41,704 bases of DNA from Streptomycetaceae bacterium. Lineage in GTDB: Bacteria > Actinomycetota > Actinomycetes > Nanopelagicales > Nanopelagicaceae. The stretch lies in the NCBI GenBank assembly GCA_027488575.1, contig JAIYBJ010000003.1, forward strand, positions 1-41,704, written 5' to 3'. Under the pieces are notes generated by a model, which saw nothing but the letters and a program-made list of their open reading frames with translations, was not told where the DNA came from and made no database searches. Both the position numbers and the translations under genes were made by a program. This document shows positions 1 to 41,704 of the stretch, piece by piece. Numbering within the stretch: the first letter of the stretch is position 1; every line of letters starts with the position of its first letter.

Positions 1-2
1 CA

Positions 3-239
3 CTCGTAGAACTTATTGATTCGTATTACGGAGCGCACCGCCCAGAAAAGATTGCACGTGCATGGTTACAGGCTTTGATGGCGAAGTATGGATGGACGTT
101 ATGGGCTGCGATTCAAGCATCTGTTTCAGATATTGATTTTGATTTCCGCGCATGGGGCGGCGAAAAATTTGATTTAGCTCAGAGTCAATTTACATCTGAT
201 CGTTTTAAGAAAGCACTTGTAGAAGTAGCAACAAAGTAA
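3..239 (+). CDS. C-terminal fragment of an aminoglycoside/choline-kinase-type phosphotransferase
   Basis: The window opens inside this gene; only the last 78 codons are present, in frame from base 3 to the TAA at 237-239. The tail includes a Y-G-W-x-L-W-A-A-I-Q stretch followed by an aromatic and acidic D-F-D-F-R-A-W-G-G-E-K-F segment. This resembles the C-terminal helical part of the APH/choline kinase fold, where aromatic residues line the substrate pocket. The ATP-binding lobe and the catalytic Asp motif lie outside the window, so substrate and activity cannot be judged. It is convergent with rplI, with a terminator-like hairpin between the two. The family call rests on a short fragment. 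Confidence 0.5.
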   Translation, partial: LVELIDSYYGAHRPEKIARAWLQALMAKYGWTLWAAIQASVSDIDFDFRAWGGEKFDLAQSQFTSDRFKKALVEVATK

Positions 240-240
240 A

Positions 241-270
241 ACGGGCCCACCGCAGAAGCGGTGAGCCCGT
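241..270. terminator. Bidirectional intrinsic terminator between the phosphotransferase gene and rplI
   Basis: A strong hairpin: ACGGGC and ACCGC on the left arm pair with GCGGT and GCCCGT on the right arm, around an AGAA loop, with a small mismatch in the middle. It is followed by T-rich sequence on the plus strand and by TTTTAC on the minus-strand reading. It sits between two converging genes and can stop transcription from both sides, including the rpsF-ssb-rpsR-rplI operon. Confidence 0.85.
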
Positions 271-284
271 TTAATTACTTGTAA

Positions 285-731
285 TTAAGCAGAGGCAACA
301 GTGATGTTTACACTTGCAACAACTCCGTGTGCAAGTGAAACCTTTGCTGTGTGCTTTCCGATCTTTTTGATGTGTCCAGATACTTTGATGCTGTGACGAT
401 CAATGTCATTGCCTGTGGCTGACTTGATTGCTGCAGCAATATCTTTATCTGTTACTGAACCAAATAGACGTCCGCCAGTTCCAACTTTGACCTTGATGCT
501 CAAAGTTGCTTCCTCGAGGGCTGACTTAATCTCTTTTGCGTGATCGATATCGCGAACTTCGCGAGCGCGACGTGCACGACGAATGCCTTCAATCTGCTTC
601 TCGCCGCCTTCTGACCATGCAATTGCGTTTCCGCGTGGCAATAAGTAATTGCGTGCGAAACCATCTTTTACGGTAACAACATCTCCTGCTGCACCAAGCT
701 TTGGAACTTCACGAGTAAGGATTAGTTTCAT
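285..731 (-). CDS. rplI: 50S ribosomal protein L9
   Basis: This is a 148-residue protein, the usual length for bL9. It binds 23S rRNA near the L1 stalk through its N-terminal domain. The N-terminus carries the family signature: a V-P-K-L-G-A-A-G-D-V-V-T-V-K-D-G-F-A-R-N-Y-L-L-P-R-G block at about residues 9-33, followed by a long basic connecting helix and a C-terminal domain rich in I, V and K. The ATG at 731 is preceded by AAGGAG about nine bases upstream, which supports the start. It is the last gene of rpsF-ssb-rpsR-rplI, 13 bases after rpsR. In many actinobacteria dnaB follows rplI; here the operon ends at a terminator instead. Confidence 0.98.
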   Translation of the reverse strand: MKLILTREVPKLGAAGDVVTVKDGFARNYLLPRGNAIAWSEGGEKQIEGIRRARRAREVRDIDHAKEIKSALEEATLSIKVKVGTGGRLFGSVTDKDIAAAIKSATGNDIDRHSIKVSGHIKKIGKHTAKVSLAHGVVASVNITVASA

Positions 732-744
732 GGTTCATATCTCC

Positions 745-1032
745 TTATCGAGCACTTGATGTGTAAGGCAACAGCGCAACTTCACGGCTGTTTTTGACAG
801 CAGTAGCAATTGAGCGTTGGTGTTGTGTGCATGCACCAGTTACACGACGAGCGCGGATCTTGCCGCGATCAGAGATGTATTTACGCAAAGTCGCAATATC
901 TTTGTAATCGATATATGTAACTTTGTTCTGGCAGAAGCTGCATGGCTTCTTCTTAAACTTCTTGTTAAGAGCAGCAGCTTTCGCGCCCTTATTCTTTGGC
1001 TCCTTTAGAGCTCTGTTATTTCTTGCTCCCAT
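745..1032 (-). CDS. rpsR: 30S ribosomal protein S18 (cysteine-containing, zinc-binding type)
   Basis: The protein has 95 residues, with the bS18 core from about residue 29 onward ([30 protein letters not shown]). S18 pairs with S6 on the platform of the small subunit. Cys31, Cys34, Cys68 and His71 form the set of zinc ligands of the so-called C+ form. Many actinobacteria also keep a zinc-free paralogue for zinc starvation; none is in this window. A clear AAGGAG lies seven bases before the ATG at 1032. The N-terminal extension of about 25 residues is basic and low in complexity, as is common in the phylum. Confidence 0.97.
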
Positions 1033-1098
1033 TGTGGTGCTCCTTTTCGGGCCCTTCTGTTACGAAGGAATGGATGGATAGGTTGGTTATTTAGTTTT

Positions 1099-1611
1099 TT
1101 AAAATGGTGGTTCGTCGTTGGTGGTGGTTGCCCATCCGCCGCCGGCTGTTGTTGTAGAGGCTGCAGCCCATGGATCATCTGAGAATGTTTCAGTTGATGC
1201 AGCAGCTGAACCAAATGAACCAGTAGATGCACCACCGGCAGCACGTTGTGTACGTGTCACCTTTGCAGTTGCACTACGTAGTGATGGACCAACTTCATCA
1301 ACTTCAACCTCAAATACTGTGCGCTTTTCGCCTTCTTTAGTTTCATACGAACGTTGCTTCAGACGACCAGAAAGAATTACGCGCATTCCTTTTGTCAGTG
1401 ACTCTGCAACATTTTCTGCTGCTTGACGCCAGATCTGACATTGTAAAAAGAGACTCTCGCCATCTTTCCACTCATTGGTTTGCTTATCTAAGTAACGAGG
1501 TGTTGAGGCAACACGAAATTTTGCTACGGCCGCACCTGATGGTGTGAAACGAAGCTCTGGATCATCGACAAGGTTGCCGATCATTGTGATTGTTGTATCT
1601 CCTGCTGCCAT
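1099..1611 (-). CDS. ssb: Single-stranded DNA-binding protein
   Basis: A 170-residue SSB. An OB-fold covers about residues 1-110 ([16 protein letters not shown], then F-R-V-A, then [24 protein letters not shown]). A Gly/Ala/Thr-rich disordered linker follows, ending in the acidic-aromatic tip D-E-P-P-F, which in this family recruits partner proteins of replication and repair. It coats single-stranded DNA during replication as a tetramer. The gene lies between rpsF and rpsR, as in Streptomyces and mycobacteria, so it is co-transcribed with ribosomal genes. A purine-rich GAGGAAAAGAA run lies just before the ATG at 1611. Confidence 0.97.
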
Positions 1612-1674
1612 TTCTTTTCCTCTTTCTCTACGTATCTACTCTGGGGTCCGTGCTAAACGGATACTCGTCAAAGT

Positions 1675-1690
1675 ATCGGATTACTCCGAT
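1675..1690 (-). other. Small perfect hairpin in the rpsF-ssb spacer
   Basis: ATCGGA and TCCGAT pair perfectly around a four-base loop, 4-19 bases after the rpsF stop codon in the 82-base gap to ssb. There is no T-run after it on the coding strand, so it is not a standard terminator. It could be a processing or stability element that sets ssb and rpsR output relative to rpsF. The stem is seen; the role is inferred. Confidence 0.45.
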
Positions 1691-1693
1691 AAT

Positions 1694-1978
1694 TTACTCT
1701 GGACGAATAACCTTTGTGCGTAAGACTGACTCATTCAAATTGAGTTGGCGATCCAACTCTTTGATGGCAGCTGGTTCGCAGTGCATATCTACAACTGCGT
1801 AAATGCCTTCGCCTTTTTTCAGGATTTCAAATGACATACGACGTCGGCCCCACACATCGAGCTTGTCGACGCGGCCTCCGCTGTCTTTGATGATCTTGAG
1901 ATAAGTCTCAAGGCTTGGTGTGACTGTGCGTTCTTCAAGTTCTGGATCAAGAATGACCATTAATTCATAGTGACGCAT
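1694..1978 (-). CDS. rpsF: 30S ribosomal protein S6
   Basis: The product is 94 residues long, a typical bS6 length. It begins [16 protein letters not shown] and contains the conserved [19 protein letters not shown] segment. S6 forms a heterodimer with S18, which is encoded two genes downstream. The start at 1978 is preceded by an AGGAGG ribosome-binding site about 13 bases upstream. It is the first gene of the ribosomal/SSB operon and has a structured leader (1984-2037) that may bind the S6:S18 complex. Confidence 0.98.
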
Positions 1979-1983
1979 GCGTT

Positions 1984-2037
1984 AACCCGACCTCCTCTGG
2001 ACTAAGACGGCCACAGTATTTCTGTGACAGGAGGGTT
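1984..2037 (-). promoter_or_regulatory. rpsF leader: probable S6:S18 autoregulatory RNA with masked ribosome-binding site
   Basis: Read on the minus strand, the leader has a perfect hairpin (CACAG, loop AAATA, CTGTG; 2026-2012), followed at once by GCCG (2011-2008). Outside it, CCTCCT (2034-2029) is exactly complementary to the rpsF Shine-Dalgarno AGGAGG (1996-1991), and AACCC (2037-2033) can alternatively pair with GGGTT (1988-1984). The known S6:S18 leader motif is a CCG trinucleotide in a bulge flanked by a hairpin and an outer helix. The parts and their order match that design. That the helix hides the ribosome-binding site when S6:S18 is bound is inference. Confidence 0.6.
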
Positions 2038-2054
2038 AGTGCTTTTCTTGCTCG

Positions 2055-3260
2055 CTAAGGGTACGCGCTACCGCTTTGAAAGAGAAATTCACGCACAGAT
2101 TCGCTTCTGTGAGAACCCGCCTTAAGTGCCCGGCGGACTAAGACAAATATCAGATACCCACAGGCTGCAATTCGAATTAGGGCAATGGCGGCATACCACG
2201 TAGCAGGTAATCCAAAACGTGCGCCGGTAACAGTTGCAAGGTGTTGCCAAATTGCAATGTGATAAATCAATTCTGAACCTTGCCAAATCCAAAACGCTGG
2301 TAAATCTTTTGCACTGCTCATTGCCATTACAGCCAGAGGGGTAAGCCACAAAATGTATTGTGGTGAATACACCTTACTTAGAATCATCACTGTTGCTAAA
2401 ACAATAAACGCAACCGATGCCAGAGTTGGTGGCTCAATAAGTTCTAATACATAGAGAGCAAAAGCAGTAAATGCTGTTAGTAATCCAATTAGCGCAACAA
2501 TATTTAGTGCTGAGATGTTTACGTCGAGCAAATACAGTGAATACCAGAGTGATCCCCAATCAGATTGGCGACTGAGGTTTAGTTCATAGAATCGCAACCA
2601 ACCCTGTGGAGTGGTAAGAATTACTGGAAGGTTTATTGCAAGCCACGTTGTTGCTGTTATTGCGATGTACTGCCCCGCAATCTGTAATTCACGTTTGCGC
2701 CATAAAATCAATGCAATTGGAATCAAGAGAAAAGCTGGCATGAATTTTGTTGCGATTGAAAGGCCGAGAGCTGCTGCACTCCATTTGTATTCGCCTTTAT
2801 CAAAAAGATAAATAGCGCCAATCATTGAGATGATTGCCCACAAATCCCAGTTGATATACAGCGATGCAATTACTGCCGGTGAAAGAACGGACAAATATGC
2901 GAATTGCGGAGTTATTCGATACAACAACAATATGCAAAGCACAAAGAGTGTCGCGATGTATAAGGCATTTATGTTGAAGTATGCGCTGGCCCGAAATTCA
3001 CTCTGTGGAGTTATCTTCGCGGTTAGCCACATGATTGCACCAGTGATTACTGGATACTCAACTGATTTATCACCACTAGAAAAAGCCCATGTGCCTTTAT
3101 CTAATCCACGTTCACCAAATAGCGCGGGAATATCTGAATAGCACGCATGAACGTATTGATCTGGAGTCGCCCATTGGCGTGACTCGCAGTGGCTAAATTT
3201 TGCAAAAGATAAAACACTTGCGACGATTGCTAAAACCAGAAGTAATGAACGAGTCTTCAT
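2055..3260 (-). CDS. Multi-pass membrane glycosyltransferase, GT87-like (GT-C fold)
   Basis: A 401-residue polytopic membrane protein with about ten hydrophobic helices. An N-terminal helix is followed by an extracytoplasmic loop carrying C-Y-S-D-I-P-A-L-F, with Asp43 in the position of the acidic residue that GT-C enzymes use. The place between ponA and rpsF is occupied in Streptomyces and mycobacteria by a GT87 family gene (Rv0051 type), which is thought to use polyprenyl-phosphate sugars. Helix 6 contains W-D-L-W-A-I-I, and the helices are rich in Trp and Tyr. The acceptor and the sugar cannot be read from the sequence. The gene lies 5 bases after ponA, so both are one unit. The ATG at 3260 follows the ponA stop closely. 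Confidence 0.7.
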   Translation of the reverse strand: MKTRSLLLVLAIVASVLSFAKFSHCESRQWATPDQYVHACYSDIPALFGERGLDKGTWAFSSGDKSVEYPVITGAIMWLTAKITPQSEFRASAYFNINALYIATLFVLCILLLYRITPQFAYLSVLSPAVIASLYINWDLWAIISMIGAIYLFDKGEYKWSAAALGLSIATKFMPAFLLIPIALILWRKRELQIAGQYIAITATTWLAINLPVILTTPQGWLRFYELNLSRQSDWGSLWYSLYLLDVNISALNIVALIGLLTAFTAFALYVLELIEPPTLASVAFIVLATVMILSKVYSPQYILWLTPLAVMAMSSAKDLPAFWIWQGSELIYHIAIWQHLATVTGARFGLPATWYAAIALIRIAACGYLIFVLVRRALKAGSHRSESVREFLFQSGSAYP

Positions 3261-3265
3261 TTAAA

Positions 3266-5167
3266 TTACTTCTTCTTTGGGCTCTGCACACCGCCGGAGG
3301 TCATAACGATTGGATCTAGTCCACCAATATTCGATGGCGCTGGGAAATCAATAACAGGTTCCCCTTTTAGTGCGCCCTTCATAAACGCTGTCCAAATACG
3401 CGCTGGGAAAGATCCACCAGTAACAGATGTAAGTCCACCAATTCCGTTAAGAGATTGCGTTGCATCATCTCTAAAGAAAGAGACTGCAGCAGCAAGTTGT
3501 GGTGTGTAACCACTAAACCACGCGGACGCGTTTGATTGTGATGTTCCAGTTTTACCAGCAGCTGGTCGACCTAGGCCGAGAGCGGCGGCGCCTGTTCCGC
3601 CATTTACAACTGATTTAAGTGCGTACGTTAAATCCGCCATAACTTCTTTAGAGAAAACTTCTTCTGTTTGTGCTTTGCCTTCATAGAGCACGCCCTTGTT
3701 GGAACCAATAACACTTGTCACTAAATATGGTTTCGCTTTAATTCCTTGCGCTGCAAATGTGGCGTATGAGTTAGCAACATCAATAACGTGTGGGCTGGCA
3801 GGTCCAAGTGCAACAGATGGTGTTGGAATCATTGCAACCGTATCTGGAATACCTGCACGACGGGCAGCATCAACAACTTTATCCAAACCCGCTTTTTGAC
3901 CGAGTGGAACATAGACAGTGTTAATCGAATGCTTTGTTGCGAACAACAAATCTACTTGTCCCCAACCTTCGTTTCCGTAATTGCCAACTTCATATGGTTT
4001 ACCGAGATCATCAAATGTTTGCGGTGAATCTCCGTTCCACATTGACGTCAACGGGATTCCTGATTCGAGAGCTGCAACAAGTGCGAATGGCTTAAATGTC
4101 GATCCTGCTAGCGCGATTGCTTGCGTTGCATCGTTTAGTTGGCGCTTTAAATAATCAGCCCCGCCATACATCGCAACAATCTCGCCGGTGCCTGGTCTAA
4201 TTGCAATTAGTGCAACGTGTAAATTCTCAGGAACCTTTGTTGGGGTTAGCTTATTTACTGCATCAACTGCTGCGGTCTGGGCTTTTTGATCAATCGTTGT
4301 CTTGATTACTAATCCGCCGACCATTAACTGCTCTTCGGTAAATCCGAGTTTCTTTAACTCTTTTGAAACCGCTTCGATGATGTGACCCTTAGGACCGCTG
4401 AGAGAACCAGATGTTACGCGCGGTGCGATTACTGGAAACTTAATTTTTGCCGCTTCCTCTGGTGTTAACCACTCGGCTTCGACCATTCCTTTTACTACGT
4501 AATCAAATCGATCTGTCAGGCGCTTTTCATTCGCCTTTGAGTATGAAGGGTCGTAAAAACCAGGGGAGCGCAAAATGCAAGAGATAACTATTGCTTGCGC
4601 ATTTGTAAGTTGATCAACGTTTCGGTTGAAATATTGCTGCGCTGCTGTTTGTACTCCGTAAGAACCGCGACCAAAGTAGATTGTGTTGAGATAGTTTTCG
4701 AAGATTTGATCTTTAGAGAGTTGATTCTCTAGTTTTATGGCAATAACTAACTCTTTGATCTTGCGTTGAATTGTTCGCTCTGGAGTTAAGAAAGCAGTCT
4801 TCGCATATTGCTGGGTAATGGTAGATCCGCCCTGTAGCGACCCACCGCGAAGATTGTTAAGGACTGCGCGAGCAATACCTGTGATGCTAAATGCACGGTT
4901 TGAATAAAAACTGCGATCTTCTGCGGCCAAAACTGCGTGACGAACATTCATTGGGATTTTCGCTAGCGGAACAATCTGTCGGTTTTCAGATCCGATGCGA
5001 CCAATTTCTTCGCCATTTGAAAATTGAATAATTGTGGATTGGCTATTTACGAATGCGTTTGCATCCGGAACAGAAACAGTGAAATAGGCAAAAGCAAAGA
5101 GAGTGGACCCGGCGATAAAACCAAAGCCAGCTAAGAAGATTCCTGCTCTAATTACTAATCTGCGCAC
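3266..5167 (-). CDS. ponA: Bifunctional class A penicillin-binding protein (glycosyltransferase/transpeptidase)
   Basis: A 633-residue protein that polymerises and crosslinks peptidoglycan on the outer face of the membrane. One N-terminal membrane helix (about 6-31) is followed by a GT51 domain with the catalytic E-D-R-S-F-Y motif (Glu83) and G-G-S-T-I-T-Q-Q (113-120). The transpeptidase domain has the S-T-F-K motif with nucleophile Ser356, the S-I-N motif at 414-416 and K-T-G at 539-541; all key residues are intact. The tail is short and basic (P-K-K-K), without the PASTA or Pro-rich extension found in some relatives. It lies nine bases after the DUF5318 gene, as in mycobacteria (Rv0049-Rv0050). 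No other penicillin-binding protein is encoded in the window. Confidence 0.96.
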   Translation of the reverse strand: MRRLVIRAGIFLAGFGFIAGSTLFAFAYFTVSVPDANAFVNSQSTIIQFSNGEEIGRIGSENRQIVPLAKIPMNVRHAVLAAEDRSFYSNRAFSITGIARAVLNNLRGGSLQGGSTITQQYAKTAFLTPERTIQRKIKELVIAIKLENQLSKDQIFENYLNTIYFGRGSYGVQTAAQQYFNRNVDQLTNAQAIVISCILRSPGFYDPSYSKANEKRLTDRFDYVVKGMVEAEWLTPEEAAKIKFPVIAPRVTSGSLSGPKGHIIEAVSKELKKLGFTEEQLMVGGLVIKTTIDQKAQTAAVDAVNKLTPTKVPENLHVALIAIRPGTGEIVAMYGGADYLKRQLNDATQAIALAGSTFKPFALVAALESGIPLTSMWNGDSPQTFDDLGKPYEVGNYGNEGWGQVDLLFATKHSINTVYVPLGQKAGLDKVVDAARRAGIPDTVAMIPTPSVALGPASPHVIDVANSYATFAAQGIKAKPYLVTSVIGSNKGVLYEGKAQTEEVFSKEVMADLTYALKSVVNGGTGAAALGLGRPAAGKTGTSQSNASAWFSGYTPQLAAAVSFFRDDATQSLNGIGGLTSVTGGSFPARIWTAFMKGALKGEPVIDFPAPSNIGGLDPIVMTSGGVQSPKKK

Positions 5168-5176
5168 GGTGAAAGA

Positions 5177-5590
5177 TTACCCCTTAACCCAATCATCATC
5201 TTCAAGCGTGCGTACACGCCGAGGTGGTTTGCGTTCTATTCCATCACCTAGAACAAAAGAAGAGCACAAATGATTCCAGGAGCACTCGCGGCAAACTTCG
5301 ACGATATACACACGAAACTCACCGAATTCTCGTTCCATCTCTGAGAGTTCATCTGGGGTTTTTATGCGACCAGAAAATTGTCCTAATTGATCACCGAATG
5401 CGTAACGCAATTCAACGAGTGAAGTTTTCTTACAGACCGGACAGTTACGATCTACTTTTTCGCCGTGAAACTTTGCAGCTCTCATTAAATATGGGTCTGC
5501 ATCGCACGCATCAACTACACCTCGAAACAACTTGATTAACGTTGCGCGTTTATCAAGTGAATAATCGATGTAAGAGCGTTTCGATTTCAT
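5177..5590 (-). CDS. DUF5318 family zinc-ribbon-like protein
   Basis: I start this at the ATG at 5590, giving 137 residues, the same as the mycobacterial relative upstream of ponA1 (Rv0049). A longer frame from 5659 adds 23 residues that do not look conserved and would run into the divergent MFS gene. Cys50-x-x-Cys53 and Cys100-x-x-Cys103, with His107 and Cys109 nearby, look like a zinc ribbon. The N-terminus S-Y-I-D-Y-S-L-D-K-R-A resembles the family start. The function is unknown; its fixed place before ponA suggests a link to cell-wall growth or its control. A TATTCT box ends eight bases before this ATG, consistent with a leaderless mRNA. Confidence 0.8.
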   Translation of the reverse strand: MKSKRSYIDYSLDKRATLIKLFRGVVDACDADPYLMRAAKFHGEKVDRNCPVCKKTSLVELRYAFGDQLGQFSGRIKTPDELSEMEREFGEFRVYIVEVCRECSWNHLCSSFVLGDGIERKPPRRVRTLEDDDWVKG

Positions 5591-5598
5591 AATAGGCA

Positions 5599-5626
5599 AG
5601 AATAATCCTTGTTTGCTTACTACGCT
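5599..5626. promoter_or_regulatory. Divergent leaderless promoters for DUF5318-ponA and the MFS gene
   Basis: On the minus strand TATTCT (5604-5599) lies eight bases before the DUF5318 ATG. On the plus strand TACGCT (5621-5626) lies six bases before the MFS ATG at 5633. Both fit the actinobacterial TANNNT -10 box at the distance expected when transcription starts at the start codon. The whole divergent spacer is only 42 bases, so the two polymerase footprints overlap. No clear -35 boxes are visible. Confidence 0.5.
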
Positions 5627-5632
5627 TCTCCT

Positions 5633-6904
5633 ATGAATTTCTGGGAACTTTTGCGCCACCCCAGACTCTCACGATTGCTCGGGGTTCGTTGGAGTGGCCA
5701 AGCAACTGATGGCTTGTTTCAAAGCGCCCTTGCTTCTTTTGTTTTGTTTTCGCCAGAGCGCCAAGCAGATGCTTTAAGTGCCGCACTCGCTTTCGCAGTT
5801 GTTTTATTGCCGTATTCACTCGTGGGTCCATTTGTTGGAACAATTTTAGATCGTGTATCTAGACAACGAGCTCTGTTCTTTGCAAATGCTGCTCGTGGAA
5901 TAAACCTATTAGTTGTTGCACTGTTGGTATTTAGTGGACAAACTGGAGTTCTCTTAACTGTTTTTGTTTTGATTGCATTTGGTATTAACCGTTTAATTCT
6001 TGCGGGTTTATCTGCTGGTCTGCCATTGGTTATCGATTCTAAATCGTTGATTAGCGCTAACGCGCTTGCGGTCACAGGTGGTTCTGTTTTAGTTGTACTT
6101 GGTGGCGGACTCGGTGTCGCAATACGAAATATTTTTGATGGTTTGGCAGTTGCCGATCACGCTGATGCAATGCTGGTTTTATTTGCAGCTGGTGGTTATC
6201 TCACCGCATCACTTCTGGCATTGCGTTTAGGACGTAAAGAGATTGGTCCACTGCCACATGAGGTTAAGGAAGCGAGCTTTAAAGAAGGTTTGATCGAAAT
6301 GCGTGAAGGTTTTGCTTTCTTGCGCACACACCAAGATGCAATTCGCGGAATCCTTGCCACCGCTGTTCAACGTGGTGGCATAACCGCTTTAACTCTTACT
6401 GCGCTCTTATTAGAACGAAATACATTTAATTCACCTGATAACCCTGAAGCAGGTTTACGCGGTTTTGGAATTGTTTTAACAATTGCAGGTATCGGAATCA
6501 CATTGGGTGCACTTACTGCGCCATATGGTGTTGCTCGTTTTGGTCGCCATCGTTGGATTAAATGGTCACTTCTTGTAGGTGCTTTTGGTCCACTTCCACT
6601 TGTTATTTGGCAGACTGAAGTTGCACTCGCATTGACTGGATTCCTTGTTGCACTCTGCGGTCAGAATGTGAAAGTTACAAATGATGCACTCGTGCAATCA
6701 AAGATTGATGATTACTACCGCGGTCGCGTATTTGCTGTCTATGACGTATTAGTAAATGGTGCCATCGTTAGCGGTGGATTAATTGCGGCGCTATTGCTTC
6801 CAACTAGTGGTGTGACTCCTTGGGTGCCAGCACTTGTTAGCGCTATTTACTTACTGGTTGCGTTACGTTTGCTTCGACCAAAGAAGTTTTATCTCAAGGT
6901 TTAG
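5633..6904 (+). CDS. Major facilitator superfamily transporter
   Basis: A 423-residue protein with about twelve hydrophobic helices and a longer cytoplasmic loop near the middle (about 205-240), the usual MFS layout. The loop after helix 2 carries G-T-I-L-D-R-V-S-R-Q-R, a recognisable version of the G-x-x-x-D-R-x-x-R-R loop motif. It is probably an exporter-type permease; the substrate is not readable. I use ATG 5633 rather than a TTG 24 bases upstream, because the TANNNT box fits it. The 3' end overlaps the cca 3' end by 11 bases on the opposite strand, with no terminator visible between them. Confidence 0.85.
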   Translation: MNFWELLRHPRLSRLLGVRWSGQATDGLFQSALASFVLFSPERQADALSAALAFAVVLLPYSLVGPFVGTILDRVSRQRALFFANAARGINLLVVALLVFSGQTGVLLTVFVLIAFGINRLILAGLSAGLPLVIDSKSLISANALAVTGGSVLVVLGGGLGVAIRNIFDGLAVADHADAMLVLFAAGGYLTASLLALRLGRKEIGPLPHEVKEASFKEGLIEMREGFAFLRTHQDAIRGILATAVQRGGITALTLTALLLERNTFNSPDNPEAGLRGFGIVLTIAGIGITLGALTAPYGVARFGRHRWIKWSLLVGAFGPLPLVIWQTEVALALTGFLVALCGQNVKVTNDALVQSKIDDYYRGRVFAVYDVLVNGAIVSGGLIAALLLPTSGVTPWVPALVSAIYLLVALRLLRPKKFYLKV

Positions 6905-8327
6905 ATTTCCACCAGGCGAGCAGCTCTTGTGTGGCCGCTTCCTCGCCAATTGGTCCGCGCTCTAAACGAATCTCCATTAAGAAATCCAGTGCACGTCCAA
7001 CATCTGCCGATGGTTTGATGCCCAAAATCTGCATGATTTGAGCGCCATCTAAGTCGGGGCGAATCTTTGATAGCTCTTCTTGCTCCATCAATACTGCGAT
7101 TCGCTTTTCTAAACTGTCATACGTTGCAGCAAGTCGTTGTGCTTTTTTAACATTGCGAGTTGTGCAATCGGCGCGAGTTAGAACGTGTAAATGTGTAAGT
7201 AATTCACCAGCATCTCGCACATAACGGCGTACAGCAGAATCACTCCATTCTCCGTCGCCATAACCGTGGAAACGAAGGTGTAGTGCAATGAGTGTTTCTA
7301 CCGCTTCGATTGTGTGATTATCAAAGTGCAGAGCTTTTAATCGCGTTACCGCAAGGCGCGCACCAACTACTTCGTGGTGATGAAATGAAACTCCGCCGCC
7401 TTCAATAAGAGCGCGCGTCTTTGGTTTTCCAATGTCGTGCAACAAAGAAGCAAGACGAATAACAAGGTTTGGTCCATCTAGACGATCTTCGAGTGCAATG
7501 GCTTGTTCGAGCACAGTCAAAGAGTGTTCGTATACATCCTTGTGGTGATGGTGTTCATCAATTTCTAATTGCAATTTAGGGATTTCGGGCAAGACAAGTG
7601 CTGCAAGCCCGGTTTCAACAAGAATCGTGATTCCTGTCCGTGGATTTTTAGACATGAGAGTTTTAACAAACTCATCTCGCACGCGCTCTGCAGAAATAAT
7701 GGAAATTCGATCTGTCATTGATTTCATTGCAGACAGAACATCGGGTGCGATTTCAAACTCTAATTGACTAGCAAAACGTGCAGCGCGCATCATGCGAAGT
7801 GGATCATCAGAAAATGATTGTTCTGCGCTGCTTGGAGTGCGAAGTATCTTCTTGCCTAAATCTTCTAAACCATTAAATGGGTCAATGAATTCGGGTTTAT
7901 CTGTAGTTAGCTCTAGTGCCATTGCATTAACAGTGAAGTCACGGCGAGATAAATCTCCGTGAATATCTTTGCCGTATTGCACTTCAGGTTTACGACTATC
8001 TGGATCATATGTTTCGCTGCGGTACGTAGTTACTTCAACAGTTGTGTCACCACGTTTTCCTGCGACTGTTCCAAATTCAATTCCAGTTTCCCAAATACTT
8101 TCAGCCCATTTTGAAAGTATTTTTTTACTTTCTTGTGGGTGCGCATTCGTTGTGAAATCCAAATCATTTCCAAGCCGACCAAGAATTGCATCGCGTACTG
8201 GTCCACCAACTAAGGCCAATGTAAATCCTTCTGCCTTAAAGGCAGCAGCAAGTGAGCTGGCTAGTGGTGCGCGTTCGATCAGAGAACGGATAGCAAGTTC
8301 TCCTGCGGCGCCAAGTGCTGTACTCAC
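6894..8327 (-). CDS. cca: CCA tRNA nucleotidyltransferase (HD-domain class)
   Basis: It adds or repairs the 3' CCA of tRNAs, which matters here because none of the three tRNA genes in the window encodes CCA. The N-terminal nucleotidyltransferase domain has L-V-G-G-P-V-R-D-A-I-L-G and the metal-binding D-L-D (Asp55 and Asp57). The RNA-binding middle follows, then an HD domain with S-L-L-H-D-I-G-K-P-K. This is the actinobacterial PcnA type, next to a Nudix gene as in mycobacteria (Rv3907c/Rv3908). I choose GTG 8327 (477 residues). A GTG at 8372 would add 15 residues with an unlikely hydrophobic stretch and overlap the Nudix start, and TAACCT lies eight bases before 8327. Confidence 0.92.
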   Translation of the reverse strand: MSTALGAAGELAIRSLIERAPLASSLAAAFKAEGFTLALVGGPVRDAILGRLGNDLDFTTNAHPQESKKILSKWAESIWETGIEFGTVAGKRGDTTVEVTTYRSETYDPDSRKPEVQYGKDIHGDLSRRDFTVNAMALELTTDKPEFIDPFNGLEDLGKKILRTPSSAEQSFSDDPLRMMRAARFASQLEFEIAPDVLSAMKSMTDRISIISAERVRDEFVKTLMSKNPRTGITILVETGLAALVLPEIPKLQLEIDEHHHHKDVYEHSLTVLEQAIALEDRLDGPNLVIRLASLLHDIGKPKTRALIEGGGVSFHHHEVVGARLAVTRLKALHFDNHTIEAVETLIALHLRFHGYGDGEWSDSAVRRYVRDAGELLTHLHVLTRADCTTRNVKKAQRLAATYDSLEKRIAVLMEQEELSKIRPDLDGAQIMQILGIKPSADVGRALDFLMEIRLERGPIGEEAATQELLAWWKSKP

Positions 8328-8335
8328 AATAAGTA

Positions 8336-8353
8336 AGGTTAGAGCAGTAGCCT
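8336..8353. promoter_or_regulatory. Interlocked divergent leaderless promoters for cca and the Nudix operon
   Basis: TAACCT on the minus strand (8341-8336) sits eight bases before the cca GTG at 8327. TAGCCT on the plus strand (8348-8353) sits six bases before the Nudix ATG at 8360. The spacer is 32 bases, so the -10 box of each promoter lies close to where the -35 region of the other would be. Simultaneous occupation by two polymerases looks impossible. Confidence 0.5.
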
Positions 8354-8359
8354 TCTTCC

Positions 8360-8926
8360 ATGATCCCGGCACCTAGTGCGGGCAGCGAAGGTACGAAGAA
8401 AAAGCGGAAGCGCAGACGCCCCGCCAATCGCGCCCCACAAACTTCTACATCTGGCACGACCCCAACTCCAAGTAAAAAACCTGCGCGCCCATACGCCAAG
8501 CGAGTTGATGAAGTCAGCGCTGGTGGGCTCGTAATTGATAAGAGTGGCTTGCAAGGTTTATTAATTGGCAGGCGCGATCAAAAAGATCCAACCGGTACAA
8601 AACTCTTATGGTCGCTACCAAAGGGGCATATCGAAGAGGGTGAAACTCCTGAACAAGCTGCAATTCGTGAAGTAGCGGAGGAGACCGGAATCAATTCGCA
8701 AATTACACAATCACTCGGCGTTATTGATTTTTGGTTTATGGCTGGTGGAAAAAGAATTCATAAAACAGTTCACCACTTTATATTTAAGGAAACTGGCGGA
8801 TTGCTTGCCCCACAAGAGAGTGAAGTTGATGAGGTTGGCTGGTTTCCGCTATCTGACATCATTGGCTTGTTGGCTTATCCCGATGAGAAAAAACTTATTG
8901 CTAAGAACGCTGAGTTGTTGGCATGA
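8360..8926 (+). CDS. Nudix hydrolase (MutT4-like)
   Basis: A 188-residue protein with a complete Nudix box at residues 89-111: G-H-I-E-E-G-E-T, then R-E-V-A-E-E-T-G-I, with every metal-binding Glu present. The family cleaves nucleoside diphosphates linked to another group. The mycobacterial gene at this place is called mutT4, but its physiological substrate is unsettled. The first 45 residues are very basic and Pro/Thr-rich (K-K-K-R-K-R-R-R, T-P-T-P-S-K-K-P) and probably disordered, possibly binding nucleic acid or the membrane. It overlaps the next gene by four bases (ATGA), so the run Nudix-DUF6049-murJ is translationally coupled. Confidence 0.9.
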   Translation: MIPAPSAGSEGTKKKRKRRRPANRAPQTSTSGTTPTPSKKPARPYAKRVDEVSAGGLVIDKSGLQGLLIGRRDQKDPTGTKLLWSLPKGHIEEGETPEQAAIREVAEETGINSQITQSLGVIDFWFMAGGKRIHKTVHHFIFKETGGLLAPQESEVDEVGWFPLSDIIGLLAYPDEKKLIAKNAELLA

Positions 8927-10023
8927 AAAAATTAATTCTCTTTGCATTAATTAGCTTATTTGTTCTTCCGCCTGCGGCCCACGCAGAGAGTCGTGAAGTT
9001 CAGATAACTGACACGATGCATAGAAATTTTGATGGCCTTTTTAGAAATGATGATTTAGCTAATGAAATTGCCGTAGGCGGCAAACTTTGGAGTTTGATTT
9101 TTTCAATAGATTCAACGCCTCGTATTTGGGTAATCGATGCTGCGCTCATCGAAGACATCACCGCGATGACAGAGCCATATGAATTGCGAGATGGCACCAA
9201 AGTTGATGCATCTACTGATGCTGTTGCTTATTTAGCACAACTGAAAAAAGTTACAAGGAATGCACAAGTAATTGCTCTGCCCTATGGAAATCCTGATCCA
9301 GAGTTAGCGCGCGAACTTGCATCTAGTGAACTCAATTTTTATTACAAGACCGCGCAAACTCGACTAGCAACCGCGCTTGGTCGCCCGGTGCGCAGTGAAC
9401 CATTGGCAGCGTGGAGTAAAGGTCGTACGTACTTCTCAGAAGAGTTGCGCAATAGGTACGCAACTAATCGCAAAGCAATTACCGCTCTAGCAACGGTTGT
9501 GGACCCTTCTGAATTAGCTGATATCCGCGCACAACTTGGGCGAGTGATGTCACCTTTGTTAAGCAAAACAGATCGTTCATATTTTTCATTTAATGCAACA
9601 CAAGAAGTTTTCAAATATAAAGAACGTTTAAAAATCTTTCCTGGCAAGTACCAATTAACATCTGCAAAGAGTAAGTTGCCAATTACTTTGGCTAATGGAT
9701 ATGACTCGTTGGTTAAAGTTAATCTAAATTTAAATCCTGGCTCTTCACGTATTAGCGTTGATGACGTTAAAGAGATTGTTCTGGAACCAAAATCTAAGAC
9801 GCAGATCTCTGTGCCTATAGAAATATTTGCACCTGGGCAGACTTACATCACCGCACAATTCGTAAATGCAGAAGGGCGCCTTATTGGCGATCCTGTTGAA
9901 CTATCGCTAAATCTGACAGTAATTGATTCTCGTGTTGCTTGGTTTACTACAGGAGCGGCAGTACTTTTGTTCTTAGCCGCGGTTACCCAGAGTGTGCGAC
10001 GAGTGCGGAGGGCGCGTAAGTGA
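8923..10023 (+). CDS. DUF6049-like secreted/membrane-anchored protein, short form
   Basis: A 366-residue protein. A clear signal peptide (M-K-K-L-I-L-F-A-L-I-S-L-F-V-L-P-P-A-A-H-A, cleavage after about residue 21) is followed by an extracytoplasmic part and one C-terminal helix (about 337-358) with a basic tail R-R-V-R-R-A-R-K. Its place between the Nudix gene and murJ is that of the DUF6049 family in actinobacteria (Rv3909 type), whose members are usually 700-800 residues. Here about half is missing. A beta-rich segment (about 240-330) resembles an Ig-like or CARDB-like fold. The function is unknown; it is probably tied to MurJ or lipid II handling, because the genes overlap at both ends. 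Confidence 0.7.
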   Translation: MKKLILFALISLFVLPPAAHAESREVQITDTMHRNFDGLFRNDDLANEIAVGGKLWSLIFSIDSTPRIWVIDAALIEDITAMTEPYELRDGTKVDASTDAVAYLAQLKKVTRNAQVIALPYGNPDPELARELASSELNFYYKTAQTRLATALGRPVRSEPLAAWSKGRTYFSEELRNRYATNRKAITALATVVDPSELADIRAQLGRVMSPLLSKTDRSYFSFNATQEVFKYKERLKIFPGKYQLTSAKSKLPITLANGYDSLVKVNLNLNPGSSRISVDDVKEIVLEPKSKTQISVPIEIFAPGQTYITAQFVNAEGRLIGDPVELSLNLTVIDSRVAWFTTGAAVLLFLAAVTQSVRRVRRARK

Positions 10024-11648
10024 AACAACACGAGCTCTTCCGTGCCTCAAGTGTGATGGCTGTAGGCACAATTCTTTCTCGCATTACTGGCTTTATTGGC
10101 AGCATTATTGTTATTGCAACTCTTGGAACAGCGTTGCTTGCAGACGCGTTCAATGTTGCAAACACGATGCCAAATATTTTGTACAACTTATTAGTTGGCG
10201 GCGCACTTACTGCAATTTTCGTTCCACAACTTGTGCGCGCGTTTGATGACGCTGATGGTGGACATCTATTTGCATCTCGCTTATTAACAACAATTAGTGG
10301 AATTTTGTTAGCACTTGTTGCAATTGGAGTTATCTTCGCACCACAACTTGTTTATTTATATGCACCAAGTTTTTCTACTCCTGGTTTTGAAACAGAGCGT
10401 GAAATAGCTATTGCCCTCACTCGTTATTGTTTGCCGCAAATTTTCTTTCTCGGTTTATTTACAATTCTTGGTCAAATAGCTAACGCGCGCGGATCCTTTG
10501 CGCCTCTAATGTGGGCACCTATTGCTAATAACCTCGTTGTTATTGCGGTCTTTTCAGCTTTCTTAATCAAGTGGCCAAGTGTGAGTGTTGATTCAATAAC
10601 GTCTACTCAGCTTCAAATACTTGGTTGGGGTTCTACTGTTGCAATTGTTGTTCAGGCGCTCATTCTTATTCCGGTAGTAAAGAAATCTGGAATAAAGATT
10701 CGTCCTAAGTGGGGTTTTGAAGGTTTAGGTAAATCTTTCTCACTCGCTGGTTGGACTCTCGTTTATGTTTTGATTTCTCAACTTGGGTATTTGATTACAG
10801 TAAACGTTGCGACAACTGCAGCAGTTGAAAGTGCCAAGAGTGGAATAACTACTGGGGTTGGTTTTACACCATTTAAGAATGCTTACCTCATTATGTTATT
10901 ACCTTATTCAATTGTTACCGTTTCGATTATCACGGCTTTATTGCCTCACATTTCTAAATTGGCAATTAATAAAAAGATTGAAGACGTTAAGGAACAATTG
11001 CTGCGGGCTATCAAGACTGTTGGAGTTTTAACAATTCCTAGCTCGGTAGCTTTTTTGTTATTCGGTCCACTTATTACTGAGGTTCTCTTCTTTGGTATCA
11101 ATAAAGATGACAGTATTTATGTTGGTTATGTCTTGTCGGCGTTAAGCCTTGGTTTGGTTGCTTTTTCTATTAACTTGGTTTTGATTCGTGGATTTAACGC
11201 TTTTGAAGATACCCGCACCCAAGTTCGATCAATTTTGATTATCAACATAATCTCTGTTGCTCTTTCTTATTTATTCTTAGCTGTATTGCCTAGCAAATGG
11301 GTGACAGTTGGTTTGGGTATCGCGTTCTCTGTAAGTTATTTATTTGGTTTGTTTATCACCCTGCACTTACTAAAAAAGCACACAGGCCAAATTTTTGTTC
11401 GTGATTTCATTGGACAACATGGGCGGCTTTTGTTGGCATCACTAATTGCAATGGTGCCGGTATTCGCGATTTCGCAATTCTTTGGTTGGGTCGGATCCGA
11501 TTCTTCCGTTGCTATTCGAGTGAGCCAACTTCTCTTTGTAATTGTTGCTGGCGCACTCGGTTATTTCTTTGCTGCAAAGGCTTTGCGAATTACTGAAGTT
11601 AGCGGAATTACTGGGTTGATTCTGCGCCGTAACAAGGTAACGGAATAA
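10020..11648 (+). CDS. murJ: Lipid II flippase MurJ
   Basis: A 542-residue polytopic protein of the MurJ/MviN family, which moves lipid II across the membrane for peptidoglycan synthesis. It starts with the family pattern (S-S-V-M-A-V-G-T-I-L-S-R-I-T-G-F-I-G) and has about 14 helices. Small basic loops carry N-T-M-P-N-I-L-Y-N-L-L-V-G-G-A-L-T-A-I-F-V-P; this N-x-L-x-G-G-A-L block is typical. In mycobacteria MviN goes on with a cytoplasmic pseudokinase and an extracellular domain; here the protein ends after the membrane core. The start is the GTG at 10020, overlapping the DUF6049 stop by four bases. The usual sigM gene does not follow. Confidence 0.94.
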   Translation: MKQHELFRASSVMAVGTILSRITGFIGSIIVIATLGTALLADAFNVANTMPNILYNLLVGGALTAIFVPQLVRAFDDADGGHLFASRLLTTISGILLALVAIGVIFAPQLVYLYAPSFSTPGFETEREIAIALTRYCLPQIFFLGLFTILGQIANARGSFAPLMWAPIANNLVVIAVFSAFLIKWPSVSVDSITSTQLQILGWGSTVAIVVQALILIPVVKKSGIKIRPKWGFEGLGKSFSLAGWTLVYVLISQLGYLITVNVATTAAVESAKSGITTGVGFTPFKNAYLIMLLPYSIVTVSIITALLPHISKLAINKKIEDVKEQLLRAIKTVGVLTIPSSVAFLLFGPLITEVLFFGINKDDSIYVGYVLSALSLGLVAFSINLVLIRGFNAFEDTRTQVRSILIINIISVALSYLFLAVLPSKWVTVGLGIAFSVSYLFGLFITLHLLKKHTGQIFVRDFIGQHGRLLLASLIAMVPVFAISQFFGWVGSDSSVAIRVSQLLFVIVAGALGYFFAAKALRITEVSGITGLILRRNKVTE

Positions 11649-11666
11649 ACGGGCTTAAACTGAGGT

Positions 11667-11672
11667 TATGGT
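11667..11672 (+). promoter_or_regulatory. Probable leaderless -10 box for trxB
   Basis: TATGGT lies six bases before the trxB ATG at 11679 in the 30-base gap after murJ. It matches the TANNNT pattern and spacing seen at other starts in the window. No clear -35 box. Confidence 0.4.
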
Positions 11673-11678
11673 GAATAC

Positions 11679-12608
11679 ATGAGCGAAAAAATCCACGAAG
11701 TAGTAATTGTCGGATCAGGTCCGGCTGGTTACACCGCTGCGATTTATGCGGCGCGCGCGCAGCTTGAACCAGTTATGTATGAAGGTTCAGTAACAGCTGG
11801 TGGCGCACTCATGAACACCACAGAAGTTGAAAACTTTCCTGGATTTACCGACGGAATCATGGGTCCAGATTTAATGGATTCAATGCGCAAGCAGGCAGCT
11901 CGTTTCGGTACAAAGTTGATTACAGATGACATTGTCGAAATGGAGTTAAAAGGTTCGGTAAAAACCTTAAAAGATGGTTCTGGAAATACTATTCAAGCAA
12001 ATTCAGTAATCCTGGCAATGGGTTCTGCGTATCGCGAAATCGGATTAGAAAACGAAAAACGTTTATCTGGTCGCGGCGTTTCCTGGTGTGCAACGTGTGA
12101 TGGTTTCTTCTTTCGTGATCAAGAGATTGCAGTTGTTGGTGGCGGAGACTCTGCTGTTGAAGAAGCAACATTTCTTACAAAGTTTGCAAGCAAAGTAACT
12201 CTTATTCACCGCCGCGATTCATTGCGTGCTTCAAAAATTATGGCTGATCGCGCAAAAGCTAATCCAAAAATCGAATTTTTATGGAACACAGAAGTTACAG
12301 ATGTTTTAGGTGAGGCAAAGATGGAAGCTTTGCAATTAAAGAACACTGTTACTGGAGCAGTAACAAAGCGTGACTTTGGTGCACTCTTTGTCGCAATTGG
12401 CCATATTCCACGTAGTGAATTAATTACAACCCAAGTTGCACTAGATGCTGAAGGGTACGTAAAAGTCGAAGGACGTTCGACTAAGACAAATATTGAAGGC
12501 GTCTTTGCATGCGGAGATCTAGTTGATCACACCTATCGCCAAGCAATTACGGCTGCAGGCTCTGGTTGCCAGGCTGCACTCGATGCTGAAAAATTTCTAT
12601 CTCACTAG
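11679..12608 (+). CDS. trxB: Thioredoxin-disulfide reductase
   Basis: A 309-residue NADPH-dependent flavoenzyme that reduces thioredoxin. FAD-binding G-S-G-P-A-G-Y is at residues 12-18, the redox pair W-C-A-T-C-D-G at Cys137 and Cys140, and the NADPH-binding G-G-G-D-S-A at 154-159. The C-terminal FAD motif G-V-F-A-C-G-D-L-V-D is followed by R-Q-A-I-T-A-A-G-S-G. The length is normal for the low-molecular-weight class. It pairs with trxA 35 bases downstream, as in most actinobacteria (Rv3913-Rv3914). In the canonical order sigM and an anti-sigma gene stand between murJ and trxB; they are absent here. Confidence 0.97.
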   Translation: MSEKIHEVVIVGSGPAGYTAAIYAARAQLEPVMYEGSVTAGGALMNTTEVENFPGFTDGIMGPDLMDSMRKQAARFGTKLITDDIVEMELKGSVKTLKDGSGNTIQANSVILAMGSAYREIGLENEKRLSGRGVSWCATCDGFFFRDQEIAVVGGGDSAVEEATFLTKFASKVTLIHRRDSLRASKIMADRAKANPKIEFLWNTEVTDVLGEAKMEALQLKNTVTGAVTKRDFGALFVAIGHIPRSELITTQVALDAEGYVKVEGRSTKTNIEGVFACGDLVDHTYRQAITAAGSGCQAALDAEKFLSH

Positions 12609-12643
12609 TAAAGTTACGTAAATAATCCAAACAAGGGGAAGCC

Positions 12644-12967
12644 ATGAGCGCAGCAGTATCAGTCACAGCAGCAACATTCGATGAAGTCGTACTAAAGAGC
12701 AGCACACCTGTTCTCGTTGACTTCTGGGCAGAATGGTGTGGACCATGCCGCGCAGTTGCACCAATCCTTGATGAGATTGCCGCAGAACATGGCGATAAGT
12801 TAAAGATTGTAAAACTAAACACAGATGAAGAATCTGCAATCGCAATCAAGTACGGCGTGACATCTATTCCGATGTTAAACGTCTATGTAAATGGCGAAGT
12901 TGTAAAGACAATTATTGGTGCAAAGCCAAAGCCAGCTCTGCTTAAAGAACTCGAAAGCTTTATCTAA
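12644..12967 (+). CDS. trxA: Thioredoxin
   Basis: A 107-residue thioredoxin with the active site W-C-G-P-C at residues 31-35, in the standard context V-D-F-W-A-E-W-C-G-P-C-R-A-V-A-P, and the cis-proline loop V-T-S-I-P-M-L. It is reduced by the TrxB encoded just upstream and serves ribonucleotide reductase and other disulfide-dependent enzymes in the cytoplasm. AAGGGGAAG just before the ATG is a good ribosome-binding site. The end lies six bases before the CwlM-like gene, so trxB-trxA-cwlM form one unit. Confidence 0.97.
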   Translation: MSAAVSVTAATFDEVVLKSSTPVLVDFWAEWCGPCRAVAPILDEIAAEHGDKLKIVKLNTDEESAIAIKYGVTSIPMLNVYVNGEVVKTIIGAKPKPALLKELESFI

Positions 12968-12973
12968 TAAGTT

Positions 12974-14005
12974 ATGAAAGAGCTCTCTGAAGAAGAGATC
13001 CGCTCTTTTCAACAATCGCGCGGGTTAACTGTTACAGGCTCCATCAATGATGTCACTGCTCGTGCGCTCGAAGAAGCTCGTTGGAAATTAGGCGATCGCT
13101 CTTTATATCTTCAAGAACCACCATTAATGCGTGGTGATGATGTTGCTGCACTGCAATCTCGATTAACTGAGATGGGTTTTGATTGCGGACGAGTCGATGG
13201 AATTTATGGCGAACTAACAGCGGGCGCGGTTAAAGAATTTCAAAAATCTGTTGGTATTGCAGTTGACGGAAAGTGTGGTCCTGCAACAGTTATTGGACTA
13301 ATTCGTTTAACAAAGATTGTCTCCGGTGGTGCGCCTTCTCAACTTCGCGAGAGTGCTTCACAGAAAAATCGTGGTCCAGCTCTTGCAAATAAAGTTATTG
13401 TTTTGGATCCAAGCTTGGGTGGAAAAAACCAGGGCAATGTTGCGCATGGCATTATTGAATCTGAAATTGTGTATGACATTGCTCAGCGCGTTGAAGGTCG
13501 TCTCTTAGCACTTGGTGCGAGTGTTTTTCTTACTCGCGGTGCAAATAATTGCCCGACAGAGGCAGAGCGAATTACATTTTCTAATAAACAAGAAGCTGAT
13601 CTGATGATCTCTTTACATGTTGATACACATCCCAATCCAGATGCACATGGTGTTGCAACATATTTTTACGGAAGCGATGCACATGGAATTCACTCGATTG
13701 TCGGTGAAAGATTTGCATCCCTTGTTCAGCGAGAAATCTGTGCGCGTACCGATTTACTCAATTGCCGTACTCATGCAATGACGTGGGATTTGCTGAGACT
13801 TACAAAAGCACCTGCGGTTCGTATCGATATTGGTTATGCGAGCAATCCTGGCGATGCCAGCCGTTTGGCCCGACCTGATTTTCGAGATGTGATTGCAGAG
13901 TCATTGCTCATCGCGATTCAACGTCTTTATTTATCAACTGAAGATGATGCAAAAACAGGGACTCTTCGTATCTCTGACTTGCGTAGCGCCGGTCTTCGCC
14001 GCTGA
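12974..14005 (+). CDS. cwlM: CwlM-like protein: two peptidoglycan-binding domains plus a degenerate N-acetylmuramoyl-alanine amidase domain
   Basis: A 343-residue protein without a signal peptide. Two PG_binding_1-type helical domains occupy about residues 1-45 (partial) and 50-112 (L-Q-S-R-L-T-E-M-G-F-D-C-G-R-V-D-G-I-Y-G). An Amidase_3 domain covers about 139-320. In active enzymes the first zinc ligand is the His of P-G-H-G-G; here that block reads D-P-S-L-G-G (145-150) with Leu148 in its place. The zinc-ligand Glu (162) and second His (215) remain. The catalytic Glu near the end is Asp285 (R-I-D-I-G-Y-A-S-N). It is therefore probably inactive, in line with mycobacterial CwlM, a cytoplasmic activator of MurA phosphorylated by PknB. 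A pknB gene lies 19 kb away. Confidence 0.85.
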   Translation: MKELSEEEIRSFQQSRGLTVTGSINDVTARALEEARWKLGDRSLYLQEPPLMRGDDVAALQSRLTEMGFDCGRVDGIYGELTAGAVKEFQKSVGIAVDGKCGPATVIGLIRLTKIVSGGAPSQLRESASQKNRGPALANKVIVLDPSLGGKNQGNVAHGIIESEIVYDIAQRVEGRLLALGASVFLTRGANNCPTEAERITFSNKQEADLMISLHVDTHPNPDAHGVATYFYGSDAHGIHSIVGERFASLVQREICARTDLLNCRTHAMTWDLLRLTKAPAVRIDIGYASNPGDASRLARPDFRDVIAESLLIAIQRLYLSTEDDAKTGTLRISDLRSAGLRR

Positions 14006-14010
14006 CGGCA

Positions 14011-14029
14011 ATCCCACCACCTGTGGGAT
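14011..14029. promoter_or_regulatory. Perfect inverted repeat before the aminotransferase gene
   Basis: ATCCCAC and GTGGGAT, seven bases each, are separated by CACCT in the 33-base gap between cwlM and the aminotransferase gene. A weak -10-like GATGAT (14027-14032) overlaps the right arm, six bases before the ATG at 14039. It may be an operator, or an RNA hairpin acting as a weak terminator; there is no T-run. Confidence 0.45.
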
Positions 14030-14038
14030 GATGTGCGG

Positions 14039-15301
14039 ATGAGCGAAATCTCAACACGACACCAAACAGGTGCGCCGCAGAATCTCGAGCAACGTTTTGC
14101 TGCTCGCGCTGCAGGCATGCAACCAAGTGAGATTCGCGCGTTATTCGCTGTTGCCTCGCGACCAGAAATTGTTTCACTCGCTGGCGGAATGCCAAATCTT
14201 TCTGCGTTGCCGATGAAGATGATGGCAAGTGTTGTTAATGATTTGATTTTAACTAATGGAACAGAAGCGCTTCAGTACGGAAGCGGACAAGGTCATCCAA
14301 AACTGCGCGAACAAATTTGCGAAGTGATGGCACTCGAAGGAATCCGTGCACATCCAGAAGATGTTGTTGTAACAACAGGTTCACAGCAAGCACTTGATTT
14401 AATTTCTCGAATTTTTATTGATCCAGGTGATGTTGTGTTGGTTGAAGCACCTTCGTACGTTGGTGCACTCGGCACGTTCCATCAATATCAAGCATCTGTT
14501 GTGCATGTTGCAATGGATAACGACGGAATGATTCCTGATGCATTGCGCGATGCAATTAAGACAACTCGCGCAGCTGGTCGCAAAATTAAGTTTTTGTATT
14601 TAATTCCAAATTATCAAAACCCAACTGGAGTTTTATTGCCAGCTGATCGCCGTACAGAGATTCTTGATATTTGCCGTGAAGAAGAGATTTTCGTTGTAGA
14701 AGATAACCCATACGGTTTACTCGGTTTCGATCGTCCAAGTCCTAATGCGATGCGCGCAGAAGATAGTGAAAATGTTATTTATTTAGGATCTTTTTCAAAG
14801 ACAATCGCATCTGGTTTGCGTGTGGGTTGGGCGCTTGTTCCGCCATCACTTAAAGACAAATTAGTTATTGCCAGCGAATCTTCGATTTTGTGTCCATCAA
14901 ACTTTTCTCAAATGACAATCTCTAATTACTTGGCTGATCAACCATGGCGCGATCAGATCGCATCTTTTTGCGAGCTATACAAAGTTCGTCGTGACGCGAT
15001 GTTGCAAGCACTTGAAGAGCATTTTCCAGCATCGGCTACATGGACAAAACCTGGTGGCGGTTTTTATGTCTGGGTTAATTTGCCACCTGAAATCGATACA
15101 AAGTTACTTGTGCCAAAAGCGATTGTTGCCAAGGTCGCTTACGTTCCGGGTACTGCGTTTTATGCCGATGGACTTGGTTCATGGCAGTTGCGTTTATCTT
15201 TCTGTCACCCGACACCTGAGCGAATTCATCAAGGTGTTGCAGCACTCGGAGGTGTTATCAAACAAGAGATCGAACGCCGCAGCGGAAATAAACTTAATTA
15301 A
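14039..15301 (+). CDS. PLP-dependent aminotransferase, class I/II (2-aminoadipate/LysN-like)
   Basis: A 420-residue fold-type I aminotransferase. The PLP-binding Lys254 is in G-S-F-S-K-T-I-A-S-G-L-R-V-G-W. Asn and Asp pocket residues are visible in P-N-Y-Q-N-P-T-G and V-V-E-D-N-P-Y-G, and the cofactor-phosphate Arg is in the S-G-L-R-V-G motif. The N-terminal V-S-L-A-G-G-M-P and Y-G-S-G-Q-G-H-P-K-L-R segments are typical of the MocR-related, LysN/ARO8-like enzymes, but the GntR DNA-binding part is absent. Substrates may be branched, aromatic or aminoadipate amino acids; the sequence does not decide. A GTG six bases upstream is an alternative start. The last three bases overlap the convergent parB stop codon. 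Confidence 0.88.
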   Translation: MSEISTRHQTGAPQNLEQRFAARAAGMQPSEIRALFAVASRPEIVSLAGGMPNLSALPMKMMASVVNDLILTNGTEALQYGSGQGHPKLREQICEVMALEGIRAHPEDVVVTTGSQQALDLISRIFIDPGDVVLVEAPSYVGALGTFHQYQASVVHVAMDNDGMIPDALRDAIKTTRAAGRKIKFLYLIPNYQNPTGVLLPADRRTEILDICREEEIFVVEDNPYGLLGFDRPSPNAMRAEDSENVIYLGSFSKTIASGLRVGWALVPPSLKDKLVIASESSILCPSNFSQMTISNYLADQPWRDQIASFCELYKVRRDAMLQALEEHFPASATWTKPGGGFYVWVNLPPEIDTKLLVPKAIVAKVAYVPGTAFYADGLGSWQLRLSFCHPTPERIHQGVAALGGVIKQEIERRSGNKLN

Positions 15302-16161
15302 CCTTCGATTTTCTTAACAATTCGTGCAAGGTCGGCATAACCCGAAAACTCAATTGAAATCTCGCCCTTTGTCTTTCCGCCTTTGATTTTTACGCGTGTG
15401 TCTAGGTGATCACCCAATCGCTCGGCAATTTCATTTACTTCAGGAGATGTGCCGCCTGATTTTTTCTTGGCTTTGCTCGCAGTTTTTGGTGATGTTGCAG
15501 CAATGATCTCTTCGGTTGCTCGAACACTTAATCCTTCGGCGACGATGCGTTTTGCTAGCCGATCAATCTCGGCTTCGTTGCTTAATCCAAGTAATGCACG
15601 AGCATGTCCCGCGCTAATAACACCTGATGCGACTCTGCTTTGAACACTTGCTGGCAAGTTAAGTAAGCGCATTGTGTTTGAAATAAGTGGGCGTGAGCGA
15701 CCAAGTTTTTGTGCAAGCTCATCGTGTGTGCAATTAAAGTCCTGAAGTAATTGTGTGTACGCAGCTGCTTCTTCAAGTGGGTTGAGTTGGCTGCGATGAA
15801 TGTTTTCAATGAGCGCTTCGCGCAATAGTTCGTTATCCGGTGTCTGGCGAATGATTACAGGAATGCTTCGTAGCCCCGCTATTTTCGCTGCGCGAAAACG
15901 TCGCTCACCCATAATCAATTCGTAGCGACCTGCAGAAGTTTGGCGAACTACTGGTGGTTGAAGAATTCCTATTTCTTTAATTGATGCAACAAGTTCTGCC
16001 ATTGCTTCTTCATTAAAGAGTGTGCGTGGTTGTTTTGGATTTGGAGAGATTGAATCAATGGAAACTTCATTTTGTTGCGCAACTTCATTGCCACCAACGG
16101 TTAGTGAAGTTGGAATCAATGCATCTAGATTTGTTCCTAGTCCCCCGCGCTTTGCCATCAT
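15298..16161 (-). CDS. parB: Chromosome-partitioning protein ParB
   Basis: A 287-residue ParB that binds parS, spreads as a CTP-dependent clamp and loads SMC. The N-terminus is the usual M-A-K-R-G-G-L-G-T-N-L-D-A-L-I-P. The CTP-binding domain holds the box G-E-R-R-F-R-A-A (85-92). A helix-turn-helix follows (C-T-H-D-E-L-A-Q-K-L-G-R-S-R-P-L-I-S-N-T-M-R-L-L-N-L-P), then a Lys-rich linker and a C-terminal dimerisation domain. It overlaps parA by four bases (ATGA). Two parS sites lie 0.9 and 1.5 kb upstream, in parA and rsmG. The second Met is an equally possible start. Confidence 0.97.
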   Translation of the reverse strand: MMAKRGGLGTNLDALIPTSLTVGGNEVAQQNEVSIDSISPNPKQPRTLFNEEAMAELVASIKEIGILQPPVVRQTSAGRYELIMGERRFRAAKIAGLRSIPVIIRQTPDNELLREALIENIHRSQLNPLEEAAAYTQLLQDFNCTHDELAQKLGRSRPLISNTMRLLNLPASVQSRVASGVISAGHARALLGLSNEAEIDRLAKRIVAEGLSVRATEEIIAATSPKTASKAKKKSGGTSPEVNEIAERLGDHLDTRVKIKGGKTKGEISIEFSGYADLARIVKKIEG

Positions 16162-17078
16162 GCAATCTCACCACTTTGCTTTAACTTGTAATTAATACTT
16201 ACAACATTTGAATCAAATGCTTTACCGCGATCTGCAACTTCGCGTGCAACTTGCATGTATGCAAGAGCGCCAGGAGATGTTGGGTCATATGTCATAACAG
16301 TCTGTCCATATGAAGGTGCTTCTGATACGCGCACTGCACGTGGAATTGGAATATCAATTAACTCATTTGGAAAGTGTGAACGAACACTTGCAGCAACATC
16401 ATTTGCAAGACGGGTGCGGCTATCAAACATTGTTAAAAGGATTGTCGAAAGTTCTAGCGTTGAATTCAAGCGTTTCTTAACAACGTTATACGTTTCTAAT
16501 AATTGTGTTAATCCTTCAAGTGCGTAGTACTCGCATTGAATTGGAATCATTAACTCTTTTGCTGCAGCAAATGCGTTGACGGTTAACAAACCTAAACTTG
16601 GTGGACAATCAATAAAGATGTAGTCATATGGATTGCCCTCTTTAATTTTTATGTTTACTAAGTCATCGATTGCTTCTTTTAATCTCAATTCACGAGCAAC
16701 CATTGAAACTAAATTAATTTCTGCTTGTGCCAACCCTGTGTTTGATGAGATGCAATCAAGGGAAGGAAAGCCAGCGACTTTTTGTACAACTGATGCGACA
16801 TCCGCTGTGCCCATTAAAACTTCATAAATTCCGGCGTTATCACGGTGTTCGACACCGAGAGCTGTAGAAGCGTTTCCTTGTGGATCTAAATCGATTACCA
16901 AAACGCGTAATCCGCCCATTGAAAGGGCTGCTGCGATATTTACTGTTGTGGTGGTTTTACCGACCCCACCCTTTTGGTTGGCCACTGTGAAGATCCGAAG
17001 ATGCTCGGGTTTGGCCATCGGCTCTTTTAGGCGGCGAACACCGATGACCTGCTTTGTTTCACGTGAATCATCGGACAT
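16158..17078 (-). CDS. parA: Chromosome-partitioning ATPase ParA
   Basis: A 306-residue Walker-type ATPase that binds DNA non-specifically and moves ParB-parS complexes. The deviant Walker A motif N-Q-K-G-G-V-G-K-T-T-T-T is at residues 34-45, with the signature Lys36. Walker A-prime contains L-V-I-D-L-D-P-Q-G-N and Walker B F-I-D-C-P-P-S-L-G. The 30-residue N-terminal extension contains S-R-E-T, encoded by a near-consensus parS site (17055-17070). An in-frame ATG at 17018 would leave parS just upstream, so the true start could be either. The order parB-parA-rsmG-jag-yidC is canonical. Confidence 0.96.
   Translation of the reverse strand: MSDDSRETKQVIGVRRLKEPMAKPEHLRIFTVANQKGGVGKTTTTVNIAAALSMGGLRVLVIDLDPQGNASTALGVEHRDNAGIYEVLMGTADVASVVQKVAGFPSLDCISSNTGLAQAEINLVSMVARELRLKEAIDDLVNIKIKEGNPYDYIFIDCPPSLGLLTVNAFAAAKELMIPIQCEYYALEGLTQLLETYNVVKKRLNSTLELSTILLTMFDSRTRLANDVAASVRSHFPNELIDIPIPRAVRVSEAPSYGQTVMTYDPTSPGALAYMQVAREVADRGKAFDSNVVSINYKLKQSGEIA
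17055..17070. other. parS centromere site 1 (inside parA)
   Basis: TGTTTCACGTGAATCA differs from the well-known consensus TGTTTCACGTGAAACA at a single base. It lies within the first codons of parA, 9-24 bases from the ATG. ParB encoded next door is the expected ligand. The reading frame reads the core as S-R-E-T. Confidence 0.88.
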
Positions 17079-17086
17079 GGCGGTAG

Positions 17087-17671
17087 TTAAGCACCTTTAG
17101 GCACTTCAACTATCCGCGCTGGCTCAATGCCCTCTAAAGAAATTTCATGTAAGCGTGATCCGGGCACGCTCTGCATCTCAGCCGCAGCGTTTTCACCCTT
17201 CATCGCAAGAAGGGATCCTCCCGGTTTGATGAGGTGCCAGGAGATTTTCTTCAATTTTTCCAATGGAGCCACAGCTCGGGCGGTTACATAATCCGCGCTC
17301 TTCTTTACGCTCTGGGCTTGGCCGCGGATAACGGTGATTCCGGTACCAGCGGTGGCCTCCTCCAGGAAATCCACGCGGCGTTGAAGGGGTTCAATCAGGG
17401 TTACTTTTAAATCCGGACGGGCTAAAGCGATGACAATTCCCGGTAGGCCTGCCCCTGATCCAATATCAAAGAGAGTCGCCCCCTCTCTAAAGAGGGTTGT
17501 GATGGGCAGACAGTTAAAGATATGACGCTCCCAGATGCGTTCGGCCTCACGGGGCCCAATCAGCCCACGCTCAATTCCTGCCCCTTCAAGGAGCGCGGCG
17601 TATGCGGTGATCGCCTCGGCTGAGCTGGGAAAGTATCGCTCGATGAGGGTTTCACGTGAAACCTCCACCAT
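17087..17671 (-). CDS. rsmG: 16S rRNA (guanine527-N7) methyltransferase RsmG
   Basis: A 194-residue Rossmann methyltransferase (GidB family) that modifies G527 of 16S rRNA with S-adenosylmethionine. The SAM site is visible as T-L-F-D-I-G-S-G-A-G-L-P-G-I-V-I-A-L-A-R-P, followed by L-I-E-P-L-Q-R-R-V-D-F-L. Further family blocks are I-E-R-G-L-I-G-P-R-E-A-E-R-I-W-E-R-H-I-F-N-C and Y-V-T-A-R-A-V-A-P-L. The N-terminus V-S-R-E-T-L-I-E-R-Y-F is partly dictated by a parS site embedded in the coding region. It starts two bases after the jag stop and ends eight bases before parA. This stretch is visibly more GC-rich than the neighbours. Confidence 0.95.
   Translation of the reverse strand: MVEVSRETLIERYFPSSAEAITAYAALLEGAGIERGLIGPREAERIWERHIFNCLPITTLFREGATLFDIGSGAGLPGIVIALARPDLKVTLIEPLQRRVDFLEEATAGTGITVIRGQAQSVKKSADYVTARAVAPLEKLKKISWHLIKPGGSLLAMKGENAAAEMQSVPGSRLHEISLEGIEPARIVEVPKGA
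17648..17663. other. parS centromere site 2 (inside rsmG)
   Basis: GGTTTCACGTGAAACC is a perfect 16-base palindrome containing the full GTTTCACGTGAAAC core of parS. It lies in the first eight codons of rsmG, 593 bases from site 1 (start to start) and about 2.5 kb from dnaA, a usual distance between parS and the origin. Confidence 0.92.
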
Positions 17672-17673
17672 TT

Positions 17674-18210
17674 TTAGGCTGGGTAGATAACTACGTAGCG
17701 ATCTGGGTCTTCACCATCAGATTCACTCGTTAGGCCTAGATCCTGGATTGTGTCGTGGATGACCTTGCGCTCAAAAGCGTTCATTGGCTCAAGTTTGATC
17801 GATGATCCGGTTGTCTTCGCCTTTTCAGCCATCTTCTCGGCCAGCTTCTTTAGCTCAGCTTTTCGTCCTGAGCGGAATCCTTCGATATCAAGCATGAGGC
17901 GGCTGCGATCCCCTGTTGAGGTTTGAACCGCTAGACGGGTCAACTCTTGTAGGGCGTCTAGGACCTGGCCTTGATCGCCAACGAGGTGGTTGAGTTTGCC
18001 TCCAACGATTGCTAGAGCTGCACGGCCATTTTCGACGTCGATATCAATGTCGCCATCGAGGTCTGCGATGTCTAGCAAACCTTCTAGGTAATCAGCTGCG
18101 ATATCGCCCTCTTCTTCAAGTTTTGCCGCGCTCTTTGGAGCCTTTAGATCAGCGTTCGCCTCAGCCTTTACCTCTTCAACAACTTCTTCTACTGCTTTGC
18201 TCTTTGCCAT
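17674..18210 (-). CDS. jag: Jag/KhpB-type RNA-binding protein (KH and R3H domains)
   Basis: A 178-residue protein between yidC and rsmG, the standard place of jag. An acidic, Ala/Glu-rich N-terminus (about 1-45) precedes a KH-type domain with G-G-K-L-N-H-L-V-G-D-Q-G-Q-V-L-D-A-L-Q (the G-x-x-G RNA loop lies here). The C-terminal R3H domain has F-E-R-K-V-I-H-D-T-I-Q-D and ends D-P-D-R-Y-V-V-I-Y-P. The Jag-N domain found in Firmicutes is absent, as usual for actinobacteria. I choose the ATG at 18210 because GAGG lies six bases before it; a GTG 15 bases upstream would start inside that spacing. In other bacteria the family affects cell elongation and RNA metabolism. Confidence 0.9.
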   Translation of the reverse strand: MAKSKAVEEVVEEVKAEANADLKAPKSAAKLEEEGDIAADYLEGLLDIADLDGDIDIDVENGRAALAIVGGKLNHLVGDQGQVLDALQELTRLAVQTSTGDRSRLMLDIEGFRSGRKAELKKLAEKMAEKAKTTGSSIKLEPMNAFERKVIHDTIQDLGLTSESDGEDPDRYVVIYPA

Positions 18211-18223
18211 TTTTATCCTCGCC

Positions 18224-18253
18224 ACCCATTGTGGGTTTGTAGTGGTTTAAACC
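18224..18253 (-). other. Two small inverted repeats in the yidC-jag spacer
   Basis: ACCCA and TGGGT (18224-18236) form a five-base stem just upstream of the jag ribosome-binding site. Beside it GGTTTAAACC (18244-18253) is a perfect ten-base palindrome. The yidC-to-jag gap is 76 bases, unusually long for this operon. They may adjust jag translation or mark a processing site; the role is not known. Confidence 0.35.
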
Positions 18254-18286
18254 TTTTTATACGTTTTTGTGCCGATATGTGTGGTT

Positions 18287-19195
18287 TTACTTGCGCTTCT
18301 TTTTCTTTGCTTTTGGTTGTTGGCGTTGACCCTTTGTGTCGCCCTCTGGACGGGGTTCATCAATGGTTGTGCCTTCACTAGTAGTTCCTGCTTTGCGCGC
18401 TTTTTTATGTTGTAACTCTTCATACGCAGGAGATCCTGGTGTTGGGTTTCGTTTAATCACGTAGTACTGCTGTCCCCATGTCCATAAGTTTGTTGTTGAC
18501 CAATAAATAAGAACACCGATTGGGAAGTTAACACCAGAGATTGCGAAAATTACTGGGAATAAATACAACATAATTTTTTGCTGTTGCAACATCATGTTGT
18601 TGCTGGAATCCATCTTTGGCATTCCTTTAACCATCAACTGACGTTGTGTTGTAAATGTTGTCAGTGACATAAACGCAATCAAAAACACTGTAACGATTTT
18701 TACAGTTGTACTAGATGATCCCAGGAATGTTTCTGAAATTGGTGCGCCGAAGAATTTTGCTTGTGCAGCATTAACTACATCTGCTTGCGTGAAAACACCG
18801 TGCTTTACGGGTGGGTTTTTTCCAATTCCATTAAGCACTGTAAAGAGTGCGAAGAAAATTGGTGCTTGAGCCAAGATTGGAAAACAAGAAGCTAGAGGGT
18901 TTGTTTTGTGCTCTTTGTAGAGCTTCATCATCTCTTCTGATTGCTTCTGGCGATCATCTTTGTATTTGGTTTGAATCGCCTTCATTTGTGGTTGAAGTGC
19001 GGTTAGTGCTCGTTGGCTTTTAATTTGTTTTACAAAGAGTGGAATCAAAATAATACGGATGATGATCACAAGACCGATGATTGAAAGACTCCAGGTCACT
19101 CCACTTGCTGAACCAAAGATTGGTGAGAGTATTTCGTGGATTGAGAGAATCACCCAAGAAACAGCGGTATATAAGGGGTTTAGGATCGAGCCCAT
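18287..19195 (-). CDS. yidC: Membrane protein insertase YidC (Oxa1 family)
   Basis: A 302-residue insertase for inner-membrane proteins, working alone or with Sec. It has the short form without the large periplasmic domain of Proteobacteria. Five hydrophobic segments are visible. The conserved groove Arg is in I-I-I-R-I-I-L-I-P (about Arg47), followed by the cytoplasmic hairpin Q-R-A-L-T-A-L-Q-P-Q-M-K-A-I-Q-T-K-Y-K-D-D-R-Q-K. The C-terminal tail is long and basic (K-A-K-K-K-K-R-K), suited to ribosome contact. It lies two bases after yidD, in the order rpmH-rnpA-yidD-yidC-jag found in most bacteria. Confidence 0.96.
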   Translation of the reverse strand: MGSILNPLYTAVSWVILSIHEILSPIFGSASGVTWSLSIIGLVIIIRIILIPLFVKQIKSQRALTALQPQMKAIQTKYKDDRQKQSEEMMKLYKEHKTNPLASCFPILAQAPIFFALFTVLNGIGKNPPVKHGVFTQADVVNAAQAKFFGAPISETFLGSSSTTVKIVTVFLIAFMSLTTFTTQRQLMVKGMPKMDSSNNMMLQQQKIMLYLFPVIFAISGVNFPIGVLIYWSTTNLWTWGQQYYVIKRNPTPGSPAYEELQHKKARKAGTTSEGTTIDEPRPEGDTKGQRQQPKAKKKKRK

Positions 19196-19197
19196 AT

Positions 19198-19428
19198 TTA
19201 GATTCCTGCCTTCTGTGTTTTCATAACAACATAATCAACGCCGCCATGTGACCATGGATTACAACGCAACAACCGCCAGGCAGCCATTGCAACTCCTTTA
19301 ATTCCGTACTCTTCGATTGCAGTTGCTGCATACGATGAACATGATGGGTAGTACTTACACCGTGGAGCAAATGCAGGGGAAATCCATTTTTGATAAAAAC
19401 GAATAGGCGCGACCAATAATGTTTTCAT
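19198..19428 (-). CDS. yidD: Membrane protein insertion efficiency factor YidD
   Basis: A 76-residue protein with the full family signature: [21 protein letters not shown], then [17 protein letters not shown]. The three Cys residues are conserved. The family is membrane-associated through an amphipathic N-terminus and helps YidC-dependent insertion. It overlaps rnpA by four bases (ATGA). Confidence 0.96.
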
Positions 19429-19775
19429 TGTGCAGCTGCCTGGTTTGATTTCTTAACGAGTCGAGTGATGATCTCTGAAATCTCTTGGTTGGTTTGTGCT
19501 TTCTCTGCTTTTCCGATTGCACGCAAAACAAATAGCGCACCAGTTGGCAGCGCAGAAATATTCTCTGCAATTGCATGACGCGCCTTGCGGGCGATGCGGT
19601 GACGAAGCACAGATCCTCCAACGCTTTTGCTAATAATTAATCCAGCTTTGGGGCTTTCATTAGTACCTGTGAGATATAGATATCCAACAAAAAATTCAGT
19701 TGCTGCGCGGTGGCCACTTTTGGTGGTGCGAGTGAAATCTGAGCTTTCTGTTAAACGTGCGCTTTTGGTAAGCAC
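19425..19775 (-). CDS. rnpA: Ribonuclease P protein component
   Basis: A 116-residue basic protein that forms RNase P with the M1-type RNA (not in this window) and removes 5' leaders from tRNA precursors. The family motif is degenerate but clear: [18 protein letters not shown] (the R-N-R-x-K-R block). The start [13 protein letters not shown] is typical. The start codon is GTG at 19775, 18 bases after rpmH. It lies next to rpmH, as in nearly all bacteria. Confidence 0.95.
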
Positions 19776-19793
19776 GAAGTTCTTCGAACTCGA

Positions 19794-19931
19794 TTACGCC
19801 GAAAGACGAACGCGACCTTTTGCGCGGCGTGCTGCGAGAACAGCGCGGCCTGCACGTGTTGCCATGCGTGCGCGGAAGCCGTGCTTCTTTGCGCGACGGC
19901 GCGTATTAGGCTGGAAAGTGCGCTTAGTCAT
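19794..19931 (-). CDS. rpmH: 50S ribosomal protein L34
   Basis: A 45-residue, very basic protein. It reads [23 protein letters not shown] and ends with G-R-V-R-L-S-A, an almost canonical bL34. AAGGAG lies seven bases before the ATG at 19931. It is the first gene of the minus-strand block leaving the origin and diverges from dnaA across a 284-base spacer with DnaA boxes. Confidence 0.97.
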
Positions 19932-20215
19932 TGCCGAACTCCTTCTAATCAAACAAATCTAAATTGGGCCATAAATGCGGGGGAAGTGCAGTAAGAGGGG
20001 TAACGGTAGAGGTCTGGGGATAACCCGGTCAAACTGGGGTGAGGGGTCATTTAAAGGTTGAGAGTTGTGGATAACTACTTGCGCTTTTGGCCAAAGGGCT
20101 CTACTTTTCGCTCTCCTCCACAGGTTTTGACCCCTAATAAAGGTTCAACCTTGGGTTTAGGACACAGCCTGTGGATAACCATGTGGATAAGAGCTTTTTA
20201 GGGAAAAGGTGTGAA
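19932..20215. other. oriC: rpmH-dnaA spacer: left part of the replication origin, with DnaA boxes
   Basis: No gene is seen here. Three perfect DnaA boxes (TGTGGATAA on the plus strand) are at 20066-20074, 20170-20178 and 20182-20190. The last two are 12 bases apart and start 46 and 34 bases before the dnaA ATG. One-mismatch TGGGGATAA is at 20015-20023 and a weak TCCTCCACA at 20114-20122. The paired boxes next to the dnaA start suggest DnaA autoregulation. The region also holds the rpmH and dnaA promoters, which I could not place with certainty. Confidence 0.88.
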
Positions 20216-21628
20216 ATGGCCGTTATTGAGATGGAACTGACCGATCTCTGGGGCCGCGTAATCGACGTTGTTGCAGCCGATGCCCCACAGCACCGCGCAT
20301 TTCTCTCACTGACAAAACCACTTGGATTACTACAAAGCGATGGAACAACAAATTTATTGGTGGCAGCGCCAAACGCTTTCGCAAAAGATGTCTTAGAGAC
20401 TCGCCTTCGCGGGTTAGTTAGCGAAGTCTTAACACGCGAACTCGGTGAAAAAACAAATATCGCTGTAACAATTGATGAGACTTTAGAAGCAACCGATCTT
20501 CCTGCGCCAGATGTTGATATTGAAATCATTCCTGCTCGCGCCGGTACAGGTCGCGAAGATGTTGCTACACACAATTCAACAAAGAGTTCAGAACCATCAC
20601 AACTAAACCCTCGCTATATTTTTGAAACTTTTGTTATTGGTGCATCAAATCGTTTTGCTCACGCGGCAGCTGTTGCAGTTGCAGAAGCTCCGGCAAAGGC
20701 TTACAACCCGCTCTTTATTTACGGTGAGTCCGGGCTTGGAAAAACCCACTTATTACACGCTATTGGCGCCTATGCGAAAGAGTTATATGGCAGCGTCCGT
20801 GTGCGTTATGTTTCTAGTGAAGAGTTTACGAATGACTTTATTAACTCTATTCGCGATGACAAGGCTTCTGCTTTCCAACGCCGTTATCGCGATCTCGACA
20901 TTTTGTTAGTCGATGACATTCAGTTCTTGGAAAACAAAGAGCGCACACAGGAAGAGTTCTTCCACACATTTAACACTTTATATAACGCGAACAAACAAAT
21001 CATTATTTCTAGCGACCGTCCACCAAAACAATTAACAACTTTGGAAGATCGTCTGCGCTCCCGATTTGAGTGGGGATTAATCACTGATATTCAGCCACCA
21101 GAATTGGAAACACGTATTGCGATTCTTCGTAAAAAAGCGGCGCAAGATAAGTTAAATGCACCGGATGATGTTCTTGAATACATCGCTTCAAAAATTTCAA
21201 CAAATATTCGCGAGCTTGAGGGTGCGTTAATCCGTGTAACTGCTTTCGCTAGTTTGAACCGTCAAGGTGTTGACCTCGGTCTTGCTGAGATTGTTTTGAA
21301 AGACTTAATTCCAAATGACGCTTCATCTGAAGTAACAGCTTCGACAATCATGGCTCAGACCGCTTCGTACTTCAGCCTTACTATCGATGATTTGTGTGGC
21401 ACCTCCCGATCTCGTGTGTTGGTTAACGCCCGCCAGATCGCGATGTATTTGTGCCGCGAACTAACCGAACTCTCTCTTCCAAAAATCGGGCAGACCTTCG
21501 GCGGCCGTGATCACACAACCGTGATGCACGCTGATCGCAAGATTCGCCAGTTGATGGCGGAGCGTCGCTCTATCTATAACCAAGTGACAGAGCTGACAAA
21601 TAGAATTAAGCAGCAAGCACGAGCGTAA
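20216..21628 (+). CDS. dnaA: Chromosomal replication initiator protein DnaA
   Basis: A 470-residue initiator. Domain I (about 1-85) contacts helicase-loading partners; a short variable linker follows (about 86-130). Domain III is the AAA+ ATPase with Walker A G-E-S-G-L-G-K-T (170-177) and Walker B L-L-V-D-D (230-234). Domain IV binds DnaA boxes through the signature [11 protein letters not shown] (429-439). The ATG at 20216 is preceded by AAAGG six bases upstream. A GTG at 20171 in the same frame lies within a DnaA box and would add 15 non-conserved residues, so I reject it. The gene is flanked by DnaA boxes on both sides. Confidence 0.98.
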
Positions 21629-21942
21629 AAAGTCCGAATTTTCCTATTTAGGGGCGTTTACCCCCAAGGTGGGGAAAACTTGTGGATAACTGTGGAGATC
21701 TAGCCAATTTCTGTGGGTAACTTACAAGTTTGAAAGAAAACTCGAGAGGTAAAGGGGTGTGAAGTGAAGTTAACTCTAGTTACACACACCTTCGCCCACA
21801 GAAAAAGTGGAGAAGTTAAAGGCTCTGAACTGGGCTTTCATTCTTTACCCACAGATATCGCTCTAGTTACTACTACTACCTTTATATATAAAAATTCACT
21901 CGGTAAAGAACTTACACACAACGAACTAAACAGAGGTGCGGC
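21629..21942. other. oriC: dnaA-dnaN spacer: main replication origin with boxes, trio and unwinding element
   Basis: This 314-base stretch has no real gene. A perfect DnaA box TGTGGATAA is at 21681-21689. Four variant boxes of the form TTACNCACA occur at 21712-21720 (reverse), 21780-21788, 21845-21853 and 21912-21920, spaced 68, 65 and 67 bases. TGTGGAGAT (21691-21699) and TCGCCCACA (21792-21800) are weaker. The right end carries the trio and AT-rich element described separately. The dnaN ribosome-binding site (AGAGGTG) closes the region. Confidence 0.93.
21867..21895. other. DnaA-trio and AT-rich DNA unwinding element
   Basis: TTA-CTA-CTA-CTA (21867-21878) reads TAG-TAG-TAG-TAA on the other strand, which is the repeated TA(G/A) pattern of the DnaA-trio. 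It lies 13 bases from the box TTACCCACA (21845-21853) and is followed by the AT-only run TTTATATATAAAAATT (21881-21896). The order box, spacer, trio, AT-rich DNA is the same as in the basal unwinding system described in Bacillus subtilis between dnaA and dnaN. Unwinding is therefore expected here. Confidence 0.75.
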
Positions 21943-23073
21943 ATGAAATTCACCGTTGAACAATCAGCTCTAGCAGATGGCGTTAACTGGGTATCCCGTT
22001 CGCTCTCCACTCGTCCAATTATGACCGCACTACTCGGAATCGTTATCGACGCAAGTGGTGATGAAGTATTTCTTTCAGGTTCAGATCTAGAAACATCTAG
22101 CAAGGCGCACTTCGCCGCTGACATTAAAGAAAAAGGAAAAGTTTTAGTTCCTGGAAGATTATTAGCTGAGATCACTCGCTCGCTTCCAAATAAACCAATC
22201 TCAATTTCTTTAGATGGTTCTCGTGTGTTAGTTACATCAGGGTCTGCAAAATTCACACTTCCAACACTTTCACTAACTGATTATCCAAACCTTCCAGAAT
22301 TACCAGAACCAACAGGTGTAATTTCAAGTGACACATTCGCAAATGCAGTCGCACAAGTTGCAATTGCTGCAGGCCGCGATGATTCACTTCCAACACTCAC
22401 AGGTGTACACGTTGAAGTAAATGAAAACACTGTGACGCTAGCGGCTACAGACCGCTACCGTTTAGCAGTACGCGAAATTCAATGGCAACCATCACAACCA
22501 GGTGTTTCAACAACAGCACTCCTGCGTGCTCGAACAATTGCTGACGCCGCTAAATCACTTGTTGGTGCTAAAAACGTTTCAGTCTCCCTTGCGCCAACAG
22601 CGAGCAATGATCGCCTCGCAGGTTTCTCTGGCGATGGCAAGACAATGACATCACGTATGTTGGACGGAACATTTCCTCCATACCGTCACTTATTGCCACA
22701 AGACATAACCAGCACCGCAGTAATTGAAGTCGCACCATTTTTAGATTCAGTCCGTCGTGTTGCACTTGTAACAGATAAAACAGTTCCGTTGCGCCTCGAG
22801 TTTGCAAACGCACAACTATCTCTAGAAGCTGGCGCAGGTGAAGACGCACAAGCAACAGAAATTCTAGATATTTTGTTAACCGGTGAACCAATTTCGATTG
22901 CGTTTAACCCAACATTCTTAGCCGATGGTTTACAAGCTGTAGGAACACCATTTGTTCAAATCTCATTTACAGGATCAAGCAAACCAGCGATCTTAATGGG
23001 CAAAGCAGAGTCCAACTCACCAGCAATTGAAAACTATCGCTACTTACTAATGCCAATGCGCTACGCCTCATAG
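21943..23073 (+). CDS. dnaN: DNA polymerase III beta sliding clamp
   Basis: A 376-residue protein with three similar domains, forming a dimeric ring on DNA. It starts M-K-F-T-V-E-Q-S-A-L-A-D-G-V-N-W-V-S-R-S-L-S-T-R-P and ends with the canonical Y-R-Y-L-L-M-P-M-R. It contains L-A-A-T-D-R-Y-R-L-A-V-R in domain 2. The conserved C-terminal M-P-M-R peptide and the hydrophobic pocket for clamp-binding motifs are intact. AGAGGTG upstream supports the start. It is followed by recF after seven bases. Confidence 0.98.
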   Translation: MKFTVEQSALADGVNWVSRSLSTRPIMTALLGIVIDASGDEVFLSGSDLETSSKAHFAADIKEKGKVLVPGRLLAEITRSLPNKPISISLDGSRVLVTSGSAKFTLPTLSLTDYPNLPELPEPTGVISSDTFANAVAQVAIAAGRDDSLPTLTGVHVEVNENTVTLAATDRYRLAVREIQWQPSQPGVSTTALLRARTIADAAKSLVGAKNVSVSLAPTASNDRLAGFSGDGKTMTSRMLDGTFPPYRHLLPQDITSTAVIEVAPFLDSVRRVALVTDKTVPLRLEFANAQLSLEAGAGEDAQATEILDILLTGEPISIAFNPTFLADGLQAVGTPFVQISFTGSSKPAILMGKAESNSPAIENYRYLLMPMRYAS

Positions 23074-23080
23074 GGCACGC

Positions 23081-24175
23081 ATGCGCATTAAAAAGTTAGA
23101 ACTCACTAACTTCCGCTCTTATAAAGAGCTTTCTCTGGAGTTTGCACCAGGAGTCTCAACTTTCATCGGCGATAACGGTTGCGGCAAAACAAACATCGCA
23201 GAATCAATTATTTACCTTGCTTTTCTTTCATCACATCGAGTATCTAACAACCAACCACTAATCGCCTTAGGTAATGAACAAGCAATCATCCGCACAGAAA
23301 TAATTCGTGACGATCGCACACTGCACGTCGATCTTGAAATCAATCTAAACAAAGCAAACCGCGCTCGATTAAATCAAAACCCCACACGAAGCCAACGCGA
23401 AATTTTGGGCGCTTGCCAAGTTATTTACTTCTCACCAGAGGATTTAGATCTGGTGCGCGGAGACCCAAATCAACGCCGCGATTTCTTAGACAAATTACTT
23501 ATTACTCGTACGCCACGCATCGCAGGTGTTATCGCAGATTACGAGCGCGTCGTAAAACAACGTAACGCTCTACTGAAAACAAGGTCATCTGCCAGCGCTC
23601 TTGCGCCGTGGAGCGAACAACTCATTAAATTTGGCGCTCAGTTATCAGCCGAACGAATCGCCTTAGTAGAAGCACTTAATCCTTGGGTTGCACAAAACTA
23701 TGCAAACCTTAATGAGGTAAAGGCCGCCAGTATCAGTTATAAATCAAACACAGAAGGCTTAACAACAAACCCAGAGACAAATACTGCAATTTTAACCGAG
23801 CGTTTGGCAGAAATTTCTTACCAAGAAATCGAACGCGGTGTAACACTGATTGGTCCACATCGAGACGATTTACATTTACAACTCGGTGAGTTTCCAGCAA
23901 AAGGTTACGCAAGCCACGGCGAATCTTGGTCGATTGCAATTGCACTTCGCATTGGTTCTTTTAACTTATTAAAATCAGAAGGCGCCGAACCAATCCTTAT
24001 CCTTGATGATATTTTTGCAGAGCTAGACACATCTCGCCGTCAGCAATTAACATCTGTGGCTCAAATGGCCGAACAAACAATCATCACAGCAGCTGTCGAA
24101 AGCGATCTTCCTAAAGAGTTATTAACTGAGAAGTATTACGTAACACCTGGTGTAGTAAAGAAAGCGAGAAATTAA
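23081..24175 (+). CDS. recF: DNA replication and repair protein RecF
   Basis: A 364-residue SMC-like ATPase that helps load RecA at gaps. Walker A G-D-N-G-C-G-K-T-N is at residues 30-38, the F-S-P-E-D-L-D-L-V-R-G-D-P block near 115-127, and Walker B I-L-I-L-D-D-I-F-A-E-L-D near 306-317, all as in the family. N-terminal M-R-I-K-K-L-E-L-T-N-F-R-S-Y is typical. The gene shares one base with the next (TAATG), implying coupled translation. In Streptomyces a gnd-like gene may stand between dnaN and recF; not here. Confidence 0.97.
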   Translation: MRIKKLELTNFRSYKELSLEFAPGVSTFIGDNGCGKTNIAESIIYLAFLSSHRVSNNQPLIALGNEQAIIRTEIIRDDRTLHVDLEINLNKANRARLNQNPTRSQREILGACQVIYFSPEDLDLVRGDPNQRRDFLDKLLITRTPRIAGVIADYERVVKQRNALLKTRSSASALAPWSEQLIKFGAQLSAERIALVEALNPWVAQNYANLNEVKAASISYKSNTEGLTTNPETNTAILTERLAEISYQEIERGVTLIGPHRDDLHLQLGEFPAKGYASHGESWSIAIALRIGSFNLLKSEGAEPILILDDIFAELDTSRRQQLTSVAQMAEQTIITAAVESDLPKELLTEKYYVTPGVVKKARN

Positions 24176-24627
24176 TGGCAAAACGCGATCTCGCTGTTGA
24201 TTTGTTCCGCTCTTTTAAAACGGGTGTAATTAAAAAAAGAAAAGTTGTAGAAGTTAGAAACAACACCGCCACTGACCCACAACTACTTGGTGATGTTTTA
24301 ACAAACCTCATTGAAGAACGTGATTGGAAGGCGGGTGTTGCGGAAGGAACACTCTTTACACAATGGGCAACAATTGTTGGCAACGACATTGCACAGCACG
24401 CCTCACCAGTTTCAATTAACGAAAATGTTTTAACAATTCAAACAACATCAACAGCGTGGGCAACACAATTATCTCTTGTGCAAAATGAAGTTTTAAAAAC
24501 AATTCAAAATAATCCATTTGGTGCAACGATCGAATCCATCTCAATCATCGGGCCAAACACACCATCATGGAAGCGCGGCATTAGATCCACGCGCGATGCT
24601 CGGGGCCCACGCGATACCTACAATTAA
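24175..24627 (+). CDS. dciA: DUF721 protein, DciA-like replicative helicase loader
   Basis: A 150-residue protein in the place of Rv0004, between recF and gyrB. The DUF721 domain (about 40-125) contains W-K-A-G-V-A-E-G-T-L-F-T-Q-W-A-T-I-V-G-N-D-I-A-Q-H-A-S-P and V-L-T-I-Q-T-T-S-T-A-W-A-T-Q-L-S-L. The domain family includes DciA, which helps load DnaB in bacteria lacking DnaC. The N-terminus is basic (V-I-K-K-R-K-V-V-E-V-R). Its role in replication fits the neighbours. The start codon overlaps the recF stop by one base. Confidence 0.88.
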   Translation: MAKRDLAVDLFRSFKTGVIKKRKVVEVRNNTATDPQLLGDVLTNLIEERDWKAGVAEGTLFTQWATIVGNDIAQHASPVSINENVLTIQTTSTAWATQLSLVQNEVLKTIQNNPFGATIESISIIGPNTPSWKRGIRSTRDARGPRDTYN

Positions 24628-26752
<2,125 letters not shown>

Positions 26753-26753
<1 letters not shown>

Positions 26754-29245
26754 TGGATGACCTAACTAAAAAACCAGACTTTGATCGCATTGAAAAAGTT
26801 GATCTCCAAGTTGAGATGGCACGTTCCTATCTCGACTATGCAATGTCAGTAATTGTTGGTCGCGCACTTCCAGATGTTCGCGATGGATTAAAACCAGTTC
26901 ACCGTCGTGTTTTGTATGCGATGTATGACGCTGGTTATCGCCCAGATAAGGGTTACTACAAATCTTCACGCATTGTTGGTGACGTCATGGGTAATTACCA
27001 CCCACATGGTGACACCGCGATTTATGACTCTGTAGTTCGTTTAGCGCAACCATGGTCTCTTCGTTATCCACTCGTAGATGGAAATGGAAACTTCGGTTCT
27101 CCCGGCAACGATCCAGCTGCTGCAATGCGTTACACAGAAGCGCGTTTAGCTCCACTAGCAATGGAAATGATGCGAGATATCGATGAAGACACAGTTAATT
27201 TTTCACCCAACTACGACGGCCGCTCACAAGAGCCAGATGTATTGCCATCGCGTTTACCAAATCTATTAGTAAATGGTTCTGCAGGTATCGCAGTTGGTAT
27301 GGCTACAAATATTCCGCCACACAACCTTCGCGAAATTAGTGAAGGTGTTATTTATGCACTCGAAAATCCAGATATGCCATCTGATCAACTACTTAAGCAT
27401 TTGCTTACAGTTGTAAAAGGCCCAGACTTTCCAACAAAGGCTTTGATTGTTGGTCGCACAGGAATCGAAGATGCTTACCGCACAGGCCGCGGATCAATCA
27501 CAATGCGCGCAGTTGTACAAGTAGAAGAAATCAATAAGCGCACATGTCTTGTAGTTACAGAACTTCCATACCAAGTTAACCCGGACAACTTAGCTCTACA
27601 GATTGCCGAACTAGAAAAAAAAAAAAAAATTAAAGGCATCGCAGATGTGCGCGATGAAGGCAATGAGCGCCTCGGTCAACGCCTTGTTATTGTTTTGCAA
27701 AACTCAGCAATTCCAAAAGTTATTCTTAACAACCTCTACAAACAAACACAATTACAAGACACTTTTGGCGCAAACATGTTGGCACTTGTCGATGGCGTTC
27801 CGCGCACACTGCGCCTAGATGAATTTATTCGCTATTACATCGAGCACCAAGTAGAAGTAATTGTTCGCCGCACTAAATTCCGTTTGGCAGAAAAAGAAAA
27901 ACGCGCACATATTCTGCTCGGCTACCTCAAAGCACTAGACGCACTAGACGCGGTCATCGCATTAATCCGTGCAAGTACAACGCCTGAAGAAGCTCGCACA
28001 GGTTTAATGAAACTTCTAGACGTCGATGAAATTCAAGCCAACGCAATTCTTGATATGCAGTTGCGTCGTATCGCAGCTCTTGAGCGTCAAAAGATCAACG
28101 ACGAGTACGACGGTCTTATGAAAGACATCATCGAACTCAATGCAATTCTTGTAAGCCCTGAAAAGCAGCGCGAAATAATCAAAACAGAGCTCTCTGATTT
28201 AGTTGCCAAATATGGCGACGAGCGCCGCACGCAAATCGTTGCTAGTGAGGGCGACTTCTCTGCAGAAGATTTAATTCCAGATCAAGATGTAGTCGTAACA
28301 ATTACTCACGGCGGATATTCAAAACGCACAGTTGCAGATCTCTATAGATCACAACGTCGTGGCGGTCGCGGAGTAAAGGGCGCTGCCCTTAAACAAGATG
28401 ATGTTGTCGACCACTTCTTTGTTGCATCCACTCACGACTGGTTGCTCTTTTTCACAAACCAAGGTCGCGTGTACCGCGCAAAAGTTCACGAATTACCAGA
28501 TGCTGGTCGAGATGCCCGCGGACAACACGTTGCAAACTTGATGGCTTTTAAACCAGATGAACAAATCGCTCAAGTCTTATCTCTTAAAGATTATGCAGCA
28601 GCTCCTTATTTGGTGCTCGCTACAAAGAGTGGACTCGTTAAGAAAACCCCACTTATTGAATATGACTCACCACGCACCGGTGGACTCATTGCAATTTCAT
28701 TAAAAGGCAGCGATGAAGTGGTCAGTGCTTCCCTTGTAAATAAAGATGATGAATTACTTTTGGTATCTAGAAAAGGAATGTCGCTGCGATTTACCGCAGA
28801 TGATGATTCACTGCGACCAATGGGTCGATCAACAAGTGGTGTAATCGGAATGAAGTTCCGAGCAGGCGATGAATTACTTGCTATGGCGCGAGTTAATTCA
28901 CAACTTGAAGGAAATTCATTTGTATTTACTGCAACCGATGGTGGTTACGGAAAGAAAACACCTATTGAGGAATACCGTTTACAAGGTCGCGGCGGAATTG
29001 GAATTAAAGCTGCAAAGATTGATGAAGATTCTCGCGGATCACTTGTCAGCGCACTTGTGTTACAAAACGAAGATGAAGTTCTTGCAATCACATCTGCAGG
29101 AACAGTGATGCGAACACCTGCTGCAGAAGTACGCCAAACAGGGCGCGATTCAATGGGTGTGCGCCTAGTTAACCTCGATGAAGGCGCAATTCTCCTATCG
29201 GTGACCAAGAACAGCGAGGATGAAATACCTGTAAAGAGTGTGTAG
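26753..29245 (+). CDS. gyrA: DNA gyrase subunit A
   Basis: An 830-residue DNA-breaking subunit. Catalytic Tyr127 is in [11 protein letters not shown]. The quinolone region reads [12 protein letters not shown] (81-92), with Thr88 at the position of Escherichia coli Ser83 and Asp92 at Asp87, so no resistance change is apparent. The C-terminal wrapping domain has the GyrA box Q-R-R-G-G-R-G. A run of 15 A (27615-27629) encodes E-K-K-K-K-I in the region before the middle of the breakage domain. The end is followed by a weak hairpin and the tRNA pair. The usual DUF3566 gene after gyrA is missing. Confidence 0.98.
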
Positions 29246-29321
29246 AGTTCACCCGAGTTTGGGCTCTAAGGAAGTTCGGGGTAACCTTGCGCTTCTGTAA
29301 TTAGTGGAAATCACTTTTTAC

Positions 29322-29396
29322 GGGCCTATAGCTCAGCCTGGTTAGAGCGCTTCCCTGATAAGGAAGAGGTCGATGGTTCAAGTCCATCTAGGCCCA
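29322..29396 (+). tRNA. tRNA-Ile (anticodon GAT)
   Basis: A 75-base cloverleaf: acceptor stem GGGCCTA/TAGGCCC, anticodon stem CTTCC/GGAAG with loop CTGATAA (anticodon GAT), and T-loop GTTCAAGTC. The discriminator is A and CCA is not encoded. It is followed by tRNA-Ala after 14 bases, the classic pair downstream of gyrA in actinobacteria. Confidence 0.97.
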
Positions 29397-29410
29397 CCCC
29401 GCTCTAATAC

Positions 29411-29483
29411 GGGGACCTAGCTCAATTGGTAGAGCACCGCCTTTGCAAGGCGGGGGTTAGGGGTTCGATTCCCCTGGTCTCCA
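29411..29483 (+). tRNA. tRNA-Ala (anticodon TGC)
   Basis: A 73-base cloverleaf: acceptor stem GGGGACC/GGTCTCC with one G-T pair (position 3), anticodon stem CCGCC/GGCGG with loop TTTGCAA (anticodon TGC), T-loop GTTCGATTC. The discriminator is A; no CCA is encoded. A T-rich stretch (TTTTTAGTTATTTTTTATTT) follows and may end transcription. Confidence 0.97.
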
Positions 29484-29504
29484 CAATTTTTAGTTATTTT
29501 TTAT

Positions 29505-30467
29505 TTAACCCATTAATTGCGCAAGTTTGTAATACAACGGAATTCCAACAATCAAATTAAATGGAAATGTAATTCCAATACTTGTCGTTAGCGCCAGAGT
29601 CGGACTTGCTTGAGGCAATGCCACTGCAACTGCAGCAGGTGCTGCAATGTAGGACGCGCTCGCGCACAGAATTCCCAGAACCGTTGCGCCACCAACACTT
29701 AATCCAATAAATGATCCAGCTAGTACGCCGATGGCACCACTTAGTATTGGAAAAGTTAAAGCGAAAATTGCTAGCGGAGCGCCAACATTAATTACTTCTC
29801 GGAAATTAGCGCCAGCCATGTACCCAAGGTGCAATAAGAACAAAACCAGGAAACCATTAAGTAGCGCTACAAAAAATGGACTTACCTTCGCATACCCCTC
29901 TTGAGTTGTAACAAAACCAATTACAAGGCCTCCAATTAACAAAAGCACAGTTTTACCGAGCAAGACTTCTTTGAAGGTAACTCCCCAACTCACTTGAACA
30001 GCAGACTTTCGTGAGGCCATGTAAATACCAACAATCAGGCCAGGGATTTCCAAAAGGGTGAGCAGTGCTGGAGCGAACCCCTCAACAAAGATGGAGTTAC
30101 TTTCGAGAAACAAAAGACCAGCAGAAAAGGTAACCAAAGAAGTGGATCCATAGTGGGCAGCAATTGATCCACGATCTACGTAGCTGAGCACTTTAATAAA
30201 ACTTAATAAATAAAAAGCCATAAATGGAATTAACAACCCGAGCAAAATTGTGGTTATTGAAGGAACAAAGAGTTCTGATAAAGATGTGGATTTAAGGGAG
30301 TGGCCACCTTTTAAGCCAATTCCAAAGAGTAAATACACTGTAAGGAATTGATAAATGGCATCTGGTAGTCGGACATCACTTTTGATGCGGGCTGCGATAA
30401 AACCAAAGACGAATGTCAGCACACCCACCGAAGTGAGATTAGACACCGCGATTTCCCATGAATCCAT
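29505..30467 (-). CDS. sbtA: Sodium-dependent bicarbonate transporter-like permease (SbtA family)
   Basis: A 320-residue membrane protein with about ten helices in two similar halves. It contains the family-like pieces G-I-G-L-K-G-G (after helix 2), a Y-G-S-T-S-L-V-T-F motif, L-H-L-G-Y-M-A-G, and C-A-S-A-S-Y-I-A-A-P-A-A-V-A-V-A-L-P in the second half. I choose ATG 30467, because GGAGG lies six bases upstream; a frame starting at 30662 would run into ppiA. SbtA takes up bicarbonate with sodium in cyanobacteria, and relatives occur in heterotrophs. The PII-like partner SbtB is not visible nearby. The gene diverges from ppiA and ends close to the tRNA pair. Confidence 0.8.
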   Translation of the reverse strand: MDSWEIAVSNLTSVGVLTFVFGFIAARIKSDVRLPDAIYQFLTVYLLFGIGLKGGHSLKSTSLSELFVPSITTILLGLLIPFMAFYLLSFIKVLSYVDRGSIAAHYGSTSLVTFSAGLLFLESNSIFVEGFAPALLTLLEIPGLIVGIYMASRKSAVQVSWGVTFKEVLLGKTVLLLIGGLVIGFVTTQEGYAKVSPFFVALLNGFLVLFLLHLGYMAGANFREVINVGAPLAIFALTFPILSGAIGVLAGSFIGLSVGGATVLGILCASASYIAAPAAVAVALPQASPTLALTTSIGITFPFNLIVGIPLYYKLAQLMG

Positions 30468-30495
30468 GTAATTCCTCCAGAAATCAAATTTAGCG

Positions 30496-30501
30496 TAATC
30501 T
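30496..30501 (+). promoter_or_regulatory. Probable leaderless -10 box for ppiA
   Basis: TAATCT sits six bases before the ppiA ATG at 30508 and matches TANNNT. It lies in the 40-base divergent gap to sbtA, which by contrast has a strong GGAGG ribosome-binding site. Confidence 0.5.
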
Positions 30502-30507
30502 TCTGCC

Positions 30508-31020
30508 ATGACAACTACAGCCACTCTGCATACTTCACTCGGTGACATCGTTATCGAACTATTTCCAAACCACGCACCTAAGACAGTTGCTAACTTTGTT
30601 GAGCTAGCAACTGGTGCACGCGAATGGACAGATCCACGTACTGGTGCAAAAACAACTGCCAATCTCTACGACGGAACTATTTTTCACCGCGTCATTGATG
30701 GCTTCATGATTCAAGGTGGAGATCCACTCGGTCAAGGAACAGGCGGACCTGGTTATCGCTTCGCCGATGAGTTCCACGGTGAACTAACTTTTGATCGCCC
30801 ATACATTCTTGCAATGGCTAACTCTGGACCAGGAACAAATGGTTCACAATTCTTTATTACTGTCGCTCCAACAACATGGCTTAACCGCAAGCACTCAATC
30901 TTCGGTGAAGTAAAAGATGCTGCTAGCCAAGGCGTTGTAGATGCAATTGCAAAGGCAAAGACTGGTGCTCAAGATAAGCCAGTTACACCTATAACAATTA
31001 ATAGCGTCACAGTTAAGTAA
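30508..31020 (+). CDS. ppiA: Cyclophilin-type peptidyl-prolyl isomerase
   Basis: A 170-residue cytoplasmic cyclophilin (no signal peptide) that speeds proline isomerisation in folding. Family blocks: [31 protein letters not shown], then [16 protein letters not shown]. The catalytic Arg (F-H-R) and the Phe and Gln pocket residues are present. It is the ppiA of the gyrA-tRNA-ppiA region (Rv0009 place). It is followed by the rhomboid gene after three bases. Confidence 0.96.
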
Positions 31021-31023
31021 TTT

Positions 31024-31563
31024 ATGGCTTCACTGAAGCGCTCGGCAACAACAACGATTATCACAATCATTGCTGCTGCCTATCTTTATAATCTAGTTTT
31101 CGGCGGACTAGAAAACCGATTCGCGCTTCCAAACCTTGATTACTTAACTTCAACCGGCGAGTGGTATCGACTCGTCACAGTCGCGTTGGTTCATGGCGGA
31201 ATATTTCACTTAGGTTTTAACTTGTATGCGTTAATGGCACTTGGAAATCCAGTTGAATCAGCATTTGGTAAATCACGGTTCTTAATCATTTTCTTCGCCT
31301 CTTTGATTTCCGGATCCTTGCTTTCAACCTATCTTGCAACACCGTTCCAATATTCAGTCGGTGTTTCTGGAGCGGTCTTCGGATTATTCGGCGCCTTTGC
31401 AGTTGTAAGTAAGCGCTACGGTCTTGAGATAAAGAGCATTGCTGTAATCGTGATCATTAACTTTGCGATGGGATTTGTCATTGGCGGCGTTGATTGGCGC
31501 GCACATTTAGGCGGATTAATCGGCGGCTCAATTGCTGCAGCCGCGATGCTCCCAAAGCGATAA
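31024..31563 (+). CDS. Rhomboid-family intramembrane serine protease
   Basis: A 179-residue six-helix protease. The Ser-His dyad is visible: Ser115 in G-V-S-G-A-V-F-G and His161 in R-A-H-L-G-G. The H-G-G-I-F-H-L-G-F-N block (57-66) in helix 2 is typical, including the oxyanion Asn66. It cuts transmembrane helices of unknown substrates. It follows ppiA with a three-base gap, the usual actinobacterial pair. The stop is followed by a DnaA-box-containing island before crgA. Confidence 0.93.
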   Translation: MASLKRSATTTIITIIAAAYLYNLVFGGLENRFALPNLDYLTSTGEWYRLVTVALVHGGIFHLGFNLYALMALGNPVESAFGKSRFLIIFFASLISGSLLSTYLATPFQYSVGVSGAVFGLFGAFAVVSKRYGLEIKSIAVIVIINFAMGFVIGGVDWRAHLGGLIGGSIAAAAMLPKR

Positions 31564-31617
31564 AGAGTTATCCACAGAAGTTATCCACTGTGTGGACCGA
31601 ATTACACGCGTGTAATT
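31564..31617. other. DnaA-box and palindrome island between rhomboid and crgA
   Basis: The convergent spacer holds a perfect DnaA box TTATCCACA (31568-31576) and a one-mismatch TTATCCACT (31581-31589), as direct repeats of AGTTATCCAC 13 bases apart. TCCAC-TGT-GTGGA (31584-31596) overlaps the second. Then an 18-base perfect palindrome AATTACACGCGTGTAATT (31600-31617) runs two bases into the crgA stop codon. It could terminate both genes or bind DnaA, or both. It is about 10 kb from oriC. Confidence 0.6.
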
Positions 31618-31879
31618 AGCGCCATTTAGTGGCGAGCGTGAATCCAAATCCAACGAAGCTAAATCCAATAACCATGTTCCATGCACCAATGCCAGGAATT
31701 GGATACTCAGTCTGAGTTACATAAAAGACCACAATCCAGAAAAGACCTACGAGGAATGCAGTAACCATGAGGGGCGCTAACCAACGTGGGCTCTCTGCTG
31801 GAGCAACTGCGTGATCAACCACGTCTTGCTCGTGTGCGTGCGCCTTTTGAACCTTCTTACGGAGCTTTGATTTTGGCAT
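31616..31879 (-). CDS. crgA: Cell division protein CrgA
   Basis: An 87-residue membrane protein with two helices and a basic cytoplasmic N-terminus (M-P-K-S-K-L-R-K-K-V). The second segment contains P-I-P-G-I-G-A-W-N-M-V-I-G-F, a highly conserved CrgA block. CrgA coordinates FtsZ-ring and peptidoglycan synthesis, and is limited to actinobacteria. It is convergent with the rhomboid gene and divergent from the amidotransferase gene, as in mycobacteria (Rv0011c). A TAACCT box six bases before the ATG suggests a leaderless mRNA. Confidence 0.95.
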   Translation of the reverse strand: MPKSKLRKKVQKAHAHEQDVVDHAVAPAESPRWLAPLMVTAFLVGLFWIVVFYVTQTEYPIPGIGAWNMVIGFSFVGFGFTLATKWR

Positions 31880-31885
31880 GAGGCG

Positions 31886-31909
31886 AGGTTACACCGAAAC
31901 CTTCATAAT
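31886..31909. promoter_or_regulatory. Divergent promoters for crgA and pabA
   Basis: TAACCT on the minus strand (31891-31886, preceded by TG) is six bases before the crgA ATG. CATAAT on the plus strand (31904-31909), one base off TATAAT, is six bases before the pabA ATG at 31916. The gap between the genes is 36 bases, so each -10 box falls where the other would need its -35. Confidence 0.5.
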
Positions 31910-31915
31910 TGGCAC

Positions 31916-32542
31916 ATGGCTACCAAGATCCTCGTTGTAGATAACTACGACTCCTTTGTATTTAACTTGGTGCAATACCTAGGCCAACTTGGGGCCGAGT
32001 GCACCGTTGTGCGCAACGACGAAGTCACAGCCGATGAAGCCAGCAAATATGACGGCGTACTAATTTCTCCAGGACCTGGCACTCCAGAAAAAGCTGGTGT
32101 CAGTATCGAGATGATTAATTATTGCGCCGAAAAACAAATCCCACTCTTTGGTGTCTGTCTTGGCCACCAAGCAATTGGTGTTGCATTTGGCGCAACAGTT
32201 TCGCGAGCACCAGAGTTATTGCACGGAAAAACTTCGCAGGTTATTCATGAAGGTGCCGGAGTACTTAGTAACTTGCCATCACCATTTACTGCAACTCGTT
32301 ATCACTCACTTGCTGTCGAACCAGCAACAATCGGTGATCAACTAGAAGTAACAGGCCGCACAGAATCTGGTGTTGTCATGTCGATGCGCCATAAAACTCT
32401 GCCAATCGAAGGCGTTCAATTTCATCCAGAATCAGTGTTAACAGAACATGGCCACAAGTTATTAGCTAATTGGTTAACTCAGTGTGGAGATAAGAACGCA
32501 CAGAACAAAGCAGTTGGCTTATCTGCCGTAATCAGCAGCTAA
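31916..32542 (+). CDS. pabA: Glutamine amidotransferase component II (anthranilate or aminodeoxychorismate synthase)
   Basis: A 208-residue class I amidotransferase that supplies ammonia from glutamine to a chorismate-using partner. The nucleophile Cys81 is in G-V-C-L-G-H-Q, with His170 and Glu172 in F-H-P-E-S. The N-terminal D-N-Y-D-S-F-V-F-N-L and S-P-G-P-G-T-P blocks are canonical. It stands alone near crgA, as Rv0013 does in mycobacteria, and probably serves tryptophan, folate or both. No partner component I is in the window. It abuts the pknB stop codon on the other strand. Confidence 0.94.
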   Translation: MATKILVVDNYDSFVFNLVQYLGQLGAECTVVRNDEVTADEASKYDGVLISPGPGTPEKAGVSIEMINYCAEKQIPLFGVCLGHQAIGVAFGATVSRAPELLHGKTSQVIHEGAGVLSNLPSPFTATRYHSLAVEPATIGDQLEVTGRTESGVVMSMRHKTLPIEGVQFHPESVLTEHGHKLLANWLTQCGDKNAQNKAVGLSAVISS

Positions 32543-32549
32543 TTACGGC
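32525..32549. terminator. Bidirectional hairpin over the abutting stop codons of pabA and pknB
   Basis: GCCGTAAT (32525-32532) and ATTACGGC (32542-32549) form an eight-base perfect stem around CAGCAGCTA. The hairpin covers the pabA stop (32540-32542) and the pknB stop (32543-32545). T-rich sequence follows on the plus strand (GCTTTATT). It is probably a shared terminator built from coding sequence. Confidence 0.6.
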
Positions 32550-34084
32550 GCTTTATTAATTGTAATTGTTACTGGTTGTCCAATCGTTTGCGTTGTTCCA
32601 GCATCAGGTGCTTGTCTAATTACAACACCTATTGGTTGGTTTGAATCAAACGCTTCAACTTCTCTAACCAAGAAGCCAGCTTGAACCAATAATGTTTTTG
32701 CTTGAATTGCATCAATACCAATAAGGGATGGAACCTCAACTTGCCCACTAGCAATTTGCAAAACAACGCCGCTACCAGCAGAAATTGTTGAACCTGGCTC
32801 TGGTGAAACATTTAAAACGGTTCCTTGTGGACGATCTGATGGAACGGCAAGTGTGGATGAAATAACTAAACCAACTGCAGCCAATGAGTTGCGCGCATCA
32901 ATGAGAGACAAGCCAACTAAATCAGTAGGAACGATTGCATCTCCAGGACCATCAGAAATCGTGATGATGACACCAGATCCTTTAGCGGCGCGTGTTGTTG
33001 CAAGAGGGAATTGGCTTGCAACGCGATCTTTAGGAATTCTTGAATCGTGCGCGCGCTGCACAGTAACTGTGTAATCAGTTAACAACGCTTGTGCGGCAAT
33101 CTGCGTGAGGCCAACAACGTTTGGAATTCCATCGCTTCCAACGGTTGAATCTGAGCGTGAAAGAAACGCACCACCTGCAACAACGGCAAGTGCTGTAACA
33201 AGTGCAACAACTGAAGTTAAAACTGTACGGCGAGAAACTTTGGTTCGCGCAATCTTTGTTGTTACTGCTTGACCAGTGCGCACGCGATGTAGATCATCAA
33301 ACATTAACCCAGCAGATTGATAGCGATCCTGTGCTTTCTTAGCTAGAGCAACAGATAGCAAGACATCAATATCACCAGGAAGTGTTGGTTGAATCGAAGA
33401 TGGCTTAGGCAATTCACCAGAAACATGTTGGTATGCAATCGAAACTGGCGTATCACCCGTAAATGGTGGGCGCCCTGTTAATACTTCAAATAGCAAACAA
33501 CCAGTTGAATAAATATCACTGCGCGCATCTGCCGTATCGCCCATTGCTTGTTCTGGTGACAAGTACTGCGCTGTGCCAACAATGTTCCATGTGCTTGTAA
33601 GAGTTGCACCGAAATCATCCATTGCACGAGCAATACCAAAGTCCATCACCTTTACATCACCCATGTCTGTGATCATGATGTTTGCAGGTTTGATATCTCG
33701 GTGAACAATTCCGCGTTCATGCGAATACTCAAGGGCGGCAAGAATTCCTTCGCCAATTTCTAGTGCACGATCTAAAGGAATTCTCTCTCCACGATGAATT
33801 AATTCGCGCAAGGTGTGACCAGAAATTAACTCCATAACAATGTATGGCGCAGGATCTTCGCCAGAGTCATAAACCGCAACAATTCCTGGGTGATTTAAAC
33901 CAGCTGCAGCAAATGCTTCTTTTCTAAAGCGCGCAACAAAGGATGGATCTTTTGCAAGGTCGCTACGCAGAATCTTTACTGCGACTTTTCTAGCAAGTCT
34001 TTCATCCTGTGCAACATAAACATCAGCCATTCCGCCGGTGCCAATCATTTCGCCAACTGTGTAGCGACCGCCGAGAAGTGTCAT
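32543..34084 (-). CDS. pknB: PASTA-domain serine/threonine protein kinase PknB
   Basis: A 513-residue receptor kinase. The kinase domain (about 8-270) has the Gly loop G-T-G-G-M-A-D-V-Y, Lys37 in A-V-K-I-L, the catalytic H-R-D-I-K-P-A-N (128-135) and D-F-G (148-150). One membrane helix (about 288-308) leads to three PASTA repeats (about 318-378, 384-446, 449-513) outside, which sense peptidoglycan fragments. Mycobacterial PknB has four PASTA repeats and 626 residues. The start overlaps the pstP stop by four bases. In mycobacteria rodA, pbpA and pknA lie between pstP and pknB; they are absent here. Expected substrates include CwlM. Confidence 0.95.
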   Translation of the reverse strand: MTLLGGRYTVGEMIGTGGMADVYVAQDERLARKVAVKILRSDLAKDPSFVARFRKEAFAAAGLNHPGIVAVYDSGEDPAPYIVMELISGHTLRELIHRGERIPLDRALEIGEGILAALEYSHERGIVHRDIKPANIMITDMGDVKVMDFGIARAMDDFGATLTSTWNIVGTAQYLSPEQAMGDTADARSDIYSTGCLLFEVLTGRPPFTGDTPVSIAYQHVSGELPKPSSIQPTLPGDIDVLLSVALAKKAQDRYQSAGLMFDDLHRVRTGQAVTTKIARTKVSRRTVLTSVVALVTALAVVAGGAFLSRSDSTVGSDGIPNVVGLTQIAAQALLTDYTVTVQRAHDSRIPKDRVASQFPLATTRAAKGSGVIITISDGPGDAIVPTDLVGLSLIDARNSLAAVGLVISSTLAVPSDRPQGTVLNVSPEPGSTISAGSGVVLQIASGQVEVPSLIGIDAIQAKTLLVQAGFLVREVEAFDSNQPIGVVIRQAPDAGTTQTIGQPVTITINKAP

Positions 34085-34854
34085 TCGGCAGCTCCAATCA
34101 ATTCAACGCGATGTTCTTCTTCGTCAATAACATCGGCAACAACAACAGTGACATTATCTGGCGCACCATTGACGTAGGTTGCTTCAACGAGTGCAACAAC
34201 TGCTTCGTCACGGTTTGATTTTTTCAACAAGGATTTGATTTCTTTCTCTGTCAAAACACTCGATAATCCATCGCTACAGAGTAAGAAGCGATCCTTAGAA
34301 TTAACTTCGTAAACCATGAGAACTGGCGCAACAGAGCCTTCACCCATCAAAACTTGAGTCAACATTGATCGCTGCGGATGATCAGCAGCTTCTGACATCG
34401 AAATAGTGCCTGAATCCAACAACTCCTGCAGAACAGTGTGATCGTGAGTTAATTGTTCAAAAGTATTTCCACGCAGGCGATAACAACGAGAATCACCAAC
34501 ATGTAAAAGAGCAACGCGCCCATCCCTGATTAGTAGCGCCGTTAGCGTCGTGCCCATTCCACGCAATTCAATTTCATCACTAGCAACGCGGGATATTTCT
34601 CCGTCGATTGTGTGAAGAGAGTTAAGCAACAAATCTTCTATGGAATCTGTATCAATATCTGGCGCAGTTAACACCGGCACCATCGTCGCAAGAGTTTTAA
34701 TTGCAATTTGCGATGCAACTTCTCCGCCAGCGTGCCCGCCCATTCCATCTGCAACTGCTAATAAAGAAGAACTAGTAAGTGCGGAATCTTCATTGCCGCT
34801 TCGCGCCAAACCAATTGCGGTGCGCGCAGAAACAGCGAAGTAACTCTTACTCAT
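34081..34854 (-). CDS. pstP: PPM-type serine/threonine phosphatase PstP (soluble form)
   Basis: A 257-residue PP2C-like phosphatase that reverses kinases such as PknB. Metal-binding motifs are visible: R-S-G-N-E-D-S near the start, A-D-G-M-G-G-H-A-G-G-E-V-A-S, H-V-G-D-S-R-C-Y-R-L-R-G, L-L-C-S-D-G-L-S, and G-A-P-D-N-V-T-V-V-V-A-D at the end. Mycobacterial PstP continues with a membrane helix and an outer domain (514 residues); here the protein stops after the catalytic domain, so it should be cytoplasmic. TAGGCT lies seven bases before the ATG. FHA genes usually found upstream are absent. Confidence 0.94.
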   Translation of the reverse strand: MSKSYFAVSARTAIGLARSGNEDSALTSSSLLAVADGMGGHAGGEVASQIAIKTLATMVPVLTAPDIDTDSIEDLLLNSLHTIDGEISRVASDEIELRGMGTTLTALLIRDGRVALLHVGDSRCYRLRGNTFEQLTHDHTVLQELLDSGTISMSEAADHPQRSMLTQVLMGEGSVAPVLMVYEVNSKDRFLLCSDGLSSVLTEKEIKSLLKKSNRDEAVVALVEATYVNGAPDNVTVVVADVIDEEEHRVELIGAAE

Positions 34855-34861
34855 ACCGCGT

Positions 34862-34867
34862 AGCCTA
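34862..34867 (-). promoter_or_regulatory. Probable leaderless -10 box for pstP-pknB
   Basis: TAGGCT on the minus strand, seven bases before the pstP ATG at 34854, fits the TANNNT pattern. For the divergent phosphodiesterase gene TAATAA at 34882-34887 is seven bases before ATG 34895, a weaker match. Confidence 0.45.
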
Positions 34868-34894
34868 ATGGCTGGATTGCGTAATAATAAGAAG

Positions 34895-35599
34895 ATGAAG
34901 TTCTACGCCCACAGAGGTGCATCGGCGGATTTCCCCGAACACACAATGGCTGCCTATCGCGGGGCGATCGAACAAGGTGCACTCGGCTTTGAGTGCGATG
35001 TGCGAATCACAAAAGATGAAGTCCTAATTTTGTGGCACGACGCAAACATGAAAAAAGAAGCAAATAACCCTGCAATTATTGCCAACCGTACATACGCAGA
35101 GATTAAACAGATTTATCCAGCAGTAATGACTTTAAATGAGTTACTGGATCTGGCAATCGAGAACAAGAAATCTTTAGCACTTGAAACTAAACACCCTGTA
35201 CCAACCGGTAATCGCGTAGAAGAATTAATAGTTGCAGAGTTACATAAAAGAGAATCTGCAATCAAGAAATCAGGTATCGAGGTCGTAATCATGTCATTTT
35301 CATGGTTTGCAATTGAGAAAGTTAAGAAGATGGACCGAAGCATTAAAACTGTAATGTTGTTACATGACTTTAATCAAAAACTTTCTCGCCGCTTTACATC
35401 TGCTCAAGTAATCGGACCGAGTGTTGAAATGATTAAGAAATCTCCTGAATTAGTCACCGAGATAAAGAAATCAGGAAAAGAGTTATATGTGTGGACCGTA
35501 GATTCAACGGAGGATCTGCAATATTGCGCAAGCGTTGGCGTAGATATCGTGATGACTAATCGCCCGGCGCATGCACGCTCTGTGCTCGGCTATTCTTAG
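34895..35599 (+). CDS. Glycerophosphodiester phosphodiesterase family protein
   Basis: A 234-residue TIM-barrel hydrolase of the GDPD family, which splits glycerophosphodiesters. It begins M-K-F-Y-A-H-R-G-A-S-A-D-F-P-E-H-T with catalytic His, then E-C-D-V-R-I-T-K-D-E-V-L-I-L-W-H-D, which carries the Glu, Asp and second catalytic His. The usual P-E-N-T is P-E-H-T. There is no signal peptide, so it acts in the cytoplasm. I use the ATG at 34895, where the family's N-terminus begins; an ATG at 34868 adds nine basic residues and is possible. The end is four bases before pheA. Confidence 0.85.
   Translation: MKFYAHRGASADFPEHTMAAYRGAIEQGALGFECDVRITKDEVLILWHDANMKKEANNPAIIANRTYAEIKQIYPAVMTLNELLDLAIENKKSLALETKHPVPTGNRVEELIVAELHKRESAIKKSGIEVVIMSFSWFAIEKVKKMDRSIKTVMLLHDFNQKLSRRFTSAQVIGPSVEMIKKSPELVTEIKKSGKELYVWTVDSTEDLQYCASVGVDIVMTNRPAHARSVLGYS
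35591..35596 (+). promoter_or_regulatory. Probable leaderless -10 box for pheA-serS
   Basis: TATTCT overlaps the end of the phosphodiesterase gene and lies six bases before the GTG start of pheA at 35603. It fits the same -10 pattern and spacing as the other starts. Confidence 0.5.
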
Positions 35600-35602
35600 C
35601 CA

Positions 35603-36433
35603 GTGAGTACATATGCATACCTTGGTCCAGTAGGTACTTTTACTGAGGCTGCACTCAAGAAAATTACATCCGCATCTGATGCGTTGATCCCTTATTCAAA
35701 CGTCACAGCAGCACTGATGGCTGTTCGAGACGGCAAAGCAGATTTCGCACTCGTTCCAATTGAAAACTCTGTCGAAGGTGTTGTCGCCCGAACACTTGAT
35801 GAATTAGCTATGGGCGACCCACTCGTTATTGCTGGCGAAGTAACGCTGCCTGTTTCATTTTCTTTAATGACAAAACCAGGTGTGCGAGAAATTAAACGCA
35901 TTGCCACACATCCACACGCCGAATCACAGTGCCGCGCATTTATCGCTAAGAATTATCCAAACGCTGAAATTATTCCGACGGCTTCAACAGCTGCAGCTGC
36001 AGAAGCAATTTCACGTGGTGAATTTGATGCAGCAATAGCCGCCGAGGTTGCAGCGACGCATTACGGACTTGAAGTAATTGCAAAAAACATTGGTGATAAC
36101 AATGGAGCAGTAACTCGATTTGTTTTGGTTTCAAAGCCAGGCGAACTTTCAGCCCCAACAGGTCGCGATCGCACGTCACTAGCGCTCTATATCGATATCG
36201 ATCATGCTGGCGCACTTCTAGAAATTCTGACCGAATTCGCTAAGCGTGATGTGAACTTAACTTTCATTCAAAGCCGCCCAACTGGACGAGTATTAGGTGA
36301 TTACCACTTTATTATTGACGCTGAAGGTCACATCAACGATCCATCAGTGTCACAAGCACTCGAAGGCTTACGTGAAATTTGTGACGAAGTGAGATTCCTT
36401 GGTTCTTATCCACGAGAAAGCAGTGCCACATGA
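35603..36433 (+). CDS. pheA: Prephenate dehydratase
   Basis: A 276-residue enzyme that converts prephenate to phenylpyruvate, the committed step to phenylalanine. The catalytic domain (about 1-180) opens with [12 protein letters not shown] and includes P-I-E-N-S-V-E-G and N-N-G-A-V-T-R-F with the catalytic Thr. A regulatory ACT domain follows (about 190-270) with the phenylalanine-binding motif E-S-R-P analogue Q-S-R-P-T. No chorismate mutase part is fused. The start is GTG at 35603. It overlaps serS by four bases (ATGA); pheA-serS is a known actinobacterial pair. Confidence 0.95.
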
Positions 36434-37698
36434 TTGACATCAAGTTTATTCGCGAGAACCCAGATGCAGTTCGTGCATCACAAAAAGGTCGCGGCGAAGA
36501 CACATCAATCGTTGACCAACTGCTTGCAATCGATGAAACACGTCGCACAGCGATTACAGAGTTCGAAACACTGCGCGCAGAACAGAATGTTTTGTCTAAA
36601 TCTGTAGGCGCTGCAAAAGGTGATGAAAAGACCGCACTTTTAGAGAATGCAAAAGATTTAGCAAACAAAGTAAAAGCCGCAGATACCAAGCGCGCCGACA
36701 TCGAAGCTCAAGCAAATGCAATAGCAATGCAACTTTCAAATCTTCTTGATCCAGATGCACCAATTGGCGGCGAAGCAGATTTTGTTGTTATCGAACACGT
36801 AGGCACACCACGTGATTTTGCTAAGGATGGATTCGAACCAAAAGATCACGTCGAACTCGGCAAATTACTTGGAGCGATAGATACAGAACGTGGCGCCAAA
36901 GTTGCCGGTTCTCGTTCGTACTATTTAACAGGAGTTGGCGCGCTTCTCGAATTCGCTCTTGTAAATTACGCAATTTCATCTGCAACAAAAGCGGGCTTTA
37001 TTCCTGTTATTCCACCAGTACTTGTTAATCCAGCTGCCATGGAAGGTACAGGATTTTTAGGACAAGCAGCCGAAAATGTTTATCACCTAGAACGCGATGA
37101 AGTGTATTTAGTGGGAACAAGTGAAGTTCCACTAGCTGCAATGCACATGGATGAAATCTTGCCAGTAGAAAAACTTCCACTTCGTTATGCGGGATATTCA
37201 ACATGCTTCCGTCGTGAAGCAGGAACATACGGAAAAGATACGCGCGGAATTATTCGTGTTCACCAATTTGATAAAGTTGAAATGTTTTCATTCTGCAAAC
37301 CAGAAGAGGCCAAAGAAGAACACAAGCGTCTGTTGCAATGGGAGAAAGATTTCCTCAATGCAATGGAGATTCCATATCGCGTAATCGATGTGGCATCAGG
37401 AGATCTTGGTTCTAGCGCAAACCGTAAATTCGATATTGAAGCGTGGATTCCAACACAGGACACATATCGCGAAGTAACGAGTACCTCTAACTGCACAGAG
37501 TTCCAGGCGCGCAGATTAAACATTCGCTACAAAGACAGCGATGGGACAAAAGCAATTGCAACACTAAACGGAACTCTCGTAGCGATTCCACGCATGATTG
37601 TTGCAATTTTAGAAAACCACCAAAATGCAGATGGAAGTGTCAATGTTCCTAAAGCACTGCAACCATTCTTAGGCACTTCACGATTTGAGCTTGTGTGA
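36430..37698 (+). CDS. serS: Seryl-tRNA synthetase
   Basis: A 422-residue class II synthetase. The N-terminal coiled-coil arm (about 30-100), which grips the long variable arm of tRNA-Ser, begins [14 protein letters not shown]. Motif 2 is seen in [29 protein letters not shown] and motif 3 near the end in [12 protein letters not shown] tRNA-Ser gene lies less than 1 kb downstream. It overlaps the HAD gene by four bases (GTGA). Confidence 0.97.
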
Positions 37699-38510
37699 GT
37701 TTTCGCCCCAAATTAATTGCATCTGATTTAGATGGAACAATCGTTGCTCACTATGGTGAAATAACCGAGCGCACTGTTAACGCATTTCGCACCGCGCACG
37801 AAATGGGCGTTGAAGTATTTTTCGTTACGGGCCGACCACCACGGTGGATGCCGGAAATCAAAGAAGCGTTTGGAATTGGAAAAGCAATCTGCGGAAATGG
37901 CGCACAACTATTTGATTTACAGAATCAAAAAGTGCTTGAAGAGTGGTTAATACCTGTGGACGCACAAATAGAAACTGTTAAGAGATTGCGCACAGTAATC
38001 CCACAGATTTCTTTTGCATCAGAGGCGCACAGTTATTTTCACCGCGAAAAGAAGTATGTTCCTCGTTGGGATGTTGGCTTAGATAACGTCGGCGTTGAGG
38101 ACATTCTAGAAATAATGAACTCGCCGTGCCTGAAAATATTGGCACGCTGTTCTGATCAAGAGCTCTCTTCCGATGAAATGCTTGCAATAGCAACAAAAGA
38201 ATTAGACGGTCTTGTGACTGTTACACATTCGAACCCACACGACTCACTATTAGAAATTTCTGCCATTGGTGTTTCAAAAGGCGCAACACTTTCAAAGATG
38301 GCAGAACGTTTAGGAATTAGTGCAGAAGATTGTGTTTCATTTGGTGATAATCCAAATGACATTTCAATGCTTGAATGGTGTGGTCGTTCATATGCAATGG
38401 CAGATGGACATCCAGATGCTCACAAAGCTGCGAAATCTCTTGCAGAACCACACACCGATGATGGTGTGGCAATCATTATTGAGGAGTTATTGAAACTTCC
38501 GCCTCGATAA
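37695..38510 (+). CDS. HAD-superfamily Cof-type sugar-phosphatase-like hydrolase
   Basis: A 271-residue phosphatase of the Cof subfamily. Motif I is A-S-D-L-D-G-T-I (Asp11 nucleophile, Asp13). Motif II is in F-F-V-T-G-R-P-P. The C2 cap is in the middle, and motif IV is [11 protein letters not shown]. Substrates of such enzymes are broad (sugar phosphates, FMN, nucleotides). The start is GTG at 37695, overlapping serS. A HAD gene after serS is common in Streptomyces. The C-terminus ends 58 bases before tRNA-Ser. Confidence 0.92.
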
Positions 38511-38568
38511 TTTGCGCTAAATATCCGCCAATTTTTCGTGATGGCCTTCTTCGGGTAGATTATCGGGC

Positions 38569-38651
38569 GGAGGGCTCGCATAGCGGCCGAGTGCACCGGT
38601 CTTGAAAACCGGCAGGTGAAAGCCTCGTGGGTTCAAATCCCACGCCCTCCG
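38569..38651 (+). tRNA. tRNA-Ser (anticodon TGA)
   Basis: An 83-base cloverleaf: acceptor stem GGAGGGC/GCCCTCC, anticodon stem CCGGT/ACCGG with loop CTTGAAA (anticodon TGA), a long variable arm typical of serine tRNAs, and T-loop GTTCAAATC. The discriminator is G; CCA is not encoded. TAGATT at 38556-38561 could be its -10 box. Confidence 0.97.
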
Positions 38652-38794
38652 CTCTTATTTAAGAAAACCACTTTGTGGCTGACTTCATACCTATTTATGC
38701 GTACTTCCACCTAGCAACTTAACAATTGGCGGAGCACACTTACCCCTATAAGCACTGGTGCGTAAATACCAAGTGAAGGAAAAAGGGGCATTAC
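38652..38794 (+). promoter_or_regulatory. Upstream region of sdhCAB
   Basis: A 143-base gap with no gene. A small stem CCAC-TTT-GTGG (38668-38678) follows the tRNA. TTGGCG (38726-38731) and TATAAG (38747-38752), 15 bases apart, form a possible sigma70-like promoter. AAAGGGG lies six bases before the sdhC ATG, so this mRNA has a real leader. Confidence 0.4.
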
Positions 38795-39592
38795 ATGTCA
38801 GGAGTTTTCTCGCCAACGCGAGCAAAGATCAAAGAGCGCACACTGCGCACTGATAAATGGTGGCTCCAACCTGCAATCACTTTCGGCGTACTAATTAGCT
38901 TTGTAATTTATGCAACGTTTCGTGCATTTGAAAATAAATATTATTTTGCAGAACCACTGGTTTCACCTTTTTACTCACCATGCTTATCTACAAGTTGTAT
39001 TGAAGGTTCATCACCTCTGGGTCAACCATTTAATAACGAGTACTTTGGAATCGGAATTTCACCAGCACTGTTTATTTTGATTTTCCCACTCGGATTCCGT
39101 ATGACCTGTTATTACTACCGCAAGGCTTATTACCGTGCGTTCTGGATGTCACCACCTGCTTGCGCTGTTGCCGAACCACACACTAAGTACACAGGTGAAA
39201 CACGCGCACCACTTATTTTGCAAAATGGTCACCGTTGGTTTTTCTACTTCGGATTAATTTTTAACGTACTACTTACTTATGACGCAATCATTGCTTTTAG
39301 AGATGAAGAAGGACATTGGGGCCACATGAGCGTTGGCACGCTCGTGTTGTTACTTAACGCAACGCTTCTCTGGTTGTACTCATTGTCATGTCACACCTGT
39401 CGTCACACAATTGGCGGACGCTTAAAACACTTCTCTAAGCATCCAGCTCGATACAAGATGTGGACTTGGGTTTCTGCTCTTAACCATAAGCATCCAACAT
39501 TTGCATGGATCTCTTTGTTCGGAGTTGCATTTGCAGATATTTATGTACGCAACGTCGCTTCCGGCGCCTGGACAAACTTCTATTTCTTCTAA
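38795..39592 (+). CDS. sdhC: Succinate dehydrogenase membrane anchor/cytochrome b-like subunit (Sdh1 type)
   Basis: A 265-residue protein with five hydrophobic helices (about 28-46, 87-105, 146-166, 176-198, 232-250). It lies directly before sdhA and resembles in length and layout the anchor of mycobacterial Sdh1 (Rv0249c, about 270 residues), which is different from the small SdhC/SdhD pair. His residues in helices and loops (G-H-R-W-F-F-Y, S-C-H-T-C-R-H) could bind heme. The Cys-containing loop C-H-T-C-R-H is notable. AAAGGGG before the ATG is a good ribosome-binding site. Confidence 0.82.
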   Translation: MSGVFSPTRAKIKERTLRTDKWWLQPAITFGVLISFVIYATFRAFENKYYFAEPLVSPFYSPCLSTSCIEGSSPLGQPFNNEYFGIGISPALFILIFPLGFRMTCYYYRKAYYRAFWMSPPACAVAEPHTKYTGETRAPLILQNGHRWFFYFGLIFNVLLTYDAIIAFRDEEGHWGHMSVGTLVLLLNATLLWLYSLSCHTCRHTIGGRLKHFSKHPARYKMWTWVSALNHKHPTFAWISLFGVAFADIYVRNVASGAWTNFYFF

Positions 39593-39610
39593 GTGAAAGC
39601 AGCCAATTAA

Positions 39611-41494
39611 ATGACAAACCTCGAACGCCACTCATATGACGTAGTTGTCATTGGCGCGGGCGGCGCTGGATTACGTGCTGCAGTAGAAGCACGCGAAGCT
39701 GGTTTGCGCGTTGCAATTATCTGTAAGTCACTCTTTGGAAAAGCACACACTGTTATGGCAGAAGGTGGCGCTGCTGCATCCATGGGAAACGTTAATGACA
39801 ATGACAATTGGCAGGTTCACTTCCGCGACACAATGCGTGGCGGAAAGTTCTTAAATCATTACAGAATGGCCGAACTCCACGCTAAAGAGTCACCAGATCG
39901 CATCTGGGAACTCGAACAATGGGGCGCTCTATTTGATCGCACTGCAGAAGGAAAAATTAGCCAACGTAACTTTGGTGGCCACGAATATCCACGCCTTGCA
40001 CACGTAGGAGATCGCACAGGTCTCGAACTTATTCGCACAATGCAACAGCGCATCGTTGCGTTACAACAAAAAGATGGCAAGACATACGCATCCATGGAGA
40101 GCCACCTCAAAGTATTTCCTGAATTAACAGTTACTGAAATTATTAAAGAAGATGGAAAAGTTGCTGGTGTTTATGGATACTGGCGCGAAACCGGTGCAGA
40201 AGTTTTGTTTGAAGCACCAGCAGTCATCATTGCAACTGGCGGCGTTGGTAAAACATTTAAAATTACATCTAACTCCTGGGAAGGCACAGGAGATGGTCAC
40301 GCACTTGCATTAAAAGCTGGTGCAAATCTTGTTGACATGGAGTTCTTGCAATTCCACCCAACAGGAATGGTCTGGCCACCATCTGTTCGCGGAATTCTCG
40401 TAACTGAATCTGTTCGCGGTGAAGGTGGAGTTCTTACAAATAACAAGAGCGAACGCTTTATGTTTAAGTACATCCCAGATGTATTTAAAGATAAGTACGC
40501 TGACAACGAAGAAGAAGCAGATCGTTGGTACACAGATCAAGATAACAATCGTCGTCCACCCGAGTTGTTGCCTCGCGACGAAGTTGCTCGCGCAATTAAC
40601 GCTGAAGTTAAAGCAGGACGCGGAACAGAACACGGCGGTGTATTCCTAGATGTTTCAAAGCGTCTAACTGCAGAAGTAATTAAGAAGCGCTTGCCATCTA
40701 TGTGGCACCAGTTCTACGAATTGGCTGGCGTTGACATTACAAAAGAAGCGATGGAAGTTGGTCCAACATGTCACTACGTAATGGGTGGCGTTGAAGTAGA
40801 ACCAGATACTGCAGCAGCAGTTGGTGTTCCAGGGCTATTTGCTGCAGGTGAAGTTGCTGGCGGAATGCACGGATCAAATCGTCTCGGTGGTAATTCACTG
40901 TCAGATCTACTTGTATTTGGTCGACGCGCAGGAATGGGCGCTGCCGAATATGTAAAAGGAACAAAGACTGTCGCAGTCAGTGAAGCAGCGATTAAAGCCG
41001 CGGCAGATCGCATCGAAGCACCATTTTCACGCAGCGGTGGCGAAAACTCATATTCATTACACGCAGAGCTTCAAGAGATTACACACAACCTTGTTGGAAT
41101 CATTCGTACAGGTTCTGAACTTAAAGAAGCAATCGAAAAGATTGCAGAAATCAGAAAGCGCAGTGCAAATGTTTCAGTAGCAGGCGGACGTAAGTTCAAT
41201 CCTGGTTTCCACCTTGCATTTGATTTGGACAACATGTTGCTAGTTGCTGAAAGCACAGCGAAGTCTGCAATCTCTCGCGAAGAGTCTCGTGGTGGACACA
41301 CTCGCGATGACTTCCCACAATTAGATAACAAGTGGCGCCAGGTAAATCACATCGCATCCTTTGACGGAAAAGAAGTTTCAGTGCGCAAGCAAGCGTTGCC
41401 AGCTCTTCCAAAAGAGCTCTTCGACTTATTTGATGTGCACGAATTAGAGAAGTACATGACACCGGATGAAATCGCGAAAGGCGGCGCACGCTAA
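39611..41494 (+). CDS. sdhA: Succinate dehydrogenase/fumarate reductase flavoprotein subunit
   Basis: A 627-residue flavoprotein that oxidises succinate to fumarate in the citric acid cycle. FAD-binding G-A-G-G-A-G-L-R-A-A is near residues 15-24. His46 in A-H-T-V-M-A-E-G-G is the expected covalent FAD ligand. The substrate-site pieces F-H-P-T-G and R-G-E-G-G are present, and C-H-Y-V-M-G-G-V near residue 390 is typical. The closest relatives are the Sdh1 type of mycobacteria (Rv0248c). It overlaps sdhB by one base (TAATG). Confidence 0.96.
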   Translation: MTNLERHSYDVVVIGAGGAGLRAAVEAREAGLRVAIICKSLFGKAHTVMAEGGAAASMGNVNDNDNWQVHFRDTMRGGKFLNHYRMAELHAKESPDRIWELEQWGALFDRTAEGKISQRNFGGHEYPRLAHVGDRTGLELIRTMQQRIVALQQKDGKTYASMESHLKVFPELTVTEIIKEDGKVAGVYGYWRETGAEVLFEAPAVIIATGGVGKTFKITSNSWEGTGDGHALALKAGANLVDMEFLQFHPTGMVWPPSVRGILVTESVRGEGGVLTNNKSERFMFKYIPDVFKDKYADNEEEADRWYTDQDNNRRPPELLPRDEVARAINAEVKAGRGTEHGGVFLDVSKRLTAEVIKKRLPSMWHQFYELAGVDITKEAMEVGPTCHYVMGGVEVEPDTAAAVGVPGLFAAGEVAGGMHGSNRLGGNSLSDLLVFGRRAGMGAAEYVKGTKTVAVSEAAIKAAADRIEAPFSRSGGENSYSLHAELQEITHNLVGIIRTGSELKEAIEKIAEIRKRSANVSVAGGRKFNPGFHLAFDLDNMLLVAESTAKSAISREESRGGHTRDDFPQLDNKWRQVNHIASFDGKEVSVRKQALPALPKELFDLFDVHELEKYMTPDEIAKGGAR

Positions 41495-41704
41495 TGGCAC
41501 GCAAACTAAAGATGCGCATTTGGCGCGGAGATGCTGATAACGGTGGCTTACAAGACGTAACAGTTGAAGCAAATGAAGGTGAAGTAGTCCTTGATGTAAT
41601 TCACCGCGTGCAGGCGACACAGATGGGCGATCTTGCTGTTCGCTGGAACTGTAAAGCTGGCAAGTGCGGTTCATGTTCAATGGAAATTAACGGACAGCCT
41701 CGCC
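41494..41704 (+). CDS. sdhB: Succinate dehydrogenase iron-sulfur subunit (5' part)
   Basis: The first 70 codons are present; the gene runs off the window. It begins M-A-R-K-L-K-M-R-I-W-R-G-D and holds the [2Fe-2S] ligands C-K-A-G-K-C-G-S-C-S, as in the N-terminal ferredoxin domain of SdhB. The C-terminal domain with the other two clusters is outside. It passes electrons from SdhA toward the quinone site in the membrane subunit. Confidence 0.95.
   Translation, partial: MARKLKMRIWRGDADNGGLQDVTVEANEGEVVLDVIHRVQATQMGDLAVRWNCKAGKCGSCSMEINGQPR

What the first reader, a model, noticed from the sequence alone, without database searches (positions are those of the whole stretch)
31564..31617. DnaA boxes and an 18-base perfect palindrome between rhomboid and crgA, 10 kb from oriC
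The 52-base convergent gap contains a perfect TTATCCACA, a second TTATCCACT 13 bases later in the same orientation, a TCCAC-TGT-GTGGA inverted repeat and the palindrome AATTACACGCGTGTAATT. A perfect DnaA box by chance in so small a gap is unlikely, and outside the origin I found no other perfect box in this window. It could act as a DnaA-titrating or origin-timing site, or link DnaA to crgA, whose product couples division to wall growth. It could also just be a convergent terminator that by chance includes such boxes.
Basis: partly seen in the sequence, partly recalled or inferred. Interest (0 to 1): 0.6.

Follow-up and report, generated by a model that had tools for sequence, protein, structure and literature searches.

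The report
Conserved DnaA control site near origin
The short gap next to the division gene crgA holds a tiny DNA switchboard, kept across nearly all actinobacteria, with three docking sites for the replication starter DnaA and one for an unknown partner protein that also sits at the promoter of the division regulator whiB2; the same spot is mutated again and again in tuberculosis patients' strains.

Summary
The 52-base rhomboid/crgA gap of this Planktophila-like (acI) genome is almost entirely one composite element: three DnaA boxes plus an abutting dyad, ATNACA-N4-TGTNAT. Model searches find one strong copy in 72 of 86 genus genomes and in all 13 complete ones. It is next to crgA across class Actinomycetes and in at least two genomes outside that class. 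The boxes obey a rigid rule: the outer boxes are inverted with 14 bp between them, and the middle box points either way (21 of 30 crgA-derived loci; 0.1% in shuffles). In rearranged genomes the element is inverted, or sits in the divergent gyrB gap, yet stays within about 57 kb of dnaA. It is therefore neither a terminator nor tied to crgA. DnaA binding at the counterpart site is already published for mycobacteria (Rv0010c-Rv0011c; PMC7738170), with recurrent clinical mutations and longer cells. New here: the phylum-wide distribution, the box grammar with mirror-image, DARS1-like forms, and the finding that the palindrome looks like a non-DnaA operator shared with the whiB2 promoter. Its binder is unknown; BldD and MtrA do not fit. 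Likely a DARS/datA-like site tuning DnaA and linking initiation to division.

The parts
31568..31576 (+). DnaA box 1, perfect TTATCCACA (outer box)
   Evidence: mean column conservation 0.96 in 49 genus sequences
31581..31589 (+). DnaA box 2, TTATCCACT (middle box; mostly TTAYCCACA in relatives)
   Evidence: 0.92
31591..31599 (-). DnaA box 3, inverted, weak (CGGTCCACA; core TGTGGA on + invariant in the genus); 14 bp from box 1, 1 bp from box 2
   Evidence: (core 1.00)
31600..31617 (.). 18-bp palindrome; core dyad ATTACA-CGCG-TGTAAT at 31601-31616; predicted operator of an unidentified dimeric protein, shared with the whiB2 promoter
   Evidence: inner arms ACA/TGT invariant; arms 0.96/0.98, 4-nt centre 0.62
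31024..31563 (+). rhomboid-domain membrane protein, convergent neighbour (not part of the function)
   Evidence: PF01694
31616..31879 (-). crgA, usual neighbour of the element
   Evidence: PF06781
20171..21628 (+). dnaA; origin boxes at 20066, 20170, 20182 (-) and 21681 (-)

Best explanation
It is an origin-proximal DnaA control site outside oriC. Three DnaA molecules dock in a fixed geometry: an outer inverted pair 14 bp apart with a third box between, so that one pair is head-to-head 1-3 bp apart. A dimeric second protein docks on the abutting dyad. The complex tunes how much active DnaA reaches oriC, by capture or by changing DnaA's nucleotide state as datA and DARS do in E. coli. The second protein, whose other conserved target is the whiB2 (whmD) promoter, gates the site and so links initiation to the division programme. 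Shown: the sequence architecture, its conservation, near-single copy and relocation (this work); DnaA binding and phenotype in mycobacteria (PMC7738170). Inferred: that the same holds in Planktophila; that the output is DnaA activity rather than a neighbouring gene; that the dyad binder is a separate dimer and gates the site.
For: Conserved element in aligned gaps (element 0.87 against 0.76-0.83 for flanking coding ends; box cores and dyad arms 0.92-1.00; spacer and dyad centre 0.41-0.62). One strong hit in 72 of 86 genus genomes and in all 13 complete ones, other hits about 24 bits or less. Hits in 125 of 148 class genomes, the best ones mostly beside crgA (compare). Next to crgA in two genomes outside the class (L372, L374). 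Box grammar in 21 of 30 crgA-derived loci against 0.1% of shuffles; outer gap 14 bp in 60 of 67 class-level and 68 of 78 genus elements. Mirror-image triple in several families. Relocated copies in a divergent gyrB gap or inverted at the rhomboid. Distance to dnaA about 10-57 kb where measured. Published DnaA EMSA, IDAP-seq and ChIP-seq at Rv0010c-Rv0011c (Rv0011c = crgA), one of only five sites, with dnaA-like phenotypes of site mutants. The same dyad at whiB2 promoters, which are not among the five DnaA sites.
Against: No DnaA binding has been measured in acI bacteria. Streptomyces-like genomes (f19) carry a degenerate or rearranged version that the model barely scores. About 14 of 86 genus genomes lack a strong hit (draft assemblies, or divergence). 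One draft (G237) shows two copies on different contigs. The nucleotide-state effect is inferred from box orientation only. The model R1 was built from this spacing, so R1-derived counts are somewhat biased; the crgA-derived set is not.
Confidence: 0.72

Rival explanations
1. Passive DnaA titration sink: the boxes only soak up DnaA after the origin region is duplicated, and geometry and dyad matter little.
For: Origin-proximal box clusters in Streptomyces and Bacillus repress untimely initiation (cited in PMC4585315). High-affinity binding in mycobacteria (PMC7738170).
Against: A sink needs neither a fixed 14-bp frame, nor mirror-image retention of the triple, nor an abutting invariant dyad. 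Recurrent clinical mutations concentrate in the small palindrome, not in the perfect box (PMC7738170 text).
Confidence: 0.17
2. The palindrome is just two more weak DnaA boxes head-to-head, as proposed for M. tuberculosis; there is no second protein.
For: PMC7738170 describes the palindrome as two DnaA-box-like sequences; TGAATCACA shares 6 of 9 bases with TTATCCACA.
Against: The same dyad sits in whiB2 promoters across the class, and whiB2 was not among the five DnaA-bound regions. In the genus the half-site CGAATTACA matches a DnaA box at only 4 of 9 bases and the CC of the box core is replaced by TT. An XRE protein, HigA2, binds this type of dyad (ATCAC-N6-GTGAT), including the Rv0010c site (PMC11205783).
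Confidence: 0.12
3. DnaA and partner act here as transcription regulators of crgA or the rhomboid, coupling division to replication.
For: Nearly always next to crgA. CrgA couples division to wall growth (established knowledge).
Against: The element lies downstream of both convergent genes, not at a promoter. It leaves crgA in many genus genomes. Neither flanking gene responds in dnaA mutants of M. tuberculosis (PMC7738170). HigA2 deletion did change Rv0010c expression (PMC11205783).
Confidence: 0.07
4. Bidirectional transcription terminator that contains boxes by chance.
For: Convergent genes; the palindrome can fold.
Against: No T-tract on either side. Folding z-scores only -1.9 and -1.1. The terminator scan does not call it. 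No Rfam match. Inner arms invariant, without covariation at those pairs. Also found in divergent promoter regions.
Confidence: 0.02

Closest known systems
DnaA site in the Rv0010c-Rv0011c gap of M. tuberculosis and its M. smegmatis homologue (Hicks et al. 2020, PMC7738170)
   Same: Same place beside crgA, same order of boxes then palindrome. In mycobacteria-like loci L137 and L221 the GAATC that starts the dyad is exactly 65 bp from the Rv0010c-like start codon, the distance and sequence given in the paper for the clinically mutated palindrome and IS6110 target.
   Different: Reported as a mycobacterial site with 'no obvious correspondence' in other bacteria. Here it is phylum-wide, with a defined box grammar, and the palindrome is reinterpreted as a non-DnaA operator shared with whiB2.
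E. coli DARS1/DARS2 (DnaA-reactivating sequences)
   Same: Three DnaA boxes including an essential head-to-head pair (PMC10380432). DARS1 as read here is box>, 5, <box, 3, <box; type B actinobacterial elements are box>, 1, <box, 4, <box.
   Different: Tighter head-to-head spacing (1-3 bp against 5); an extra dyad; origin-proximal; no IHF or Fis sites tested; biochemistry unknown.
E. coli datA, Bacillus DnaA-box clusters and Streptomyces clusters H24/H69/D78
   Same: Extra-oriC DnaA-box clusters that restrain initiation. In the Streptomyces-like genome G054 the crgA-side cluster is about 24-25 kb from dnaA, which fits the name H24 (cluster names recalled from memory).
   Different: Identity with H24 is not verified (Smulczyk-Krawczyszyn et al. 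2006 is not held). datA needs IHF; those clusters are not known to share a dyad or a fixed frame.
BldD box / BldD (XRE repressor of whiB in Streptomyces)
   Same: TNAC...GTNA half-sites; whiB is a BldD target (PMC4151990).
   Different: BldD box is TNAC-N5-GTNA, the dyad here TNAC-N6-GTNA. The BldD homologue is absent from 11 mycobacteria-like f4 genomes and from the f26 and nearly all f35 genomes that carry the dyad.

Membership tests
Mycobacterial Rv0010c-Rv0011c DnaA interaction site | Location in the gap downstream of crgA near oriC | tested here: met
Mycobacterial Rv0010c-Rv0011c DnaA interaction site | Palindrome starting GAATC 65 bp from the Rv0010c start codon | tested here: met
   gap 65 in L137 and L221 (unnamed mycobacteria-like genome); the acI copy has GAATT and a rhomboid in place of Rv0010c
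Mycobacterial Rv0010c-Rv0011c DnaA interaction site | DnaA binds in vitro and in vivo | not testable with these tools
   shown for M. tuberculosis and M. smegmatis in PMC7738170; not for acI
DARS (DnaA-reactivating sequence) | Three DnaA boxes with a head-to-head pair plus a third box | tested here: met
   E. coli DARS1 read from NC_000913.3 for comparison
DARS (DnaA-reactivating sequence) | DARS1-like box spacings (5 and 3 bp) | tested here: not met
   1-2 and 3-4 bp here
DARS (DnaA-reactivating sequence) | Stimulates ADP release from DnaA | not testable with these tools
   needs purified proteins
datA | DnaA boxes flanking an IHF site that stimulates DnaA-ATP hydrolysis | not tested
   actinobacterial IHF has no usable consensus here
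Streptomyces cluster H24 | Same locus in S. coelicolor | tested here: inconclusive
Intrinsic terminator | G+C-rich stem followed by a T-run | tested here: not met
   divergent-gene copies
BldD box | TNAC-N5-GTNA and presence of BldD | tested here: not met
   6-nt spacer; BldD missing in f4, f26 and nearly all f35 genomes; motif from PMC4151990
MtrA site | Direct repeat of GTNAC/T-like half-sites | tested here: not met
   inverted repeat here; motif from PMC6265350

The most novel reading that the evidence does not exclude
An Actinomycetota-wide DnaA control locus, counterpart of DARS/datA, whose three-box geometry is fixed and which is gated by an unidentified regulator that also controls whiB2. 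The locus would couple replication initiation to septation throughout the phylum, and the recurrent clinical mutations in the M. tuberculosis palindrome would hit that regulator's operator rather than a DnaA box.
Probability: 0.5. Interest if true: 0.88.

Novelty: new variant of a known kind. Interest (0 to 1): 0.74.

Why it matters
Regulation of DnaA outside oriC is worked out in E. coli, while in actinobacteria only isolated clusters are known. A single, rigidly built element kept across the phylum, next to or near the origin, gives a concrete object to test. It may also explain why one small palindrome in M. tuberculosis is mutated repeatedly, and it predicts a missing regulator that links DnaA to the essential division regulator WhiB2.

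Tried and rejected
Terminator: no T-tract, weak z-scores, and copies in divergent gaps. RNA element: no Rfam hit; dyad arms invariant, not covarying. crgA-specific regulation: the element leaves crgA in rearranged genomes. infA link: the dyad precedes infA only within the genus, not in other families. Binder candidates: BldD (spacing and absence), MtrA (direct repeats) and BldM (TCAC-N8-GTGA, PMC4125116) do not match; ClgR is probably one of the two HTH_3 proteins found in this genome (from memory of its sequence), but its known motif differs; HigA2 binds a like dyad in M. tuberculosis but is a toxin-antitoxin protein, unlikely to be universal. Streptomyces H24 identity could not be checked. 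Searches for H24/D78 and for crgA plus DnaA box in the paper library found nothing. The first guess for DARS1 (gap 3' of uvrB) was the wrong gap; the bioD-uvrB gap has it.

Full report
What was checked. The genome (G000, 1.16 Mb draft, Planktophila-like acI) has eight perfect boxes in all, four of them at dnaA.

Conservation. In related loci fetched with CrgA, the rhomboid/crgA gap is reduced to one element of about 55 bp, GTTATCCACAG-N3-TTAYCCACA-N-TGTGGA-(0-2)-GAATTACA-N3-GTGTAATT. In 49 genus sequences the box cores and dyad arms score 0.92-1.00, against 0.41 for the spacer and 0.62 for the dyad centre; flanking coding ends score 0.76-0.83. A model (R1) built from 34 such sequences gives one strong hit in 72 of 86 genus genomes and in all 13 complete ones; other hits score about 24 bits or less, apart from the opposite-strand reading of the same palindromic site. 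One draft, G237, has two strong hits on different contigs. In class Actinomycetes 125 of 148 genomes have a hit, and the top hits lie beside crgA in almost every family when their coordinates are compared with the CrgA search. Two loci from outside the class (L372, L374) carry it next to or 0.4 kb from a CrgA gene.

Grammar. Read as DnaA boxes, the element is box> N4 box> N1 <box dyad (type A, also 3+2), or its mirror image box> N1 <box N4 <box dyad (type B, also 2+3), the third box abutting the dyad by -1 to +1 bp. The outer boxes are inverted and 14 bp apart in 60 of 67 class-level and 68 of 78 genus elements (when several box pairs were possible the script preferred a gap of 14). In the 30 loci fetched by CrgA alone, 21 show the full frame; shuffling the 46 bases before each dyad gives 0.1%. 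Types A and B occur in different families, so the three-box unit has been kept as a unit while being flipped relative to the dyad. E. coli DARS1, read from NC_000913.3, is box> N5 <box N3 <box: the same topology as type B with other spacings. The head-to-head pair is essential in DARS (PMC10380432).

Mobility. In rearranged genus genomes the element is not at crgA, or is turned round. It lies inverted at the rhomboid end (L179-L181, L185, L188, L189), inverted between rhomboid and crgA (L187, L195), or in the divergent gap between gyrB and a response-regulator gene (L183, L184, L186, L190, L192, L193, L196) or between gyrB and other genes (L182). It stays near the origin: about 10-12 kb on one side or 27-30 kb on the other in the complete genus genomes, and up to about 57 kb elsewhere in the class (positions, dnaA). 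This rules out a terminator and makes a crgA-specific function unlikely.

The dyad. Genus-wide low-scoring hits of the model turned out to be the dyad alone, upstream of a whiB2-type gene and upstream of infA. The perfect dyad TTACA-N4-TGTAA occurs only two or three times per genome (control pattern 0 to 2), at the element, whiB2 and infA, with rare spurious copies. Fetching whiB2 loci across the class shows the dyad just downstream of a TTGAC hexamer in nearly all families, often as two overlapping dyads sharing a half-site; infA has it only in the genus. The arms ACA...TGT are invariant and the centre is free, as for a dimer on DNA. BldD, a BldD-like_C protein between nusB and pyrR in acI, has a 5-nt spacer box and is missing in many dyad-bearing families. 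MtrA uses direct repeats. The binder is open; XRE-type recognition is plausible because the M. tuberculosis XRE protein HigA2 binds ATCAC-N6-GTGAT, including the Rv0010c site (PMC11205783).

Known counterpart. PMC7738170 mapped DnaA in M. tuberculosis (IDAP-seq, EMSA) and M. smegmatis (ChIP-seq): five regions only, one of them Rv0010c-Rv0011c, i.e. the crgA gap. Recurrent clinical mutations and 22 IS6110 insertions fall mostly in a small palindrome 65 bp from the Rv0010c start, IS6110 at GAATC; reconstructed variants gave longer cells and the same drug phenotype as dnaA mutants. In the mycobacteria-like loci L137 and L221 GAATC begins the dyad and is exactly 65 bp from that start codon, so this is very probably the same element. 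The paper read the palindrome as two DnaA-like boxes; the whiB2 evidence argues for a second protein instead.

Mechanism. I commit to a DnaA control site (capture or nucleotide-state change) gated by the dyad-binding protein, with the whiB2 link as the coupling to division. Binding in mycobacteria is shown (by others); architecture and distribution are shown here; everything about output and gating is inference. Passive titration is the main rival.

Limits. The f19 version is degenerate or expanded and was not dissected. Genomes without a strong hit were not resolved one by one.

Noticed in passing
L206-L212, L214-L216, L260-L289, L320-L339 (upstream of whiB2): Class-wide dyad (often two overlapping, TGTAATTNCANNNNTGTNAT) just after a TTGAC hexamer in the whiB2/whmD promoter; predicts a conserved, unidentified regulator of an essential division gene.
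   Followed up: partly
L199-L205, L213, L290, L291 (upstream of infA): The same dyad upstream of infA in part of the Planktophila-like genus, absent upstream of infA in other families.
   Followed up: partly
L363, L376 (nusB-pyrR gap): Streamlined freshwater acI genomes keep a BldD-like protein (PF21179) in the nusB-pyrR position, while mycobacteria-like f4 and the f26 genomes tested lack it.
   Followed up: partly
L134/L220 (crgA gap, genus g69 of f4): Two dyads with two inverted box pairs in tandem next to crgA, as if the element had been duplicated locally.
   Followed up: no
window 21633-21693 and L217 1531-1564: Weak model hit (23-24 bits) inside the dnaA-dnaN origin, with boxes but no dyad.
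   Followed up: no
L182-L184, L186, L190, L192, L193, L196: In part of the genus gyrB has moved to about 27-30 kb on the other side of dnaA and the element sits in its upstream gap, an independent relocation of the element.
   Followed up: partly
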